From: Candidatus Methanomethylicota archaeon
GTDB taxonomy: Archaea; Thermoproteota; Methanomethylicia; Culexarchaeales; Culexarchaeaceae
DNA length: 64,000 nt
NCBI GenBank assembly: GCA_020833005.1
Contig: JAJHRD010000001.1
Coordinates: forward strand, 135,423-199,422
Direction: 5' to 3'
The translations under genes were made by a program, and so were the position numbers. Every line of letters begins with the position of its first letter. The first letter of the stretch is position 1. Shown here in pieces: positions 1 to 64,000 of this stretch. The notes under the pieces are model-generated. The model saw nothing but the letters and a program-made list of their open reading frames with translations, had not been told where the DNA came from and made no database searches.

Positions 1-326
1 TAAATGAAGTGGAAGATGTTGAAGAGGTTATTATAGTAAGAAGTGGGGAAATTTTAAAGATGCCTTCACCAAAAGTTTCCATCATAAAAATGGGTGATCA
101 AACAATAGTTCAAATAGCTGGAGGGCAGATTATTGTGGAAAGTAAAGAGCAAAAAACTGAACAGCAAGAAGATATTTCTGAAGAAGATGTGCAGCTTGTA
201 GCCATGCAGGCAAAAGTAAGTTTAGATGAAGCAAGAAAAGCGTTAAAACAGACGGGAGGCGACCTAGCCAAAGCAATTTTAACACTAACAACATCAAAAG
301 GAGAAAAAACCAATAATCAATTATAA
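1..326 (+). CDS. nac: Nascent polypeptide-associated complex protein, alpha-type (5' truncated by window edge)
   Basis: Archaeal NAC binds nascent chains at the ribosome exit tunnel as a homodimer. The visible part contains the end of the NAC beta-barrel (the EEVIIVRSGEI to GGQIIVE region) and a C-terminal UBA-like domain from about residue 55 (ISEEDVQLVAMQAKVS followed by ALKQTGGDLAKAI), the domain order of the family. The frame stays open to the left edge, and family members carry about 15-25 more N-terminal residues, so the GTG at position 9 is probably internal and the true start lies outside. Downstream is the convergent V-type ATPase subunit D gene. Identification is firm; the start is unknown. 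Confidence 0.92.
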   Translation, partial: NEVEDVEEVIIVRSGEILKMPSPKVSIIKMGDQTIVQIAGGQIIVESKEQKTEQQEDISEEDVQLVAMQAKVSLDEARKALKQTGGDLAKAILTLTTSKGEKTNNQL

Positions 327-370
327 TAAAAATAAAGTAATAATATAAAATTTAGTACTTCACTTCTCTT

Positions 371-1003
371 CTAAGGATAGGATCTTCGCTCAAGTTTCTT
401 CTTTATGCGTTTCACTCTAAATAGATCCTCTCTTTCTCTCTCTTCTAAATAAAACTTAATGTATGATATTGCATTATTTAACGTGGGTATAATTATTTTT
501 TCTAATACATTCACCCTTCTACGTATACGTTTAATTTCCTCAGACAACTTAATTATAGTTGCACTAACTTCAGCTAATTTGATTATAGCAGGTAATAGTT
601 GAGAAAAGTTTTCTGATACAGTTTCAAGATAAATGGATGTATCTGTTAAACTGTAAGGTCTACGTATATTCTCAATTTTTGTTTCGATTACGGGAACTAG
701 AACACCCATAACGTTTTTAAATTTAACCTCCACATTTACCGTCTCAGGGATGCCTTCAGCTATTCTTTCAATTTTTAAAGCGCCCATTTCAATTTCAGCA
801 TTTGCAAGAGCAAAATAAGCTTCCTTAAATACAGGTAAAAGAGATTCTCTTAATTTTTTATATTTTTGGATGGCAGCAAAAAATTCCATTATTAGAGCAT
901 CTTGCTTTTCTTGAAGTAATTTAAGTCCTTTTTGGGCAAGATTTAATCTACGTCTTAATGCTATTAGTTCCATTCTAGTCGGTTTAAATTCGAGTGAAGA
1001 CAT
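371..1003 (-). CDS. atpD: V-type (A-type) ATP synthase subunit D
   Basis: Central-stalk subunit D of the archaeal A1Ao ATP synthase, the long coiled coil that rotates inside the A3B3 head. The N-terminus (LEFKPTRMELIALRRRLNLA) is the diagnostic subunit D opening, and both ends are heptad-rich helices as expected. Total is about 210 residues, normal for the family. I chose the ATG giving MSSLEF because a GGTG lies about six bases upstream; a GTG 12 bases further up is possible. It stands apart from the rest of the ATPase genes, none of which is in the window. Confidence 0.95.
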   Translation of the reverse strand: MSSLEFKPTRMELIALRRRLNLAQKGLKLLQEKQDALIMEFFAAIQKYKKLRESLLPVFKEAYFALANAEIEMGALKIERIAEGIPETVNVEVKFKNVMGVLVPVIETKIENIRRPYSLTDTSIYLETVSENFSQLLPAIIKLAEVSATIIKLSEEIKRIRRRVNVLEKIIIPTLNNAISYIKFYLEEREREDLFRVKRIKKKLERRSYP

Positions 1004-1049
1004 ATCATACACCAACTTAGATTAAAAAAGTAATTATTTATTTAATGAT

Positions 1050-2075
1050 TTAGAGATAATCTCTTACATCACTTAATATGCAATGAGGAATTGTTATGTC
1101 TTTCATAGTTAAAAGTCCTGGAGGAGCTTTCATAACTTTTGGTATAACGTTTATCAGCATTGAAATAGTTCCCCAATCGCCATGCACACAAGGAGATATT
1201 CGTTCGTGGATTTCAGGTATCCCTTGGATGTCTATGGCATCATAATCTTCGGTTGCTCCAACATAAGCTATGAAATCAAGAGTTATGAATGACTTTCCGT
1301 TCACGATACCCTGAGCTGTTTGTCTTAGCCCAGCCACGTATCCCGGATTAACTTCCACGTAATCTGTTTTTACATATTTATCAGAAATTATGGGTTGAAC
1401 TTCTCCAACATCGATTTTGTCAAGCTTAACTTTTAGAGCAGCTGCTATCAATGATATACTCTGTTCTAACCCTACATGACCAGATATTTCTTTAGTAGAT
1501 ATTTTACGTTTAAATTCATCTACAGTTAATCCTGCTCCTATCTTTCTCTGGAAGGGACCTCTTCTAACAGATGCATTCATATGTCTAGTGACCTTGATGC
1601 TATCAACCTTTATACATGGGGCTGTTAGTATTATGGCTAAAGTGTCCATTAGGAAACCAGGATTTATGCCTGTAGCTAATAGGGTTGACCCGTAGCGTTT
1701 GGCAGTATTATCTAATTCTTCAGCGATTTTTCGGTCAACAATGTATGGATAACTCAATTCTTCACATGAAGAAATTACATTTACACCATACTTAAGTATA
1801 GTTAGTAGCTGGGGGTACACCTCTTTGAGATATGATGATGTCATGTGAATAACTACATGAGGTCTTGAATTCTTCAGTACACTGTCAATATCATTAGAAA
1901 CATTTACACCAAGTTTCTTGCCTAAGCCAAGTACTTCCCCAAGATCTCGTCCAACTTTTTTGGGATCAATGTCAACAGCCCCAACTATTTCAAATCCCTG
2001 TTTATTTAATAGCTCTTTTGTAAGCATCTGCCCTATTGCCCCAATACCCACAACGACTACTTTAACTTTCTCCAT
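1050..2075 (-). CDS. NAD(P)-dependent dehydrogenase of the 2,4-diaminopentanoate dehydrogenase / dihydrodipicolinate reductase-like family
   Basis: Oxidoreductase with an N-terminal Rossmann fold: GIGAIG at residues 10-15 fits GxGxxG, and an acidic VDIDPKK follows the second strand. The middle contains NPGFLMDTL, and the C-terminal half resembles the catalytic domain of 2,4-diaminopentanoate dehydrogenase, which makes 2-amino-4-oxopentanoate in clostridial ornithine fermentation. Homologues are common in archaea that lack that pathway, so the substrate here is unknown; an amino or imino acid is the likely class. It is not DapB, since the lysine-pathway neighbours and the DapB catalytic signature are not seen. 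No operon partner; a tRNA gene lies just upstream. Confidence 0.75.
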   Translation of the reverse strand: MEKVKVVVVGIGAIGQMLTKELLNKQGFEIVGAVDIDPKKVGRDLGEVLGLGKKLGVNVSNDIDSVLKNSRPHVVIHMTSSYLKEVYPQLLTILKYGVNVISSCEELSYPYIVDRKIAEELDNTAKRYGSTLLATGINPGFLMDTLAIILTAPCIKVDSIKVTRHMNASVRRGPFQRKIGAGLTVDEFKRKISTKEISGHVGLEQSISLIAAALKVKLDKIDVGEVQPIISDKYVKTDYVEVNPGYVAGLRQTAQGIVNGKSFITLDFIAYVGATEDYDAIDIQGIPEIHERISPCVHGDWGTISMLINVIPKVMKAPPGLLTMKDITIPHCILSDVRDYL

Positions 2076-2157
2076 AAACCACCACCATTTTATTCAAATA
2101 TAAATTAACTCGTAGCACATAAATACGTTTCCAATGTCGTGTAAAAGTAATAATATT

Positions 2158-2235
2158 TGGCGGGCCCGGCGGGATTTGAACCCGCGACCAATGGGTTAAG
2201 AGCCCACTGCTCTGTCCTGGCTGAGCTACGGGCCC
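2158..2235 (-). tRNA. tRNA-Lys (CTT)
   Basis: Full cloverleaf on the minus strand: acceptor GGGCCCG/CGGGCCC, anticodon stem GTGGG/CCCAT around loop CTCTTAA (anticodon CUU), T-arm GCGGG TTCAAAT CCCGC, discriminator G and an encoded CCA. No intron. G+C-rich stems suggest a thermophile. Confidence 0.96.
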
Positions 2236-2360
2236 CCTTACTAAAAATAGATTTAATGATGTTATAAATTAATGTTTCGCATCTTTAAGTACCGCAGAAA
2301 AGATTTACATATGGCTCCAATATTAAAAGAATTAAAGGTTAAAACATTAGATGATGGGGT

Positions 2361-3173
2361 ATGCTTGTTTTTGTAGGCTTAGGGCTAAATGGATTAGAAG
2401 ATATCACATTATCCGGTATAAAGTGGATGAGATGCGCAGAAAAAGTGTATTTAGATACATATACTAGCGTAATTCCAAACTTTTCTATTGAAATTTTAGA
2501 AAAGAATATCATTGGAAGAAAGGTTATCAAGGTTAGTAGAAGGGATATAGAAGAAAATTATGAGGAAATACTAAATGAAGCGAAAAACAAAATTGTTGTA
2601 CTATTAGTCCCTGGAGATCCTTTTGTTGCAACAACACACATGCAACTAAGATTGACGGCGATTGATAGAGGTATAGAAACAAGGGTTGTGCATGCAGCAT
2701 CAATTCAGTCGGCAATATGTGGTGAAACAGGTCTTTTTAGTTATAAATTCGGAAGATGCGTGACAGTAACGTTTCCATATGGAGAGAGTATCTGCGAAAC
2801 CCCCTATGATGTTATAAAAGAGAATATGAAACAGGGATTACATACACTGTTGTTACTAGATATGGATGCGGAAAATATGAGATTTATGAGGATTGCAGAA
2901 GCTATCGATATATTGAAGAAAATTGAAGAAAAACGAAAAGAGAACGTTATCAAAAGAGATACTTTATGTGTGGGTTGCGCAAGGATAGGTTCAGACACTC
3001 AAATTGTGAAAGCTGATTATATAAATGAACTTTCGAAAGTGGATTTTGGAGCTCCACCATATTCTCTTATAATAGTTGGTAGATTACATTTTATAGAAGC
3101 AGAAGCATTAGTAAAATTGGCTAATGCACCTTTAAGTGTTATGGAGGAAGTAAAATGCCAAGTAAAGAAATAG
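2361..3173 (+). CDS. dphB: Diphthine synthase
   Basis: SAM-dependent methyltransferase that methylates the modified histidine of elongation factor 2 to give diphthine, second step of diphthamide synthesis. The 270-residue protein begins with MLVFVGLGL (SAM-binding start of the tetrapyrrole methylase-like fold), has LVPGDPFVATTH near residue 85 and the VHAASIQSA and GLFSYKFG segments typical of Dph5/DphB. Length is normal. Its 3' end overlaps the next gene by 19 bases, so the two are probably translated together. ATG start at 2361 fits the family N-terminus. Confidence 0.96.
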   Translation: MLVFVGLGLNGLEDITLSGIKWMRCAEKVYLDTYTSVIPNFSIEILEKNIIGRKVIKVSRRDIEENYEEILNEAKNKIVVLLVPGDPFVATTHMQLRLTAIDRGIETRVVHAASIQSAICGETGLFSYKFGRCVTVTFPYGESICETPYDVIKENMKQGLHTLLLLDMDAENMRFMRIAEAIDILKKIEEKRKENVIKRDTLCVGCARIGSDTQIVKADYINELSKVDFGAPPYSLIIVGRLHFIEAEALVKLANAPLSVMEEVKCQVKK

Positions 3174-3895
3174 AGAGGGTAAAGAAATACATTGAAAATG
3201 TCAACATAGTACTAAATAAACTTGGGCAAGAAAGACATGAAGATGAGGGAGTAAAGAAAGTAATAGAGTTATGTAAAAGCTATTGTTCTGATGCAAAATT
3301 CTATTTTGAAAAAGGAGAGTACATTACAAGCTTAGCGTGCATTGCATATGCTGAGGGATTATTAGATTGCCTAAAATTCTTAAATATGGTAGAATTCGAA
3401 TGGGAAAATGAAGACATAAAGAAACGCCAAAATAGAGTATTGGTGGCAGGAACTTTTGATATAATTCACCCAGGGCATATATGGTTAATGAAAAAGGCTA
3501 AAGAGTATGGGCAAGTAATAGTAATTGTAGCCACAGATAATAATGTAAATAGGTTTAAGGGGAGAAAACCAATAATACCCAGTTCTCAACGATTGGAGGT
3601 TGTTAGAAGTATTAAATATGTTGATGAAGCGGTTTTGGGAAGTGATGATGAGGATATATTAAGAAAGGTAGAAGAGATAAAACCGAACATCATAATTTTA
3701 GGCCCAGATCAAAAATTCATATCAGAAGAAGATTTGAAGAATAAGTTAAAAGAGAGGGGATTACATGATGTTAAGGTTATTAGGATAAACGAAGAATATA
3801 AAGAAAGCCCATTCTACAAAACATCTCAAATCATAAATGAAATATTGAGGAGACAAGAAGAATTTGAAAAGTATAAAAATGCACAAAACAAATAA
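3155..3895 (+). CDS. DUF357 - cytidylyltransferase fusion protein
   Basis: Two domains. Residues 1-85 form an all-helical DUF357 module (unknown function, found in archaea). Residues about 92-240 form a nucleotidyltransferase of the HxGH class: GTFDIIHPGHIWL with HPGH at 105-108, then TDNNVNRFKGRKP and SPFYKTSQI, most like archaeal FAD synthase (RibL). It could transfer CMP or AMP to a phosphorylated small molecule; FMN is the best guess but is not proven. Overlap with dphB by 19 bases suggests translational coupling. The ATG at 3155 has GGAGG about seven bases upstream inside dphB. Confidence 0.85.
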   Translation: MPSKEIERVKKYIENVNIVLNKLGQERHEDEGVKKVIELCKSYCSDAKFYFEKGEYITSLACIAYAEGLLDCLKFLNMVEFEWENEDIKKRQNRVLVAGTFDIIHPGHIWLMKKAKEYGQVIVIVATDNNVNRFKGRKPIIPSSQRLEVVRSIKYVDEAVLGSDDEDILRKVEEIKPNIIILGPDQKFISEEDLKNKLKERGLHDVKVIRINEEYKESPFYKTSQIINEILRRQEEFEKYKNAQNK

Positions 3896-3930
3896 CCAAA
3901 TTCTTTAAGGTATCCCCTTAAATTTATTAG

Positions 3931-4911
3931 ATGAAATTTGCCGAGATAATATTGATGGAAGCTGTAGAGAAGCTGAAAAGGGAATACCTAAAACAAGGAT
4001 ACAAGTTTATAGGAGATTACAGCTTATTAAAGCCATGCTACTGGTTAAAAGCATCTTTAACATCCAAAGGGAAAAATGTCTGTTATAAACAAAAATTTTA
4101 TGGAATTCCATCACATAGGTGTTTACAATTATCACCAACAATAACATGTACACATGAATGCATATATTGCTGGAGAGTACAAGCATCAGACATTGGGATA
4201 GAGTGGAATGAACTAAACTTACCAAAATGGGATGATCCTGAAAAAATAGTGCTTAATGGACTAAAAATGCAAAGAGAGGTATTATCCGGATTTAAAGGAA
4301 ATAGAAATGTAGACAGAAATATGCTGGAAGAAGCTTTTAGACCCATACATGCAGCAATAAGTCTAGTTGGGGAACCTACACTATATCCGTACATAGACGA
4401 TCTGATATACGAATTTTTCAGGCATAACTTCAAAACGGTTTTCCTTGTAAGCAATGGAACTCGACCAGACGTATTAGAGAAATTAAATAATGAACCAAGC
4501 CAGCTTTACATAAGTTTGTCTGCACCAGACTACGAAACATATAGGAAGGTTTGCAGACCTAAGATACCAAATGGATGGGAAAATATTATGCGTAGCATGG
4601 AACTCATTAAAAGTTTTTCGTGTCCAACCGTAATTAGATTAACATTAGTAAGGGAATTAAATTTAAAGAAGGTAGAAGAGTATGCAAAAATAGTAGATAA
4701 AGCAAACCCAACATATGTAGAGCCAAAAGCTGCTATGAGCCTTGGAGGATTTCAATATAGGTTATCATCAACACATATGCCGAGCTTTGAAGAAATACTT
4801 GAATTCGGTAAGAAAATGAGTGAATTAACTTCCCTAAAGATCATCGATGCTTCAGAGCCCTCAAGGATAGTACTTCTAAGCAGATTAGACAAGCCCATTA
4901 AGTTAATCTAG
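3931..4911 (+). CDS. taw1: tRNA 4-demethylwyosine synthase (Taw1/TYW1), radical SAM
   Basis: Builds the tricyclic imidazopurine of wyosine at position 37 of tRNA-Phe from N1-methylguanosine and pyruvate. The radical-SAM cluster motif CTHECIYC supplies Cys73, Cys77 and Cys80; Cys36, Cys51 and Cys64 sit where the second 4Fe-4S cluster ligands of archaeal Taw1 occur. VGEPTLYP and ISLSAPDYETY are typical barrel strands. 326 residues is normal for archaeal Taw1, which lacks the flavodoxin domain of yeast TYW1. An AT-rich promoter-like stretch lies 15-30 bases before the ATG with no ribosome binding site, so the message may be leaderless. Confidence 0.97.
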   Translation: MKFAEIILMEAVEKLKREYLKQGYKFIGDYSLLKPCYWLKASLTSKGKNVCYKQKFYGIPSHRCLQLSPTITCTHECIYCWRVQASDIGIEWNELNLPKWDDPEKIVLNGLKMQREVLSGFKGNRNVDRNMLEEAFRPIHAAISLVGEPTLYPYIDDLIYEFFRHNFKTVFLVSNGTRPDVLEKLNNEPSQLYISLSAPDYETYRKVCRPKIPNGWENIMRSMELIKSFSCPTVIRLTLVRELNLKKVEEYAKIVDKANPTYVEPKAAMSLGGFQYRLSSTHMPSFEEILEFGKKMSELTSLKIIDASEPSRIVLLSRLDKPIKLI

Positions 4912-4920
4912 AAATCAATA

Positions 4921-5517
4921 CTATACTTCGATAGGTAGGAATTTCTCTATAGCACCCTCTCGTTTCACTATCAATATATCGATACCATCACCAGAAATTA
5001 TATCTCTTTTAATGGCTGCACTTACCGCTTTAATTGCTATCTTCTCCCCAACATCTACGGTAATTTCTGGGGAATATTCAGATTCCAATATACTCATAGC
5101 GAGGGGGGCACCAGAACCTAATGCTGCATATTTATCCTCAATTAATGACCCCAATGGATCTAAAACATATAAGTGGGGGCCTGTAACATCCACCCCTGCA
5201 ACTATAATTTCAGTTAAGTATGGATACAGACGATTACTATATAGGATTGTAGATAACAACTTTGCCAAATTCCTAACTTTCATAGGACTTTTATAGGTGA
5301 GTTCATATAAATTTGCTTCAGCGGTTAAAGATTTTGCGAGTAATTGCATATCTGCAATTAATCCTGCACAAGCTATTGCCAAGTTATTTGTAATTTTAAA
5401 TACTTTTTTCCCCATTTTACTTAAAATGGTATATCCATAGGCTACTCTTTTCTCAGAAGCAAGTACAACACCGTCCTTACATACTAAGCCAACAGTAGTT
5501 GCACCTAAAGCCTCCAT
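4921..5517 (-). CDS. psmB: Proteasome beta subunit, lacks catalytic Thr1
   Basis: 20S proteasome beta-type subunit. Starting at the ATG with GGGTG eight bases upstream, it reads MEALGATTVGLV: aligned on the conserved TTVG block, Ala occupies the place of the nucleophile Thr1, Glu replaces Asp17 (ASEKR), while Lys33 is kept (GKKVFK). There is almost no propeptide. This matches the non-catalytic beta subunit of Sulfolobales, which pairs with an active beta. C-terminal SGDGIDILIV is also family-typical. The second beta gene, with an intact active site, is at 34.1 kb. Sequence identity of the fold is clear; inactivity is inferred from the residues. Confidence 0.93.
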   Translation of the reverse strand: MEALGATTVGLVCKDGVVLASEKRVAYGYTILSKMGKKVFKITNNLAIACAGLIADMQLLAKSLTAEANLYELTYKSPMKVRNLAKLLSTILYSNRLYPYLTEIIVAGVDVTGPHLYVLDPLGSLIEDKYAALGSGAPLAMSILESEYSPEITVDVGEKIAIKAVSAAIKRDIISGDGIDILIVKREGAIEKFLPIEV

Positions 5518-5622
5518 TATATACACCCTTTCTATGTTAAATGATTTCGTTAAATACTAGTAGACTTCAAAGTATATTAATTTATCCAAGATAATACAAA
5601 CATAATATCAGGTATTGAGTAA

Positions 5623-7161
5623 ATGACAAGAGAACTTATGAGCGACTTAAGGATAAAAGCGTTAATAGCGAAAATATCTATGCAAGGAGTACAAATTAGT
5701 CCTGAATTTTTAAATGTGTTATTGAAAAATAAAGATGAAGCATCGAAAATATTGGAAGAGATTTTAAAGAAGCTGTCAACAATGGAAAATAAACCCCTAA
5801 TTATTACACCAGAATTCATCTCTGATTCATCAAAACAGTATGAGGAAGAAATTGACGTAAAAGACCTAGCTGAAGAAATAGAGGTGATCTTTGAACCCAC
5901 GGAATATATCTTACAAACTCCTCTTTCAAAGGATTTTAGGAATTATTTTATGAGCAGATACATGAAACTTAGAAAAATTATGATTTCAGAAAGATATGAT
6001 GCCAGGGGAGCAATAGATATACGAGATCTATCAAATAAGAAGATAATAGGAGCTACAGAAAATAAGGTTAAAATAATCTGTATAGTGAGCGATAAGAAGG
6101 TCAGTAAGAGTATGATAACATTCGATGCTGAAGATTTAACTGGGGAAGTAACAGTACTGGTTACTATGAAAAATTCAGACTTACTGCAAAAAGCGCAGAA
6201 CATTATTCCAAATGAAGTTATATGCGTGGAAGGTATACCAATTGGTGAAGGAAAAATTCTTGCAACAGATATATTGCAACCAGAAATCCCAAGGCAAATA
6301 AACAATGTTTGTGAAAAGAGAGGTGGCCCTGACATTTATGCTGTTTTAATCTCTGATCTGCATATTGGAAGTAGATTTTTCATGAGACATGCATTTAATA
6401 AATTTCTGTTATGGTTAAACGGTGTCTTCGGAGATGCGAAATTAAAAGGCTTTGCAAAGCGTACTAAATATGTAGTGATTGCAGGAGATATAGTAGATGG
6501 AATAGGGATCTATCCAGGACAAGAAAAAGAGTTAGCTATAAAAGATTTGAAAAGACAATACGAGGTTGCAGCTTACTACTTATCACAGATTCCACAACAC
6601 GTAAAGATAATAATAGTACCTGGAAATCATGATGCAACGAGACAAGCATTACCATCGCCAACACTATACAAAGAATACGCAGCTCCTCTTTACAAACTAA
6701 GTAACGTGATAATTCTGGGCGACCCCGCATACATAAAATTGCATAAATCATTGTTTCTAATAACGCATGGGAAAAGTTTGGATGACATTATGGTTAACAT
6801 CGCCAACTTAAAATACGAGACACCAGCAAAAGCCATGATAGAATTACTAAAGAGGAGACACATAGCCCCCGTATATGGTGGAAGAACACTAATAGCACCG
6901 GAAGAAGAGGATTTGATGGTTATAGAGAAAATTCCTAACGTATTTCATGCAGGACATATCCACACCTTTGAATGCACAAATTACAAAGGAGTTACTGTTG
7001 TAAACTCTGGAACTTGGCAAGAACAAACAGAATATATGAAGAATATGGGAATTTATCCTAATAAAGCAAAAGCCGCCCTAATAAACTTAAATAATAATTC
7101 TGTTCAGGCTATAATTGACTTTGAGGAGGAATTGGAAAGTGAGGGAGACCAAGATATCTGA
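5623..7161 (+). CDS. polB: DNA polymerase D small subunit (DP1)
   Basis: Exonuclease subunit of the archaeal replicative polymerase PolD. An N-terminal helical region (1-120) is followed by an OB fold (about 130-225) and a calcineurin-like phosphodiesterase domain with intact metal motifs: SDLHIGS near 243, GDIVDG near 287, GNHD near 333, THGKS near 380 and GHIHTFE near 443. These are the Mre11-like 3'-5' exonuclease residues, so proofreading should be functional. The large subunit is at 55-58 kb, unlinked. It overlaps the thiL gene downstream by 23 bases. Confidence 0.97.
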   Translation: MTRELMSDLRIKALIAKISMQGVQISPEFLNVLLKNKDEASKILEEILKKLSTMENKPLIITPEFISDSSKQYEEEIDVKDLAEEIEVIFEPTEYILQTPLSKDFRNYFMSRYMKLRKIMISERYDARGAIDIRDLSNKKIIGATENKVKIICIVSDKKVSKSMITFDAEDLTGEVTVLVTMKNSDLLQKAQNIIPNEVICVEGIPIGEGKILATDILQPEIPRQINNVCEKRGGPDIYAVLISDLHIGSRFFMRHAFNKFLLWLNGVFGDAKLKGFAKRTKYVVIAGDIVDGIGIYPGQEKELAIKDLKRQYEVAAYYLSQIPQHVKIIIVPGNHDATRQALPSPTLYKEYAAPLYKLSNVIILGDPAYIKLHKSLFLITHGKSLDDIMVNIANLKYETPAKAMIELLKRRHIAPVYGGRTLIAPEEEDLMVIEKIPNVFHAGHIHTFECTNYKGVTVVNSGTWQEQTEYMKNMGIYPNKAKAALINLNNNSVQAIIDFEEELESEGDQDI

Positions 7162-8134
7162 TATAGGTGAAGAAAAGGTTATTGAAATCATATTTAGCAT
7201 TATAGATAAAGAAACGAAAAAGATAACGCTACCATATGGAGATGATGCCGTTGCAATAAAACTTCCAGGGGGAAAAAACCTTGTTATAAATGTAGATATG
7301 CTGGTGGGGAAAACGGACATACCGCCTGGTATGAGTAATGTACAGATTGGGAAAAAAGTAGTTACAATGTGTGTAAGCGATTTAGCTGCAAAGGGTGCAA
7401 AACCTATAGGGTTTTTAACGTCAATAGGATTGAAGAGAGATATGAATGTAAAGGATTTAAGAGAAATTTATGAAGGGATAGACATTGCTGCAAGAAAGTA
7501 TGGTATGAAAGTTCTGGGTGGAGATACGAATGAGGCAGATGATATAATAATCGATGGAATAGCTCTTGGAATAGCTAAGAAGGTCGTACCAAGAGGTGGA
7601 GCTAAAATTGGAGACATTATTGCAACAACTGGACTTTTCGGCAACACTGCTGCTGGATTAAAAATTTTACTGGAATCATTATCGGTGGAGGAGAAATTGA
7701 GAAGGAGGATATTAAGGGATGTTTATGAGCCACGAGCATATATCAAGGAGGGATATATTCTGGCAAAAAGAGGTTTGGTTAACGCATCAATAGATAGCAG
7801 TGACGGTTTAGCTATTTCACTCCATGAAATTGCTAAAATGAGTAATGTTGGGATCGAAATAGATAATTTACCAATAACTGAAGAAGCAAGAATATTCGCT
7901 GAAAAAAACAGGATAGATCCATTTGACCTCGTTTTTTATGGTGGAGAAGAATATGCATTGATATTAACCATAAGCAAAGAGAATTGGGAAGAAGCCTTAA
8001 ATGAAGTGAGAAAGGTTGGTGGAACATTAATTAAAATAGGTAAAGTGACTAATGAAAGCGGAAAGATAATATATAAACATGAAGAAGAAGAAAGAATAAT
8101 TGAGAAAAAGGGATGGCAACATTTTATAACTTAA
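7139..8134 (+). CDS. thiL: Thiamine-monophosphate kinase
   Basis: ATP-dependent phosphorylation of thiamine monophosphate to thiamine pyrophosphate. The PurM-like ATP-binding fold is clear: YGDDAVAI, NVDMLV, then SDLAAKGAKP, GGDTNEAD and the C-terminal DSSDGLA and FYGGEEYAL segments, all ThiL signatures. The frame is open upstream, but GAGGAGG at 7123-7129 followed nine bases later by GTG (VRETKISDIGEEK) fixes the start at 7139, inside the end of polB, so the two are translationally coupled. About 331 residues, normal length. Confidence 0.95.
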   Translation: MRETKISDIGEEKVIEIIFSIIDKETKKITLPYGDDAVAIKLPGGKNLVINVDMLVGKTDIPPGMSNVQIGKKVVTMCVSDLAAKGAKPIGFLTSIGLKRDMNVKDLREIYEGIDIAARKYGMKVLGGDTNEADDIIIDGIALGIAKKVVPRGGAKIGDIIATTGLFGNTAAGLKILLESLSVEEKLRRRILRDVYEPRAYIKEGYILAKRGLVNASIDSSDGLAISLHEIAKMSNVGIEIDNLPITEEARIFAEKNRIDPFDLVFYGGEEYALILTISKENWEEALNEVRKVGGTLIKIGKVTNESGKIIYKHEEEERIIEKKGWQHFIT

Positions 8135-8146
8135 GGGTTATGTGAA

Positions 8147-9883
8147 ATGCGTACAAATGATTTAAACAGAGTAATTATATTGGATGGATATAATGATGAA
8201 CCTGCTGGATTAGGTGTTCCTCCTTATCTTGATGTATACGCAAGATATGCTGCTGGAACCATATGGAAGTATAATAGTCAAGTAAATGTAAAGTATTATA
8301 CCATTGATATGGTGCGTGGGAATTTTTCAGAGTACTTAAAAATAATGAATAAAGCAGATATGCTAATAGTTCTTGGAGGGATAAGTGTACCTGGAAATTA
8401 TATTGGAGGTAAACCAATAACTGAAGAGGAAGTTCTGAAAATCGGTACTCTAGTGATGAAACCATTAAAAATTCTAGGAGGACCAATTGCTCGTTATGGT
8501 TTCTGCAAAGAGGGAGGGAAGAAAGCTAAGAAAATCGAGTATATAAAAGATCTTTATGATCTAGTGGTAAGTGGGGATATAGAAATCGTATTATCAGATT
8601 TACTAGTAAATGATTTGAAGAGCGATAAGGTAAATCCGGCTTCTAAGAGAAGAGATTATTCAATTGTAAGGGAAGTTTCCATAAGGGGGGCGAAAATAGT
8701 TCAAGATCATCCTAACTATGGATTAAACTTGATTTGTGAAATAGAAACATATAGAGGATGTCCAAGATATGTTACTGGTGGTTGCTCCTTTTGCGTTGAA
8801 CCGTTATGGGGGCATCCAATATTCAGAGCAGTTGAAGATGTATTAATGGAAATTGCATCTTTATACAATTATGGAGTGAGACATTTTAGAATTGGAAGAC
8901 AACCAGATCTCTATTGTTACCTTTCAAGTGAAGTTGGAGAAAAGGAGTTCCCCCGCCCAAATCCAGAAGCGTTAAGAAGACTTTTTGAAGGAATAAGGAA
9001 AGTGGCACCAGATTTAGAGACATTACATATTGATAATGTAAATCCTGGAACTATAGTAAATTACCCTAATGAAAGTAGAGAAATAACAAAAATAATAGTA
9101 AAATATCACACCTCCGGCGACGTAGCTGCAATGGGAATAGAGTCAGCAGATCCAAAAGTCATAAAGGCAAATAATCTAAAAGTTGAACCAGAAGATGCAT
9201 TAAAAGCGATAGAAATAATAAATGAAATTGGTGCTATCAGAGGAGAGAATGGTCTTCCTGAATTGTTGCCTGGAATAAATTTCGTTCATGGCTTAATAGC
9301 TGAAAGTGAAGAAACGTACAAGTTAAACTTCGAATTCATGAAAAATGTGCTGAATAAGGGATTGCTTGTAAGAAGGATAAACATAAGGCAATGCATTCCA
9401 TTGCCTGGGACTAGAATGTGGGAAATTGGTGAAAGAATAATAAGGAAGCATAAAAGGTATTTTAGGATTTATAAAGAGAAAATGAGAAAGGAAGTCGACC
9501 GACCGATGCTCAAAAAAATAATTCCAAGATATAACGTCTTGAAAAAGGTATTTGTGGAAATAAGAAGTGGAAGAATGACGTATGGTAGACAAGTAGGTAG
9601 CTATCCACTGCTTGTAGCAATACCATTTGAATATCATCTAAAAAAATTTACAGACATAATAGTTGTTGGTTATGGTTATAGGTCCATATTAGGGATACCC
9701 ATACCAATAGAGATTAACACATGGAACAGGGGGCAGCTGAGCAAGATACCATTTTTCAGGGAGCCTTATGCGTCTAAAGTGATGACTCATAGACCCATAA
9801 GAAATATTGATGAATTGAAGGAAATTATTGGTGACATTAAGAAGTTGGATTATATAAGTAAATATATTAGTTTCCGTGAATAA
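8147..9883 (+). CDS. Radical SAM protein, COG1031-like, with widened cluster motif
   Basis: 578-residue archaeal radical SAM enzyme. An N-terminal cobalamin-binding-like region (1-160, with LIVLGGISVPGNY) precedes the barrel. The cluster motif is GCPRYVTGGCSFC, i.e. C-x7-C-x2-C instead of C-x3-C-x2-C. Further blocks are FRIGRQPD, HIDNVNPGT, MGIESADP and RQCIPLPGTRMWE. The last 100 residues are basic and may bind nucleic acid, in line with the helix-hairpin-helix described for the family. Function unknown; this family is widespread in archaea. It follows thiL after 12 bases, likely same operon. Confidence 0.82.
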   Translation: MRTNDLNRVIILDGYNDEPAGLGVPPYLDVYARYAAGTIWKYNSQVNVKYYTIDMVRGNFSEYLKIMNKADMLIVLGGISVPGNYIGGKPITEEEVLKIGTLVMKPLKILGGPIARYGFCKEGGKKAKKIEYIKDLYDLVVSGDIEIVLSDLLVNDLKSDKVNPASKRRDYSIVREVSIRGAKIVQDHPNYGLNLICEIETYRGCPRYVTGGCSFCVEPLWGHPIFRAVEDVLMEIASLYNYGVRHFRIGRQPDLYCYLSSEVGEKEFPRPNPEALRRLFEGIRKVAPDLETLHIDNVNPGTIVNYPNESREITKIIVKYHTSGDVAAMGIESADPKVIKANNLKVEPEDALKAIEIINEIGAIRGENGLPELLPGINFVHGLIAESEETYKLNFEFMKNVLNKGLLVRRINIRQCIPLPGTRMWEIGERIIRKHKRYFRIYKEKMRKEVDRPMLKKIIPRYNVLKKVFVEIRSGRMTYGRQVGSYPLLVAIPFEYHLKKFTDIIVVGYGYRSILGIPIPIEINTWNRGQLSKIPFFREPYASKVMTHRPIRNIDELKEIIGDIKKLDYISKYISFRE

Positions 9884-9925
9884 TTCAACAAATTTAAAAG
9901 AGTATAATTCAAAATAATATTGAGG

Positions 9926-10003
9926 GGGCCCGTAGCTCAGCATGGATAGAGCAGCGGCCTCCTAAGCCGTTGGTCGTGGGTTCAAATCCCACCGGGCCCG
10001 CCA
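9926..10003 (+). tRNA. tRNA-Arg (CCT)
   Basis: Cloverleaf on plus strand: acceptor GGGCCCG/CGGGCCC, anticodon stem GCGGC/GCCGT with loop CTCCTAA (anticodon CCU, codon AGG), T-arm GTGGG TTCAAAT CCCAC, discriminator G and encoded CCA. No intron. Confidence 0.96.
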
Positions 10004-10103
10004 TTAATTAGAAAAAATGCAAATGCATCCACTTTAAATAAAGTTAGTAAATGCTTTTCAAATTAAATGTAAGCATTTGAATAATGTCAGATTAAAGTAT
10101 ATT

Positions 10104-11243
10104 TCAATTGGATCTTGACATTATTTCTTTCATTTCTTCAAGGCATTTTGCCCCGTAACCACTACTAAAATGCTTCCTAGCAGGTTCTAATATTTCTATT
10201 AATTTGTTGGCTACGTATAGCTTTAAATCCAATGGATGTATTTCTCCATTTATATATGCATGTTCTAATTCTTCGTAATTTCCATATTTTTTACGCTCAT
10301 TCGTCTTTTGATTTAAAATTTCTATGCATTCATCTTTTAAATGTCGCATAATCACGTATTTAACTAGTTCCATTATGGGGTTGTAAGACACTTCTTTTGG
10401 AGGACAAAATGCATTAAGTATTTTTCTTTTAATTTCACTTTCACTATCATGAATAAATATGGCACTGTCTGGTTTCGATTTTGACATTTTCAAATCAACT
10501 AATTTATCCTCCATTAACTCATAATTGTTAGATTTCATTGCATTCATTAATGCTAAATAATCCTCCTTTCTTACGTTTAACCCCATAAGTATATGGTGGT
10601 GTAGTGCTACTGGCTTATATCCAAAGGTTTCCTCTCCTATTTCAATAGCTATTATATGTGCTTTCCTTTGATCCATACCGCCATGTGCTAAATTTACATT
10701 TAATGAAAATATGTCTGCAACTTGCATTGCAGGATAAAGTAGATCAGAGAAATAAAGAGCTTCTTCCTTCTTTCTGCCCATAATTGATATTGATCTCCTC
10801 ATTCTTGAAAGAGTGGTTTTCATAGCTATTTTTATGACATTTTCTAGGTAAGTTCTACCAATTTTCTCATAAAATTCGGATCCTAAAACAAAATTTGTTT
10901 TTTCAGGATCCCCACCAGAAATCAATATAGATGCTTTTAACGCCTCTTTAAAATATCCGCCAGCGACTTTCCGTATAATTTCAAGATTCCCACCCAACTT
11001 TCTATTAATCCAAGAATGGAAATCGGCTAGAAAAACCGTGGTTTTTATCCCAGCTTTCTGTAAATCTGCTACTTTTTGCATACAAAGTAAGCCAGTGCCC
11101 AGGTGAACATAGCCGGATATCTCGAGACCTATATAATGATTCAATGGAATGCCGAGCATTAAGTAATTGTTTAATCTTTCTTCAGTCAGTAATTCCTCGG
11201 TTGGGGGCAATTTTACGTAATGGAGCACCATTTCTACATCCAT
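10104..11243 (-). CDS. tyrS: Tyrosyl-tRNA synthetase
   Basis: Class I aminoacyl-tRNA synthetase charging tRNA-Tyr. HIGH-type motif HLGT is at residues 47-50 and KMSKS at 252-256. The archaeal/eukaryal TyrRS pattern is visible: GYVHLGTG, FLADFHSWIN, SDLLYPAMQVADIF and GGMDQRKAH, with a C-terminal alpha-helical anticodon-binding part (residues 275-375). TrpRS is excluded by the tyrosine-pocket pattern around YPAMQVADI and by length. It stands alone between a tRNA gene and a DUF371 gene on the same strand. Confidence 0.94.
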   Translation of the reverse strand: MDVEMVLHYVKLPPTEELLTEERLNNYLMLGIPLNHYIGLEISGYVHLGTGLLCMQKVADLQKAGIKTTVFLADFHSWINRKLGGNLEIIRKVAGGYFKEALKASILISGGDPEKTNFVLGSEFYEKIGRTYLENVIKIAMKTTLSRMRRSISIMGRKKEEALYFSDLLYPAMQVADIFSLNVNLAHGGMDQRKAHIIAIEIGEETFGYKPVALHHHILMGLNVRKEDYLALMNAMKSNNYELMEDKLVDLKMSKSKPDSAIFIHDSESEIKRKILNAFCPPKEVSYNPIMELVKYVIMRHLKDECIEILNQKTNERKKYGNYEELEHAYINGEIHPLDLKLYVANKLIEILEPARKHFSSGYGAKCLEEMKEIMSRSN

Positions 11244-11320
11244 ATGGGCACCTCATTTAAAGTATGTCTAGCATAAATAAAAATAAAAATTTGGTGGAAA
11301 AGAGGAGTACCACTTATGTA

Positions 11321-11743
11321 TTATAATAATATTAAGAATTTTACTTTTATGATAGAGTTGATAAGTTTCATAAAGGATACAAGCCTTCTATCTAAGTCGC
11401 ATGCTGCTTTATTGGCACGTATTAATAATGTTCTTGGACATATATAACTACTCTTTCTTATAACTATACTGGTAGGATCGCTTAGAATTAGATTTGGATC
11501 TCCGTAACCAATAACCTCGTCTTTGATACCATTACATTCTATAATCACTTTTACTGCAACATTGCTTCTTAGGCTTTTCTTGAATAATTCAGAAATGTCT
11601 TTGCAAGCTTTATTGGATTTTATACCTATTATGCAGTCGCCCCTTTTAGTTAATGTAGATTCTTTTGTGATCTCAAATGTAGATTTATGCGTTGCACGTA
11701 TGTTCGGATGACCGTATGCTATCACTTCTTCAATAATCGCCAT
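11321..11743 (-). CDS. DUF371 family protein
   Basis: 140-residue archaeal protein of the DUF371 family, recognised from GHPNIRATHKSTFEITKE, TKRGDCIIGIKSNKAC and the repeated GYGDP motif. The small beta-rich fold has no signal peptide, membrane segment or metal motif. Function is unknown. It has its own AT-rich upstream region and ends 77 bases before tyrS on the same strand, so they may share a message but this is not clear. Confidence 0.85.
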   Translation of the reverse strand: MAIIEEVIAYGHPNIRATHKSTFEITKESTLTKRGDCIIGIKSNKACKDISELFKKSLRSNVAVKVIIECNGIKDEVIGYGDPNLILSDPTSIVIRKSSYICPRTLLIRANKAACDLDRRLVSFMKLINSIIKVKFLILL

Positions 11744-11850
11744 AATATAGCATTATGCTTAATATATTATAAGGACTATTTAATTTTTACAGATATGACT
11801 ATCGTCTGAAATAATTTTATTAATGTAAAGAGAACTGTATAATTGTTGGT

Positions 11851-12534
11851 ATGAAGAAGTCTTTCGATGAGGAAAGAAGGAAACTTATAGAAAAATTGAT
11901 AAGTGAAGGGATTTTGAAATCGCAAAATGTTATAAGAGCAATGTTAACAGTACCAAGAGAGCTTTTTGTACCCCCAAAATATAGAGAGCTAGCATACATA
12001 GATGCTCCACTACCAACATTGGAGGGGCAAACAATATCAGCACCACATATGGTGGCAATAATTTGCGAATTATTGATGCTCGATGTTGGAATGAAAGTGT
12101 TAGAGGTTGGTGGAGGTTCTGGTTATCATGCAGCTGTATGTGCTGAAATTGTTGCACCAAAAGATGTCCCACGCGAGAAGTGGGGACATGTATACACCAT
12201 TGAAAGAATACCAGCTTTAGTTGAATTTGCAAAAGCGAATCTGAAAGTATGTGGATATGATGATAGAGTTGATGTAATTTTGGGAGATGGTACCTTAGGG
12301 TATGAAGAAGCCGCACCATACGATAGAATATTTGTTACGGCAGCAGCACCTAGCATACCAAAACCGCTAATAGATCAATTAAAGGATGGAGGAAGGATAG
12401 TAATACCTATAGGTGGAAGTTTTTACCAAGAGTTAGTAGTTGGTTTAAAGAGGGGGAATGAACTTCTAACATTTAGTGCTGGTGGCTGCGTTTTTGTACC
12501 TTTGATTGGTAAATATGGCTGGAAAGAATATTAA
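11851..12534 (+). CDS. pcm: Protein-L-isoaspartate O-methyltransferase
   Basis: Repairs isoaspartyl damage in proteins by SAM-dependent methylation. Substrate loop LEGQTISAPHMVA near residues 50-62, SAM motif I LEVGGGSGYHAAV, then YTIERIPAL, VILGDGTLGY and a C-terminal ILVG-like segment GGRIVIPIG. 227 residues, usual length. Such repair suits life at high temperature. It converges on the FEN-1 gene, the two stop codons overlapping by four bases. Confidence 0.95.
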   Translation: MKKSFDEERRKLIEKLISEGILKSQNVIRAMLTVPRELFVPPKYRELAYIDAPLPTLEGQTISAPHMVAIICELLMLDVGMKVLEVGGGSGYHAAVCAEIVAPKDVPREKWGHVYTIERIPALVEFAKANLKVCGYDDRVDVILGDGTLGYEEAAPYDRIFVTAAAPSIPKPLIDQLKDGGRIVIPIGGSFYQELVVGLKRGNELLTFSAGGCVFVPLIGKYGWKEY

Positions 12535-13577
12535 TTAAACCACTTCTTTAAAGTTGTTTGTTTTGTTTGTGTATCATAAACCTTAAGTATCCTATCAATT
12601 GCTTTCTCTACACGTTCCTTTGAAAAATCATAACATTCGCATAAAATTTCGATAACCTTATCTTTGTCAGGTCTCTTCCATTTTAAGACATAATTATTGG
12701 TAACTTGAGGATTTAAGAATAGCTCCTTTATTTTAAAAGGGTCAACTGGAAAAGTTGCTTTTTCTCCCAAAGATTTTAGAAGTGAAGAAAAGTCCTTATA
12801 TTGCTTAACTAACTTCAATGCAGTTTTAGGGCCAATACCTTCAATGCCATCAGGATTATAATCCGTACCTATTAATATTCCGATCTCAATCAATTGATCT
12901 CTCGTTATATTTAGTTGTTTTAATAGCTTATCAAGATATATTATTTCAGGTTTAACTTCTACATAGACATCTTTTCTTGGGAGCTTCCTTCTCCCACTTA
13001 TAGTTAAATTCCTCAAAAGACGTGGTGAACCGAAAAGCAATGAATCATAATCTTGACTTGCAGTAGCCCATGCGTCTCCCTTTTGAACCATAAATGCACT
13101 TTGAGCTTCACCCTCAGAGGGGGCTTGAACCCAAGGTACACCTAAAGCATCCAATAAAGATTTAGCTTCACTAACCATATCTTCATTTAATTGTGCAGTT
13201 TGCTGAGCGTACATCTTAGCTGCCTTCAGGTCACCTAATTTAATTGCTTCTTCGTATTTTTTAATAGCTTCTTCTTTTCTCTTTTTTCTCATTGAAATTT
13301 CCATTTCCTTTAATTCGGGAGGTTTCCCATCAAAAACGTAAACAACCTTAATCTGAGCTTCTAGAAGATTTACAGTTCTATAAAAAAGACCACTTAGATG
13401 ACTGGTCACTCTACCTTTACTATCTTTTAATGGAGTACCATCAGGCTGTCTTATTGTCGCCAAAAATTGGTATAAGGCATTATATCCATCGATCGCTATA
13501 ACTTTATCTCTTAAGGATGACAAATCAGTTTCTTCTATCGCTTCTCCAGGTATTATATCTCTTAAATCAACGCCCAT
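12531..13577 (-). CDS. fen: Flap endonuclease 1
   Basis: Structure-specific 5' nuclease for Okazaki fragment maturation and repair. Starts MGVDLRDIIPGE, has the N and I nuclease regions (IAIDGYNALYQ, FDGKPPELK, APSEGEAQSAFM, TASQDYDSLLFG, GTDYNPDGIEGIGPKTAL with a helix-hairpin-helix) and ends in a PCNA-interaction box QTTLKKWF. 348 residues, normal. I chose the ATG at 13577 to match the conserved N-terminus. The upstream winged-helix gene ends within the few bases around this start, so the pair is translationally coupled. Confidence 0.97.
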   Translation of the reverse strand: MGVDLRDIIPGEAIEETDLSSLRDKVIAIDGYNALYQFLATIRQPDGTPLKDSKGRVTSHLSGLFYRTVNLLEAQIKVVYVFDGKPPELKEMEISMRKKRKEEAIKKYEEAIKLGDLKAAKMYAQQTAQLNEDMVSEAKSLLDALGVPWVQAPSEGEAQSAFMVQKGDAWATASQDYDSLLFGSPRLLRNLTISGRRKLPRKDVYVEVKPEIIYLDKLLKQLNITRDQLIEIGILIGTDYNPDGIEGIGPKTALKLVKQYKDFSSLLKSLGEKATFPVDPFKIKELFLNPQVTNNYVLKWKRPDKDKVIEILCECYDFSKERVEKAIDRILKVYDTQTKQTTLKKWFN

Positions 13578-13582
13578 TTCAA

Positions 13583-13831
13583 TCACACCGCGGTCAAACT
13601 TATCATCTTCTGACCTTTCCTGCCAGATGTGACATTTATTTTACCCCATATTTCAAGCTTTATGAGGGCTTTTATGAATAGGTTATATGAAACTTTGTCA
13701 TACTCTTGTCTTATCTTTTCATAGAGTTCAGTTTCATCAAATGTCTTCTTAGGATTTTTAAGAAGAAGAGAAATTATTAGAGATTCTATAGGTTCAATGA
13801 GCCATAAAGAGTCTTTAGCTGATTTACTCAT
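13583..13831 (-). CDS. Small winged-helix-like protein upstream of FEN-1
   Basis: 82 residues, unrecognised by name. Helices at about 13-27 (EPIESLIISLLLKN), 33-48 (DETELYEKIRQEYD) and 51-65 (SYNLFIKALIKLEIWG) followed by a beta-hairpin-like VTSGRKGQKMISL look like a winged helix. No cysteines and no transmembrane part. It lies between cdc48 and fen on the same strand, ending six bases before the FEN-1 ATG, so a role in replication or repair or in controlling fen is possible but is inference. Confidence 0.7.
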   Translation of the reverse strand: MSKSAKDSLWLIEPIESLIISLLLKNPKKTFDETELYEKIRQEYDKVSYNLFIKALIKLEIWGKINVTSGRKGQKMISLTAV

Positions 13832-13843
13832 AGATCAACCCTT

Positions 13844-16057
<2,214 letters not shown>

Positions 16058-16137
16058 CTAAAAATAGTACGTAAAAGCTTATAGATATTTTGTTTACTTC
16101 GCAAAGGGGCAACGCAATTTAGAGCGTTTTGTATCAG

Positions 16138-16407
16138 TTAAATTCTACTTACATATTCGACTTCTACTTGACTGACATTTGGTATCTTACTTATAGTATC
16201 CTCAAGTATGGTTGTTCCACCTTGAGTATCCTCAGGCATTACAACAGCTATTTTCAATACATAAAGTCCAAAAGCAACGGGTTCCTTGGAATAACTGCCA
16301 AAGGTTATTCCATGAGGTAATGATGATTTTATTTCATTTGCAAGGGAATCCAAGTCTATATCCACTGAAGATGGGTATACTTTCAATAAAACGTAAACTT
16401 TCCCCAT
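16138..16407 (-). CDS. ef1b: Translation elongation factor 1-beta (aEF1B)
   Basis: Guanine-nucleotide exchange factor for EF-1 alpha, 89 residues, the archaeal short form equal to the C-terminal exchange domain of eukaryotic EF1B. Diagnostic blocks: VYPSSVDIDLDSLANEI, KEPVAFGLYVLKIAVVMPE and the C-terminal VSQVEVEYVSRI. The next upstream gene on this strand, a zinc-ribbon translation protein, ends 14 bases before, giving a two-gene operon also seen in other archaea. Confidence 0.95.
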   Translation of the reverse strand: MGKVYVLLKVYPSSVDIDLDSLANEIKSSLPHGITFGSYSKEPVAFGLYVLKIAVVMPEDTQGGTTILEDTISKIPNVSQVEVEYVSRI

Positions 16408-16421
16408 AATTTCACCTCATC

Positions 16422-16604
16422 TTAGGGCCCTTCAAAACCGCAATTTGGACATTTGTAAGAAGTAGCTAGTTTTCTGCATCGTTTATCACGCCACAGCATA
16501 TATCCACAGTTCGGGCAAGGAAAATTTACGCCCTTCTCAAGTGGTAATATCGGGTATTTACATGAAACACAGATGGGTAGCTCCAAAGATCCGCTTTTAG
16601 ACAT
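16422..16604 (-). CDS. Zinc-ribbon RNA-binding protein (COG2888-like)
   Basis: 60-residue protein with two CxxC pairs and extra cysteines: Cys12, Cys15, Cys30, Cys33, Cys43, Cys52 and Cys55 (VSCKYPI, CPNCGYMLWRDKRC, CPNCGFEG). This is the small archaeal zinc-finger family next to EF-1 beta, thought to act in translation. The DKRCRKLATSYKC stretch is basic and fits RNA contact. It leads the operon with ef1b. Function beyond the association is not known. Confidence 0.88.
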   Translation of the reverse strand: MSKSGSLELPICVSCKYPILPLEKGVNFPCPNCGYMLWRDKRCRKLATSYKCPNCGFEGP

Positions 16605-16727
16605 AAATTATCACGTTACACAGATTTACAATGATCCAATAAAAATTTTACTACCCAACCTAAAAACAAATAATGCTGATTGAATACAAGTTAAATTTAA
16701 GTGTGGCAACATATTGGGGGTTATAAC

Positions 16728-17090
16728 ATGTTAAGCGATATAAAACAAGTTATCGTTGTTAGAACTGATTTAAACATGAGCGCTGGAAAAATAGCAGCGG
16801 AAGTAGCGCATGCTGCAGTTAGTGCATCTGAAATTGCAAGGAAAAATGCTTATGAATGGTGGAAAATGTGGATTGAAAGTGGTCAAAAGAAGATCGTACT
16901 AAAAATTGAGGGGGGAGATAGATTGATGGATCTTTATAAAAGAGCATGCGCTTTAAATTTACCAGCAGCTCTAATTTATGATGCTGGATATACGGAAGTC
17001 CCCCCAAATACTCTTACATGTCTAGGCATCGGACCAGCCCCCTCAAATTTAATCGACAAGATAACGGGGCAATTACCATTACTAAAATGA
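16728..17090 (+). CDS. pth: Peptidyl-tRNA hydrolase, archaeal/eukaryal type (Pth2)
   Basis: Recycles peptidyl-tRNA. The 120-residue protein has the Pth2 signature: VVVRTDLNMSAGKIAAEVAHAAV, KIVLKIEGGDRLMDLYKRA, LIYDAGYTEVPPNTLTCLGIGPAP, with catalytic Lys, His and Asp present. GGGGG followed by TTATAAC places the start at the ATG of MLSDIKQ (16728) rather than the GTG 27 bases upstream. truD starts 13 bases after it; these two form an operon. Confidence 0.96.
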   Translation: MLSDIKQVIVVRTDLNMSAGKIAAEVAHAAVSASEIARKNAYEWWKMWIESGQKKIVLKIEGGDRLMDLYKRACALNLPAALIYDAGYTEVPPNTLTCLGIGPAPSNLIDKITGQLPLLK

Positions 17091-17103
17091 AGGATGTTGC
17101 GAT

Positions 17104-18378
17104 ATGTTTGATGTCACAAATAGTGAGATTGATCAAGAAATTGGTCTTAAATACTACGCTACCCCTAAAGATTTAAGCATAGAAAATGCGCGCATAAGGG
17201 ATAGTGTTGATGAATTCATTATTCAAGAAGTTCTTAGAGGAGGGATAATATTACCAAAAGAGGATGTAAGCAACTTTACAATTCCACTATGTGGTGAAGG
17301 GGAATATTTAAGAATGATATTAGTAAAAAGAGGAGTTGACACTTTATATGTGATAAGCGAACTATCAAAGAAAATGAATATACCAATTTCTGACATACAG
17401 TTTTTAGGATTAAAAGATTCAAAAGGAGTAGCCATTCAAAGTATAAGCATGAAATGCAAAAATGGGGTTCATCTGAATAAAATTAACGAAACAATTAGCG
17501 GAATAAAAATTCTGCGTTGGTACAGATCATATGCACCACTAAGTTCTCATGAACTGTGGGGAAATAGGTTTGCAGCGATCATCAAAGTAGACGAAAGAAT
17601 GGACGAAACGTCCCTTATTACAAAAATGGCAAAAATTCAAAAAATCTTTTCATTATCAAGTATTTTTTCATATTTTGGTTATCAAAGGTTCGGTATGAAA
17701 CAACCATTTAACCATATTATTGGAAAAAAGATTTTAAATAGAAATTACGAGGAAGCGCTGCAAAAAATGTTTGAAAAAGGAAATTACAATACCTTTAATG
17801 GAAATAAGGAAAATTGGGAGGAAAAAGTAAGAAATGTTTTTTCAAGGAATATTGAAGTCATAAGGATTTTCCTACAATCTTATCAATCATTTTTATTTAA
17901 CAAAATAATTAATAAAAGAATTGAAAAAGGAATTCCATTAGAAGAAGCTATAAATGGAGACATAGTAGGACCTACAGAAACCACACTATATAGAGAGGAA
18001 GATATAATTGAAGTAACAGAAAAAAACAGAAACAGAATAAATTACTTAATAAAGAGGGGGAACCTTTCGATATTATACCCTCTCCCAGGATATCTAACAG
18101 ATGAAAGAAAGATTCCAAGAGGGGAAGCGTACGAACCAATAGCAAAAGTACTAGATGAAGAAAGAGTCACATATAAGGATTTCTTATTCAAAGAATTCCC
18201 AGAAATTTCTTTATCAGGATATTACAGACCATTAACATTTAGAGTATACAATTTTATGTGGCATTTAACAAAGGATGGTAATATTTATTGCAATTTTTTA
18301 TTAAAGAAGGGGAATTATGCAACCATTGTTTTAAGGGAAATCGTTAAACCGAAGAATCCAAATAAAGTTGGATTTTAA
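17104..18378 (+). CDS. truD: tRNA pseudouridine(13) synthase TruD
   Basis: Converts uridine 13 of tRNA to pseudouridine. Catalytic Asp lies in FLGLKDSKGVAIQ near residue 105; QRFGMKQPF and SYQSFLFNKIIN, followed by PLPGYLT, are other TruD landmarks, and the TRUD insertion domain lies in about 170-330. 424 residues, normal for archaea. Same operon as pth. In archaea, stand-alone Pus7-like enzymes of this type may also modify position 35 of tRNA-Tyr or other sites. Confidence 0.95.
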   Translation: MFDVTNSEIDQEIGLKYYATPKDLSIENARIRDSVDEFIIQEVLRGGIILPKEDVSNFTIPLCGEGEYLRMILVKRGVDTLYVISELSKKMNIPISDIQFLGLKDSKGVAIQSISMKCKNGVHLNKINETISGIKILRWYRSYAPLSSHELWGNRFAAIIKVDERMDETSLITKMAKIQKIFSLSSIFSYFGYQRFGMKQPFNHIIGKKILNRNYEEALQKMFEKGNYNTFNGNKENWEEKVRNVFSRNIEVIRIFLQSYQSFLFNKIINKRIEKGIPLEEAINGDIVGPTETTLYREEDIIEVTEKNRNRINYLIKRGNLSILYPLPGYLTDERKIPRGEAYEPIAKVLDEERVTYKDFLFKEFPEISLSGYYRPLTFRVYNFMWHLTKDGNIYCNFLLKKGNYATIVLREIVKPKNPNKVGF

Positions 18379-18390
18379 CATGAAACATGG

Positions 18391-19710
18391 TTATGGAATT
18401 AGTCTCCTTTTATCACGTGGAAACAATGTTACTTCACGTATGTCGTTAGCATTTACTATCATCATAAGCAATCTCTGAAGACCCATACCCCATCCAGCAT
18501 GTGGAGGCATGCCATAATCATAATAAGTTAAAAATGGTTCAAATTTTTCAGGATTCAATCCGAGTTTATTGAGCCTCTCTATAAGTTGTTCCTTAACATG
18601 TATTCTTGTACCACCACTCGCTATTTCCAACCAAGACCAATTGAGATCGAAGGATTCGCTTAATTCAGGATCTTCTCTCTTTGGCTTTATATAAAATGGT
18701 TTAAGAGATAGAGGCCAGTCAATTATGAAGTATGGCCCGTTAATTTCATTTCCAATAAGCTTATTTCCAGATACTGGAATATCTTCACCTACCCGTATGT
18801 TAAGCCCTTTACTTTTCAATATCTCTATAGCTTCTTTGTAGGTGAGTACCTTGAATGGAGTTGTTGGCATTTTAAATTCAGGATTTAAAAGTTTTAACTC
18901 ATTTTCATTGTTTATAACGACTTTTTCAAGCGCATAAATTATTAATTGCTCTAAAATATTCATGACATCTTCTCTTTCAGCAAATGCCATTTCTATATCT
19001 ACGGATATAAATTCGTTTAAGTGATAAGAGGTGTCAAATTCTTCAGCTCTATAGAATTGTGCAATTTCATAAACCTTTTCAAAACTAGATGTAAGCGCCT
19101 CTTTATACAATTGTGGGCTTTGTGCAAGGAAAGCAATTCTACCAAAATAATTGACAGAAAAAAGCGCTGCGCCGCCCTCAGTTGCGGTGGCTAATATTTT
19201 TGGTGTGAAAACCTCCATAAAACCATGATTCTGCAAGTATTCTCGTATAGCATTTATTAAGGTATTTTTAATTTTGAAGATGCATATTCTCTCCTTCATT
19301 CGTAGATCTAACACCCGCATATCAAGTCTCTTTTCAAGGTTCGTGGGAACTTTCCCGGAAGTGTCTATTGGAAGTGGGGTTTTCGCTATGTTCAATATCT
19401 TTATGTCTGTAGGTATCACTTCAACTCCACTTTTTGCAATTCCACTTCTCTTAATAATCCCTTTTACACCAATAACAGATTCTCTTGTTAACTTTCGTAT
19501 TTCACTTATTCTATCTTTATGAAAATCTCGTTTATTTACTGTTATCTGAATCTTTCCTTCTCTATCCTTTAAAATAATGAAAATTAGCCCACCTAAATCC
19601 CGAATATCATCAACCCATCCAAATATTGTGACAGATTCACCATCTTTATCTGCCGTAATTTGATTAGAAAAATGTGTTCTCCTCCAATCACCTAATTCGT
19701 CGAGTTTCAT
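18391..19710 (-). CDS. aspS: Aspartyl-tRNA synthetase (archaeal type)
   Basis: Class IIb synthetase. N-terminal OB anticodon-binding domain (GWVDDIRDLGGLIFI) then a catalytic core with motif 2 YRAEEFDTSYHLNEF and motif 3 HAGWGMGLQRLLM. About 439 residues, lacking the GAD insertion of bacterial AspRS. Whether it is strict or also charges tRNA-Asn cannot be told here; the residue after GWV that is Trp in discriminating archaeal enzymes is Asp here, so the non-discriminating type is possible. A NusA-like gene lies upstream on the same strand after 23 bases. Confidence 0.94.
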   Translation of the reverse strand: MKLDELGDWRRTHFSNQITADKDGESVTIFGWVDDIRDLGGLIFIILKDREGKIQITVNKRDFHKDRISEIRKLTRESVIGVKGIIKRSGIAKSGVEVIPTDIKILNIAKTPLPIDTSGKVPTNLEKRLDMRVLDLRMKERICIFKIKNTLINAIREYLQNHGFMEVFTPKILATATEGGAALFSVNYFGRIAFLAQSPQLYKEALTSSFEKVYEIAQFYRAEEFDTSYHLNEFISVDIEMAFAEREDVMNILEQLIIYALEKVVINNENELKLLNPEFKMPTTPFKVLTYKEAIEILKSKGLNIRVGEDIPVSGNKLIGNEINGPYFIIDWPLSLKPFYIKPKREDPELSESFDLNWSWLEIASGGTRIHVKEQLIERLNKLGLNPEKFEPFLTYYDYGMPPHAGWGMGLQRLLMMIVNANDIREVTLFPRDKRRLIP

Positions 19711-19733
19711 ATCAGTATACCCCTTCAGTTTTG

Positions 19734-20237
19734 TTATTCTTCAATTATACGAATGTTCTCTTTAATAAATCTAGATAATATTTTTTCTGCAACATCCTTG
19801 GAAAACTTAAGTCGAGAAGTATCAGTTTTAGAAATTTTTACGTGATTTTCACAACTGCCATCTGGAAGCCATATGGTGTTAACGCTTTTTACCTTTACGG
19901 GAAATAATATTTGCTCTGCGAGTTGTCTAATGCTCATGGTTTTTTCTACTATTTTAACGTTCTTACCTAGTTTATGTTTCATTGTTAATGCAATCTTATT
20001 CCATGTGGTTTTTGGTATTTTACCTCCACTTCCTACAAGTAATATTATTGTGTCATCAGCATTTACAGCCTTATAAAAAGTGGAATTACGTAACTCTGGA
20101 AATCTATTTTCCAATTCAAGAAAAAGTTTGCTTATTTGAATATCAATGTCCTCTATTTCACCAGAATCTAATTTACTTTGACAACTTTTACATAAAATAC
20201 CACTTCTCAAACATATTATACAGATGGGTAGATTCAA
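19734..20237 (-). CDS. NusA-like transcription factor with N-terminal zinc knuckle and KH domain
   Basis: 167 residues. Cys6, Cys9, Cys16 and Cys19 (ICIICLRSGILCKSCQ) form a likely zinc knuckle followed by SKLDSGEIEDIDI, then a KH-like fold: VGSGGKIPKTTWNKIALTMKHKLGKNVKIVE. This is the TACK-type NusA relative, a short RNA-binding protein presumed to work with RNA polymerase. Just upstream of aspS on the same strand. Fold assignment is good; the biochemical role is inferred from the family name. Confidence 0.8.
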   Translation of the reverse strand: MNLPICIICLRSGILCKSCQSKLDSGEIEDIDIQISKLFLELENRFPELRNSTFYKAVNADDTIILLVGSGGKIPKTTWNKIALTMKHKLGKNVKIVEKTMSIRQLAEQILFPVKVKSVNTIWLPDGSCENHVKISKTDTSRLKFSKDVAEKILSRFIKENIRIIEE

Positions 20238-20403
20238 AGCCCATCCTCCACTTTTAAATACCTAGTTTAAAGAATACCGTTAAGAGAAATATATGTATTT
20301 TTGTTTTAATAAGGTTTCCAATAGCGAATACGTTAAGCAAAAATTAAAATATAGCAATATAAAATTATCAAGAAGACGTTTTACATTAATGTCGGTGATG
20401 GAA

Positions 20404-20883
20404 ATGAAGATGGATAAGGGAAAAATGTTTCTTACTGAGAAACAATATTCACTTCTATTAAAATTATATGAAAATTCAATAGAAACAACCATAAGGAGTG
20501 TTAATAAGTCTCAAAGCGAACTTGCTAACGAACTTGGAATAACAAGACAAGCATTAAGTGTACATTTAAGAAAGTTAAAAGAGAAGAACCTTGTCAGAAC
20601 GGGTAGAGGGTTTATAGATCTTACTGAAAAAGCACTTAACATTATTGAAGAAAAAGCTAATGAATCATTTGTAATAATTAAAGTTCAGCCACAAAAGAGA
20701 AACCAGGTATATGAACAAATAAGCAAAATATCTTGTTTGAAAAGAGCATATAGAGTGACTGGAGAAATTGATTTGATAGCTGTTGTAAATCAGTCGTCAC
20801 TTGATGAATTCTTAAAAGAAATATCAAAAATAGATGGGATAACATTCACTTCAGCTCATGTAGTCATTACAAAATTAAAATGA
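20404..20883 (+). CDS. Lrp/AsnC-like regulator: MarR-type HTH plus RAM domain
   Basis: DNA-binding regulator. HTH in SQSELANELGITRQALSVHLRKLKEKNLVRTG, followed by a C-terminal Lrp/AsnC ligand-binding (RAM) domain, VIIKVQPQKRNQVYEQISKI to TSAHVVITKLK, with the GEIDLIAVV core. The frame is open about 110 bases upstream but that stretch is low-complexity and unlike the family; ATG at 20404 (MKMDKGKMFL) is my choice, with ATG 20389 a close alternative. Target genes unknown; the nearest gene downstream is L40e. A lone RAM-domain protein occurs at 46.0 kb. Confidence 0.8.
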   Translation: MKMDKGKMFLTEKQYSLLLKLYENSIETTIRSVNKSQSELANELGITRQALSVHLRKLKEKNLVRTGRGFIDLTEKALNIIEEKANESFVIIKVQPQKRNQVYEQISKISCLKRAYRVTGEIDLIAVVNQSSLDEFLKEISKIDGITFTSAHVVITKLK

Positions 20884-20938
20884 GTACAACAAAGTTTTTA
20901 TTTACCTTTAATAGTTAATTCTAGACTAGGTGCATTGC

Positions 20939-21100
20939 ATGCCTATACAGGATCAAGAAGCCTTAAAAATTGCACAGCAAAAAAGGTTATTTTTCATGAT
21001 ATGCAGAGAATGTGGTGCTCGAAATCCACCTAATGCCACAAAATGTAGACGTTGCAAAAGGAAAAATTTAAGATGGAAGAAACGTGAACGATCAAAATAA
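20939..21100 (+). CDS. rpl40e: 50S ribosomal protein L40e
   Basis: A 53-residue ORF, short enough to be missed by length cut-offs: MPIQDQEALKIAQQKR, then a zinc finger CRECGARNP...CRRCKRKN (four cysteines, CxxC-x13-CxxC) and a very basic tail RWKKRERSK. This is archaeal L40e, homologous to the ribosomal half of eukaryotic ubiquitin-L40. Sits alone between the RAM-type regulator and a tRNA-Val gene. Confidence 0.95.
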   Translation: MPIQDQEALKIAQQKRLFFMICRECGARNPPNATKCRRCKRKNLRWKKRERSK

Positions 21101-21207
21101 CATTAAGATATAAGAGAAGATAGCGGTTATTTAGAGGAGAGATACACCATTATTATTTAACATTCAAAAATTAAATAAATAAAAGGAAAAGAAGAATTTA
21201 TAATTAT

Positions 21208-21281
21208 GGGCGGGTCGTCTAGCTGGTTAGGATACCGCCCTCACACGGCGGTGGTCCTGGGTTCGAATCCCAGCCCGCCCA
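21208..21281 (+). tRNA. tRNA-Val (CAC)
   Basis: Acceptor GGGCGGG/CCCGCCC, anticodon stem CCGCC/GGCGG with loop CTCACAC (anticodon CAC), T-arm CTGGG TTCGAAT CCCAG, discriminator A. CCA is not encoded. No intron. Confidence 0.96.
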
Positions 21282-21330
21282 TTTTGAATAAAGCGTAATT
21301 TAGATGAGTACAAGTACTACGTAACATTAC

Positions 21331-22590
21331 TTATATTGATATTTCTTCTCCAACTTCTGGTATAATTATGTCTTCAGCTATTTTTTCATCTTGAAGTATT
21401 ATCTTAAATTTTTCAAGTTTATTTTTCTCACCATGAACTAAGATGACCTTTTTTGCATTCGCCATTTTTATAGTATGTAGTAATTCCTTATTACCGCAAT
21501 GTGATGAAAAATCAAACCATTTTATTCTCGCATTTACTTTCTCAGTTTTCCCACCGAAATTATATACACCATTTTTCATTAGCATAGCTCCAGGAGTGTC
21601 TTCAACTTGATAGGAGACTAAGAAAATTGCATTTTTATGATCTTTTGCTGTCTTTTTTACATAAAATCGCACATTTCCTCCCTTAAGCATACCTGCAGGG
21701 GCTATTATGATCCCAGGTTCTTTACAAGCTTTCCTTCGCTCTGACCAACTGTTTACCCATATCGCCCGTTTATGGGCCTCTAACAATAGAGAGTAATCTC
21801 TAAAGAAGTCAGGATTATTCAAGAAAATGCTACTAGCGTCCTTTGCCATTCCATCGATGTATATTTTTCCCTTTACGTTGTATTGATGTAGTACACAGAG
21901 TATTTCTTGGGCGCGTCCAACCGAGAAAGCTGGTATGACTACAGTACCACCATTGCTCACTATTTCATTAACAGAATAGACAAAATCACGCTCAACCTTT
22001 GTCCTATCCTCATGATCAATTGTTGCATATGTTCCTTCAATAATTATTGCATCCAAATAAGGGATGTCTATTTGTGCACCATGTAACATTTTTGTACTTA
22101 TAACATTGAAGTCGCCAGTATATAGTATCTTTTTACCATCACCTTCTATGAAAAACATTGAACTTCCAGGTATGTGTCCTGCATTCAATAGTTGAATAGA
22201 TAGATCTTTTAACCTAAAATGGTCATTTATACTTACAGGTTTTGCTGATTTAATCATATTGGTTAGTTCTAAAGATTCGTATGGTAAATAATATGATGAT
22301 AATTTTATAAGATCTTTTATTAATAATTCACTTATTTCGACAGTAATTTTTGTTGTTATTAATCTTGGTTTTGTGGAAACATAGAAGATGGGTATTCCAC
22401 CAGAATGATCTAAATGAGCATGAGTAAGTAGTATAGCATCCAACTCCTTGCTAGAAATAGATATGGGAAATTTTGGTTCATTTTTAGATAAAGAAATACC
22501 ATAATCCATTAGTATATTGGAATTTGATGTAGTTAATTGTATTGCAGATCTTCCGATTTCTCCGGCTGCACCAAGTATATTTACTTTCAT
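21331..22590 (-). CDS. Beta-CASP metallo-beta-lactamase ribonuclease (aCPSF2-like)
   Basis: 419-residue metallo-beta-lactamase/beta-CASP nuclease without KH domains. Metal motif 2 THAHLDHSG, motif 3 NAGHIPGSS, motif 4 TGDFN, and beta-CASP blocks IPAFSVGRAQEI, APAGMLKGG and the C-terminal VHGEKNKL. This is the aCPSF2/COG1236 group with endo- or 5'-3' exonuclease activity in archaeal RNA turnover. A larger paralogue with KH domains (aCPSF1) is at 34.8 kb. Leaves 740 bases from the L40e gene with a tRNA-Val between. Confidence 0.92.
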   Translation of the reverse strand: MKVNILGAAGEIGRSAIQLTTSNSNILMDYGISLSKNEPKFPISISSKELDAILLTHAHLDHSGGIPIFYVSTKPRLITTKITVEISELLIKDLIKLSSYYLPYESLELTNMIKSAKPVSINDHFRLKDLSIQLLNAGHIPGSSMFFIEGDGKKILYTGDFNVISTKMLHGAQIDIPYLDAIIIEGTYATIDHEDRTKVERDFVYSVNEIVSNGGTVVIPAFSVGRAQEILCVLHQYNVKGKIYIDGMAKDASSIFLNNPDFFRDYSLLLEAHKRAIWVNSWSERRKACKEPGIIIAPAGMLKGGNVRFYVKKTAKDHKNAIFLVSYQVEDTPGAMLMKNGVYNFGGKTEKVNARIKWFDFSSHCGNKELLHTIKMANAKKVILVHGEKNKLEKFKIILQDEKIAEDIIIPEVGEEISI

Positions 22591-22704
22591 TTTTCACTTA
22601 CCCATCGATAATACGACCTACGTAACTAAGATAAGAAACAAGAATATAATATTTACGCTTTCTTTTTAATAATTTAAATTAAAATATAATGTTATTCTTA
22701 ATGT

Positions 22705-24318
22705 TCACAATTGGCTAATAGTTTTAATAATAGTGTCTGATGAAGGAAAACAATTAACGAACACTTTCAATTTAATGTTTTTGTTTTTCAAAAGTTTAAC
22801 TATCTTCTTCATGGAAATTCTTGTAATCGTCGTCGTGTCAAAAAGCACCACTGCTTTATCATAGTTGCTTTTATTTAACACTATTTTTAATGCTGATATT
22901 ACTGTCTCCTCCGACTCAACGCTTGTTTTAAGTGCTTTTTCATATTGAGAAAGAGGGTAAACGTTAATCAGCTCTAATGGGATTATTCCAAATGGAGGGC
23001 CATAAATGCATATGTGAATACCACTTATTAAAGGATTGTTATCGTTTGATAACGTTAGAAATCGCTTTAGTAAGGATAATGAATATTTACGTGATTTTTC
23101 ACCTTTGTCTGGTATGAGTATTAATGTAGTCTTATCTGGGAATGATATATTTTTCTTTAACTTTATTAAATGCCTTGTAACTTCGGGTCTTATAAGTCCT
23201 TCTGAGGAGGTATAGAAAATACCTCGAGTTACACTTTTAATTACTGGATCATGTTTTTCGATAAGAAATTTATATTTTTTCAATTTGAGCAAAGCATTAA
23301 AAAGTCTTGGATGAAATTTTGATTTTGCTTCTATGAGTTCCCATAGACGTCCTTCATAAATTGCTTGCTTTATTTGATTAATCTCATTACATATAACCCA
23401 TAAATTGTGTTTAGCCAGTAATTTTTCACGTTCAAATTTGTTCATCTCCAGTAAATCATTAACTTCATATTTTTTACAAACATCGCAAAAACAAGGGAAA
23501 TATCTGAGATTAGATAATTTAATAGTTCCATAAGATGTTATATAACGATCGTCTTTTGCAAAAAGAGCGTATGATGCTGAATCGAAGGTATCACATCCTA
23601 ATGCCACTAGAAATGGTAGTAATATAGGATGACCAGCTCCGAATAGATGTAGAGGGCCATCTTTTGGCAAAGACATTTTTATGGTCATAATAATATCAAC
23701 AAGATCTTCAAAAGCATAACTTTTCATATATTGTGTTGGCCCGCCTACACCATACATTTTAATTGAAGGTATTTGACTCATTTTTATTGCACATTCTTTA
23801 ACCAAATCTAAGTACCTACCTCCTTGTATTGGTCCAACCCAAAGTATGTCGTCCTTTGTTTTCTTCTTTTCCAATATCATAGCATTATTTAAGGTAGCAA
23901 GAACTGTTCTTTCAGCTTCAATTTTTGTGTGAGTTCTTAATGTAGGGATATCTAAAATGACAGAAATGTCACTATTTAACTTTTCTTGAAAAACTATCGC
24001 TTCTTCAGAATTAAAAGATATATTGCCATAACTTAATATTTGATAAGCGCCAGAATCTGTCATTATTATCCCATCAAAATTTAATAGGAGATGAATGTCA
24101 TTCATACGTATAATTCCCTTTTCCATTGCTTGCTTTATTAAGTATGAGTTTACCATTAATTGATTTATTTTAAAGTGTTCTTTGATAATTGTCGTATCAA
24201 TGATATTTTTTACAGGGTCAATTACTGGAAAAAATGCGGGAGTATTTAATATTCCACTTTTTGTCTTTATTTTGCCGATTCTACCCATTAAATCTCGATC
24301 TACGATTTCAAATGACAT
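22705..24318 (-). CDS. tgtA: tRNA-guanine(15) transglycosylase (archaeosine synthesis), no PUA domain
   Basis: Swaps G15 of tRNA for preQ0 in archaeosine biosynthesis. Catalytic barrel with ILMTDSGAYQILSYG (general Asp), GVGGPTQY, nucleophile region GCDTFDSASYALFAKD and zinc ligands CFCDVC...H (near 275-305). The C-terminal part (residues 340-537) resembles the DUF5591/C1 region of archaeal TGT, but the protein ends near 537 without the PUA domain found in Pyrococcus-type enzymes (about 580 residues). The ATG abuts the stop of the SmAP3 gene, so the two are in one operon. Confidence 0.93.
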   Translation of the reverse strand: MSFEIVDRDLMGRIGKIKTKSGILNTPAFFPVIDPVKNIIDTTIIKEHFKINQLMVNSYLIKQAMEKGIIRMNDIHLLLNFDGIIMTDSGAYQILSYGNISFNSEEAIVFQEKLNSDISVILDIPTLRTHTKIEAERTVLATLNNAMILEKKKTKDDILWVGPIQGGRYLDLVKECAIKMSQIPSIKMYGVGGPTQYMKSYAFEDLVDIIMTIKMSLPKDGPLHLFGAGHPILLPFLVALGCDTFDSASYALFAKDDRYITSYGTIKLSNLRYFPCFCDVCKKYEVNDLLEMNKFEREKLLAKHNLWVICNEINQIKQAIYEGRLWELIEAKSKFHPRLFNALLKLKKYKFLIEKHDPVIKSVTRGIFYTSSEGLIRPEVTRHLIKLKKNISFPDKTTLILIPDKGEKSRKYSLSLLKRFLTLSNDNNPLISGIHICIYGPPFGIIPLELINVYPLSQYEKALKTSVESEETVISALKIVLNKSNYDKAVVLFDTTTITRISMKKIVKLLKNKNIKLKVFVNCFPSSDTIIKTISQL

Positions 24319-24762
24319 TTAAGTTTCACTTTTCTCCTTCTCTTGCACAAATTGTTCATATACCTTTTTTACTTTTTCCGCTATCAAACCACTTCCTTCA
24401 ATAACCCCATCTTCAGTTACTCTCACTTTATCCATAACAATTATTACACCAGCATCTTCAAGCAATGTCACATTATTTGGAAATAGTTTTTCTAATCGTT
24501 GAGCCAACCCTCTCAGATCGAATGGTTCTTCCTCCCTTATTATTTCGGAAATAACTTCCCCCCTTATTAGTATTCTTGCGTAACTATTATTTTCTTCGTC
24601 TTTTGCGTTTGAAAGAATTATGTTTAATGAGCTTGGATCATACCCCACAAGTTTTCCACGAAATTTCTTACTATGAATCGTTCTCACACTTACATTTTTA
24701 TCTAGCAGAGATGCAAGCTCTTTCAAATATCTTGCCATACTTGGAGTAACTGGGCTGCTCAT
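24319..24762 (-). CDS. Lsm/Sm-like protein with C-terminal domain (SmAP3 type)
   Basis: 147 residues: an Sm fold in 1-75 (LLDKNVSVRTIHSKKFRGKLVGYDPSSLNIILSNAKDE ... ILIRGEVI, broken here to name Sm1 and Sm2 motifs) followed by a C-terminal alpha/beta extension (LRGLAQRLEKLFPNNVTLLED to VYEQFVQ). This two-domain arrangement is SmAP3, described for crenarchaeal Pyrobaculum. Single-domain SmAP1 is at 37.3 kb. Directly adjoining tgtA downstream suggests involvement in tRNA or RNA metabolism. ATG at 24762 has GGAATTG upstream. Confidence 0.87.
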   Translation of the reverse strand: MSSPVTPSMARYLKELASLLDKNVSVRTIHSKKFRGKLVGYDPSSLNIILSNAKDEENNSYARILIRGEVISEIIREEEPFDLRGLAQRLEKLFPNNVTLLEDAGVIIVMDKVRVTEDGVIEGSGLIAEKVKKVYEQFVQEKEKSET

Positions 24763-25004
24763 CCAACAATTCCTCCAGAAATAAATCTAAAAAACAGTGA
24801 TTTATTTATTTTTGTTTTATACCTTATCAGATGATGTTTAAACTATTACAATAATAATTTCACTTTCATGAAACACTCACATACACAATATAATATAGTT
24901 AAAATGTATATTTAAAACAATTGATTATACAAATATTGATACAAAATATACAATATTGTAAGAAAAAATTTATTACGTTATAAATGATTATAATTTTGAA
25001 CATT

Positions 25005-26000
25005 ATGGAAAATGAAGAAAAAGTTATGAAATGTAAAGAGTGCGGTGGTAGGCTAATAGTTTCAGACTATGGAGAATTAGTATGTTCAGAATGTGGTCTT
25101 GTCCATGAAAAAATATACCTTCAACCATTATTTGAAATAGAACCGCTATCTGACTTTTCTGCTGTTGAAAAACTTTACGTAAATCCTGATGGAAAACCTT
25201 TAAGAAAGGAAGATTTAGGTTCCACATTTATTCATATAAACGGGAAACTTAAAGATAATAAGGGAAAGGAAATAAATAAACAGCGTTTTTTCAGATTAAA
25301 AAGGATAAACACCATTTATGTTAAAAAACACGATAAGAGTATTGATGCAGTTATGACTTTACTTAGAGTATGTTCACTGCTAAATATTCCAAAAAGTGTT
25401 TATGAGAGAGCAGGATACATTTGTAATAAGATATTGAGTGGTAGGAGAAGAGTGGGTACAACGTATCAATTAGCGGCAGCATCATTAATTATAGCATCTA
25501 GAGAGCATAAATATCCCTTAACTTTAAAAGATGTCATAAGAATTTTCCGCGAATTAGGACATAAGGTTTCAGCAAAATCTATAATGCGAATAACTTCCGA
25601 AATTTTAAATGAGCTTTCCATAAAAACTATAGCTATAGAACCTAAAGATTATATGACTAGGATAATGAATATTTTAAAAAGTAATATAGAGATTAATAGA
25701 AGAGTCATTTATTTTACTGGCAGAAGAGTGGAAGAGTATTATAATCGTTTAATGAATTACTCTCTTTCAATATATGAAAGAATAGATGAAAAATTTAGAA
25801 TTGGGAAAAACCCATATCTTTTGGCAGTATCTATTGTTTATATTGCAGATAAACTGGTGTGCAAGGAGTTAAACTGTCAACCTATTCTGTCCCAAAAATT
25901 AGTTTCTGAAGTTTTGGGTTCAACACAATACACTCTTAGACAGCATATGAAATATTTGAATAAAGTGGTAAAAATTGAGGGAAATTATGACACTAATTAA
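25005..26000 (+). CDS. Divergent transcription factor B (TFB/TFIIB-like)
   Basis: TFB homologue of about 331 residues. N-terminal zinc ribbon with Cys10, Cys13, Cys27, Cys30 (CKEC...CSEC), a linker retaining RKEDLGSTFIH, then two cyclin-like repeats (about 95-190 and 195-300). The B-reader segment is poorly conserved, and the second cyclin fold is unlike general TFBs, so this is probably a specialised paralogue, not the housekeeping factor. An AT-rich TTTATTAC lies about 30 bases before the ATG and there is no ribosome site, so the mRNA is likely leaderless. It sits 42 bases before the pilus operon, same strand, which suggests dedicated control. Confidence 0.88.
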   Translation: MENEEKVMKCKECGGRLIVSDYGELVCSECGLVHEKIYLQPLFEIEPLSDFSAVEKLYVNPDGKPLRKEDLGSTFIHINGKLKDNKGKEINKQRFFRLKRINTIYVKKHDKSIDAVMTLLRVCSLLNIPKSVYERAGYICNKILSGRRRVGTTYQLAAASLIIASREHKYPLTLKDVIRIFRELGHKVSAKSIMRITSEILNELSIKTIAIEPKDYMTRIMNILKSNIEINRRVIYFTGRRVEEYYNRLMNYSLSIYERIDEKFRIGKNPYLLAVSIVYIADKLVCKELNCQPILSQKLVSEVLGSTQYTLRQHMKYLNKVVKIEGNYDTN

Positions 26001-26042
26001 CTGCTAATTTATGACAAGCATTAAAATATAAAACCGACACTA

Positions 26043-28004
26043 TTGATAAAGGGTTTGGAAGCACTATTTAAACCTCCGAGAGTAGTTTATGTACAGCGAA
26101 AAAGCGTTATAATTTCATTTTGTAGTGAAATGAGAATTGATGAGAATATCACATATGGCGACTTTTTCAGCAACCTAACATTAATGTTGAGTTCATTAAT
26201 GCCAATATATCACTATAACTTGAATCTAATAGATATAAAGAACATAAGCAGTTATTTAAGAAAAGATATTTCTAAATATGCGGAATTGTTGTCCAAAATA
26301 CGTTTTTCAGAAAAAAGCACTCTAAATTCAATTTTCAAAACAAATTTGAAGGATAAATTTCAAATTTACCCAATCGCAGGAATATTCTTCAATCCACCAC
26401 TCAACGATCATGAAGAAAAAATTGTAAAGAAAGAAATGGGAGAATTGCCAAAGGATATCAAGAGGTTAATAGAAAGACTTATACTTTATTCAAGTATTTT
26501 TAAGAAAATAACTAAAAAATGTGAATCAGAAAAGAAGGAAGACGCTTTATTGACTGAGAAAAAGGATGTAAACGGATATACCGTCAATATTTTTAATATC
26601 AATAAATATACAGATAAAGAAATGGCGAAAACTTATTATAATATTAAAATTAATTATTTAGACGTAAGGCTAATACCAGCCATATGGTGTTTAACAACAT
26701 TTTTAGAACTCAATGTTCCAAAAAATGACGTAAAATTTGGTCCAGGATTTATTGAAGAATTGATGAAATATAGGGAAAATGTTGCAAGGAAAATATTAAG
26801 GGAATACTTCATCGAAATACCAGAAAATTTACATGAAAAAATATGTGTTATATCAAATCTAGCAGCTATGGGCATGTTTAAATTAGCACCTTTCTTCTTA
26901 GATGACAATATAGAGGAAATTTATATTGACGCCCCTAGAAAGAACATATATTTGGATCATAGTGAATGGGGAAGATGTGAAACAAGGATATCATTAGATG
27001 AAAGTGAAATAAGGTGTTTAGCAACATACGTAAAAGCCGAAAGTGGTTTACCATTAGATTATTCTTCACCTACGATAAAAACAGATTTAAATACTAAACT
27101 TTTTAAATTAAGAATAACTATTGATGCCCATCCCCTAATAGATACAGACTATGCACTTATTATTAGAAAATTTAGGAAAACACCTTTAACAATAATCGAC
27201 TTGCTAAGAAATGGAACACTTACAGTAGATGCTCTTGCCTACCTTTTGATAGCTTTATTCCATAAACGTAATATTCTTGTTATTGGGGAACCATCCTCTG
27301 GAAAAACAACTTTGATAAATGCATTAGATATGGTTACACCATCGTATTGGAGGAGAATATCTGTGGAAGAAGTTGTTGAAAGTTTGAATTTAATAGATTA
27401 TGGTAAACACGATGTTAAGTATAGGATAGACCCATTTGATCGTGACCAGTCCAGTAAGAGGAGATTTATGGAAACCATCAAGCTACTACATAGATCGCCA
27501 AATTACATATTTTTTGGAGAGCTCTTAACGCCAGAACATGTTTCAATATTTCTCCAATCATTAGAGGCAGGGTTGCATGGCATCCAAACGACCCACGCCA
27601 CTTCTCCTGAAGCATTAATAAGAAAGTGGATACTTCACTACAAGTTACCTATTCAATCAATAGAAAATTTGGATGTAATAGTGCATATGAAGAGGATATT
27701 GTCGTATAGTGAAAATAAAAGATTTGTATATAGGATAGTTGAACCTATTGTTGATGATAATGAAGGGGAATATAGAGTTGAATTATCGAACTTATTCATT
27801 TATGATGGAAGCTTAAAATTAGTTAGAGATCTAAAAGACTCATGGGTATTTAAAAAAATAGTGAAAGAAGAACAGATACCTATTGAAGATCTTTGTGAAG
27901 AATATGTAGCATTCAAACAATTGATAAACCAACTTTTCACGATAGGCGGCGAAGCAACGAGTATAATTCGAGCATTTGATAAAATGATAAATTCAAGAAT
28001 ATGA
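26043..28004 (+). CDS. Type II/IV secretion (type IV pilus) ATPase, TadA/FlaI-like
   Basis: 653-residue hexameric secretion ATPase powering pilus assembly. The C-terminal RecA core has Walker A GEPSSGKTT near 415, an Asp-box-like region, Walker B IFFGELL near 487 and the His box QTTHATSPEA near 515. Before it lies a GspE-type N-domain ending in FFLDDNIEEIYIDAP. The first 230 residues are an unusual, lysine-rich extension unlike FlaI. TTG start at 26043 is the first in frame. Followed at 18 bases by two membrane genes and a prepilin. Confidence 0.9.
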   Translation: MIKGLEALFKPPRVVYVQRKSVIISFCSEMRIDENITYGDFFSNLTLMLSSLMPIYHYNLNLIDIKNISSYLRKDISKYAELLSKIRFSEKSTLNSIFKTNLKDKFQIYPIAGIFFNPPLNDHEEKIVKKEMGELPKDIKRLIERLILYSSIFKKITKKCESEKKEDALLTEKKDVNGYTVNIFNINKYTDKEMAKTYYNIKINYLDVRLIPAIWCLTTFLELNVPKNDVKFGPGFIEELMKYRENVARKILREYFIEIPENLHEKICVISNLAAMGMFKLAPFFLDDNIEEIYIDAPRKNIYLDHSEWGRCETRISLDESEIRCLATYVKAESGLPLDYSSPTIKTDLNTKLFKLRITIDAHPLIDTDYALIIRKFRKTPLTIIDLLRNGTLTVDALAYLLIALFHKRNILVIGEPSSGKTTLINALDMVTPSYWRRISVEEVVESLNLIDYGKHDVKYRIDPFDRDQSSKRRFMETIKLLHRSPNYIFFGELLTPEHVSIFLQSLEAGLHGIQTTHATSPEALIRKWILHYKLPIQSIENLDVIVHMKRILSYSENKRFVYRIVEPIVDDNEGEYRVELSNLFIYDGSLKLVRDLKDSWVFKKIVKEEQIPIEDLCEEYVAFKQLINQLFTIGGEATSIIRAFDKMINSRI

Positions 28005-28022
28005 TTTTAGGGAGGGAAACCA

Positions 28023-28859
28023 ATGTTTTTTAAGGTTTTTTCATCATTTCGATTACCATTTTTCAAAAAATTATTAAAAAAATGTGTTCCTCAACTATTC
28101 AGTGATTCTATTGATTTCTTGAAAAATAAATACGGAAAAATTGAGGTGACATCAGAAGATGTTTACGCAAACATAATAGTTTCTTTACTAATAATTTCGA
28201 TAGTAGTACTGTTTTTAAGCATCAATTTTGTTAAGGACATCATGATCTCATTCATGATAACTTTATTTTCTGTCATTTGCATTTACATCTCAATATATTA
28301 TGAAATCATCGGGGAATATGATCAAGACAATTTTTTGATACATATATACAAGTTCATGGTATTTAGGGATATTATGTTGATTTATAAATCCACAAACTCT
28401 ATTTTCGAGGCTGTAAATTTTGTTGCTTCTGAAAGTTATCCAATAATTTCGGCTAATTTTGAAGTAATACTTAAAAACATTATTAATGGATTAGATCCAG
28501 AAGATTTTTCAAGTGAAGAAGCATATTTGAAGCCCATCACTCTGTTGCTAAACGAAATGTTGGTAAATGTGAAAAATGCTGATAAAAGTAAGGGCTACAT
28601 GTCAACAAAAGATTTGTTGAATTTGTATGAAAAAGTTTTTTCCAAAATAGAAGCATATTGTTTATTTCTGTTATTTATTGGAATGTTACTCCCATTATCG
28701 TTGATGTTCACTATCCCATATCTTAGTAAATTTTCCCCGATAAATGTTGTAATACCACTATTCATTTTACTCCAGATTGTAAGCTTAACAGTAATGTCGA
28801 GAATTGTATCATCGAATATTTACATTACATTGGGAGGGAAAAGTCATGAAAAATTATGA
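28023..28859 (+). CDS. Type II secretion F-domain (TadC/FlaJ-like) membrane protein 1
   Basis: 278 residues; pilus platform protein in the membrane. Two N-terminal TM segments at about 55-75 and 82-102, a soluble region with NSIFEAVNFVASESYPIISANFEVIL (T2SF fold) in the middle, then two C-terminal TM segments near 215-235 and 242-265. GGGAGGG lies eight bases before the ATG at 28023. It overlaps the next gene by 14 bases. In archaeal systems the platform is often one FlaJ protein of about 500 residues; here it is split in two shorter ones. Confidence 0.85.
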   Translation: MFFKVFSSFRLPFFKKLLKKCVPQLFSDSIDFLKNKYGKIEVTSEDVYANIIVSLLIISIVVLFLSINFVKDIMISFMITLFSVICIYISIYYEIIGEYDQDNFLIHIYKFMVFRDIMLIYKSTNSIFEAVNFVASESYPIISANFEVILKNIINGLDPEDFSSEEAYLKPITLLLNEMLVNVKNADKSKGYMSTKDLLNLYEKVFSKIEAYCLFLLFIGMLLPLSLMFTIPYLSKFSPINVVIPLFILLQIVSLTVMSRIVSSNIYITLGGKSHEKL

Positions 28860-29592
28860 TGTTACATTAATATTATTAATATCGTTAGCCATTATTTCTA
28901 TTATATTTTTTGTAAAAAAGAAAAAGATTAGGAAGAAAGTTAATATTATGGAAAGTTTAAGTGAAAATATTAAACTTGAAAAATTCATTACATTATTTAT
29001 AAATAATTTAAAGACTGATAGGAGTGCAGAGTGGTCACTACTATCTACTTTAAAAGAATATCCTGAAAATGATATTAGGCAATTAATACTACAAAACATT
29101 ACAGTAGGATCCTCTATTGAAGAAATTTTTGAGAATTTGTCGAATGTTTTTTCTATGGAAGAAAGTAAACGAATGTTAAGAATGATTTCGAGACTGATTT
29201 CATACAACTTAAAATATTTCACAGATTTTATTTCTCCTGATATATTAGATTATGTAAGGGAGTCCATTCGATTGAAAAATCATGTAGAATCATTACTATT
29301 CAGAACGAGAATTAAGGTATTGGTGCTCTCATTTTCTCTATCAGCGGTTTTAGCATTTTTCTTAAAAATTTTACCATTTATTTTAACATTTATTATTAGT
29401 GGAAATACCACTTTAGTCAGTATAGATGCTTTATCATCGCTTATTTTCTATTCATTCCTTATAGCATTGCTGTACGACACATACATAGTTTCAAGGACTG
29501 TTTTTTATTCTCATAGTATTTTGTTGTCAATGCTTTCGGCGCTAACTTTTATTTTCCTATACATTTCCCTTCCAAACATATTTAGTATTTAA
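28846..29592 (+). CDS. Type II secretion F-domain-like membrane protein 2
   Basis: About 248 residues. N-terminal TM YDVTLILLISLAIISIIFFV, a cytoplasmic region (MESLSENI to LLFRTRIKV), then two or three TM spans in the C-terminal 90 residues. Divergent from protein 1, but the layout and position suggest the second half of a TadB/TadC-type platform. GGGAGGG at 28832-28838 places the start at the ATG at 28846 rather than at 28804. Overlap with the preceding gene by 14 bases means coupled translation. Confidence 0.78.
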   Translation: MKNYDVTLILLISLAIISIIFFVKKKKIRKKVNIMESLSENIKLEKFITLFINNLKTDRSAEWSLLSTLKEYPENDIRQLILQNITVGSSIEEIFENLSNVFSMEESKRMLRMISRLISYNLKYFTDFISPDILDYVRESIRLKNHVESLLFRTRIKVLVLSFSLSAVLAFFLKILPFILTFIISGNTTLVSIDALSSLIFYSFLIALLYDTYIVSRTVFYSHSILLSMLSALTFIFLYISLPNIFSI

Positions 29593-29620
29593 ATACTATA
29601 GGAAATCTTCAAAATAGGGG

Positions 29621-29854
29621 GTGAGGCACTTTCCAAAAGATAATAAAAGAAAAAGAGGTTCCCCATTATTAGAAGAAGGACTACTTATAGCACTAGCAGT
29701 GATAACTATGTCAGTGGTTTTTTCAATGGTATTAGGAATATTGGATGGTGTACAGAAAGTCATTCAGAATTTAGGATTTAACACTCAGAATTTTATGAAT
29801 TCATTAAACGATTTATGGAATAAAATAGTTTCATTTCTAGGATTAGGTGGTTGA
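29621..29854 (+). CDS. Type IV prepilin, short
   Basis: 77 residues. The N-terminus is basic and ends KRKRG, followed by SPLLEEGLLIALAVITM, a hydrophobic helix. Cut after Gly by a prepilin peptidase (charged residue at -2, Gly at -1), the mature protein has Glu at +5, a rule of type IV pilins. The remaining 45 residues are a short amphipathic tail (VQKVIQNLGFNT to IVSFLGLGG). GTG start; the next in-frame stop upstream leaves no room for another. Likely the major structural subunit. The gene ends 12 bases inside the opposite AK6 gene. Confidence 0.82.
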   Translation: MRHFPKDNKRKRGSPLLEEGLLIALAVITMSVVFSMVLGILDGVQKVIQNLGFNTQNFMNSLNDLWNKIVSFLGLGG

Positions 29855-30436
29855 GAATTTTGATAGATATTCATTTAAAATGCCTTCTTTTTCCAACGTT
29901 TCAATCCAATCAATATGTTTTCGTTTACCATTATTAAGATTTGATAGTATCGCAAGTATTTCATTTACTACATCATCGATGCATCTATCAGTTACATCAA
30001 TTTCCACAACTTTTTCGGGGCCATATTGTTCTATTGCATTAATAAGGCAAGTATCAAGCAATTCTGCCATTACATTCTCATAAACCTTCTTATCATCCCA
30101 TCCTCTTTGTCTTAATACCATTTCCAACTTTTTGGGATGCAACCTTAATACAAAGGCTTTAAGGACATATTGTGGAGGAATTATATCAGCATAATGTCCT
30201 TCTATGATTAATAGGGTTTTACTTTCATTTATTTTTTGGAGAAGTTTATTTATTAGGAGATTATTGTTTGGTATGAAAGAACTTCGTTCAGGATCAATGC
30301 TCTCAAATAAATTTTCTTCCATTACAAATTTAGATAAATCTATATGATGCGCATTCAAAGTTTCACTGAGTTTTCGGCTTATCGAGGTTTTTCCAGTACC
30401 TGGACACCCTCCAATAATTATTACTTTCCCTTTCAT
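29843..30436 (-). CDS. Adenylate kinase of the AK6/Fap7 family
   Basis: 197-residue P-loop kinase: Walker A IIGGCPGTGKTSISRKL near residues 9-22, LLIIEGHYADIIP, LRQRGWDDKKVYENVMAELL and VTDRCIDDVV. This matches archaeal AK6 (hCINAP/Fap7), which phosphorylates AMP and also helps late small-subunit ribosome maturation. Terminates inside the 3' end of the pilin gene on the opposite strand. Confidence 0.91.
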   Translation of the reverse strand: MKGKVIIIGGCPGTGKTSISRKLSETLNAHHIDLSKFVMEENLFESIDPERSSFIPNNNLLINKLLQKINESKTLLIIEGHYADIIPPQYVLKAFVLRLHPKKLEMVLRQRGWDDKKVYENVMAELLDTCLINAIEQYGPEKVVEIDVTDRCIDDVVNEILAILSNLNNGKRKHIDWIETLEKEGILNEYLSKFSTT

Positions 30437-30506
30437 AACTGCTCAGCAGCTAGGAATAGGAAAATGAAAAATATAAATTTAACATTCTCTATGTTAAATT
30501 TCAATT

Positions 30507-30797
30507 ATGCCTAAGTTTACGAGTATAAGAGATGTTTTGAACAGAATATGTTGGCATCCTAGTGAAAATAGAGAATGTTATGAAGTCATTTTTATTCATA
30601 GAGGGGCCCCAGATGATTTAAAGAGTGTATCAGCAAAAGCAATAGTAAAAGTGAGACAACAAAGTTTCGAATACAAAGAAGATGAGGAAAAAATTGTTTA
30701 TATTCCATTTCATCGGATTGTAGCAATAAGGAATATAAAAACGGGGAAGGTCGTCTGGAGAAGCAGAAAATATAAGATAAATAAGGTTTTAAAGTAA
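30507..30797 (+). CDS. DUF504 (MJ1316 RNA cyclic-group end recognition domain) protein
   Basis: 96 residues: RDVLNRICWHPSENRECYEVIFIHRGAPDDL, ISAKAIVKVRQ-like strands and IPFHRIVAIRNIKTGKVVWRSRK. The DUF504/MJ1316 domain is proposed to recognise cyclic phosphate or related RNA ends, and occurs fused to RNA-repair enzymes elsewhere. Here it is alone. The ATG follows an AT-rich region; nadM starts 17 bases downstream on the same strand, so an operon is likely. Confidence 0.87.
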   Translation: MPKFTSIRDVLNRICWHPSENRECYEVIFIHRGAPDDLKSVSAKAIVKVRQQSFEYKEDEEKIVYIPFHRIVAIRNIKTGKVVWRSRKYKINKVLK

Positions 30798-30813
30798 TTT
30801 ATGTGATTATGTT

Positions 30814-31356
30814 ATGTACAATAGGGGTTTATACGTTGGAAGGTTTCAACCATTTCATAATGGACATTTAGAATGTATAAAATATATTTTGAGTAAATGC
30901 AAAGAGGTCATTATAGTTATTGGTAGCGCGCAGGCAAGCCATACATTAGATAACCCATTTACTGCAGGGGAGAGAATTGAAATGATAAGATTAGCTCTTC
31001 AAGAGGAAGGCATTGAACTTAGTAAGTGCATTATAATACCAGTGGAGGACACTTTAAATAATAACCATTCAATATGGGTTTCAAAAGTGAAAAGCATGAC
31101 CCCAAAATTTGATGTTGTTTTTTCAAATAGCCCTTTAACGAAGAAATTGTTTGAAGAGGAAGGATTTAAAGTTGAAGGAATTCCATACATTAATAGGGAA
31201 TATTATTCTGGAACTAATATTAGAAAATTAATTATATGTGGAGGGGATTGGAAAAAGTATGTGCCAAGGGGTGTTTATGATTATATAAAATCAATGAAAG
31301 GAGAGGAGAGATTGAGAGACTTATCAACAAAGGATTATGGGCGTCAGAGCTTTTAA
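30814..31356 (+). CDS. nadM: Nicotinamide-nucleotide adenylyltransferase (NadM)
   Basis: Makes NAD from NMN and ATP. The first motif GRFQPFHNGHLE has HNGH at residues 15-18, then GSAQASHTLDNPFTAGERIEM and the C-terminal substrate site YYSGTNIRKLI. 180 residues, the length of archaeal NadM. Start ATG at 30814 is in the family position. The 3' end overlaps an antisense stretch that looks like a weak C/D-box RNA (see finding). Confidence 0.95.
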   Translation: MYNRGLYVGRFQPFHNGHLECIKYILSKCKEVIIVIGSAQASHTLDNPFTAGERIEMIRLALQEEGIELSKCIIIPVEDTLNNNHSIWVSKVKSMTPKFDVVFSNSPLTKKLFEEEGFKVEGIPYINREYYSGTNIRKLIICGGDWKKYVPRGVYDYIKSMKGEERLRDLSTKDYGRQSF

Positions 31357-31433
31357 CTTTCGTCATTTTCACAATTAGGCACTCAGCCAGCTCATCATCC
31401 ACAAATTTAAGTTTAAGGAACACCTTTAATAAT

Positions 31434-31652
31434 TTAACGTTCTAGCAAAGTCCTCCAGGTATTCACAATATCTTTAAATGAAGATTCATCTATTTTTTGT
31501 ATTGCAAATCCAGCATGGACAAGTACATAATCATTTTCTTTTACGTCATCTTTAACTAAAGTTATTATTATCTCTCTTTGAACGCCACCAAAATCAGCTA
31601 TCGCTTTATCATTATGGATAGTTAGTATTTTCGCAGGAACAGCCAAGCACAT
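31434..31652 (-). CDS. hypC: Hydrogenase assembly chaperone HypC/HupF
   Basis: 72 residues beginning MCLAVPAKI, where Cys2 is the iron-ligand-transfer cysteine, followed by ADFGGVQREI and NDYVLVHAGFAIQKID. HypC carries the Fe(CN)2CO group with HypD to the NiFe hydrogenase precursor. Length and motif are ideal. No other hyp gene or hydrogenase is in the window, so the remaining genes must be elsewhere. The presence implies a NiFe hydrogenase in this organism. Confidence 0.95.
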   Translation of the reverse strand: MCLAVPAKILTIHNDKAIADFGGVQREIIITLVKDDVKENDYVLVHAGFAIQKIDESSFKDIVNTWRTLLER

Positions 31653-31726
31653 AGACGGATCTATAACTAGTTATAACCAAAAAGTAATTAAGTATTTTTG
31701 CATTTTATTCCATTGGTTGAAAACAT

Positions 31727-32431
31727 ATGCCTATGAATAAGGGGGACTTCGTCCTAGTGAATTACACTGTGAAAGTAAAAGATACTGATGAAATTGTTGA
31801 CACAACAATAGAGGATGTTGCCAAAAAGGGAAATATATATCAAAAGGATAAAATATATGAACCTCTTCTTTTGATATTAGGTGAAGGCCAGCTATTTAAA
31901 AAAGTTGAAGAAGAAATCATGTTGATGCAACCTGGAGAGAAAAAGACTATTGAGTTGAAACCTGAAGATGCTTTTGGTCAAAGGGATCCAGCAAAGGTAA
32001 AGATAATTTCTGCAAAAGAGCTAACAAGTAGAGGCATAACACCTAAGCCAGGAATAAGAGTTGAAACAGATGAAGGGATTGCCATCGTTAGAAGTGTAGG
32101 TGGAGGTAGGGTGGTTATAGATTTAAATCATCCATTAGCAGGCAAAACTTTAGTTTACGAAGTTGATGTAGTCAAAAAAATAGAAGACCTTAAGGATAAA
32201 ATGTTATCGTTAATACATAGACGGATACCATCAATTGACATATCAAAGTTTACTGTAGAGATAAATGAGGGAAGAATTAGGATAATTATACCAGAAGATG
32301 CATATTTGCTTGAAGGGTTGCAATATATGAAGCGTGGTATAGTCAACGATGTACAGCGATTTATTAAAGATGTAAGCAAAGTTGAATTTATCGAGGTATA
32401 TGAGGTTAAACAAAAAGAAACAACAACGTAA
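31727..32431 (+). CDS. FKBP-type peptidyl-prolyl cis-trans isomerase (SlyD-like)
   Basis: 234 residues: FKBP core with the IF (insert-in-flap) chaperone domain (GDFVLVNYTVKVKD, PLLLILGEGQLFKKVEE, LKPEDAFGQRDPAKVKII, DLNHPLAGKTLVYEVDV) followed by a C-terminal extension of about 75 residues, typical of long archaeal FKBPs. Cytosolic folding catalyst. Divergent from hypC. Convergent with the UPF0179 gene two bases away. An ATG six bases downstream is an alternative start. Confidence 0.93.
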   Translation: MPMNKGDFVLVNYTVKVKDTDEIVDTTIEDVAKKGNIYQKDKIYEPLLLILGEGQLFKKVEEEIMLMQPGEKKTIELKPEDAFGQRDPAKVKIISAKELTSRGITPKPGIRVETDEGIAIVRSVGGGRVVIDLNHPLAGKTLVYEVDVVKKIEDLKDKMLSLIHRRIPSIDISKFTVEINEGRIRIIIPEDAYLLEGLQYMKRGIVNDVQRFIKDVSKVEFIEVYEVKQKETTT

Positions 32432-32433
32432 AA

Positions 32434-32904
32434 TTATTTTTTCAATATTGGCAAGGATAGAACTTTGATAAGATCTCTACCTTTTTTACAATAAACAGGT
32501 TCCAACACTTTTTCGATTTTTATTTTATCGTTCTTAAACACTCCTAGTGGCTTACAGTACATAATGTTTGCACAGGGGGTGGAGCAATCAATTGGAGTAT
32601 ATGTGATGGTAACCCCCTCAACTGCAAATTTACGTTCCAAAAAGAGTTCTATTGACGCTAATTTAACTTCTACGATGGATACTTTCCCATTTAATAATTT
32701 GCAGAAATGTTCTTTGTTTCTAACGTTTACTACCTCATATACTCTTCCTTGTTCTAGCTTATTTATGCAAATTTTTTTAAGAATGCACTCTGTACACTGC
32801 AAATTGTTTTTTTCAAAAATAAACTTATACCCCTTTTTTGCAACTTCGCTATTAACTACTGTTACTATGATGTCATTCTTTGATGATGCCGGTGGTGGAT
32901 GCAA
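32434..32904 (-). CDS. UPF0179 family protein
   Basis: 156 residues with cysteine pairs: LQCTECILKKICINKL (Cys36, Cys39, Cys45 region), EHFCKLL and DCSTPCANIMYC plus YCKKGR. These fit a metal- or FeS-binding archaeal family of unknown function. The start overlaps the egsA 3' end by 32 bases on the same strand and no later start codon preserves the conserved N-terminus, so the overlap seems real and the genes are co-transcribed. Confidence 0.82.
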   Translation of the reverse strand: MHPPPASSKNDIIVTVVNSEVAKKGYKFIFEKNNLQCTECILKKICINKLEQGRVYEVVNVRNKEHFCKLLNGKVSIVEVKLASIELFLERKFAVEGVTITYTPIDCSTPCANIMYCKPLGVFKNDKIKIEKVLEPVYCKKGRDLIKVLSLPILKK

Positions 32905-33940
32905 TATTTTCAGCCTCTCTCCATCCTAAACTTTTCTCATTCAAGATAGTATATCTATCTTTACGTATTTCTTTAGCTTTAATAATGGCTTCTATTATTT
33001 CATTCTCTTCAACACCCAACTCTTTAGCATTAGTTGGAGCACCAATAATAGATAACGTTCGTTTTATGCGTTGCCAGTTTCCTCCATGCAAGTACATCAT
33101 AATTATTGTACCAACACCGCACTGTTCTCCATGTAACGCTGGTTTTTTCGCTATAATATCAAGTGCATGACTGAAAAGATGTTCAGAGCCGCTACATGGT
33201 CTGCTACTTCCAGCAATGCACATCGCCACTCCACAACTTATTAATGCTTCAACAACTGTTCGGACACTTTCTTCCTTTAATGCTCTAATCTTTTTTGCAT
33301 GTTTTACTATAAGACTTGCAGACATGAGCGCAAGTGACGCAGCATACTCACCATAATACTCATTTACACGTTTCTTGGCTAGTCTCCAATCCCTTATGGC
33401 TGTAAATTTTGCTATAATATCTCCGCAACCACTTGCTAACAGCTTATATGGAGCTTTAATTATAATATTTGAATCAGCAATCACCGCCAACGGAGGATTC
33501 ACCATAATTGAGGGTTTGTATTTACCGTTAAATGCTTTTATAGATGCTATTGGAGATGCTATACCATCATGGCTTGCAGCCGTGGGAATGCTTATATATG
33601 GAACTCCCACTTTAAGCGAAATTAATTTTGCTATATCAATAATTTTCCCTCCACCAACACCAAATATGCAACTAACATTGTTTGATGCTTTTATTCTTTC
33701 AGATATATTTTCAACATCATGAATTGGATTTTTTCCGTCTAGAACGTATAGCTCACTTTCCATGTTATTATCGTTCAGTATTTTATACACACGTTCTCCG
33801 GCTACTTCTTTAACGTGAGGACCTGTCAATATTATTAATTTCCCACGCATTTTTAAGTCATTGCATATATTGTTTACATTATTTATTGCACCAGGACCCA
33901 CAAGTATTGTTTGAGGCAAAGCAATTTTATGTATACTCAA
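32873..33940 (-). CDS. egsA: sn-Glycerol-1-phosphate dehydrogenase
   Basis: Reduces dihydroxyacetone phosphate to sn-glycerol-1-phosphate, the archaeal ether lipid backbone. Iron/zinc-containing alcohol-dehydrogenase fold: GVGGGKIIDIAKL binds NAD(P), TAASHDGIASP, SGSEHLFSHALD and ALHGEQCGVG give the metal-binding residues. 355 residues. GGGPS, the next enzyme but one in lipid synthesis, is at 58.6 kb. Clear archaeal marker. Confidence 0.96.
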   Translation of the reverse strand: MSIHKIALPQTILVGPGAINNVNNICNDLKMRGKLIILTGPHVKEVAGERVYKILNDNNMESELYVLDGKNPIHDVENISERIKASNNVSCIFGVGGGKIIDIAKLISLKVGVPYISIPTAASHDGIASPIASIKAFNGKYKPSIMVNPPLAVIADSNIIIKAPYKLLASGCGDIIAKFTAIRDWRLAKKRVNEYYGEYAASLALMSASLIVKHAKKIRALKEESVRTVVEALISCGVAMCIAGSSRPCSGSEHLFSHALDIIAKKPALHGEQCGVGTIIMMYLHGGNWQRIKRTLSIIGAPTNAKELGVEENEIIEAIIKAKEIRKDRYTILNEKSLGWREAENIASTTGIIKE

Positions 33941-34079
33941 TCTATCACCTCAACATATATCTCATTTTTAATTTTAAGTTGAAGATAAATATATAGGCTG
34001 AGGGTAATTCTTAAATATTAGGGACATATTCTCTTTAGTTGTAGTTTTACATCAATTAAATCTTTTTGGAGGGATGAAA

Positions 34080-34742
34080 ATGTATGACAGCTATACAAAC
34101 GTTGGATACTATATGAAGAACAATGGTAAAATAGTCGTAAGTGGAACTACTACGGTAGGGTTAGTTTGCATGGATGGTGTGATTTTAGGTTCCGACAGAA
34201 GAGCTACATCTGGATTTTTTGTTGCACATCCACATGTAAAAAAAATATATAAATTAGATAATCATATAGCGGCAACTATAGCTGGAGTCGTAGCGGATGC
34301 GCAAAATATAATGGGAATAGCTAGTGCAAACATAAAGTTATACAAGTACATTCACAATAGGCCAATAAGTGTAAAGGCAGCTGCAAACTTAATTTCGAAC
34401 ATACTGTTAAGTTCAAGGGTATACCCATATGTGGTACAATTACTAGTGGGGGGATATGATAATAGTGGTCCTCATCTTTTTGCGTTAGACCCTTACGGAA
34501 CAGTTACTGAGGAGAAATACACAGCAACAGGGTCTGGATCCCCAATGGCAATAAGTATATTAGAAGATTCATTCAAAAAGGGGATGCCAGTCAAAGATTC
34601 CATAGAAATAGTTGCACGGGCAATTTCATCGGCAATGAAAAGAGATCCTGCAAGTGGCGGGGGTTATGATATTATCATTATAACAAGGGATGGAATGAGA
34701 GAAATTAGCAGTGAGGAATTAGCAGTATACAAATCAGTTTAA
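34080..34742 (+). CDS. psmB: Proteasome beta subunit, catalytic
   Basis: About 220 residues. After a 23-25 residue propeptide (MYDSYTNVG to VVSG), the mature protein starts TTTVGLVCMDGVILGSDRR: Thr1, Asp17 and Lys33 (HVKKIYK) are all in place, so this subunit should be self-processing and active. SGSPMAISILE and the C-terminal RDPASGGGYDIIIIT are standard. GGAGGG at 34068-34073 favours the ATG at 34080. It leads an operon with aCPSF1 (eight bases gap). Partner to the Thr1-less beta at 4.9 kb. Confidence 0.95.
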   Translation: MYDSYTNVGYYMKNNGKIVVSGTTTVGLVCMDGVILGSDRRATSGFFVAHPHVKKIYKLDNHIAATIAGVVADAQNIMGIASANIKLYKYIHNRPISVKAAANLISNILLSSRVYPYVVQLLVGGYDNSGPHLFALDPYGTVTEEKYTATGSGSPMAISILEDSFKKGMPVKDSIEIVARAISSAMKRDPASGGGYDIIIITRDGMREISSEELAVYKSV

Positions 34743-34761
34743 ATAAGAGTTGATAAGCGGA

Positions 34762-36675
34762 ATGAAGGATATTAATTTACGCATAAGGGAAGCTATAATA
34801 AAAAATATACTATTGGAGACAGGCGTAACAAGGATAGAATTTGAAGGACCTGAGATTATATTATATACAGCAAAGCAAGAGTTGTTGATAGAAGAAGAAG
34901 TATTGAAGAAGATAGCTAAGGAAATTAAGAAGAGAATAATTGTTAGAAGCGACCCAAGTATTAGGATGGATAAACAAAAAGCAAGTGATTACATTCGCGA
35001 GGAAATAGAGGGAATATCAGATAAAGTGAAGGTGAAAAGCATATTCTTTGATGATACATTCGGTGAAGTATACGTAGTGGTTAAAGGTTTAAGTTATCTT
35101 TCCACAAAAAGTGAGGACCTTACTAAAAAAATTACAGTAACAACATCGTGGAGACCTAAGTTAATTAATGATACCCCCATGAAGTCAACAGTAAGTGAAT
35201 TTGTTACGAAACTTAGACTTCAAGAAGGGGAGTTTCGGAGAAAGGTATTGCGAGAGATAGGATCAAGAATTCATAGACCATTAATATTTCAATCAGGAGA
35301 TATAAGGATGATTTGTTTGGGTGGATTTAGGGAAGTTGGGCGTTCTGCTATTTTAATAGAAACAAGTGAAAGTTCAGTTTTACTTGATTGCGGAGTAAAG
35401 CCGGGCGCCACGCATCCGATTCAAAGTTTCCCAAGACTAGATTTGCCTGAATTTTGCATTGAAAAGCTGGATGCAATAGTGATTTCGCACGCACATTTAG
35501 ATCATTGTGGTTTCTTGCCCTATCTTTTCAAGTATGGTTATGATGGTCCAGTATACTGTACACCCCCTACCCTTGATTTGATGACGCTGCTTCAACTTGA
35601 TTATTTACAAGTAGCAGGAAAGGAGGGGATTAAACCACCATACTCAATGCAAGATATACAGGAGACAATACTTCACACAATACCGATAGAATATGGCGAA
35701 GTTACGGATATAGCTCCAGATATACGTTTAACATTTTATAATGCAGGGCATGTTTTAGGTTCGGCTATTGTTCATTTACATATAGGTGAGGGAGAGCATA
35801 ATATAGTTTATACAGGAGATTTTAAGTTTGGGAGAACAAAGCTCTTAGAACCAGCAAATTATGTTTTCCCGAGAGTAGAAACATTGATAATTGAAGGAAC
35901 ATATGGGGGCCCAACAGATATATTACCACAGAGGATAGAATCCGAAGCTAAGCTAGTGGAAGTAATATTAAAAACAATAAATAATAATGGTAAAGTGTTA
36001 ATACCAGTACTTTCGGTCGGGAGAGCTCAAGAGATACTAGTCTTATTAAATGAAGCATTTGAAATGGGGTACATAAAGCCAGTACCAGTGTTCATTGAAG
36101 GAATGGTTCAAGAAGCTACAAGCATACACATGTTGCATCCGTATGGGTTATCAAGAAAGGTTCGGGATGATATTTTAATTAATGATAAAAATCCATTTTT
36201 AAATGAATATTTCCACGTATTACCTTCATCAACTGATAGGGAAGAAATAGTGAGTGGGGATCCATGTATAATAGTAGCTACCTCGGGTATGCTTACTGGC
36301 GGACCTGCACTTTCATATTTTAAGCTTCTTGCTCCAGATGAAAGAAATTCCATAGTATTTGTGTCATATCAGATTCCAGGGACATTGGGGAGAAGAGTTT
36401 TAAGTGGCGTTAAAGAAATACCAATAGTTTCTGAGGATGGTCGGAGCGAAGTCATAAAGGTCAATATGAAAGTTTATTCTATAGAGGGATTTTCAGGTCA
36501 TAGTGATAGACGGCAGTTATTGGGATTTATGAAGAGAATAACGCCAAAGCCGAATAAAGTACTGATTTGCCATGGTGAGGAAGAGAAGGTGATTAATTTG
36601 GCTGAAACGTTTTCTAATCTTTTTAAGGTGTATGCATATGCTCCAAATAATCTTGAGGTTATAAGGTTAAAATAG
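34762..36675 (+). CDS. aCPSF1: KH-domain beta-CASP ribonuclease (transcription termination factor)
   Basis: About 637 residues: two N-terminal KH-type domains (1-175), a metallo-beta-lactamase core with SHAHLDHCGFLPY, NAGHVLGSAIVH and TGDFKFG, a beta-CASP insert (SVGRAQEIL, ATSGMLTGG) and the C-terminal SGHSDRRQL and CHGEEEKV motifs. aCPSF1 (FttA) is the conserved archaeal nuclease that trims mRNA 3' ends and triggers transcription termination. A TTG 12 bases upstream is an alternative start. The smaller paralogue is at 21.3 kb. Confidence 0.95.
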   Translation: MKDINLRIREAIIKNILLETGVTRIEFEGPEIILYTAKQELLIEEEVLKKIAKEIKKRIIVRSDPSIRMDKQKASDYIREEIEGISDKVKVKSIFFDDTFGEVYVVVKGLSYLSTKSEDLTKKITVTTSWRPKLINDTPMKSTVSEFVTKLRLQEGEFRRKVLREIGSRIHRPLIFQSGDIRMICLGGFREVGRSAILIETSESSVLLDCGVKPGATHPIQSFPRLDLPEFCIEKLDAIVISHAHLDHCGFLPYLFKYGYDGPVYCTPPTLDLMTLLQLDYLQVAGKEGIKPPYSMQDIQETILHTIPIEYGEVTDIAPDIRLTFYNAGHVLGSAIVHLHIGEGEHNIVYTGDFKFGRTKLLEPANYVFPRVETLIIEGTYGGPTDILPQRIESEAKLVEVILKTINNNGKVLIPVLSVGRAQEILVLLNEAFEMGYIKPVPVFIEGMVQEATSIHMLHPYGLSRKVRDDILINDKNPFLNEYFHVLPSSTDREEIVSGDPCIIVATSGMLTGGPALSYFKLLAPDERNSIVFVSYQIPGTLGRRVLSGVKEIPIVSEDGRSEVIKVNMKVYSIEGFSGHSDRRQLLGFMKRITPKPNKVLICHGEEEKVINLAETFSNLFKVYAYAPNNLEVIRLK

Positions 36676-36681
36676 TGGTGT

Positions 36682-37248
36682 TCACTTACTGTATTCATTT
36701 GGAAAATATTGTTTTAATGTTTCCCATATTTTGTCATTTACATGATGTACGTTTTTCACAACTTTTCCACGCTTCATATTGCGTATAATTTCAGAGGAAA
36801 ATATAGACTCCCCAATGGCAATGACTATATTATGAGTTTTTTCTACTATTTGAACTATGGAATTTTCTTTAAAATCGCCTATGACCTCAGTGATTCCAGG
36901 GGCCATTACGTCAGCACCATTGATTATATGTGGTATTGCTCCTTGATCCACGATGATTTTTGGTAGACATTCCCCTATTTTATTGAGTATGTTTATTGTA
37001 GGGTAAAGCTTATCATCACTCATTTGTAGTAATATTGGTTTATTGTTAAGTACGTACACGCCAATATCGTTTATGGAAAGATACTCAATTTTCGCATCAC
37101 CATTTGCCATCATTATTTGCTCATATATTTTTGGATACACAGATTTTATTTTATTTAATAAAAGTTTAACATCCTTGTTTCTTAGGAAATATCTTTTTTT
37201 AACTTTTAGCATAGCTGCACTCATAAACAGTACTAGAGATCCGACCAA
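36682..37248 (-). CDS. PUA-domain RNA-binding protein (MCT-1/DUF1947-like)
   Basis: Up to 188 residues, likely starting at an internal ATG (MLKVKKRYFLRNKD). An N-terminal alpha/beta pre-PUA domain is followed by a PUA fold: PKIIVDQGAIPHIINGADVMAPGITEV, IGESIFSSEIIRNMKRGKVVKNVHHV. This matches the archaeal relatives of MCT-1/Tma20, which bind tRNA or the small ribosomal subunit in re-initiation or recycling. Convergent with aCPSF1 six bases away. Confidence 0.85.
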   Translation of the reverse strand: MVGSLVLFMSAAMLKVKKRYFLRNKDVKLLLNKIKSVYPKIYEQIMMANGDAKIEYLSINDIGVYVLNNKPILLQMSDDKLYPTINILNKIGECLPKIIVDQGAIPHIINGADVMAPGITEVIGDFKENSIVQIVEKTHNIVIAIGESIFSSEIIRNMKRGKVVKNVHHVNDKIWETLKQYFPNEYSK

Positions 37249-37315
37249 TTAAATGTACCGCTATTTTTAAATTTAAATATCTAAAAAAGGATATTAAGTA
37301 TATTGAGGGAGTATT

Positions 37316-37543
37316 ATGTCCGAGACTGCGACAAGTGAAGTTTTGACCAAATCCTTGGGTGGAATGGTATACGTAAAGTTGAAAGGGGAAAAAGTGATTA
37401 GAGGATTACTTAGAAGCTTTGATCAACATTTAAATCTAGTTCTAGAAAATGCGGAAGAAGTTGAAGGGAATAATACGAAGACTCTTGGAACTTTGATAAT
37501 TAGGGGGGATAATATAATTTTGATATCTCCAGTATCATTATAG
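37316..37543 (+). CDS. Lsm/Sm-like archaeal protein (SmAP1)
   Basis: 75 residues, a complete Sm fold: GGMVYVKLKGEKVIRGLLRSFDQHLNLVLENAEEV (Sm1 with DxHxN-like loop) and TLIIRGDNIILISP (Sm2 with RG). Forms a heptameric ring that binds U-rich RNA. GGGAG eight bases before the ATG. Ribosomal protein L37e starts nine bases downstream, the conserved archaeal pairing lsm-rpl37e. Confidence 0.96.
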   Translation: MSETATSEVLTKSLGGMVYVKLKGEKVIRGLLRSFDQHLNLVLENAEEVEGNNTKTLGTLIIRGDNIILISPVSL

Positions 37544-37552
37544 GTGTTTTGT

Positions 37553-37717
37553 ATGGTTAAGGGAACTACATCATTTGGTAGAGCAAATAGTAAAAAGACG
37601 CATATTGTGTGCAGAAGATGCGGACATCATTCATATAACATTAAGAAAAAGCGTTGTGCACATTGTGGTTTTGGCCGTTCAAGTAAAATGAGAAAGTATT
37701 CATGGAATTCAAAATAA
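37553..37717 (+). CDS. rpl37e: 50S ribosomal protein L37e
   Basis: 54 codons. [17 protein letters not shown] is the family N-terminus; the zinc finger is [20 protein letters not shown] with four cysteines, and the tail is basic ([13 protein letters not shown]). Fits L37e. It follows SmAP1 in an operon and ends 17 bases before a minus-strand tRNA-Ala. Confidence 0.96.
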
Positions 37718-37734
37718 ATGTATACTCTGATAAA

Positions 37735-37811
37735 TGGTGGACCGGGCGGGATTTGAACCCGCGACCTCCTGCGTGCAAGGCAGACGCTCTTCCAGACTGA
37801 GCTACCGGCCC
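37735..37811 (-). tRNA. tRNA-Ala (TGC)
   Basis: Minus strand cloverleaf: acceptor GGGCCGG/CCGGTCC with the G3-U70 pair that is the alanine identity element, anticodon stem TCTGC/GCAGG with loop CTTGCAC (anticodon UGC), T-arm GCGGG TTCAAAT CCCGC, discriminator A and encoded CCA. Confidence 0.97.
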
Positions 37812-37871
37812 ATTCTACTAAATGTATAAGCATATGTTGGTGAATATTAAATTTTTGATGCATACTATGGA

Positions 37872-37946
37872 GGCCGCCGGCGGGATTTGAACCCGCGACC
37901 TACAGGTCCACAGCCTGCCGCTCTTCCAGACTGAGCTACGGCGGCC
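37872..37946 (-). tRNA. tRNA-His (GTG)
   Basis: Minus strand: acceptor GCCGCCG/CGGCGGC preceded by an encoded G-1 and with discriminator C73, both histidine identity elements. Anticodon stem GCAGG/CCTGT, loop CTGTGGA (anticodon GUG). T-arm GCGGG TTCAAAT CCCGC. No CCA encoded. Sits 60 bases from tRNA-Ala on the same strand. Confidence 0.97.
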
Positions 37947-38039
37947 AATTTGTTTACACTTAGCTACTTGTTTAATGTTTAATATGAGGTTTCCGATATA
38001 TTTTATGTTTAGTATGTGATGTGAGGAAATTGCTTATTT

Positions 38040-39311
38040 TTAAATTTTATTGGTTTGTTCCATCACATTGTAGCGTAGGATTGCGGCAATGCCTCCGAAT
38101 GACTTTCTCAGCTGTTCTCCCTCTTCGGTTTCGGTTGAAATTAATTCTATTTTAACATTGTTTGCTTCTGCTTTTTCAATTATTTCATCTAAAAGATTTT
38201 GTTTGTACTTTATATTCATTTGGGTGCCACATTTTGGGCATATTTCATTTAGCACTTTATTCTCATCTGTAATATTGATTATTTGCTCCTTTGAATAACC
38301 GCAGTTTGGGCATACCATTACTATTTTTTCCAAATCACTAAGGGCTGTTGATACAAGGATTTTTTCCACAAGATTCATGGATAATAGTTTTTCTACTTCG
38401 CCAAGTCCATATGTTATACGACTATCGCCTTTTACCAGATTTGACAAAAATTCTTGCACAACGTTTTTCTCATGCATATATTTAATGTTTTGCAGTATAT
38501 CTTTGCTTCTATTTATAAGCTCATATATTCCTTCTTCTCCTGTGTATCCAGTGTCTATTATACCTATAATTTTTGATTTTAGTGTATAATGGAGGTAATC
38601 CCCTTTTACGAAGTCCTCTTTCGTTTTTCCTGGGCCTCCTATAATCAGCCCCTTTATTTCCACATCTGAATGTAGAAAGAGTTTTTCTGCGTACTCTGCA
38701 ATTCTTTTATAAAACTCATGAGCCATCTGCTCTATAACTCTCTCATATCTTCTCTGAGATTGCCCTCCAGCGTCATGTTTTCCAGGAACTCCAGAAGTGA
38801 TGGTGTCAAGTATACGTAGTTGTCTACCCTTTAGAATTGCGAAGGTTGCTTCATTTCGATCCATTACGATTAGGCCGTAAAAATCTTTTTCGCTAAGGAT
38901 CTCTTTGAGAGGATCTAAGTAGAATCTGCTGTCACATCGATATAGGTATATGTTGATTGGTTCTGGAGGTATAATTATGTGCACTTCCATCCTTTCGTTT
39001 CCAGGAACATCGGTGGATGTGTATCCACAAAATATAATTAGACCATTTTCTGGAACTGATTTAAACAGTTTTAATCTTTGCATACATGATGTTAGAGCAT
39101 CTAGTACATGATGTCTAGTTCGTCTATCTTTTATGTTGCTAGCTTGGGAATATTCTTGCTTAAGAGCATTCATTACGTCAGATATTTGACGGCCAGGAGG
39201 GATATATAAACTAATAAGTTCAGTTCCTCTACCTTCTTTACTTTCCAATTCTTTGATGAGTTTTTGGAACTTGTATTCTTCAATTGAACTTTTCATATTA
39301 GGTTTGCTCAA
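38040..39311 (-). CDS. prf1: Peptide chain release factor aRF1
   Basis: Recognises all three stop codons. Domain 1 has the NIKS-like motif as NIKD at residues 59-62 (SQASNIKDRRTR), domain 2 has GGQ at 182-184 (AGGQSQRRYE), and domain 3 includes a zinc-ribbon-like pair CPNCGYSKE and CPKCGTQM. 423 residues. The frame starts with TTG at 39311; an ATG at 39296 (MKSSIEEY) is also possible. Divergent from the UMP kinase gene. Confidence 0.95.
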   Translation of the reverse strand: MSKPNMKSSIEEYKFQKLIKELESKEGRGTELISLYIPPGRQISDVMNALKQEYSQASNIKDRRTRHHVLDALTSCMQRLKLFKSVPENGLIIFCGYTSTDVPGNERMEVHIIIPPEPINIYLYRCDSRFYLDPLKEILSEKDFYGLIVMDRNEATFAILKGRQLRILDTITSGVPGKHDAGGQSQRRYERVIEQMAHEFYKRIAEYAEKLFLHSDVEIKGLIIGGPGKTKEDFVKGDYLHYTLKSKIIGIIDTGYTGEEGIYELINRSKDILQNIKYMHEKNVVQEFLSNLVKGDSRITYGLGEVEKLLSMNLVEKILVSTALSDLEKIVMVCPNCGYSKEQIINITDENKVLNEICPKCGTQMNIKYKQNLLDEIIEKAEANNVKIELISTETEEGEQLRKSFGGIAAILRYNVMEQTNKI

Positions 39312-39399
39312 TTTAGTACACCAGCTGCCTATTTAAGTGATTCAAGATAGAGAGAATACTCCAAATCTTTATAAATTTTCTTATCTAAAAATTGATTTA

Positions 39400-40119
39400 A
39401 TGAGTAAAAAAGTAGTTATAAGGCTTGGTGGACACATATTATTCCGTCAAGGTATAATTGATGTTGGTAAGGTTAAAGAGATAGCTGATGTAATTAAGAG
39501 TCTTAATGATAAGGGGGCAATTATAAGAATGGTGGTAGGTGGAGGAGGATATGCTAGGGATTACATAAATGCTGCTGAGGCTATTGGCGCTTCTGAATTT
39601 GAGAAAGATTATCTGGCAATAATGATTACGAGGGCAAATGCATTTTTATTTGTAATTGCACTTAAGGACTACGCGTATAAAAAAATTCCTCAAACGTTAG
39701 AGGAAATATTGAGCATAGATGGTTTAACGGATAAAATTATAGTTTGCGGAGGCCTCATGCCAGGTCAATCCACTGTAAGTGTTGCAACTACTATTGCAGA
39801 AGCTATAAAAGCGGATCTCATTATAAATGTAACTAACGTAGATGGAGTATATACATGTGACCCAAGAACACACCCAGAAGCAAAACTTCTTAAAAAAGTT
39901 ACAACGAATAAATTAAGGGAAATACTGAGGGAACAAAAGGTAAAGGCAGGATATTATGAATTAGTGGATATTCATGCAATAAGCATTATTGAAAGATCCA
40001 GAATACCCTTAAGAATAATAAATGGAAGTGATGCAAACAATATCGCTAGAGCATACATGAATGAAGATATTGGTACACTTGTAATTCCTGGAAATACTGA
40101 TACCATGATGAAAGAGTAA
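39400..40119 (+). CDS. pyrH: Uridylate kinase (UMP kinase)
   Basis: Phosphorylates UMP to UDP. Amino-acid-kinase fold of about 239 residues: KKVVIRLGGHILF, MVVGGGGYARDYI, GLMPGQSTVSVAT, NVTNVDGVYTCDPRTHPEAKLL. Archaeal type PyrH is short of the bacterial regulatory features. The ATG at 39400 (MSKKVV) is the family start; extra in-frame codons upstream are not conserved. Last gene before the rRNA promoter region. Confidence 0.95.
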   Translation: MSKKVVIRLGGHILFRQGIIDVGKVKEIADVIKSLNDKGAIIRMVVGGGGYARDYINAAEAIGASEFEKDYLAIMITRANAFLFVIALKDYAYKKIPQTLEEILSIDGLTDKIIVCGGLMPGQSTVSVATTIAEAIKADLIINVTNVDGVYTCDPRTHPEAKLLKKVTTNKLREILREQKVKAGYYELVDIHAISIIERSRIPLRIINGSDANNIARAYMNEDIGTLVIPGNTDTMMKE

Positions 40120-40132
40120 AATAAATATACTA
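40119..40132 (+). promoter_or_regulatory. Candidate rRNA operon TATA box
   Basis: AAATAAATATAC immediately after the UMP kinase stop resembles an archaeal box A. A start about 25 bases downstream would fall near 40151-40155, exactly at the base of the first leader stem. An alternative is AAAATATTTA at 40144-40153. Position-based inference only. Confidence 0.35.
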
Positions 40133-40154
40133 GAAAACCAGTAAAAATATTTAG

Positions 40155-40231
40155 CCCACACTCAAAAAGGCGGCGTCAACTAGACGGGGGATGAAATCCC
40201 CTTGGATGAAAAGTTGGCCTCCAAGTGTGGG
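40155..40231 (+). ncRNA. Structured leader RNA upstream of 16S rRNA
   Basis: An outer helix CCCACACT (40155-40162) pairs with AGTGTGGG (40224-40231). Inside are a CGTC/GACG hairpin with loop AACTA, a GGGGAT/ATCCCC hairpin with loop GAA (40187-40201), and AGTTG near 40211, which could pair with CAACT in the first loop as a pseudoknot. Then follows the left half of the 16S processing stem. No known RNA family recognised. It may be a separate small RNA or an rRNA leader element. Confidence 0.45.
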
Positions 40232-40274
40232 TAAAGTTATGTGGACCTAAATCTCATCAGTTTAGGTCTGAAGA

Positions 40275-40301
40275 GGGCCCAATCCCCCGTGAGTGCCCCC
40301 C
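40275..40301 (+). other. 16S processing stem, 5' half, with bulge-helix-bulge
   Basis: GGGCCCAATCCCC, then CGTG, the AGT bulge (40292-40294) and GCCCCCC. It pairs with 41844-41870: outer CCCC/GGGG helix, central four-base-pair CGTG/CATG helix, and inner GCCCCCC/GGGGGGC helix. The two three-base bulges on opposite strands, four base pairs apart, make the motif cut by the archaeal tRNA-splicing endonuclease. Confidence 0.9.
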
Positions 40302-40330
40302 ACAAAATTAAGTTATGCGCGGCCGTACTA

Positions 40331-41832
<1,502 letters not shown>

Positions 41833-41843
41833 AAGTTATAAAT

Positions 41844-41870
41844 GGGGGGCCATGAGTGGGGATTGGGTCC
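41844..41870 (+). other. 16S processing stem, 3' half, with bulge-helix-bulge
   Basis: GGGGGGC, CATG, AGT bulge (41855-41857) and GGGGATTGGGTCC pair with 40275-40301 as described there. Confidence 0.9.
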
Positions 41871-41878
41871 ATTAAATA

Positions 41879-41940
41879 TGCAATCTGAAGGGGAACCCCT
41901 TCAGATGAAGGGCGAAGGGGGTTATACCCTTATGATCGCC
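41879..41940 (+). other. 16S-23S spacer with perfect hairpin; no tRNA
   Basis: The short spacer contains ATCTGAAGGGG and its inverse CCCCTTCAGAT separated by AA, a strong hairpin. There is no spacer tRNA-Ala, unlike euryarchaeal rrn operons. Confidence 0.85.
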
Positions 41941-41987
41941 ATGCATAGTTGGGAACGTTAATTGGCATATTTTGCAAGTTATGCCAC
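41938..41987 (+). other. 23S processing stem, 5' half, with bulge-helix-bulge
   Basis: GCCATGCATAGTTGGGAA, then CGTT (41956-41959), bulge AAT (41960-41962) and TGGCATATTTTGCAAGTTAT onward. Pairs with 45044-45093; a nearly perfect 43-bp stem. Confidence 0.93.
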
Positions 41988-45036
<3,049 letters not shown>

Positions 45037-45043
45037 ACCCGAG

Positions 45044-45093
45044 GTGGCATAACTTGCAAAATATGCCAAACGATATTCCCAACTATGCATGGC
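45044..45093 (+). other. 23S processing stem, 3' half, with bulge-helix-bulge
   Basis: GTGGCATAACTTGCAAAATA onward, AACG (45069-45072), bulge ATA (45073-45075) and TTCCCAACTATGCATGGC pair with 41938-41987. RNase P RNA begins six bases later. Confidence 0.93.
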
Positions 45094-45098
45094 AATGT

Positions 45099-45431
45099 GG
45101 GGGGTGAGTGGTGGAGCAGGCGCCGGGCAAGGAGTGTACTCCTTGCCTGAGGAAGCCCACCCCCATTGTGGCACCGCAACCCCACTTATAGGGGTAGGAT
45201 GAGAATCCTAGCGTGGCACAGAAACGACACCCCTTCCAGCTAGATGAAGATGATGTAGCATAGGCCTTGTAAAAGGCCGAGCAAGCTATTGATGAGGCTG
45301 GAAGATTGGTTGCAACGGCCAGCTTGCGGGGGTAAGGCCAAAAAGGAGCCTATGAGGGCCACATGAGGCTCGGGTAGGCCGCTTAGACGAATCCTGCTAA
45401 AACAAAAGGTGGGCTACCACCACACACCCCC
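45099..45431 (+). ncRNA. rnpB: RNase P RNA (archaeal type A)
   Basis: Catalytic RNA that makes tRNA 5' ends. P1 is GGGGGTG-A-GTGGTGG at 45100-45114 pairing with CCACCAC-A-CACCCCC at 45417-45431, with one A-A mismatch. P3 is GGCAAGGAGT/ACTCCTTGCC. P4 is formed by AGCCCACC after GAGGA (near 45155) and GGTGGGCT near 45408. Conserved blocks CACAGAAACGACACC (near 45217) and TTAGACGAATCC (near 45383) match the universal cores. 333 bases. It lies only six bases beyond the 23S processing stem and abuts the Tsr3 stop codon on the other strand. Confidence 0.93.
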
Positions 45432-45964
45432 TACTTAATTACGTAATGTCGATAGAACTCTTCTTCAATTCTTCTAATTTCAAATTCATCTCTTGCTTTC
45501 AGATAAGAATCTATTAACAATTTATTTAGGAAGAGGAAGGTTTCACCCCATTTAAAAAGAGATAACAATCTTACGGCAAGATTCAATTTCCCTATTATTA
45601 TTAAAGCAGATGCAAATGCTTCAACGCTACTTAAAATGTATGGTTTCGCATAATTAGTTGGATTGGCAGCAAAAAATAAAGGCAATCTTCTTCCCATATT
45701 AATGTTTTTAAATTTGTCCAAAATAGTAGTATCTTTCCACGAACAGTCTATGACAACTAAACCCCACTTTTCTACCATCGATTTATCAGTTACGCTTAAT
45801 ACTTTATTTGATAAAGGGTTTAAAACTATAGAAGATTTATTTGCATACTTCAGAGATGGAATAAACTTGACAAAACCATGCTTTTTTAGTTTTATTGAAG
45901 TACATTTATGAGGATCGCATTCATGCAAATGCCAAACGTATAAAGGAGGTAGCTCATTAACCAT
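45431..45964 (-). CDS. tsr3: Tsr3: rRNA aminocarboxypropyltransferase (DUF367)
   Basis: Transfers the 3-amino-3-carboxypropyl group from SAM to an rRNA pseudouridine (helix 31 in eukaryotic 18S). About 177 residues: LYVWHLHECDPHKCTSIKLKKHG, LVVIDCSWKDT, RRLPLFFAANPTNYAKPY, LSSVEAFASALIIIG and FKWGETFLFLN, all Tsr3/DUF367 signatures. ATG of MVNELPP preferred. Location next to the rRNA genes suits its job. Confidence 0.92.
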   Translation of the reverse strand: MVNELPPLYVWHLHECDPHKCTSIKLKKHGFVKFIPSLKYANKSSIVLNPLSNKVLSVTDKSMVEKWGLVVIDCSWKDTTILDKFKNINMGRRLPLFFAANPTNYAKPYILSSVEAFASALIIIGKLNLAVRLLSLFKWGETFLFLNKLLIDSYLKARDEFEIRRIEEEFYRHYVIK

Positions 45965-46046
45965 TAAAGAAGACACCATCAGAATATAAAGTTCATTTGC
46001 TAAAGCTTAAATTTTAGTTTCGTAATAAATTAAGAAGGAGAATATT

Positions 46047-46289
46047 ATGAGTATGGCATTTGTACTTATAAATACTGAAATTGGTGCTGAAAGAGAAGTT
46101 GCAAAAGAAATTATACAAATTGAGGGGGTAGAAGAAGCGTATGTAATCTACGGTGTATATGACATTATTGCAAAGGTCAGAGCAGAAAATATAGATAAGC
46201 TAAAGGAAATAATAACACTAAAAATAAGGAAAATGAGTAAAGTACGATCGACGTTGACTATGATCGTTGTTGAGGCAGGAAAAAAATAA
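46047..46289 (+). CDS. Stand-alone RAM (Lrp/AsnC ligand-binding) domain protein
   Basis: 80 residues: MAFVLINTEIGAEREVAKEI, VEEAYVIYGVYDIIAKV, MSKVRSTLTMIVVE. This is the RAM fold without an HTH. Such proteins form octamers and can bind amino acids or modulate full-length Lrp regulators. GGAG lies about seven bases before the ATG. TiaS follows in the same direction. Confidence 0.9.
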   Translation: MSMAFVLINTEIGAEREVAKEIIQIEGVEEAYVIYGVYDIIAKVRAENIDKLKEIITLKIRKMSKVRSTLTMIVVEAGKK

Positions 46290-46340
46290 AATATTTAGCA
46301 AAACACCCTCCACTTTTTAATGTTATTTATGCACATAAAG

Positions 46341-47693
46341 ATGCATATAGGAATCGATGATACAGATTCACTCAGTGGTGGATGTACAACATATGTAGGA
46401 GCATTAGTAATTGAAGAACTTTTAAAAAATGAAAAAGTCAAATTTCTAGATTACCCAAACTTGATAAGGTTAAACCCAAACATACCTTGGAAAACTAGAG
46501 GTAACGGAGCTATAGCATTGAGAATAGAAGTCACACATGATGAAGTAACAAAAATTGAAGAAGAGGTTATCAAAAAAGTTTTAGAAAATGCATATATAGA
46601 TGAAAATACAGAACCGACAATAGCATTCTTAAAAGGAGAAGTACCAATTTTTTTAAAAGAATTTGCATATGAGAGTGTAAGAAGAGTAATAGATATAGAT
46701 CAAGCAGTAAAAATTGCAGAAAGAAGTAATCTAAAATTGTTCACACTCAATGATAAGAAAAGGGGCATTATAGGAGCAATAAGCGCAATAGGGTTGACAC
46801 TTGACGAGGGGGATTACACATTCGAACTCTTAGCTTATAGGAGGAAAGAGAATTATGGGAAAAAGAGGGAAATAGATGAAAAAAGTGTATATGAAATGGA
46901 TAAATTAACATCCCCCTATACATTTAACAATATAGATTACGAGAAAAATAGAATATTAATTACTCCAAGAGGACCTGACCCAGTATTATTTGGAATAAGA
47001 GGAGAGAGCCCAGAAATCCTGCTAACTGCATTCCAAAAAATAAAAGTATATGAGCCTATAGAAAGATGGGTGATTTACAAAACAAACCAAGGCACAGATA
47101 TGCACTACATGGATATAAAAAGAATCAAAGAATTAAAGTGCTATGACGCTGTAAAGCTACTAGGTAAAATCTCTAGCCCACCAAAAATAATAAAAGGAGG
47201 CCACTTAATACTAACCATAACAGATGAATGTAATGACACTATTGAATGCGCAATTTATGAACCTACCAAACGACTTAAAAAGATGGCTATGCAACTACAA
47301 TGTGGAGATATAATAAAAGTCTACGGAGTTGTAAAAGAACATAACAATACTTTAACAATAAATGTGGAAAAACTGTATGTAAAAAAATTAGAAAAAATTG
47401 TTAGGAAAAGAAATCCAAAATGCCCCGTATGTGGAGCAACTATGAAAAGTGAAGGAAAAAACAAAGGATTCGAATGTGAGAAATGCAAATATAAGGCTGG
47501 TATAAATTTAAGGAAGGAAGAAGAAGTTGTTTTGAGAAACATCTACGAAGGAATTTATCTACCACCACCACGATCACATAGACATTTAACAAAACCATTA
47601 ATAAGATATACGAATGAAAGAGTAAATAATTCGCAGCAAAAAATGATAAAAAATTGGTATTGGAGTGAAACCCTTCACGCTAACATTAACTAA
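46341..47693 (+). CDS. tiaS: tRNA(Ile2) 2-agmatinylcytidine synthetase TiaS
   Basis: Attaches agmatine to C34 of tRNA-Ile2 so that it reads AUA. About 450 residues: MHIGIDDTDSLSGGCTTYVGAL (kinase-like N-terminus), IPWKTRGNGAIALRIE, ARRVIDI-like block (RRVIDIDQAVKIAE), TCCD-like SPYTFNNIDYE, an OB fold (about 290-355) and a C-terminal zinc ribbon CPVCGATM...CEKCKYKAG. Alternative ATGs lie 9 and 21 bases upstream. The initiator tRNA-Met gene follows. Confidence 0.95.
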   Translation: MHIGIDDTDSLSGGCTTYVGALVIEELLKNEKVKFLDYPNLIRLNPNIPWKTRGNGAIALRIEVTHDEVTKIEEEVIKKVLENAYIDENTEPTIAFLKGEVPIFLKEFAYESVRRVIDIDQAVKIAERSNLKLFTLNDKKRGIIGAISAIGLTLDEGDYTFELLAYRRKENYGKKREIDEKSVYEMDKLTSPYTFNNIDYEKNRILITPRGPDPVLFGIRGESPEILLTAFQKIKVYEPIERWVIYKTNQGTDMHYMDIKRIKELKCYDAVKLLGKISSPPKIIKGGHLILTITDECNDTIECAIYEPTKRLKKMAMQLQCGDIIKVYGVVKEHNNTLTINVEKLYVKKLEKIVRKRNPKCPVCGATMKSEGKNKGFECEKCKYKAGINLRKEEEVVLRNIYEGIYLPPPRSHRHLTKPLIRYTNERVNNSQQKMIKNWYWSETLHANIN

Positions 47694-47760
47694 TAAATAA
47701 GGGGGAATAGAATAGTAAAACTTATTGCCCAGAAAAGCAACATTAGAAAAATAGATTAAA

Positions 47761-47838
47761 AGCGGGGTGGGCTAGCCAGGTTATGCCGCGGGGCTCATAA
47801 CCCCGAGGTCGGTGGTTCAAATCCACCCCCCGCTACCA
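47761..47838 (+). tRNA. Initiator tRNA-Met (CAT)
   Basis: Acceptor AGCGGGG/CCCCGCT with the A1-U72 pair of archaeal/eukaryal initiators, anticodon stem CGGGG/CCCCG with three G-C pairs next to loop CTCATAA (anticodon CAU), T-arm GGTGG TTCAAAT CCACC, encoded CCA. These features rule out tRNA-Ile2 and elongator Met. Confidence 0.96.
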
Positions 47839-48557
47839 AGTATATATAATGCAAATCGTATTGAAGCTTCTCTAAAACGGAATTCTTACACTATACATAG
47901 TCGCAATGTAAGACTTCTTTCCATATTGTAGATGTAACCACTGGAATAGAATCATACAAATATACGATCTACACTTATACCTACAAGACTTTCGGTTAAT
48001 ACCTAAGAAAGCCAAATTACACGAGAACTTGATCGTGCATTTTTAATATGGAAAGATGAAAATTATGAATATATTTTGAAGCAAATTGATGACATACTTA
48101 GCTTTGATCGTAGCTTATTTTTCAGGACCTAGCTTTACAAAGTAAAATCTGAATCTACTTAAAGTGTAAAGCAGTCGAATACATGAATCGCAAACATAAG
48201 GTTCAGGTCCTGCTTTGAATACATGAGCAATCCTCCTCCTTTTTACACCACTGAAACCCCATACTTTATATAATTTTTGAGAGCATACCAAGAGCATTAA
48301 CATGTTTACCCGGAATACTTACTCAGGTCTTTTTTGCTCTAAGAGCGGCCCCTCTTTTTCCACTGGAAATAAAAGTTGATATTCTTGAAAAAGTTGTAAA
48401 TTTAATGTTTCGAATATTTTTGACTAAAATATCTAACATTCTTTATAAAAAGCATTATATATTAATTAAACCTTTTAACTAATAGAGTATTTATTCAACA
48501 TATAAACCAAAAGTAATTAATCAGAGTATTTTCCAATAGAAATTAAGGGGTGCCCCC
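47839..48557. other. Gene-poor 719-base gap
   Basis: No intact gene seen. It holds a likely decayed gene fragment (47912-48132), including one copy of a diverged repeat (47975-47993), and a minus-strand 62-codon ORF at 48115-48303 with basic, CxxC-containing sequence (VCDSCIRLL) that I cannot support as a gene. Confidence 0.6.
47912..48132 (+). pseudogene. Possible decayed gene fragment
   Basis: Two overlapping open stretches in different frames look like one broken coding region: one reads IYDLHLYLQDFRLIPKKAKL and ends at 48046, the other (from 48007) reads RELDRAFLIWKDENYEYIL and ends at 48132. Neither has a plausible start. The LYLQDFxLI segment recurs in a relic at about 51.9 kb on the opposite strand. 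Origin unknown. Confidence 0.28.
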
Positions 48558-48863
48558 TTGTCGTATATTGACATTGAAAGAGCACAAAAACTGGCACAAT
48601 TCGTTCCATTAAATGAAAGAGTAAAATTACTCAACTTAGTTATCGATGCTTGTGGTGGTAATATTTCAAAGGCCGCAAAAGAAATTGGAATAACCCGTGC
48701 CCAAATATATCGGTATGTAGGAAGAACTGAAAGAAAGGACCTGCCATCTGATGAAATATTTGCAAGGATAATAGTAGCTGCATACCGCCTTAGACCGTTA
48801 CAAACGCAAGAATTCTTTAGATTCATATTAAAGCAGGTTAGGGATCTCTTTTCAAGAATTTGA
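48558..48863 (+). CDS. Small helix-turn-helix protein (Fis-type HTH)
   Basis: 101 residues. A clear HTH, ISKAAKEIGITRAQIYRYVG, is at about 35-54 within a helical protein; it resembles the Fis/NtrC C-terminal and resolvase HTH. The C-terminal 40 residues are helical and arginine-rich. Start is TTG at 48558 with AAGGGGTG five bases upstream. The TatD gene follows 27 bases later on the same strand, so they are probably one operon. Target unknown; dyad repeats just beyond tatD are candidate sites. Confidence 0.78.
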   Translation: MSYIDIERAQKLAQFVPLNERVKLLNLVIDACGGNISKAAKEIGITRAQIYRYVGRTERKDLPSDEIFARIIVAAYRLRPLQTQEFFRFILKQVRDLFSRI

Positions 48864-48890
48864 TGTTCTAATTTTTAGTTGGTGTTGATT

Positions 48891-49652
48891 ATGAGGTTTG
48901 TTGATGTGCATTGCCATATCATGGATGGGTGTTTTGATAATGATCGTGAAGAAGTCCTCATGAGAGCGAAGAAATCCAATGTTATTGCCATAATATCTTG
49001 TGCTTTTTCAAAAGATGAAGCGATGAAAACTATAAAATTGATGAATTCCCATAAGAATTTCCTCTTCTTGACATGCGGCTGGGATTCCACAAATTTTGAC
49101 ATTAATACTTTGACAGAATATCAATCTTTTATAGTCAACAATCTTGATGTAATCATAGGTATAGGTGAAGTAGGTCTAGATTATTACTATATACGTGATT
49201 CTTCATTGAGAAATAAGCAAAAAGAAATTTTTATTTCATGGATAGCCTTTGCTAAGAAGGTTAATTTACCCATCATAGTTCATTCAAGAAATGCGGGAGA
49301 TGATGCTATAGAGCTCCTTATAAGTGAAAATGTAAAAAGGGTAATTTTACATGCATTTGATGGTAAAATAAGTTGGGCTAAAAAAGCTGTAGAAAATGGT
49401 TTCTTCTTTTCTATTCCTCCATCAATAGTAAGGTCCTCACAAAAACAGCAACTAGTTAAAAATATTCCATTAGAATCTATTATGCTAGAAAGCGATGCGC
49501 CTGTCCTCTCACCTTATGCCAACCAGAGAAACGAACCTGCCAATTTAATTTACTCAGCAAAAATGATTTCCGAGTTAAAAAATATAAACATCGAATTAGT
49601 TTCTGAGATCACTACACAGAACGCTCTTTCTTTCTTTAACATACTTCTTTGA
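48891..49652 (+). CDS. tatD: TatD family metal-dependent hydrolase
   Basis: About 254 residues, TIM-barrel hydrolase with DNase or quality-control roles. Metal motif VDVHCHIMDG (HxH) at the start, GEVGLDYYY, PIIVHSRNAGDDA, ILHAFDGK and LESDAPVLSP contain the remaining ligands. Start taken at the ATG of MRFVDVHC, with GTTGATT before it. Preceded by the small HTH gene. Two copies of the dyad repeat lie directly after the stop. Confidence 0.92.
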   Translation: MRFVDVHCHIMDGCFDNDREEVLMRAKKSNVIAIISCAFSKDEAMKTIKLMNSHKNFLFLTCGWDSTNFDINTLTEYQSFIVNNLDVIIGIGEVGLDYYYIRDSSLRNKQKEIFISWIAFAKKVNLPIIVHSRNAGDDAIELLISENVKRVILHAFDGKISWAKKAVENGFFFSIPPSIVRSSQKQQLVKNIPLESIMLESDAPVLSPYANQRNEPANLIYSAKMISELKNINIELVSEITTQNALSFFNILL

Positions 49653-49657
49653 TGGTT

Positions 49658-49679
49658 TATGGTTCCATATGGAATCATA
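49658..49679. repeat. 22-bp dyad repeat, copy A
   Basis: TATG-G-TTCC-ATAT-GGAA-T-CATA, six bases after the tatD stop. A full dyad except for the fifth position. See the finding on the family. Confidence 0.75.
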
Positions 49680-49737
49680 GACCATGATAAAATTCATGAT
49701 GGCGATTCACCATTCGCTTCAATTTTCTCATTAGATT

Positions 49738-49759
49738 CATAGTTCCATATGGATACATT
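49738..49759. repeat. 22-bp dyad repeat, copy B (degenerate)
   Basis: CATA-G-TTCC-ATAT-GGAT-A-CATT, 80 bases after copy A. Confidence 0.6.
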
Positions 49760-50390
49760 TACTTATCAAAAAGGCTTTAATGTAGTAGTTTATGTTCTAT
49801 ACATGATGAACTATGATTGTAATGTTCACAGATGTTTCAATTTCAATATATAAATTTTTCTATCATAAGCATCATGAAATAAAATGCCCATAATGAAGTT
49901 AATGTTAACTGACATCATCACCAAAAACATTTTTTGATTTTATAGATCTAGGTTACAACATTTGCTTTAACCAAATCAGTTTGTTAATAGTTCACTGTTT
50001 AGTCAAAGTTATTTGCTATCCACTTTACCTAGGATTTAATGGTGATATCTTCCTTAAATTTTATCAATTTTTATCCTAATATGCCTCCATCTTTTTGAAT
50101 ATTTCTAATAATTGGATGTCAACAGTCGAACCCCATAATTTCCAATGGAATTTTGAAAAAAAAGGAAAAAATACTATTTAAACTCTATTTGGTTTTCTGA
50201 AATAATTTAATACCGATTTTTTGGCAGAAAAACTTTATTTTTCAAAAAGCGTGATTATATTTATCTTTTAATTATATTCATACTGACGTAAACACTGATT
50301 ACAGAAAAGTAACTTTTATATTTCCCTTACTTTCCATATATTAATGTTTCTTCATTTCTATTAGCTCAGCATGTTTGGAGGTGTATAACA

Positions 50391-50822
50391 TTGGTGCATG
50401 GTTCAAGGAAGGGAGGGAAATGGTTATTGCAGTATACGTCTCCTGACGGTAATAAAATCACGATCTCTATTGAAGGATCCTTTGATGTTGAGAAAATAAA
50501 GCAATTGGTTGAATTGATTGAGTTGACAGGGCTTCCTAGTGATAATTATTCTCAAAATGAAATCACAGATGTTAACATATCACATAAAAGGAATAGTATC
50601 AAAGAGTCGCTGATAATATTGCTGGAGAAAGAGTTTAAAGATCGTTGGTTTACTACGAAGGATGTTGTTGACGCATACTATAGGTATTATGGGGAACGAT
50701 TACCTTTGAATACTGTTTCATCTTACTTATCAAGATTAAATCGCTCAGGGATTTTATCATGTAAAGGGTCTAGAATAAACCGTATGTACCGTATTTCTCT
50801 TGAAGCATCAAATTCTATGTGA
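50391..50822 (+). CDS. Winged-helix-like regulator, unknown function
   Basis: 143 residues. An N-terminal beta strand pair (RKGGKWLLQYTSPDGNKITI) precedes helices around FDVEKIKQLVELIEL, and the C-terminal half (residues 70-135) is winged-helix-like: LLEKEFKDRWFTTKDVVDAYY, LPLNTVSSYLSRLNRSGILSC. Start TTG at 50391, seven bases after GGAGGTG; a GTG three bases on is nearly as good. Convergent with another HTH gene. No family name recognised. Confidence 0.75.
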   Translation: MVHGSRKGGKWLLQYTSPDGNKITISIEGSFDVEKIKQLVELIELTGLPSDNYSQNEITDVNISHKRNSIKESLIILLEKEFKDRWFTTKDVVDAYYRYYGERLPLNTVSSYLSRLNRSGILSCKGSRINRMYRISLEASNSM

Positions 50823-50851
50823 TTATGTGATTTAAAGTCACTATTTCACAT
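50817..50851. terminator. TGTGA/TCACA stem between convergent HTH genes
   Basis: ATGTGATTATGTGA then TTTAAAG then TCACTATTTCACAT folds into an imperfect stem overlapping the stops of the two convergent regulator genes. It could act as a bidirectional terminator or as an operator; it shares TGTGA boxes with two more clusters downstream. Confidence 0.4.
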
Positions 50852-51449
50852 CATTATCTACTATAATATACTGTTTTATTTTATCAGGGACTATATACTT
50901 GTATGGCCAGCTTTTTTCATCCCTTAACAATATGCCTTCATCTGCAAGTTTTTTCAAAAGTCTACTTACATGCTCCCTGGTTTTCCCTATACGTCTAGCT
51001 AGTGCTGTTCCACCCCTGATATCGGGGTTTTTTGCAAGTATGCTTATTATTTGTTTTTCGGTTTCGGTTAAAGTATTTATTTTATTTATTATTTCTTCAC
51101 CAGTTTTCTCTTCTTTTGTAGGCGTCGCTATTTTCTTCTCCTTTATTTCTTCGACTGTTTCCCTTGGTTTTTCAATGATCGGTTTTTCACTATAACTCTT
51201 TGGGCGTATGGATATAGCGGGTCCTCTACTCCTTTCCTCATAAGCACCAATGTAATCACGTAACAGGTCCTCTATTCTGCGCATCCTACTAATTATAATG
51301 TTTAAATTTTCTTCCAAGTTCTCAAGTCTCTCTTCTAGCATCCTTATCCTTGAAAATTTTCTGTTAATTAATTCTAAATAGGCTATAATTTCCTTGTAGG
51401 ATTCTTCAATACTGTTTGTACTTTCTCTTTTTTGGTGTTCTTCACTCAT
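50841..51449 (-). CDS. Coiled-coil winged-helix transcription regulator
   Basis: 202 residues. A coiled coil in about 10-75 (EEHQKRESTNSIEESYKEII, ENLNIIISRMRRIEDLL), a charged linker, then a MarR/ArsR-like winged helix at 130-200: LTETEKQIISILAKNPDIRGGTALARRIGKTREHVSRLLKKLADEGIL (given as the S/T-rich HTH). The coiled coil suggests a dimer. Its promoter region faces the 1.8-kb gap with TGTGA boxes, possible autoregulation. No specific family name. Confidence 0.8.
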   Translation of the reverse strand: MSEEHQKRESTNSIEESYKEIIAYLELINRKFSRIRMLEERLENLEENLNIIISRMRRIEDLLRDYIGAYEERSRGPAISIRPKSYSEKPIIEKPRETVEEIKEKKIATPTKEEKTGEEIINKINTLTETEKQIISILAKNPDIRGGTALARRIGKTREHVSRLLKKLADEGILLRDEKSWPYKYIVPDKIKQYIIVDNDVK

Positions 51450-51664
51450 ATTTACATCTATATGATTTTTATATCACTTCTTATTTAAAGCTCTTTTGGA
51501 TGAAACGTTACATTCATCACAATATATCCTATTCTACTTCAATATTCTGGGTAACTAAAAATAACTATTATGTGAATTTTTATTGGATCCCCCCTATCAA
51601 TCATCATCTACCAGTATCTCCCTCTAATTTAATTAACATAAATTTATGGTCTTCAGATATGATC

Positions 51665-51700
51665 GTCACATGAATGTGATACAACGTATGTGACTGTCAC
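51665..51700. promoter_or_regulatory. TGTGA/TCACA box cluster
   Basis: GTCACATGAATGTGAT and GTATGTGACTGTCAC form inverted boxes, similar to those at 50817 and 53009. Candidate operator for a nearby HTH protein. Confidence 0.35.
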
Positions 51701-53008
51701 TTATTTGTGGTATATTTACTGCTGATCATATATAACATCTTGAACTTTACCACGACATCCACTATGTTATACCGTTTAAAATACTACTCAATAACTCTAA
51801 AAAACATGCTTGGAGATTAGTATGTTAATCATGCGTTGACATCTTCAATTACCCTGGCACTCTTTTCTGCTGTATTCTGAACTTTCATAATTTAACATCC
51901 TTTTAATACTTTTAATATTAAATGCTGGTACAGCCTCGTAGATATTAATAGAAAGTCTTGTAGGTATAAAGCGTATCTTAATTTAACTTTTGATATTATT
52001 ATTAAAAATTTTATTCTAAAACTTTAAAACATTTACTTTACTAAAGTTAGAGAATGATAACAACTTTTCCTTCACGTTTTCAATGATCTTTCTTTTATAA
52101 CAGTGTTTCACTATTTATGGTCCTCTATTCTATAATGATTTTTATATTGTGATTTGGAACCACCCCAGATATAAATTGGTGTAATAACTGATCAATAATG
52201 TATGCCTGATTCAAGTTAAATCTTATAATAAATAAAAAATTTTGATTTTAATGCATTCATTCTCAATTTCTCTCTTCTAAGCCACTTTTTAAACATTAAT
52301 TTGTATAGTAAATATGAAGAATGACGATCTAAGTCTCCCTTGGCTGGAGTTTTTAGTAATGATGTTGCTATACTTAACTTCATAATGAATGCATAGCCAA
52401 ACTTTGCTTAATTATGCATTCTTAGAAATTTCAGGGGGTATGTGTATATGCATGTACATTTCTGAAGTACTTGGTTAAAATTTAATGAAATCTTCAGGAA
52501 TTCCTAATTAATTCATAAGTCAAGCTCAATAAGATTTTTATTTAAATGTCTAGGATGAGTATTTGATCATGTCGAAGAACTTTCTTGGCTCAACTATTAA
52601 AATATACTTAAGAAAATAACTCCAGGGTTTATGTCAGTAACATGCCTATTAAGAAGGCTTCTAGATACTGTTTCCAAATTAAGGTTGAAATATTAAAATT
52701 GATATGATGATTTTTTAGTTTACTTAGACGCAACTAATTCTTCTCATAACTTAAGTTTACTATTCATACCAGAAAACGTTGAAATGATTTTCACAATTAA
52801 AAAGTAGTGTACGTTATGAATGTTATTAAGTTCAAGGTGAAGGATTGCTTGCAATCTTCAATAAGGTTTATTGCCTCTGCTAATTCTACATCTTACATGA
52901 TAACATCAAAGGTGTTTATACATCCTTGTTTATTACGAATTATTATAATGTCATTGCCAAATATCAAATCGCAAATAGGTCAACGAACATAATTTAAACT
53001 ATAATTAA

Positions 53009-53060
53009 TGTGATAAAAAGGTGATATGTGACATCAATGTGACTAGAAATCACATCAATT
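53009..53060. promoter_or_regulatory. TGTGA/TCACA box cluster
   Basis: ATGTGAT, GGTGATATGTGACATCA, ATGTGAC and ATCACATCAAT follow each other within 52 bases. See the finding on these boxes. Confidence 0.35.
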
Positions 53061-53101
53061 TATCGCTATCATCATTTTATGATAAATAAATTAAAACTTT
53101 A

Positions 53102-53184
53102 CCTAATTTAGGTGGTCATTAACCAAGTCAGGTCCTTCGGCAAGAGAAACGTTGCTGTTAGGATGTGACGTCATCTAAATTAGG
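53102..53184. ncRNA. Candidate structured RNA
   Basis: CCTAATTTAG (53102-53111) pairs perfectly with CTAAATTAGG (53175-53184). Inside, GTCA pairs with TGAC, TTAA with TTAG, and CGGCAA with TTGCTG around the loop GAGAAACG, leaving a 14-base one-sided internal loop. No known family recognised; strand unclear. May be transcribed behind Sec61 beta (minus) or separately. Confidence 0.35.
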
Positions 53185-53285
53185 AGCTGCTTATATGCAA
53201 TGGGACAATGAATGGATAAATGCATTTTACTACTTTACCTTTACCTTCTTCTTTAATAATTACTATCTTCCTTATCTTTTTATAT

Positions 53286-53468
53286 TCATATTTTTATGAA
53301 CGAAAGAATGCCCATGTTTCCCATTATAATCACTATGATGAATATCATGGTTATTATTACTATTTGTAATGGAGTGATCTTTATTCCCTTCATTTCCTCC
53401 TCGAAAAAACGTATGAGCCCCGCCCCTGTGACGGGCATGTACGTGCTGTCTCTCTTCTTCTTTGGCAT
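53286..53468 (-). CDS. secG: Preprotein translocase subunit Sec61 beta (SecG-like)
   Basis: 60 residues: MPKKKRDSTYMPVTGAGLIR, then FFEEEMKGIKITPLQIVII and one TM segment IITMIFIIVIIMGNMGIL. This is the archaeal Sec61 beta tail-anchored subunit of the translocon. ATG at 53468 gives the family N-terminus MPKKK; an ATG nine bases upstream is less likely. Divergent from the MazG-like gene, with the intergenic region shared. Confidence 0.93.
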   Translation of the reverse strand: MPKKKRDSTYMPVTGAGLIRFFEEEMKGIKITPLQIVIITMIFIIVIIMGNMGILSFIKI

Positions 53469-53543
53469 CTTTATCATTTATTATCAAAGCTCCTTTGAAG
53501 ATAAATATTTTTTTATCATTATTCTAATATTATGCGATGAAAC

Positions 53544-53831
53544 ATGAACTTAAATGATGCTCAGGATATGATAAGAGCCCTATATTTCAACAAAGATAGT
53601 CTAAGAGGATTGGAAAAAACCTTCATATGGTTCATCGAGGAAGTAGGAGAACTTGCGAAAGCATTGAGAAATGGATCAAAAGCTGAAATCAAAAGTGAAA
53701 TTGCTGATGTGTTTGCTTGGCTTATTTCCATAGCTAATCTCTTGAATATAAACTTAGAAGAAGCATTTAAATCAAAGTATAATTCATATTGTCCTCGCTG
53801 CAAACAAAATCCATGTATATGTCCAATATAA
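53544..53831 (+). CDS. MazG-like nucleotide pyrophosphohydrolase
   Basis: 95 residues. Helical fold with the metal motif EEVGELAKAL (ExxE) and EIADVFAW (ExxD), and the C-terminal CPRCKQNPCICPI, which probably binds zinc or stabilises the tail. This short archaeal form hydrolyses nucleoside triphosphates to monophosphates, so house-cleaning is plausible. Divergent from Sec61 beta. A dyad repeat begins three bases after the stop. Confidence 0.9.
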   Translation: MNLNDAQDMIRALYFNKDSLRGLEKTFIWFIEEVGELAKALRNGSKAEIKSEIADVFAWLISIANLLNINLEEAFKSKYNSYCPRCKQNPCICPI

Positions 53832-53833
53832 CA

Positions 53834-53866
53834 TATGTTTCCTATAGGAACCATAAAATAATAATG
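53834..53866. repeat. 22-bp dyad repeat, copy C, in a 33-bp direct repeat
   Basis: TATG-T-TTCC-TATA-GGAA-C-CATA followed by AAATAATAATG. Identical over 33 bases to copy D at 54909. Confidence 0.85.
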
Positions 53867-54040
53867 AAAAATCCCATAGTTCAAATCATCATCTTAAGTA
53901 AGAACAAAAAATTATAAAAGGATTAAAGTGTCATAGATTATTTGAACAATTATTTCGATTGAAGTTGTTCTGTTACAATTAGAAAAACATGGACAATATA
54001 ACATGTAAGAGGTGAATAATTAGGGAGTGGGGGGAAGTAT

Positions 54041-54889
54041 ATGTATGAAAAATTATGCGTTAAGGATTTAATGACAAAAAATGTGATATATTGTGAGGTG
54101 CCAAGTACAAGAACGGAAGTTTTGTCAATAATGAAGAAACATAAAGTTACATGTTTACCTGTTGTGAAGAAAGGCACTAGAAAATTGGTTGGATTAATTA
54201 CTCGCTTTTCTTTCTTGGAGAAACCTTCTGAGGAGCAAACAGCACTAGTAATGATGCGAAATCCTTTACATATTTCTCCTTCAAGTAGCATTAAAGATGC
54301 TGCTCACCTTTTTGTTAAGCATAATATTAGATATCTCCCGGTTATAGATCAAGATGAGTTAGTGGGAATAATAACAATTAGCGATATTGTTTATAAATTA
54401 CTCACCAATGGTATGTTCAACTATCCTATAAGAGAATTCGTGGAAAGAAAGGTTCTTGCTGTATGGGATGCAACTCCGATCAATGTTGCATGGAAAATTA
54501 TGGAATTATCAAAAGTGCCGACATTGTTAGTTATAAACACAAGACTTGAAGTTGTGGGAACATTCTCAATTTCTGACATTTTTAATCATGCTGACATTAT
54601 AATGAGTGAATACAAGTCTTCATTAAAGGCATCAGTTGAAGGTCAAGAATGGGATTGGGATTCTTTAACAATTATATACATTGGTAGCAAAAAACTTACG
54701 CTCCCTGAAAAACCGATAAGTGAAATAATGTCGCGTAAAGTTAATGTTGTGAGGGAAGAAACACCAATAAATCAATGTGCTAAAAAAATGAGGGACCTAG
54801 ACACTCATTTACTCCCAGTGGTCGACATTAATGGTAATCTTATTGGAGTCATTAGCGATTTTAATCTCATTCAATTCCTTTTGAAATAA
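54041..54889 (+). CDS. Four-CBS-domain protein
   Basis: 282 residues made of four CBS motifs (about 5-60, 68-125, 135-195 and 225-282): VKDLMTKNVIYCEVPSTRTE, MMRNPLHISPSSSIKDAAHL, IREFVERKVLAVWDATPINV, ISEIMSRKVNVVREETPINQ, with the recurring LPVVDxxGxLxGVISDF pattern. Such tandem CBS proteins sense adenosine nucleotides. No enzymatic partner domain. Flanked by the identical repeats C and D. Confidence 0.92.
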   Translation: MYEKLCVKDLMTKNVIYCEVPSTRTEVLSIMKKHKVTCLPVVKKGTRKLVGLITRFSFLEKPSEEQTALVMMRNPLHISPSSSIKDAAHLFVKHNIRYLPVIDQDELVGIITISDIVYKLLTNGMFNYPIREFVERKVLAVWDATPINVAWKIMELSKVPTLLVINTRLEVVGTFSISDIFNHADIIMSEYKSSLKASVEGQEWDWDSLTIIYIGSKKLTLPEKPISEIMSRKVNVVREETPINQCAKKMRDLDTHLLPVVDINGNLIGVISDFNLIQFLLK

Positions 54890-54908
54890 ACGACAATTCA
54901 CACAGTTT

Positions 54909-54941
54909 TATGTTTCCTATAGGAACCATAAAATAATAATG
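54909..54941. repeat. 22-bp dyad repeat, copy D, in a 33-bp direct repeat
   Basis: Same 33 bases as copy C, 1,075 bases away, lying between the convergent CBS and PolD genes. Confidence 0.85.
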
Positions 54942-54962
54942 CCAAAATTATATTTCATAATT

Positions 54963-57900
54963 TCATACCAAAAAATCAACAATCTTTGATTGCTTCCCCC
55001 TCTCACTTTTCTCAAATAACAATTGTATTTCTTTTTTAATCAAATCTAGCCTTTGCTTATAATAGACTGGCAAATTGTATTTTGCAACTAAGTTTTCGGC
55101 GAAGGCCATGTATTTCATTATATTACTTTTATGGACTGTTAATGAAAGATTTCCTCCGCATTTTTTACATTTACCCGAAAGAGGAGGTCTGATGTATTTT
55201 GCATTGCACTTTGTACAGCGTACAATTTGTGTGGAAAATGCTCTCAGATTTCCCATAAGGTCTGGTATGCAATGATGTTGTAAAACCCTTTCCACAACGT
55301 CCCTAACATTGACTGCACGAATTTTTTCAGCCATCTTAATTTGGAGAATTATTTTTTCATTCATTGTTCTTAACTTTTTATATGCTGAAACCTTTGGTCC
55401 TTTGTCAATATATGTTGTATCTATTGTGAACTTTAAGTCTTCGTATTGTGATATTTTCCCCAATCTATCCTTCACTTTTTCAATGATTTCACTTACAGTT
55501 TTAGGATCCGCATTTGTTAATGTTTTCTCATAAAATTCAGTTGGATATTTACTACATACTTCCATGTTAAATACTTCATCATCAACTTCATGTGGATCTA
55601 TAATTAGAGTTACAACAAGTGGTGCATCCATGTATCCTCCCACCTTTTCTGGTAAGTATGTTTTAGAAAAATTCAAAAATGCATCTAAAGCTAAAATTAT
55701 TGAATCTTCGTCTCCATCACAATTTCTTCTCTTTGCCGCGTGCCAGTATGGATGAGCAAAACATACTTTAGCATCTGTAATACCTATTATCCTGCCAATT
55801 ACGCCACATGAAGTATGCGGTGCCAAACCGATGACTACATGTCCTATTATATCTTCCCTCCTTTTTATGTTATAAAAAGGTTCGGTCTTATAATATCTAA
55901 CAAGTAATTCGTCGATGAATTTAGATACTTTAACTAAATAATCTGCTGCTTCTACTGGTATTATAATGTCTTGTACCTTTAATTCAAGTATTTGTTCATC
56001 ACTTTTTAATTCATTTCCATAAATATCCTTTGTATATCCCAATTCCTTCAATTTCTCAATTGAAGTTTTTATCTCCTTTGGTTTGAAATGTGTTAATGGA
56101 GCGTTTGTGGCATCAAACCTTACAGTTCCATCTTTATAGACAAACACATCATGTTTTGCTCTTAGAATTCCTTTTTCAAGAGGTTCTGGTGTTTTATGTT
56201 TGTTCATTAACTTCTTTACTCCTTTAACTATTCTTGGGGGGGAAGTAACATCTAAATTTATACATGCTCTCTTAAGCTCTTCATACAGATCAAATATTTG
56301 TTTGCGTAATGGTATTGTTTCTTCATTACATCTTCTACATTTATCTTCAATTGTATTTAAACCGCATTTTTTGCATACTTTTACTTCTATTGTGTCTCCT
56401 CCACATTCATTGCATCTATAATATATTGTTTTCTTTCCACATTTCCCACAAACTCTAAGAGCAGCATCTATTTCAACATTTTTATTTCCAGCAGCTTCAA
56501 TTATGTTTCTATTATTCTTCCCTACTCCGACGGGAAATAAAGCATGTATTGGTGGCTTCATCTTTCTTTCTTTCGCTTTCTCAGGTCTACCCATTCTCAA
56601 TCCTATAAATGTTGGTGCAATATCTCTCATCTTAATTTTTGAAATTAAATTAATAGCTTCTAAACCATTTTTTGCCTCAAGAATCTTTTCAGAATACTCT
56701 TTTAAGCATGTTTCTAAAATTTTAAAATCTTCCTTGTTTAGAATGATCTTCCTTTTATCATGATCATATTCATGCGGCATCCATATGTCCTCCAATATTA
56801 TTTTCACTTTTTGATCGTAATCTAAGGCCACATTATTTGGATCTATGTATTCTCTTGTTTCATTTAAAATCCAATTCCTAAGATAAAGTACATCGCTGGG
56901 GCTTATTCCCTTCCAATAATATGAGTAAATTGGATGTAAAGGAACTTCTAATTCCATAGCAATTTTTATTGCTTCTTCAGCAGATGGTTTGACATTATTA
57001 TAAATAATATCCTCCAATCTTTCCTTACTTATTCGTATTTTTGATTCTAAGACACTTAAATTGTTATTGTACTTTTCTTTAACTTTCAACAGTACTTCCC
57101 CACTCCACCATTGCTCATCATAACCAGCTGGCAAAAGTTGGCAATTGTTTTCTAAAAAATCTCCATATGATATTAGTATATCCCCTAAAAATATTATCTC
57201 CTTTACTTTGTCTCTAGCCTTTTCAACGTCAGTTTGAGATGATATTCTAATTACACTTCCGTCAGTTAATTTTACTATAGGTCCCCATATAGTGTCAACA
57301 GACATTACTAAACCACTTTTCCCTGGAGTTTCAGTTTTAACTTGTGTACCAATTGCTAAGAAATCTCCTAAAATAGCCATAGTATATGGATTCAAACCTA
57401 TAGCTGCTATTCCTGTGTTCCTACTCCTACCATACCTTAACCTAAATCCCCCTACCCTTGATGGATGTGCAAATATAGGCCTCCCAATTATAACGTCTTC
57501 TAAATATTTTTCGTTAACCCCTTCTTCGCCTTCATCCTCCTTTTTGCTTATTTCTGATAACCATTCCCACCCTTGAATTCCTATTGATTTCACAATTTTC
57601 ATTAATTTTGAAGCTTTCCCAAGGACTCCATCATTTATTACTCTACATGCCCCCCCACGCAACTTATTTGTTTCAACTCGAGGTAAATCACGATTTACAC
57701 TAACTTCAATTTGAGTAGTAGGCAATCCAGTGACTTCAACAGGTATTCTCCTTACAGCTTTCTCTATTTCTTCTTCGCTATTATGGTATTGAAATTTCCC
57801 AACATATTTTTCATATAATCTTATTTCTTCTACGTATCTTTTTACTTCATTATCAGTAGGTTTATACTTATCTAAGTGTAAAAGTTGCCTAATATAATCT

Positions 57901-58391
57901 GCTATAAATACTGTTAGTGCTTGCTCCGTACCACCTGCAGACCTTATTGGTCCTGCATAATAAACAGCTAGATACTTTGTCCTATCATGATTCTTCTTTA
58001 TTTTTACATTATTTATTCCTTGAATTGGCGCAGCCGTTATTCCTTCAGTTAGTATGGCAAGTGCTGCCCTCAAAGCTATTTCTGCGCGCTTCTCAATATC
58101 AAAATCACCATATTTGCCATATACTATTTCCTCAGCTATTTTTAATGCAACTATTTCCTTGCTATTATTTTTTAATAATTCGTTTATTCTTTCTGATATC
58201 TTTGTAACCCCATATTCAGCAAGCAATCCTTCAACTCTTTCTGCAAGATTATTTGCCAAATATATTTCACATTTTTGTGAGGGATCAAAACTATTCTTCT
58301 TAACCTTATTCGCTATTTCATATAATTCTTTGACTTTAAGTTTAAGGTTATTAAAATATTCCTTATACGAATCACTCATCAAAACATACAT
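54963..58391 (-). CDS. polC: DNA polymerase D large subunit (DP2)
   Basis: Polymerase subunit of PolD, 1,142 residues with no intein. N-terminal KH-like and double-psi-barrel core: YAGPIRSAGGTEQAL, GRPIFAHPSRVGGFRLRYG, RNTGIAAIGLNP, NCDGDEDSIILALDAFLNFS containing the catalytic aspartates (GDED), CKKCG zinc-binding pairs near 675-705, and a second cysteine cluster CTKCNAKYIRP...CKKCGG near 1070. The C-terminus SKIVDFLV is a likely PCNA-interaction box. The small subunit is at 5.6 kb, so the genes are unlinked. Confidence 0.97.
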   Translation of the reverse strand: MYVLMSDSYKEYFNNLKLKVKELYEIANKVKKNSFDPSQKCEIYLANNLAERVEGLLAEYGVTKISERINELLKNNSKEIVALKIAEEIVYGKYGDFDIEKRAEIALRAALAILTEGITAAPIQGINNVKIKKNHDRTKYLAVYYAGPIRSAGGTEQALTVFIADYIRQLLHLDKYKPTDNEVKRYVEEIRLYEKYVGKFQYHNSEEEIEKAVRRIPVEVTGLPTTQIEVSVNRDLPRVETNKLRGGACRVINDGVLGKASKLMKIVKSIGIQGWEWLSEISKKEDEGEEGVNEKYLEDVIIGRPIFAHPSRVGGFRLRYGRSRNTGIAAIGLNPYTMAILGDFLAIGTQVKTETPGKSGLVMSVDTIWGPIVKLTDGSVIRISSQTDVEKARDKVKEIIFLGDILISYGDFLENNCQLLPAGYDEQWWSGEVLLKVKEKYNNNLSVLESKIRISKERLEDIIYNNVKPSAEEAIKIAMELEVPLHPIYSYYWKGISPSDVLYLRNWILNETREYIDPNNVALDYDQKVKIILEDIWMPHEYDHDKRKIILNKEDFKILETCLKEYSEKILEAKNGLEAINLISKIKMRDIAPTFIGLRMGRPEKAKERKMKPPIHALFPVGVGKNNRNIIEAAGNKNVEIDAALRVCGKCGKKTIYYRCNECGGDTIEVKVCKKCGLNTIEDKCRRCNEETIPLRKQIFDLYEELKRACINLDVTSPPRIVKGVKKLMNKHKTPEPLEKGILRAKHDVFVYKDGTVRFDATNAPLTHFKPKEIKTSIEKLKELGYTKDIYGNELKSDEQILELKVQDIIIPVEAADYLVKVSKFIDELLVRYYKTEPFYNIKRREDIIGHVVIGLAPHTSCGVIGRIIGITDAKVCFAHPYWHAAKRRNCDGDEDSIILALDAFLNFSKTYLPEKVGGYMDAPLVVTLIIDPHEVDDEVFNMEVCSKYPTEFYEKTLTNADPKTVSEIIEKVKDRLGKISQYEDLKFTIDTTYIDKGPKVSAYKKLRTMNEKIILQIKMAEKIRAVNVRDVVERVLQHHCIPDLMGNLRAFSTQIVRCTKCNAKYIRPPLSGKCKKCGGNLSLTVHKSNIMKYMAFAENLVAKYNLPVYYKQRLDLIKKEIQLLFEKSERGKQSKIVDFLV

Positions 58392-58493
58392 AATTCATCC
58401 ATCTAATTAACAATATCTAAACTATAATTAATTTTTCATTACTCTTGATCTTACATTATAACTTAATTCTTTTAAATAGATGTGTTTAATGTT

Positions 58494-58515
58494 TTTGATT
58501 CCTATAGGAACCATA
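58494..58515. repeat. 22-bp dyad repeat, copy E (half degenerate)
   Basis: TTCC-TATA-GGAA-C-CATAAAATAAT is identical to copies C and D over 24 bases, but the left arm reads TTTGA. Located 40 bases beyond the GGGPS stop codon. Confidence 0.7.
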
Positions 58516-58555
58516 AAATAATGTTGTTGAAATACAGAATCATTATCCTCATAAT

Positions 58556-59323
58556 TCACAATAAATATTCATTTTTGTTACGAATACTTTTTATTATTTC
58601 CTTTATACGTTTGCCGTTTCCTTCTTCTATTAATGTCCCCGTAACGATTATGTCTGCTCCTGCCTTAACAGCATTGATGGCTTGATTTACTGTTCTTATT
58701 CCGCCACCTACTATTACTTTTCCCTTAACTACCTTCTTCACAGCATGTATAATTTCTGGAGGTACTGGTTCTTTAGCCCCAGAGCCTGCTTCCAAATATA
58801 TATACCGCATTCCAAGATAGTTTCCGGCTAACGCATACATTACAGCTATTTCTGGTCTATTATATGGTATTGGCCTAGCATAGCCTATATATCCTGCTGC
58901 ACCTCCTTCTCCAAGTATTATGTATCCCATCGGTATAGCCTCAAGTCCATATCTTTCAACTATTATTGCCCCTTGAGCTTGTGCATCAATTACATAATAT
59001 GTGTTAGATGAGTTTAAAAGTGACATAAACCATATGGCGTCTGCGTATCTACTTATTCCTGAAACATTCCCTGGAAAAAGTATTATTGGTACATCTTTTA
59101 TTTCCTTTTTTATGTTAAGTATTATATCATCAAGATTTCTTTCACAAACTCCAATACTACCTCCAATCATTATTGCTGAAGTCCCTGCTTCCACAGCCTC
59201 TTTTACATGAGTTATTATCTTTAGATTTACTTTATCTGGGTCTATCAAAGTGATGTGTATCGCTCCTTCTTGCTCTATTCTTTCAACAAGATATTTTTCT
59301 ACCTTACCAATTCTTATGTTCAT
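58556..59323 (-). CDS. Geranylgeranylglyceryl phosphate synthase (GGGPS, group II)
   Basis: Adds geranylgeranyl pyrophosphate to sn-glycerol-1-phosphate, the first ether bond of archaeal lipids. About 255 residues: ITLIDPDKV, AIMIGGSIGV, PIILFPGNVSG, YIYLEAGSGAKEPVP and VGGGIRTVNQA (phosphate loops of the TIM barrel). ATG of MNIRIGK preferred (GGAAAGG upstream). It overlaps the end of the Elf1 gene by 20 bases, so the two are co-translated. Works with EgsA at 32.9 kb. Confidence 0.95.
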   Translation of the reverse strand: MNIRIGKVEKYLVERIEQEGAIHITLIDPDKVNLKIITHVKEAVEAGTSAIMIGGSIGVCERNLDDIILNIKKEIKDVPIILFPGNVSGISRYADAIWFMSLLNSSNTYYVIDAQAQGAIIVERYGLEAIPMGYIILGEGGAAGYIGYARPIPYNRPEIAVMYALAGNYLGMRYIYLEAGSGAKEPVPPEIIHAVKKVVKGKVIVGGGIRTVNQAINAVKAGADIIVTGTLIEEGNGKRIKEIIKSIRNKNEYLL

Positions 59324-59582
59324 GTTCCTTTCCCTCACCAACTTTAATTCCTCCAGAGTAATATAGATCTATAAACCTACCATATGCATCGACAGTTGTG
59401 AAAATAGATGGGATTTCTATCTTCACATTTATACCGCAATTTCCACAAGTTATAGTTGCTTCCCCTCTATTTTCATCAATTTCAACATTTACTGACTTTT
59501 TACCACAATTTGGGCATTGAAAAACCGTAGGTATCTTTTTCGGTGGCTTTATAGGTAATTTCTTTTTATATTTTTTACCCAT
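59304..59582 (-). CDS. Elf1-like transcription elongation factor
   Basis: 92 residues starting MGKKYKKKLPIKPPKKIP, then zinc ribbon CPNCGKKSVNVEIDEN and CGNCGINVKIE with four cysteines, and VDAYGRFIDLYYSG, the elf1 core. It binds RNA polymerase and aids elongation. AGGTGATG lies before the ATG at 59582, within the spacer from a small ORF just upstream. Overlaps GGGPS by 20 bases. Confidence 0.9.
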   Translation of the reverse strand: MGKKYKKKLPIKPPKKIPTVFQCPNCGKKSVNVEIDENRGEATITCGNCGINVKIEIPSIFTTVDAYGRFIDLYYSGGIKVGEGKEHEHKNW

Positions 59583-59595
59583 TTTATCATCACCT

Positions 59596-59706
59596 TTACT
59601 CTTTCTTTGTTTCTTTAACTTTTTCAATAAATACATAACTTAATGATAATATCAGTATAACTATTGAGAAGATGGTCAGCACTGTAATTTGTAGACTTGT
59701 CTCCAT
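59596..59706 (-). CDS. Small single-pass membrane protein upstream of Elf1
   Basis: 36 residues, too short for usual gene callers. It reads METSLQITVLTIFSIVILIL then SLSYVFIEKVKETKKE: one transmembrane segment with a basic tail inside. The stop is 13 bases before the Elf1 ATG. An AT-rich box TTAAATATTAA lies about 30 bases before the ATG, which fits a leaderless start and supports it as the first gene of the Elf1-GGGPS operon. No family recognised. Confidence 0.55.
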   Translation of the reverse strand: METSLQITVLTIFSIVILILSLSYVFIEKVKETKKE

Positions 59707-59783
59707 AATTGTCAGAAATAAGTTGGCTTTCTTAATATTTAAGTTTTAAATATCTGGTGAGTAAAATTATGAATGAATAAGTT

Positions 59784-60371
59784 ATGAAATATCAACCGAT
59801 GAAGGTTTCGATGAAAGATCTACTTTACTTAACTGTACAAAATATGCGAAAACGAAAAGGTAGAATACTTCTCTCCATTTTTAATGTTTTTTTAGGTGTT
59901 GCGTTAGTTTCTTCCATGATGATTATTAGTTCTTCATATATTTCTAAGTCTAATGCAAGTTTATTTGTAGTTAATTTAAATGAATATCAATTATGGGTCT
60001 CAACAATATCTGTAGTTGTGTGTATAATAACGATTTTTAATTCGATGTTAATTTCTGTTGCAGAAAGGTATAGAGAGATAGGAGTCATGAAATGTTTGGG
60101 TGCGAGAAATGTGTTAATACTGAAATTGTTCCTTTTTGAGGCATTGGTGATAGGCATGATAGGTGGACTCCTAGGGTTCATTATAGCTATGATTTTTACA
60201 CTTCCTATACTAATCATTCAATATGGAGGTATCCTTCCACTTATGGCATATATGCAAATTTTATTTATCTCTCTATTTATTGCCATCATTATAAGTGTAA
60301 TTGCTTCAGCATATCCTGCACACCATGCTTCTAAAATAAACCCTACGGATGCATTAAGATATGAGGTGTAA
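59784..60371 (+). CDS. Minimal FtsX/MacB-type ABC permease
   Basis: 195 residues with four TM segments (about 28-50, 68-88, 108-140, 150-180). Characteristic blocks: MLISVAERYREIGVMKCLGARN and the C-terminal AYPAHHASKINPTDALRYEV. The large extracellular MacB domain normally between TM1 and TM2 is absent; only about 20 residues remain. The next gene, three bases on, is its ATPase. Substrate not known; lipoprotein or cell-envelope function is typical of the superfamily. Confidence 0.87.
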   Translation: MKYQPMKVSMKDLLYLTVQNMRKRKGRILLSIFNVFLGVALVSSMMIISSSYISKSNASLFVVNLNEYQLWVSTISVVVCIITIFNSMLISVAERYREIGVMKCLGARNVLILKLFLFEALVIGMIGGLLGFIIAMIFTLPILIIQYGGILPLMAYMQILFISLFIAIIISVIASAYPAHHASKINPTDALRYEV

Positions 60372-60373
60372 GC

Positions 60374-61084
60374 ATGTCCCTCGAATATTCTGTTGAAACT
60401 TTAAATCTAACGAAATATTACCAGCTTGGGGGCGCAATAATAAAGGCTGTTGAAGATGTGAGCATACAAATACGAAAAGGTGAGTACTTATCACTAATGG
60501 GCCCCTCAGGGTCTGGTAAAACTACCTTATTCAAACTCATAGGGGGATTAGATAAGCCGACCAAAGGTCAAGTTTTCATAGAAAATATAGATATCTCAAA
60601 ATTAGATGCATACGAATTAGCTTGGTTAAGGTGTAAAAAAATAGGTTACATATTTCAAACATTCAATCTAATCCCCATACTTACAGCTATAGAAAATGTA
60701 TCGCTACCTATGATCTTTGCGGGCGTCCCAAAGCAAGAACGTACAAAAAGAGCACGTGAACTGCTTGAGAAAGTAGGTTTACTTGAAAGAATCAACCATA
60801 AACCATTAGAACTTTCAGGTGGTCAGCAACAACGTGTAGCAATTGCACGGGCATTAGCAAATAGTCCTTCAGTAATTTTAGCAGATGAGCCTACTGGCAA
60901 TCTTGATTTGAATACGGGTTTAAATATAACGCAGTTGCTGAAGAAAATAAATAAAGATAGTAATGTAACCATATTCTGTGCAACACATGATTATAAGATA
61001 TTGGAAGTAAGCGATAGAATAATTTGGATTAGGGATGGGAAAATAGAAAAAGTGGAAAATAGAAATCATATTCATAAAAATTAA
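60374..61084 (+). CDS. ABC transporter ATP-binding protein (LolD/MacB-type)
   Basis: 236 residues. Walker A GPSGSGKTT near residue 41, Q-loop YIFQTFNLIP, signature LSGGQQQRVAIARAL, Walker B VILADEPTGNLD, H-loop ATHDYK. Full set of motifs, so active. Forms a minimal ABC system with the preceding permease, two bases between them. Confidence 0.95.
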   Translation: MSLEYSVETLNLTKYYQLGGAIIKAVEDVSIQIRKGEYLSLMGPSGSGKTTLFKLIGGLDKPTKGQVFIENIDISKLDAYELAWLRCKKIGYIFQTFNLIPILTAIENVSLPMIFAGVPKQERTKRARELLEKVGLLERINHKPLELSGGQQQRVAIARALANSPSVILADEPTGNLDLNTGLNITQLLKKINKDSNVTIFCATHDYKILEVSDRIIWIRDGKIEKVENRNHIHKN

Positions 61085-61126
61085 GGTACATCAGATTCTC
61101 AAACAAGATAATCTTTTACATAAAAC

Positions 61127-61480
61127 TTACGTTATTATAAATTTTAAATAACACTCATCTTTCATCTCTATTTCTTTGTACTTTTTTGTTTTCTCTGCAA
61201 TCATCTGAGCTAATAAATGATAACATATCTGTTTCCTCCTTTTTATTACAACTGATATATAAAAATCTTCACATTGACAAAAAATGTTGGGTAAAATAAT
61301 ATAATTCCTTTTTTTCCCCTCAACGATCCATCTTTCTACACCACTAGGAATGAAAACACATTTCTTTACTCCCCCCCTATTAACTAAATTCCACGCTTTT
61401 AGATATTCTTTTTTATATTTTTTTATAAAATAATCTAAATTAGATAAATTAACACCATTACTCACGCATTTTATCCCCAT
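61127..61480 (-). CDS. SWIM zinc-finger protein
   Basis: 117 residues. The core FCQCEDFYISVVIKRRKQIC then YHLLA has CxC, a 15-residue spacing and CxH, the SWIM zinc finger. A basic N-terminal half (KKYKKEYLKAWNLVNRGG) precedes it. Archaeal SWIM proteins are small and some work with Rad51/RadA paralogues in recombination; no partner is next to this one. Stands alone between the ABC operon and a divergent flavoprotein gene. Confidence 0.78.
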   Translation of the reverse strand: MGIKCVSNGVNLSNLDYFIKKYKKEYLKAWNLVNRGGVKKCVFIPSGVERWIVEGKKRNYIILPNIFCQCEDFYISVVIKRRKQICYHLLAQMIAEKTKKYKEIEMKDECYLKFIIT

Positions 61481-61603
61481 ATGTATTACCTCAATTTCAA
61501 GTTAATAGTTAATACTAACGTTATCAGTTAAATTTTAGTAATAAAAATTATAAATAACCACTTGTATTTATATTGTTGGTTTCTTTTCATACAGTGTGGA
61601 ATT

Positions 61604-62986
61604 ATGTCTGCAGATTTTGATGTAATAATTGTTGGAGCAGGACCTGCTGGGCTTTTTTCAGCTTATGAACTATCATACAAAAGCAACTTAAAGTTGTTGG
61701 TGATAGATCAAGGTAGAGATGTGGAAGAAAGGATATGTCCTGCAAATGAGTATTACATATGTCGTAAATGTTCTCCTTGCAATATAATGTCTGGCGTTGG
61801 TGGTGCTGGTACTTTATCTAGTGGGCTATTAAATTTAAGGCCAGACATAGGAGGTAACCTAATTGAGTTAATAGGCAATGATGAGGCTTGGAACCTAGTT
61901 CAATATGTAGATTCAATATTTCTTAAATATGGTGCTCCAGAAACTCTTTACTATGGAGAGCCACATAAGATAGAAGAATTGGAAAGAAAGGCTGCTGCAG
62001 TAGGTGCAAAGTTTATTCCAATCCCGCAACGTCATATAGGCTCAGACAAAGCTATACAAGTTATAAAAAATTTTAAATTAGATTTAGAAAGGAGAGGAGT
62101 ACGCTTTTTATTAAAAACAAAAGTTGTTGATATAAATAAAGGGTCGGTTAAGTTAGAGAATGGCAAAATACTTAATTCGAAATACATAATTTTGGCACCA
62201 GGACGTATTGGAGCAACATGGCTTGCTCAGCAAGCGGAAAAACTTGGAATACCAACTCATCCAGAACCAATAGACATAGGAGTAAGAGTCGAGGTACCTG
62301 CTGTAGTAATGGACCCCATAATTGAGGTAAATAGAGATCCAAAATTTCACATATACACGCACACTTATGATGACTTTGTAAGGACATTCTGCGTTAATCA
62401 TCGAGGATACGTTGTACAAGAATTCTATGATGATGGTTCTGTTGGCGTTAATGGGCACTCGTTGTCGGGAATGCAATCCTCAAATACCAATTTTGCATTT
62501 TTAGTCCGCATATCATTAACTGAACCTATAGAAGATACAACAGCCTTTGGTCTTTCAATAGTTCGTATAGCAACAATACTTGGTGGTGGTAAACCCATAC
62601 TACAAAAACTTGGGGATTTAAAACTGGGTAGGCGTTCAACATGGAAACGGATATCTCAAGGACATGTTCAGCCTACCTTGAAATCCGTCACTCCTGGAGA
62701 TATATCAATGGTTTTACCACATAGAATTTTAACTGACATATTAGAAGGGTTAGATATTCTCAATGAAATAATTCCTGGAGTAGCAACATCCTCAACATTA
62801 CTTTACGCTCCTGAAGTAAAATTTTCCGCCAAAAGAATTAAAACTAATCAATTCTTAGAAACTGATATTCCCAATATCTATGTGGCAGGTGATGGCGCAG
62901 GTGTATCTAGAGGTATTGTTATAGCTGCTGCTACTGGTGTTATTGTCGCTAGAGACATCCTAAGAAAAGAAGGATTTATTAAATGA
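61604..62986 (+). CDS. FAD-dependent dehydrogenase (COG2509-like)
   Basis: About 460 residues. FAD-binding start DFDVIIVGAGPAGLFSAYEL, a cysteine-containing block ICRKCSPCNIMSGVGGAGTL, STKY-like middle strands and a C-terminal FAD segment NIYVAGDGAGVSRGIVIAAATGVIVA. Homologues in archaea and bacteria are uncharacterised dehydrogenases related to geranylgeranyl reductase-like flavoproteins. ATG at 61604 (MSADFD) is preferred over an upstream in-frame start. tRNA-Pro follows at once. Confidence 0.87.
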   Translation: MSADFDVIIVGAGPAGLFSAYELSYKSNLKLLVIDQGRDVEERICPANEYYICRKCSPCNIMSGVGGAGTLSSGLLNLRPDIGGNLIELIGNDEAWNLVQYVDSIFLKYGAPETLYYGEPHKIEELERKAAAVGAKFIPIPQRHIGSDKAIQVIKNFKLDLERRGVRFLLKTKVVDINKGSVKLENGKILNSKYIILAPGRIGATWLAQQAEKLGIPTHPEPIDIGVRVEVPAVVMDPIIEVNRDPKFHIYTHTYDDFVRTFCVNHRGYVVQEFYDDGSVGVNGHSLSGMQSSNTNFAFLVRISLTEPIEDTTAFGLSIVRIATILGGGKPILQKLGDLKLGRRSTWKRISQGHVQPTLKSVTPGDISMVLPHRILTDILEGLDILNEIIPGVATSSTLLYAPEVKFSAKRIKTNQFLETDIPNIYVAGDGAGVSRGIVIAAATGVIVARDILRKEGFIK

Positions 62987-62993
62987 GCATTTT

Positions 62994-63071
62994 GGGGCCG
63001 TAGTCTAGCTTGGGTATGACGTCGCCCTCGGGCGGCGAAGGTCGTGGGTTCAAATCCCACCGGCCCCACCA
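62994..63071 (+). tRNA. tRNA-Pro (CGG)
   Basis: Acceptor GGGGCCG/CGGCCCC, anticodon stem TCGCC/GGCGA, loop CTCGGGC (anticodon CGG), T-arm GTGGG TTCAAAT CCCAC, discriminator A, encoded CCA. Starts seven bases after the flavoprotein stop. Confidence 0.96.
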
Positions 63072-63119
63072 AACATGAATATGCAAACAAACATCATACT
63101 TTCAAGTCGTAAATAAAAT

Positions 63120-63196
63120 TGGAGCCTCGGGCGGGATTTGAACCCGCGACCAACGGCTTACGAGGCCGCCGCTCCACCGAGCTGAGCTACCGAGGC
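63120..63196 (-). tRNA. tRNA-Thr (CGT)
   Basis: Minus strand: acceptor GCCTCGG/CCGAGGC, anticodon stem GCGGC/GCCGT, loop CTCGTAA (anticodon CGU), T-arm GCGGG TTCAAAT CCCGC, discriminator T, encoded CCA. Confidence 0.95.
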
Positions 63197-63311
63197 GCAT
63201 GAAACAGATATTTATTGCCAAAAGAATATTTATAAACCAGCAATTATAAATTTTAATTCTCAAACTTGTAAATTAACAAGAAGAGGGATGAATAAAATAG
63301 AGGTGTCTTAA

Positions 63312-64000
63312 ATGGGAGGAGCTCCTGTTACCGCAAAATATAATGTGATCATGGGATTTGAAGTGGACGGTGTTGTTGAAAAACCTGACATTATAGGTGC
63401 TATTTTTGGGCAAACAGAGGGTTTACTTGGTGAAGAGCTAGATCTTCGAGAACTTCAGAGAACAGGAAGAATTAGTAGAATTGAAGTTAAAATAAACAGT
63501 GAAGGAGGAAAGACTACTGGAGAGATCATTATACCATCAAGTTTAGATAAAGCTGAAACCGCATTGATCGTGGCAGCAATAGAAGTCATAGACAAAGTAG
63601 GTCCATGTTCTGCAAAATTCTATTTAAAAAGTATAGAAGATCTAAGAGAAAAAAAGAGAGAACAGATTATCGAAAGAGCTAAGGAAATTTTAAACAAATG
63701 GAAAAAAGAATCAAACATAGATACTCAAGAAATATTAGATAAAATAATGAGTGAGATACGGGCGTCAGAAATAATTAAATTTGGTGAGGAAGGACTTCCG
63801 GCAGGACCTGGAGTAGCTAAAGACGATACTATCATAATAGTTGAAGGAAGAGCTGATGTAATCAACCTACTTAAACATGGGTATAAAAATGTAATCGCAA
63901 TTGAGGGTGCGTCAATACCAAAAACCATAATTGAGCTTTCAAAAAAGAAGAATACAATAGCATTTGTAGATGGGGATAGAGCTGGCGAATTAATATTAAA
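63312..64000 (+). CDS. dnaG: Archaeal DnaG-type primase (3' truncated by window edge)
   Basis: Archaeal DnaG, associated with the exosome and RNA processing. Starts MGGAPVTAKYNVIMGFEVDG, the usual N-terminus, then an N-terminal domain with TGRISRIEVKI. The TOPRIM domain begins near residue 176 (TIIIVEGRADVINLLKHG) with the metal site FVDGDRAGE near the edge. About 229 residues visible; the full protein is around 400 and continues beyond the window. Preceded by an AT-rich region. Confidence 0.95.
   Translation, partial: MGGAPVTAKYNVIMGFEVDGVVEKPDIIGAIFGQTEGLLGEELDLRELQRTGRISRIEVKINSEGGKTTGEIIIPSSLDKAETALIVAAIEVIDKVGPCSAKFYLKSIEDLREKKREQIIERAKEILNKWKKESNIDTQEILDKIMSEIRASEIIKFGEEGLPAGPGVAKDDTIIIVEGRADVINLLKHGYKNVIAIEGASIPKTIIELSKKKNTIAFVDGDRAGELIL

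Follow-up and report, generated by a model that had tools for sequence, protein, structure and literature searches.

A genus-specific family of palindromes at a predicted replication origin in Candidatus Culexarchaeum: candidate binding sites of a dimeric protein

Several described systems offer points of comparison for short elements near a chromosome origin. The main parS cluster of Pseudomonas aeruginosa, a ParABS system, comprises four oriC-proximal palindromes (PMC4368675). In Sulfolobales the chromosome-segregation DNA-binding protein SegB has the palindromic consensus TCTAGA-S-TCTAGA, and the 46 motif sites of Sulfolobus solfataricus are scattered over the chromosome, mostly in genes (PMC12284271). 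Among the elements of the origin itself are the Orc1/Cdc6 boxes (ORBs), for which Ori-Finder 2 gives the common motif TCCA[CG]T[TG]GAAA[TC][GA]AAGGGGT (PMC4164010); a cluster of such boxes downstream of a Haloarcula origin has been proposed to act in negative control (PMC4010727). Finally, Sulfolobus origins carry within their duplex-unwinding element (DUE) an 11-bp element, ucm, whose binding protein UBP has hundreds of sites across the genome (PMC12141716). Here we examine a 64,000-nucleotide stretch (the window) from the genome of a hot-spring archaeon of Candidatus Methanomethylicota, family Culexarchaeaceae (contig JAJHRD010000001.1), in which an earlier note had described five 22-bp dyads near gene 3′ ends. 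Their layout recalls that of parS; their sequence does not, and the known partner proteins were not consistently found.

A small and strongly conserved dyad family

In the window, exact matches to TATGnTTCCwwwwGGAAnCATA begin at 49658, 53834 and 54909, and a copy with one mismatch begins at 58494; dinucleotide shuffles contained a mean of 0.15 matches and never reached four. These four strong sites of the earlier note stand, while its fifth, at 49738, turns out to be only a degenerate relative:

49658..49679, no strand assigned: dyad site 1, TATGGTTCCATATGGAATCATA, with an ATAT core; 5 nt past the end of tatD, in the interval from ORB-B to ORB-3 (listed below)
49738..49759, no strand assigned: degenerate dyad 1b, CATAGTTCCATATGGATACATT, with four mismatches to the consensus
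53834..53855, plus strand: dyad site 2, with a TATA core, 2 nt past the end of mazG; it has a conserved right-hand tail, AAATAATAATG, at 53856-53866
54909..54930, plus strand: dyad site 3, with a TATA core, in the gap that separates the convergent genes CBS and DP2; the tail of site 2 recurs at 54931-54941
58494..58515, plus strand: dyad site 4, TATA core with one mismatch; between the GGGPS and DP2 genes, with the tail AAATAATGTTG

All four strong dyads are intergenic and sit to the same side of the inverted ORB pair, at intervals of 1.1 to 4.2 kb within a stretch of 8.9 kb. The identical 33-bp direct repeat reported at 53834 and 54909 is indeed present, and the site at 58494 has most of it in common with these two. 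Three sites carry the tail AAATAATRnTG, on the right side only and always with the same chromosomal orientation, to which site 1 appears to be opposite. Dyad 1b retains its inner CCATATGGAT in all four species, with a decayed left outer arm (TGCC) in the genomes G001 and G003.

Each of the four Ca. Culexarchaeum species with a sequenced genome has the four dyads in syntenic positions; these species amount to about three independent lineages, as G001 and G003 are nearly identical at the locus. When the window is compared with G002, all 48 positions of the 12-bp cores agree (48/48), the flanking noncoding DNA being 58% identical; over the 16 site copies, 13 of the 22 columns are invariant, and the central four bases are self-complementary (TATA or ATAT) in every one. 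Relatives of the window's DP2 gene with 72-96% amino-acid identity occur in Ca. Culexarchaeum nevadense and in further Methanomethylicota genomes, which places the window in this genus.

The 2.23-Mb genome to which the window belongs holds four sites of the family, all in one 8.9-kb stretch, and three copies of TTCCTATAGGAA, all inside the window. With up to three mismatches allowed, a 22-mer search of this genome recovered the four sites plus three poor matches at other places; the best of these, at C13:6292, lies within a coding frame that specifies a long protein and was taken as chance. At up to two mismatches in 61 relatives, exactly four sites were found in each of the three same-genus genomes (G001, G002 and G003), in stretches of 8.7-9.1 kb, and at up to one mismatch in 398 genomes of the phylum, four sites were found in each of the four genomes of the genus, a single match in five others and none in the rest. 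Skew and palindrome statistics were obtained on the sister genome G001, where the four dyads score 28-35 bits and the next best match, within a gene, 18.5. In an unbiased scan of its 1.08-Mb contig for exact 12-bp palindromes with at least four G/C, TTCCTATAGGAA was the sole one among 182 distinct palindromes to have three copies within 10 kb. The sister genus (G004) has the predicted origin and all three of the HTH genes described below without any dyads, and the 16 origin loci scanned in other genera show no analogous repeated dyads apart from the ORBs and two chance pairs. Selection on the dyads is strong, they differ from ORBs, and they occur only at the predicted origin locus; each is very probably a protected DNA palindrome.

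The identical 33-bp repeats flank the CBS gene, and the tatD gene, particular at this locus to Culexarchaeum among the loci examined, stands as an insertion by comparison with other members of the class; both would suit a mobile or duplicated element of which the dyads are remnants, for example a cassette between the direct repeats. Such an origin is scarcely credible, however: the mazG-CBS-DP2 order is class-wide, which makes the CBS gene ancestral (with only a remnant in G004) and rules out an insertion cassette around it, the dyad cores are identical while their flanks diverge, and no copies occur elsewhere in the genome. Viral contigs yielded four single matches, about the number that we estimate for chance, and viral carriers of the dyad were rejected on this count.

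Gene-end signals or duplex DNA

The proximity to stop codons that drew attention to the dyads was borne out, with distances of 5, 2, 19 and 40 nt for sites 1, 2, 3 and 4 (tatD ends at 49652, mazG at 53831, CBS at 54889 and the minus-strand GGGPS gene at 58556). It arises because the sites sit in short intergenic gaps. The earlier note had offered two readings, namely RNA hairpins that define mRNA 3′ ends, perhaps for aCPSF-type nucleases, and sites of a dimeric DNA-binding protein. The genome-wide scan which it proposed yields four sites in 2.23 Mb, at a single 9-kb locus, and refutes a gene-end signal; the second reading, with local HTH proteins as the candidate binders, would agree with all the evidence.

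Hairpins for aCPSF-type nucleases, or terminators, would agree with the start of sites 1-3 at 2-19 nt past stop codons and with the good RNA folds of some copies (-19.5 kcal/mol for site 1, -14 to -17 kcal/mol for the sites of G002). Yet such elements should recur after many genes across the genome and maintain their stem pairing, whereas the dyads number four per genome at a single locus, and their arm position n is A or T opposite C, and hence unpaired, in nine of the 16 copies. Folding energies vary from -5 to -19 kcal/mol, with other copies as weak as about -5 kcal/mol, and site 3 would need to serve two convergent genes. An RNA role is thus very improbable; the hairpin was rejected as a conserved property on the broken stem and the variable folding energy. 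Rfam, at its curated cut-offs, gave no match in the dyad cluster and one weak chance match besides. Since the centre is self-complementary in all copies and the arm position is unpaired in 9/16, duplex DNA is favoured over an RNA stem. Restricted to this locus by the predicted origin and preserved in the four species, the dyads look like landing sites for a putative origin-binding protein, not gene-end signals.

The predicted origin and its neighbours

The earlier account of the locus omitted its main context, a predicted replication origin at 48.35-50.15 kb of the window:

48349..48370, minus strand: ORB-A, ATTTCCAGTGGAAAAAGAGGGG, an Orc1/Cdc6 box with G-string, part of the predicted oriC, found with a held-out matrix
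48371..48528, no strand assigned: spacer between the inverted ORBs, AT-rich (about 80%), a candidate duplex-unwinding element
48529..48550, plus strand: ORB-B, TTTTCCAATAGAAATTAAGGGG, inverted relative to ORB-A, the G-strings pointing outward
50131..50152, minus strand: ORB-3, AATTCCATTGGAAATTATGGGG, weaker and diverged, its position conserved in the genus

With an ORB matrix built from other families only, the inverted pair ranks first (27.3 bits) and second (26.1 bits) in 1.55 Mb of G001, the next match (21.1 bits) being in a gene; ORB-3 comes third genome-wide only if boxes of its own genus are included in the matrix. The window ORBs resemble the published common motif (PMC4164010), which the G004 box TCCAGTGGAAATAAAGGGGT fits letter for letter. 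The arrangement expected of an oriC, inverted ORBs around an AT-rich stretch, is present, and similar inverted pairs, roughly 170-210 bp apart and with outward G-strings, occupy the corresponding syntenic position in further genera of the class.

The locus also lies at an extreme of the strand-asymmetry curves in G001: on contig C1, skews at four-fold sites, averaged over both coding strands, flip sign in the cluster-bearing bin (GC4 and TA4 around 340-350 kb, the GC change at 340-350), with the ORBs at 341.5-343.3 kb, and the opposite change is found on contig C3. Genes point away from the predicted origin on both sides in G001, cumulative GC skew in the window peaks at 48-49 kb, and at the syntenic position in a genome of another family (G025) the skew changes with the same sign, only less strongly. 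The presumed leading strand is C- and T-rich here, so the sign of the GC skew is no basis for the origin call, which rests on the boxes, on gene direction and on synteny; a terminus, considered on account of the G-rich strand to the left, is disfavoured by the ORBs, gene direction and class-wide synteny. Neither an orc1/cdc6 nor a whiP gene adjoins the predicted origin: in G001 its distance from the cdc6 genes is about 117 kb in one case and 142 kb in the other, and the place of an adjacent cdc6 is taken by HTH genes. Judging from these sequence features, the dyad cluster very probably sits within 10 kb of the chromosome replication origin, and the dyads are in all likelihood part of the origin domain.

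The HTH genes encode three candidate dyad binders, each a class-wide neighbour of the predicted origin:

48558..48863, plus strand: h101, a 101-aa HTH_8 (Fis/NtrC-type) protein whose gene starts directly after ORB-B
50391..50822, plus strand: w143, a winged-HTH protein
50841..51449, minus strand: w202, whose N-terminus is coiled-coil-like and which has a MarR/Crp-like winged HTH

They belong to an order, tiaS-h101-w143-w202-mazG-CBS-DP2-GGGPS, that keeps its synteny in most of the loci read from the class. Comparing the three by sequence with solved structures gave no informative match, and fold comparison gave only generic HTH/Fis and winged-HTH likeness. A regulator could also use the dyads as local operators and co-regulate the tatD, mazG, CBS and polD (DP2) genes. 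Two placements would allow this: the DP2 start follows site 4 by 102 bp, and the CBS start follows site 2 by 185 bp. But site 3, between two convergent genes, has no promoter to control, site 1 is more than 700 bp from the next start, and all the sites are near 3′ ends and not promoters, leaving local operators improbable.

Known origin elements and a possible role for the dyads

The dyads share with parS of ParABS systems the form of a few near-perfect palindromes near the origin, being 1.1-10 kb from the predicted ORB pair in four genomes. Unlike parS, they have a different sequence, are all intergenic and are restricted to one genus, and the genomes that carry them have no consistent ParB and no SMC-ScpA. 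ParB_N is absent from the genome of the window, a stop-containing fragment in G001 and intact only in G002, while the SMC hinge and ScpA are absent from the five genomes searched. ParA-like (AAA_31) matches exist; in G001 there are just two, with the SGKGGVGKS motifs typical of Mrp/ApbC. ParB, SMC and ScpA were accordingly discarded as dyad partners, not being consistently present. The sites of the archaeal segregation protein SegB are likewise palindromes, but the dyads are four intergenic sites of unrelated sequence and no SegA was found; the G001 contigs contained no full SegB motif and nine scattered 9-mer cores. With ucm the dyads have in common that they are a non-ORB origin element, and UBP is, like the candidates here, a small separate protein; the dyads differ in lying outside the DUE and nowhere else in the genome. 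An ORB, too, is an imperfect TTCC...GGAA dyad at an origin, and true ORBs stand separately beside the dyads at 48349, 48529 and 50131. The dyads, however, have a 4-bp spacer in 16/16 copies and CATA extensions in place of the TTCCANTGGAAA core with its 3-bp dyad spacing, and are followed by AAATAATRnTG where an ORB has a G-string 4-5 nt past the core. By the evidence of their sequence the dyads are not ORBs: they have a 4-bp spacer, lack a G-string and are specific to the genus.

A parS-like layout whose known partners are missing or inconsistent led us to prefer sites of a putative dimeric HTH protein within the origin domain. The dyads would thus be duplex-DNA binding sites of a homodimeric sequence-specific protein, belonging to the Culexarchaeum origin domain. 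A dimeric HTH protein, most likely h101, w143 or w202, would occupy the four dyads, and the bound dimer may gather the origin region, once newly replicated, into a single nucleoprotein complex, by which the origin DNA would be organised or moved; the oriC-proximal layout and probably the logic would be those of parS, with other proteins. The missing partner machinery counts against this explanation, as do genus-restricted dyads set against class-wide binders, h101, w143 and w202 being found throughout the class, so that binder and site are not matched. Taken whole, we put it forward tentatively, as a reading with somewhat less than an even chance.

It is also conceivable that the second Orc1/Cdc6 paralogue, or else an origin-linked HTH protein, binds the dyads and that they serve to tune firing, through titration, handcuffing or helicase loading, in the manner of datA or of the ORB cluster downstream of Haloarcula oriC2. 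Two Cdc6 paralogues are present, TTCC...GGAA is common to the dyad and the ORB core TTCCANTGGAA, and site 1 lies between ORB-B and ORB-3. Nevertheless, the dyad spacer is 4 bp and not 3, no G-string is present and the right-hand tail is AT-rich; both paralogues are class-wide, which the dyads are not; and a spread of 8.9 kb is wide for initiator sites. We regard initiation control as unlikely on balance. An organising or segregating role is slightly more likely than initiation control, though itself only about evenly poised and leaning to doubt. The stronger form of the preferred reading, a genus-specific centromere-like element in which four palindromes by a cdc6-unlinked origin are used by an origin-encoded HTH protein to segregate or organise the origin without ParAB, SegAB or SMC, is a speculative and rather unlikely proposition.

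How origins are marked and moved in archaea outside Sulfolobales has been largely obscure so far. With this locus come a single delimited DNA element, a few candidate proteins and an exact chromosomal position. Moreover, it provides a prediction for the origin of a whole uncultured class (Methanomethylicia/Culexarchaeia), which would be unlinked to cdc6 and linked instead to three conserved putative DNA-binding proteins.

The predicted origin and its surroundings

The chromosomal replication origin of the class Methanomethylicia is predicted to lie at 48349-50152 and, in relatives' genomes, at the loci L165, L167, L170, L175, L176, L177 and L180; there, an inverted pair of origin recognition boxes (ORBs) adjoins the genes for the HTH proteins h101, w143 and w202, rather than a cdc6 gene. 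Four-fold sites in the 1.08-Mb contig C1 of G001, another Ca. Culexarchaeum genome, show an excess of C and T on the presumed leading strand (L029-L030, L035-L087), a GC sign opposite to that of most bacteria. Transcription of the 16S-23S rRNA and RNase P RNA genes (40331-45427) runs in the direction of the predicted origin, which lies 3 kb from them, and head-on to a leftward fork.

A long gap and gene remnants

Beyond w202 comes a noncoding region of low conservation (51450-53285, about 1.8 kb; ~45% identity to the congeneric G002); the sister genus (G004) has a long gap at this place too. It is followed in the window by:

53286-53477, minus strand: 63-aa ORF beginning MIKMPKKKRDSTYMPVTGAGLIRFFEEEMKG, presumably a SecG/Sec61-beta-like subunit and kept in G002 (66-88% identity in 50-bp bins)

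A ParB_N protein is encoded in G002 (L184, G002:C30:7441), survives in G001 only as a stop-containing remnant (L185, G001:C1:96657), and is absent from the window's genome. In G004, which also lacks the 22-bp dyads, the CBS gene is reduced to a short remnant between mazG and DP2 (L164:19761-19943).

A conserved noncoding stretch

The noncoding stretch 49780-49990 is unusually conserved against G002 (76-88% per 50 bp) and contains the motif TATGTTC-N10-GAACTATG, which is possibly another half-site arrangement for the dimeric HTH protein proposed to bind the dyads.
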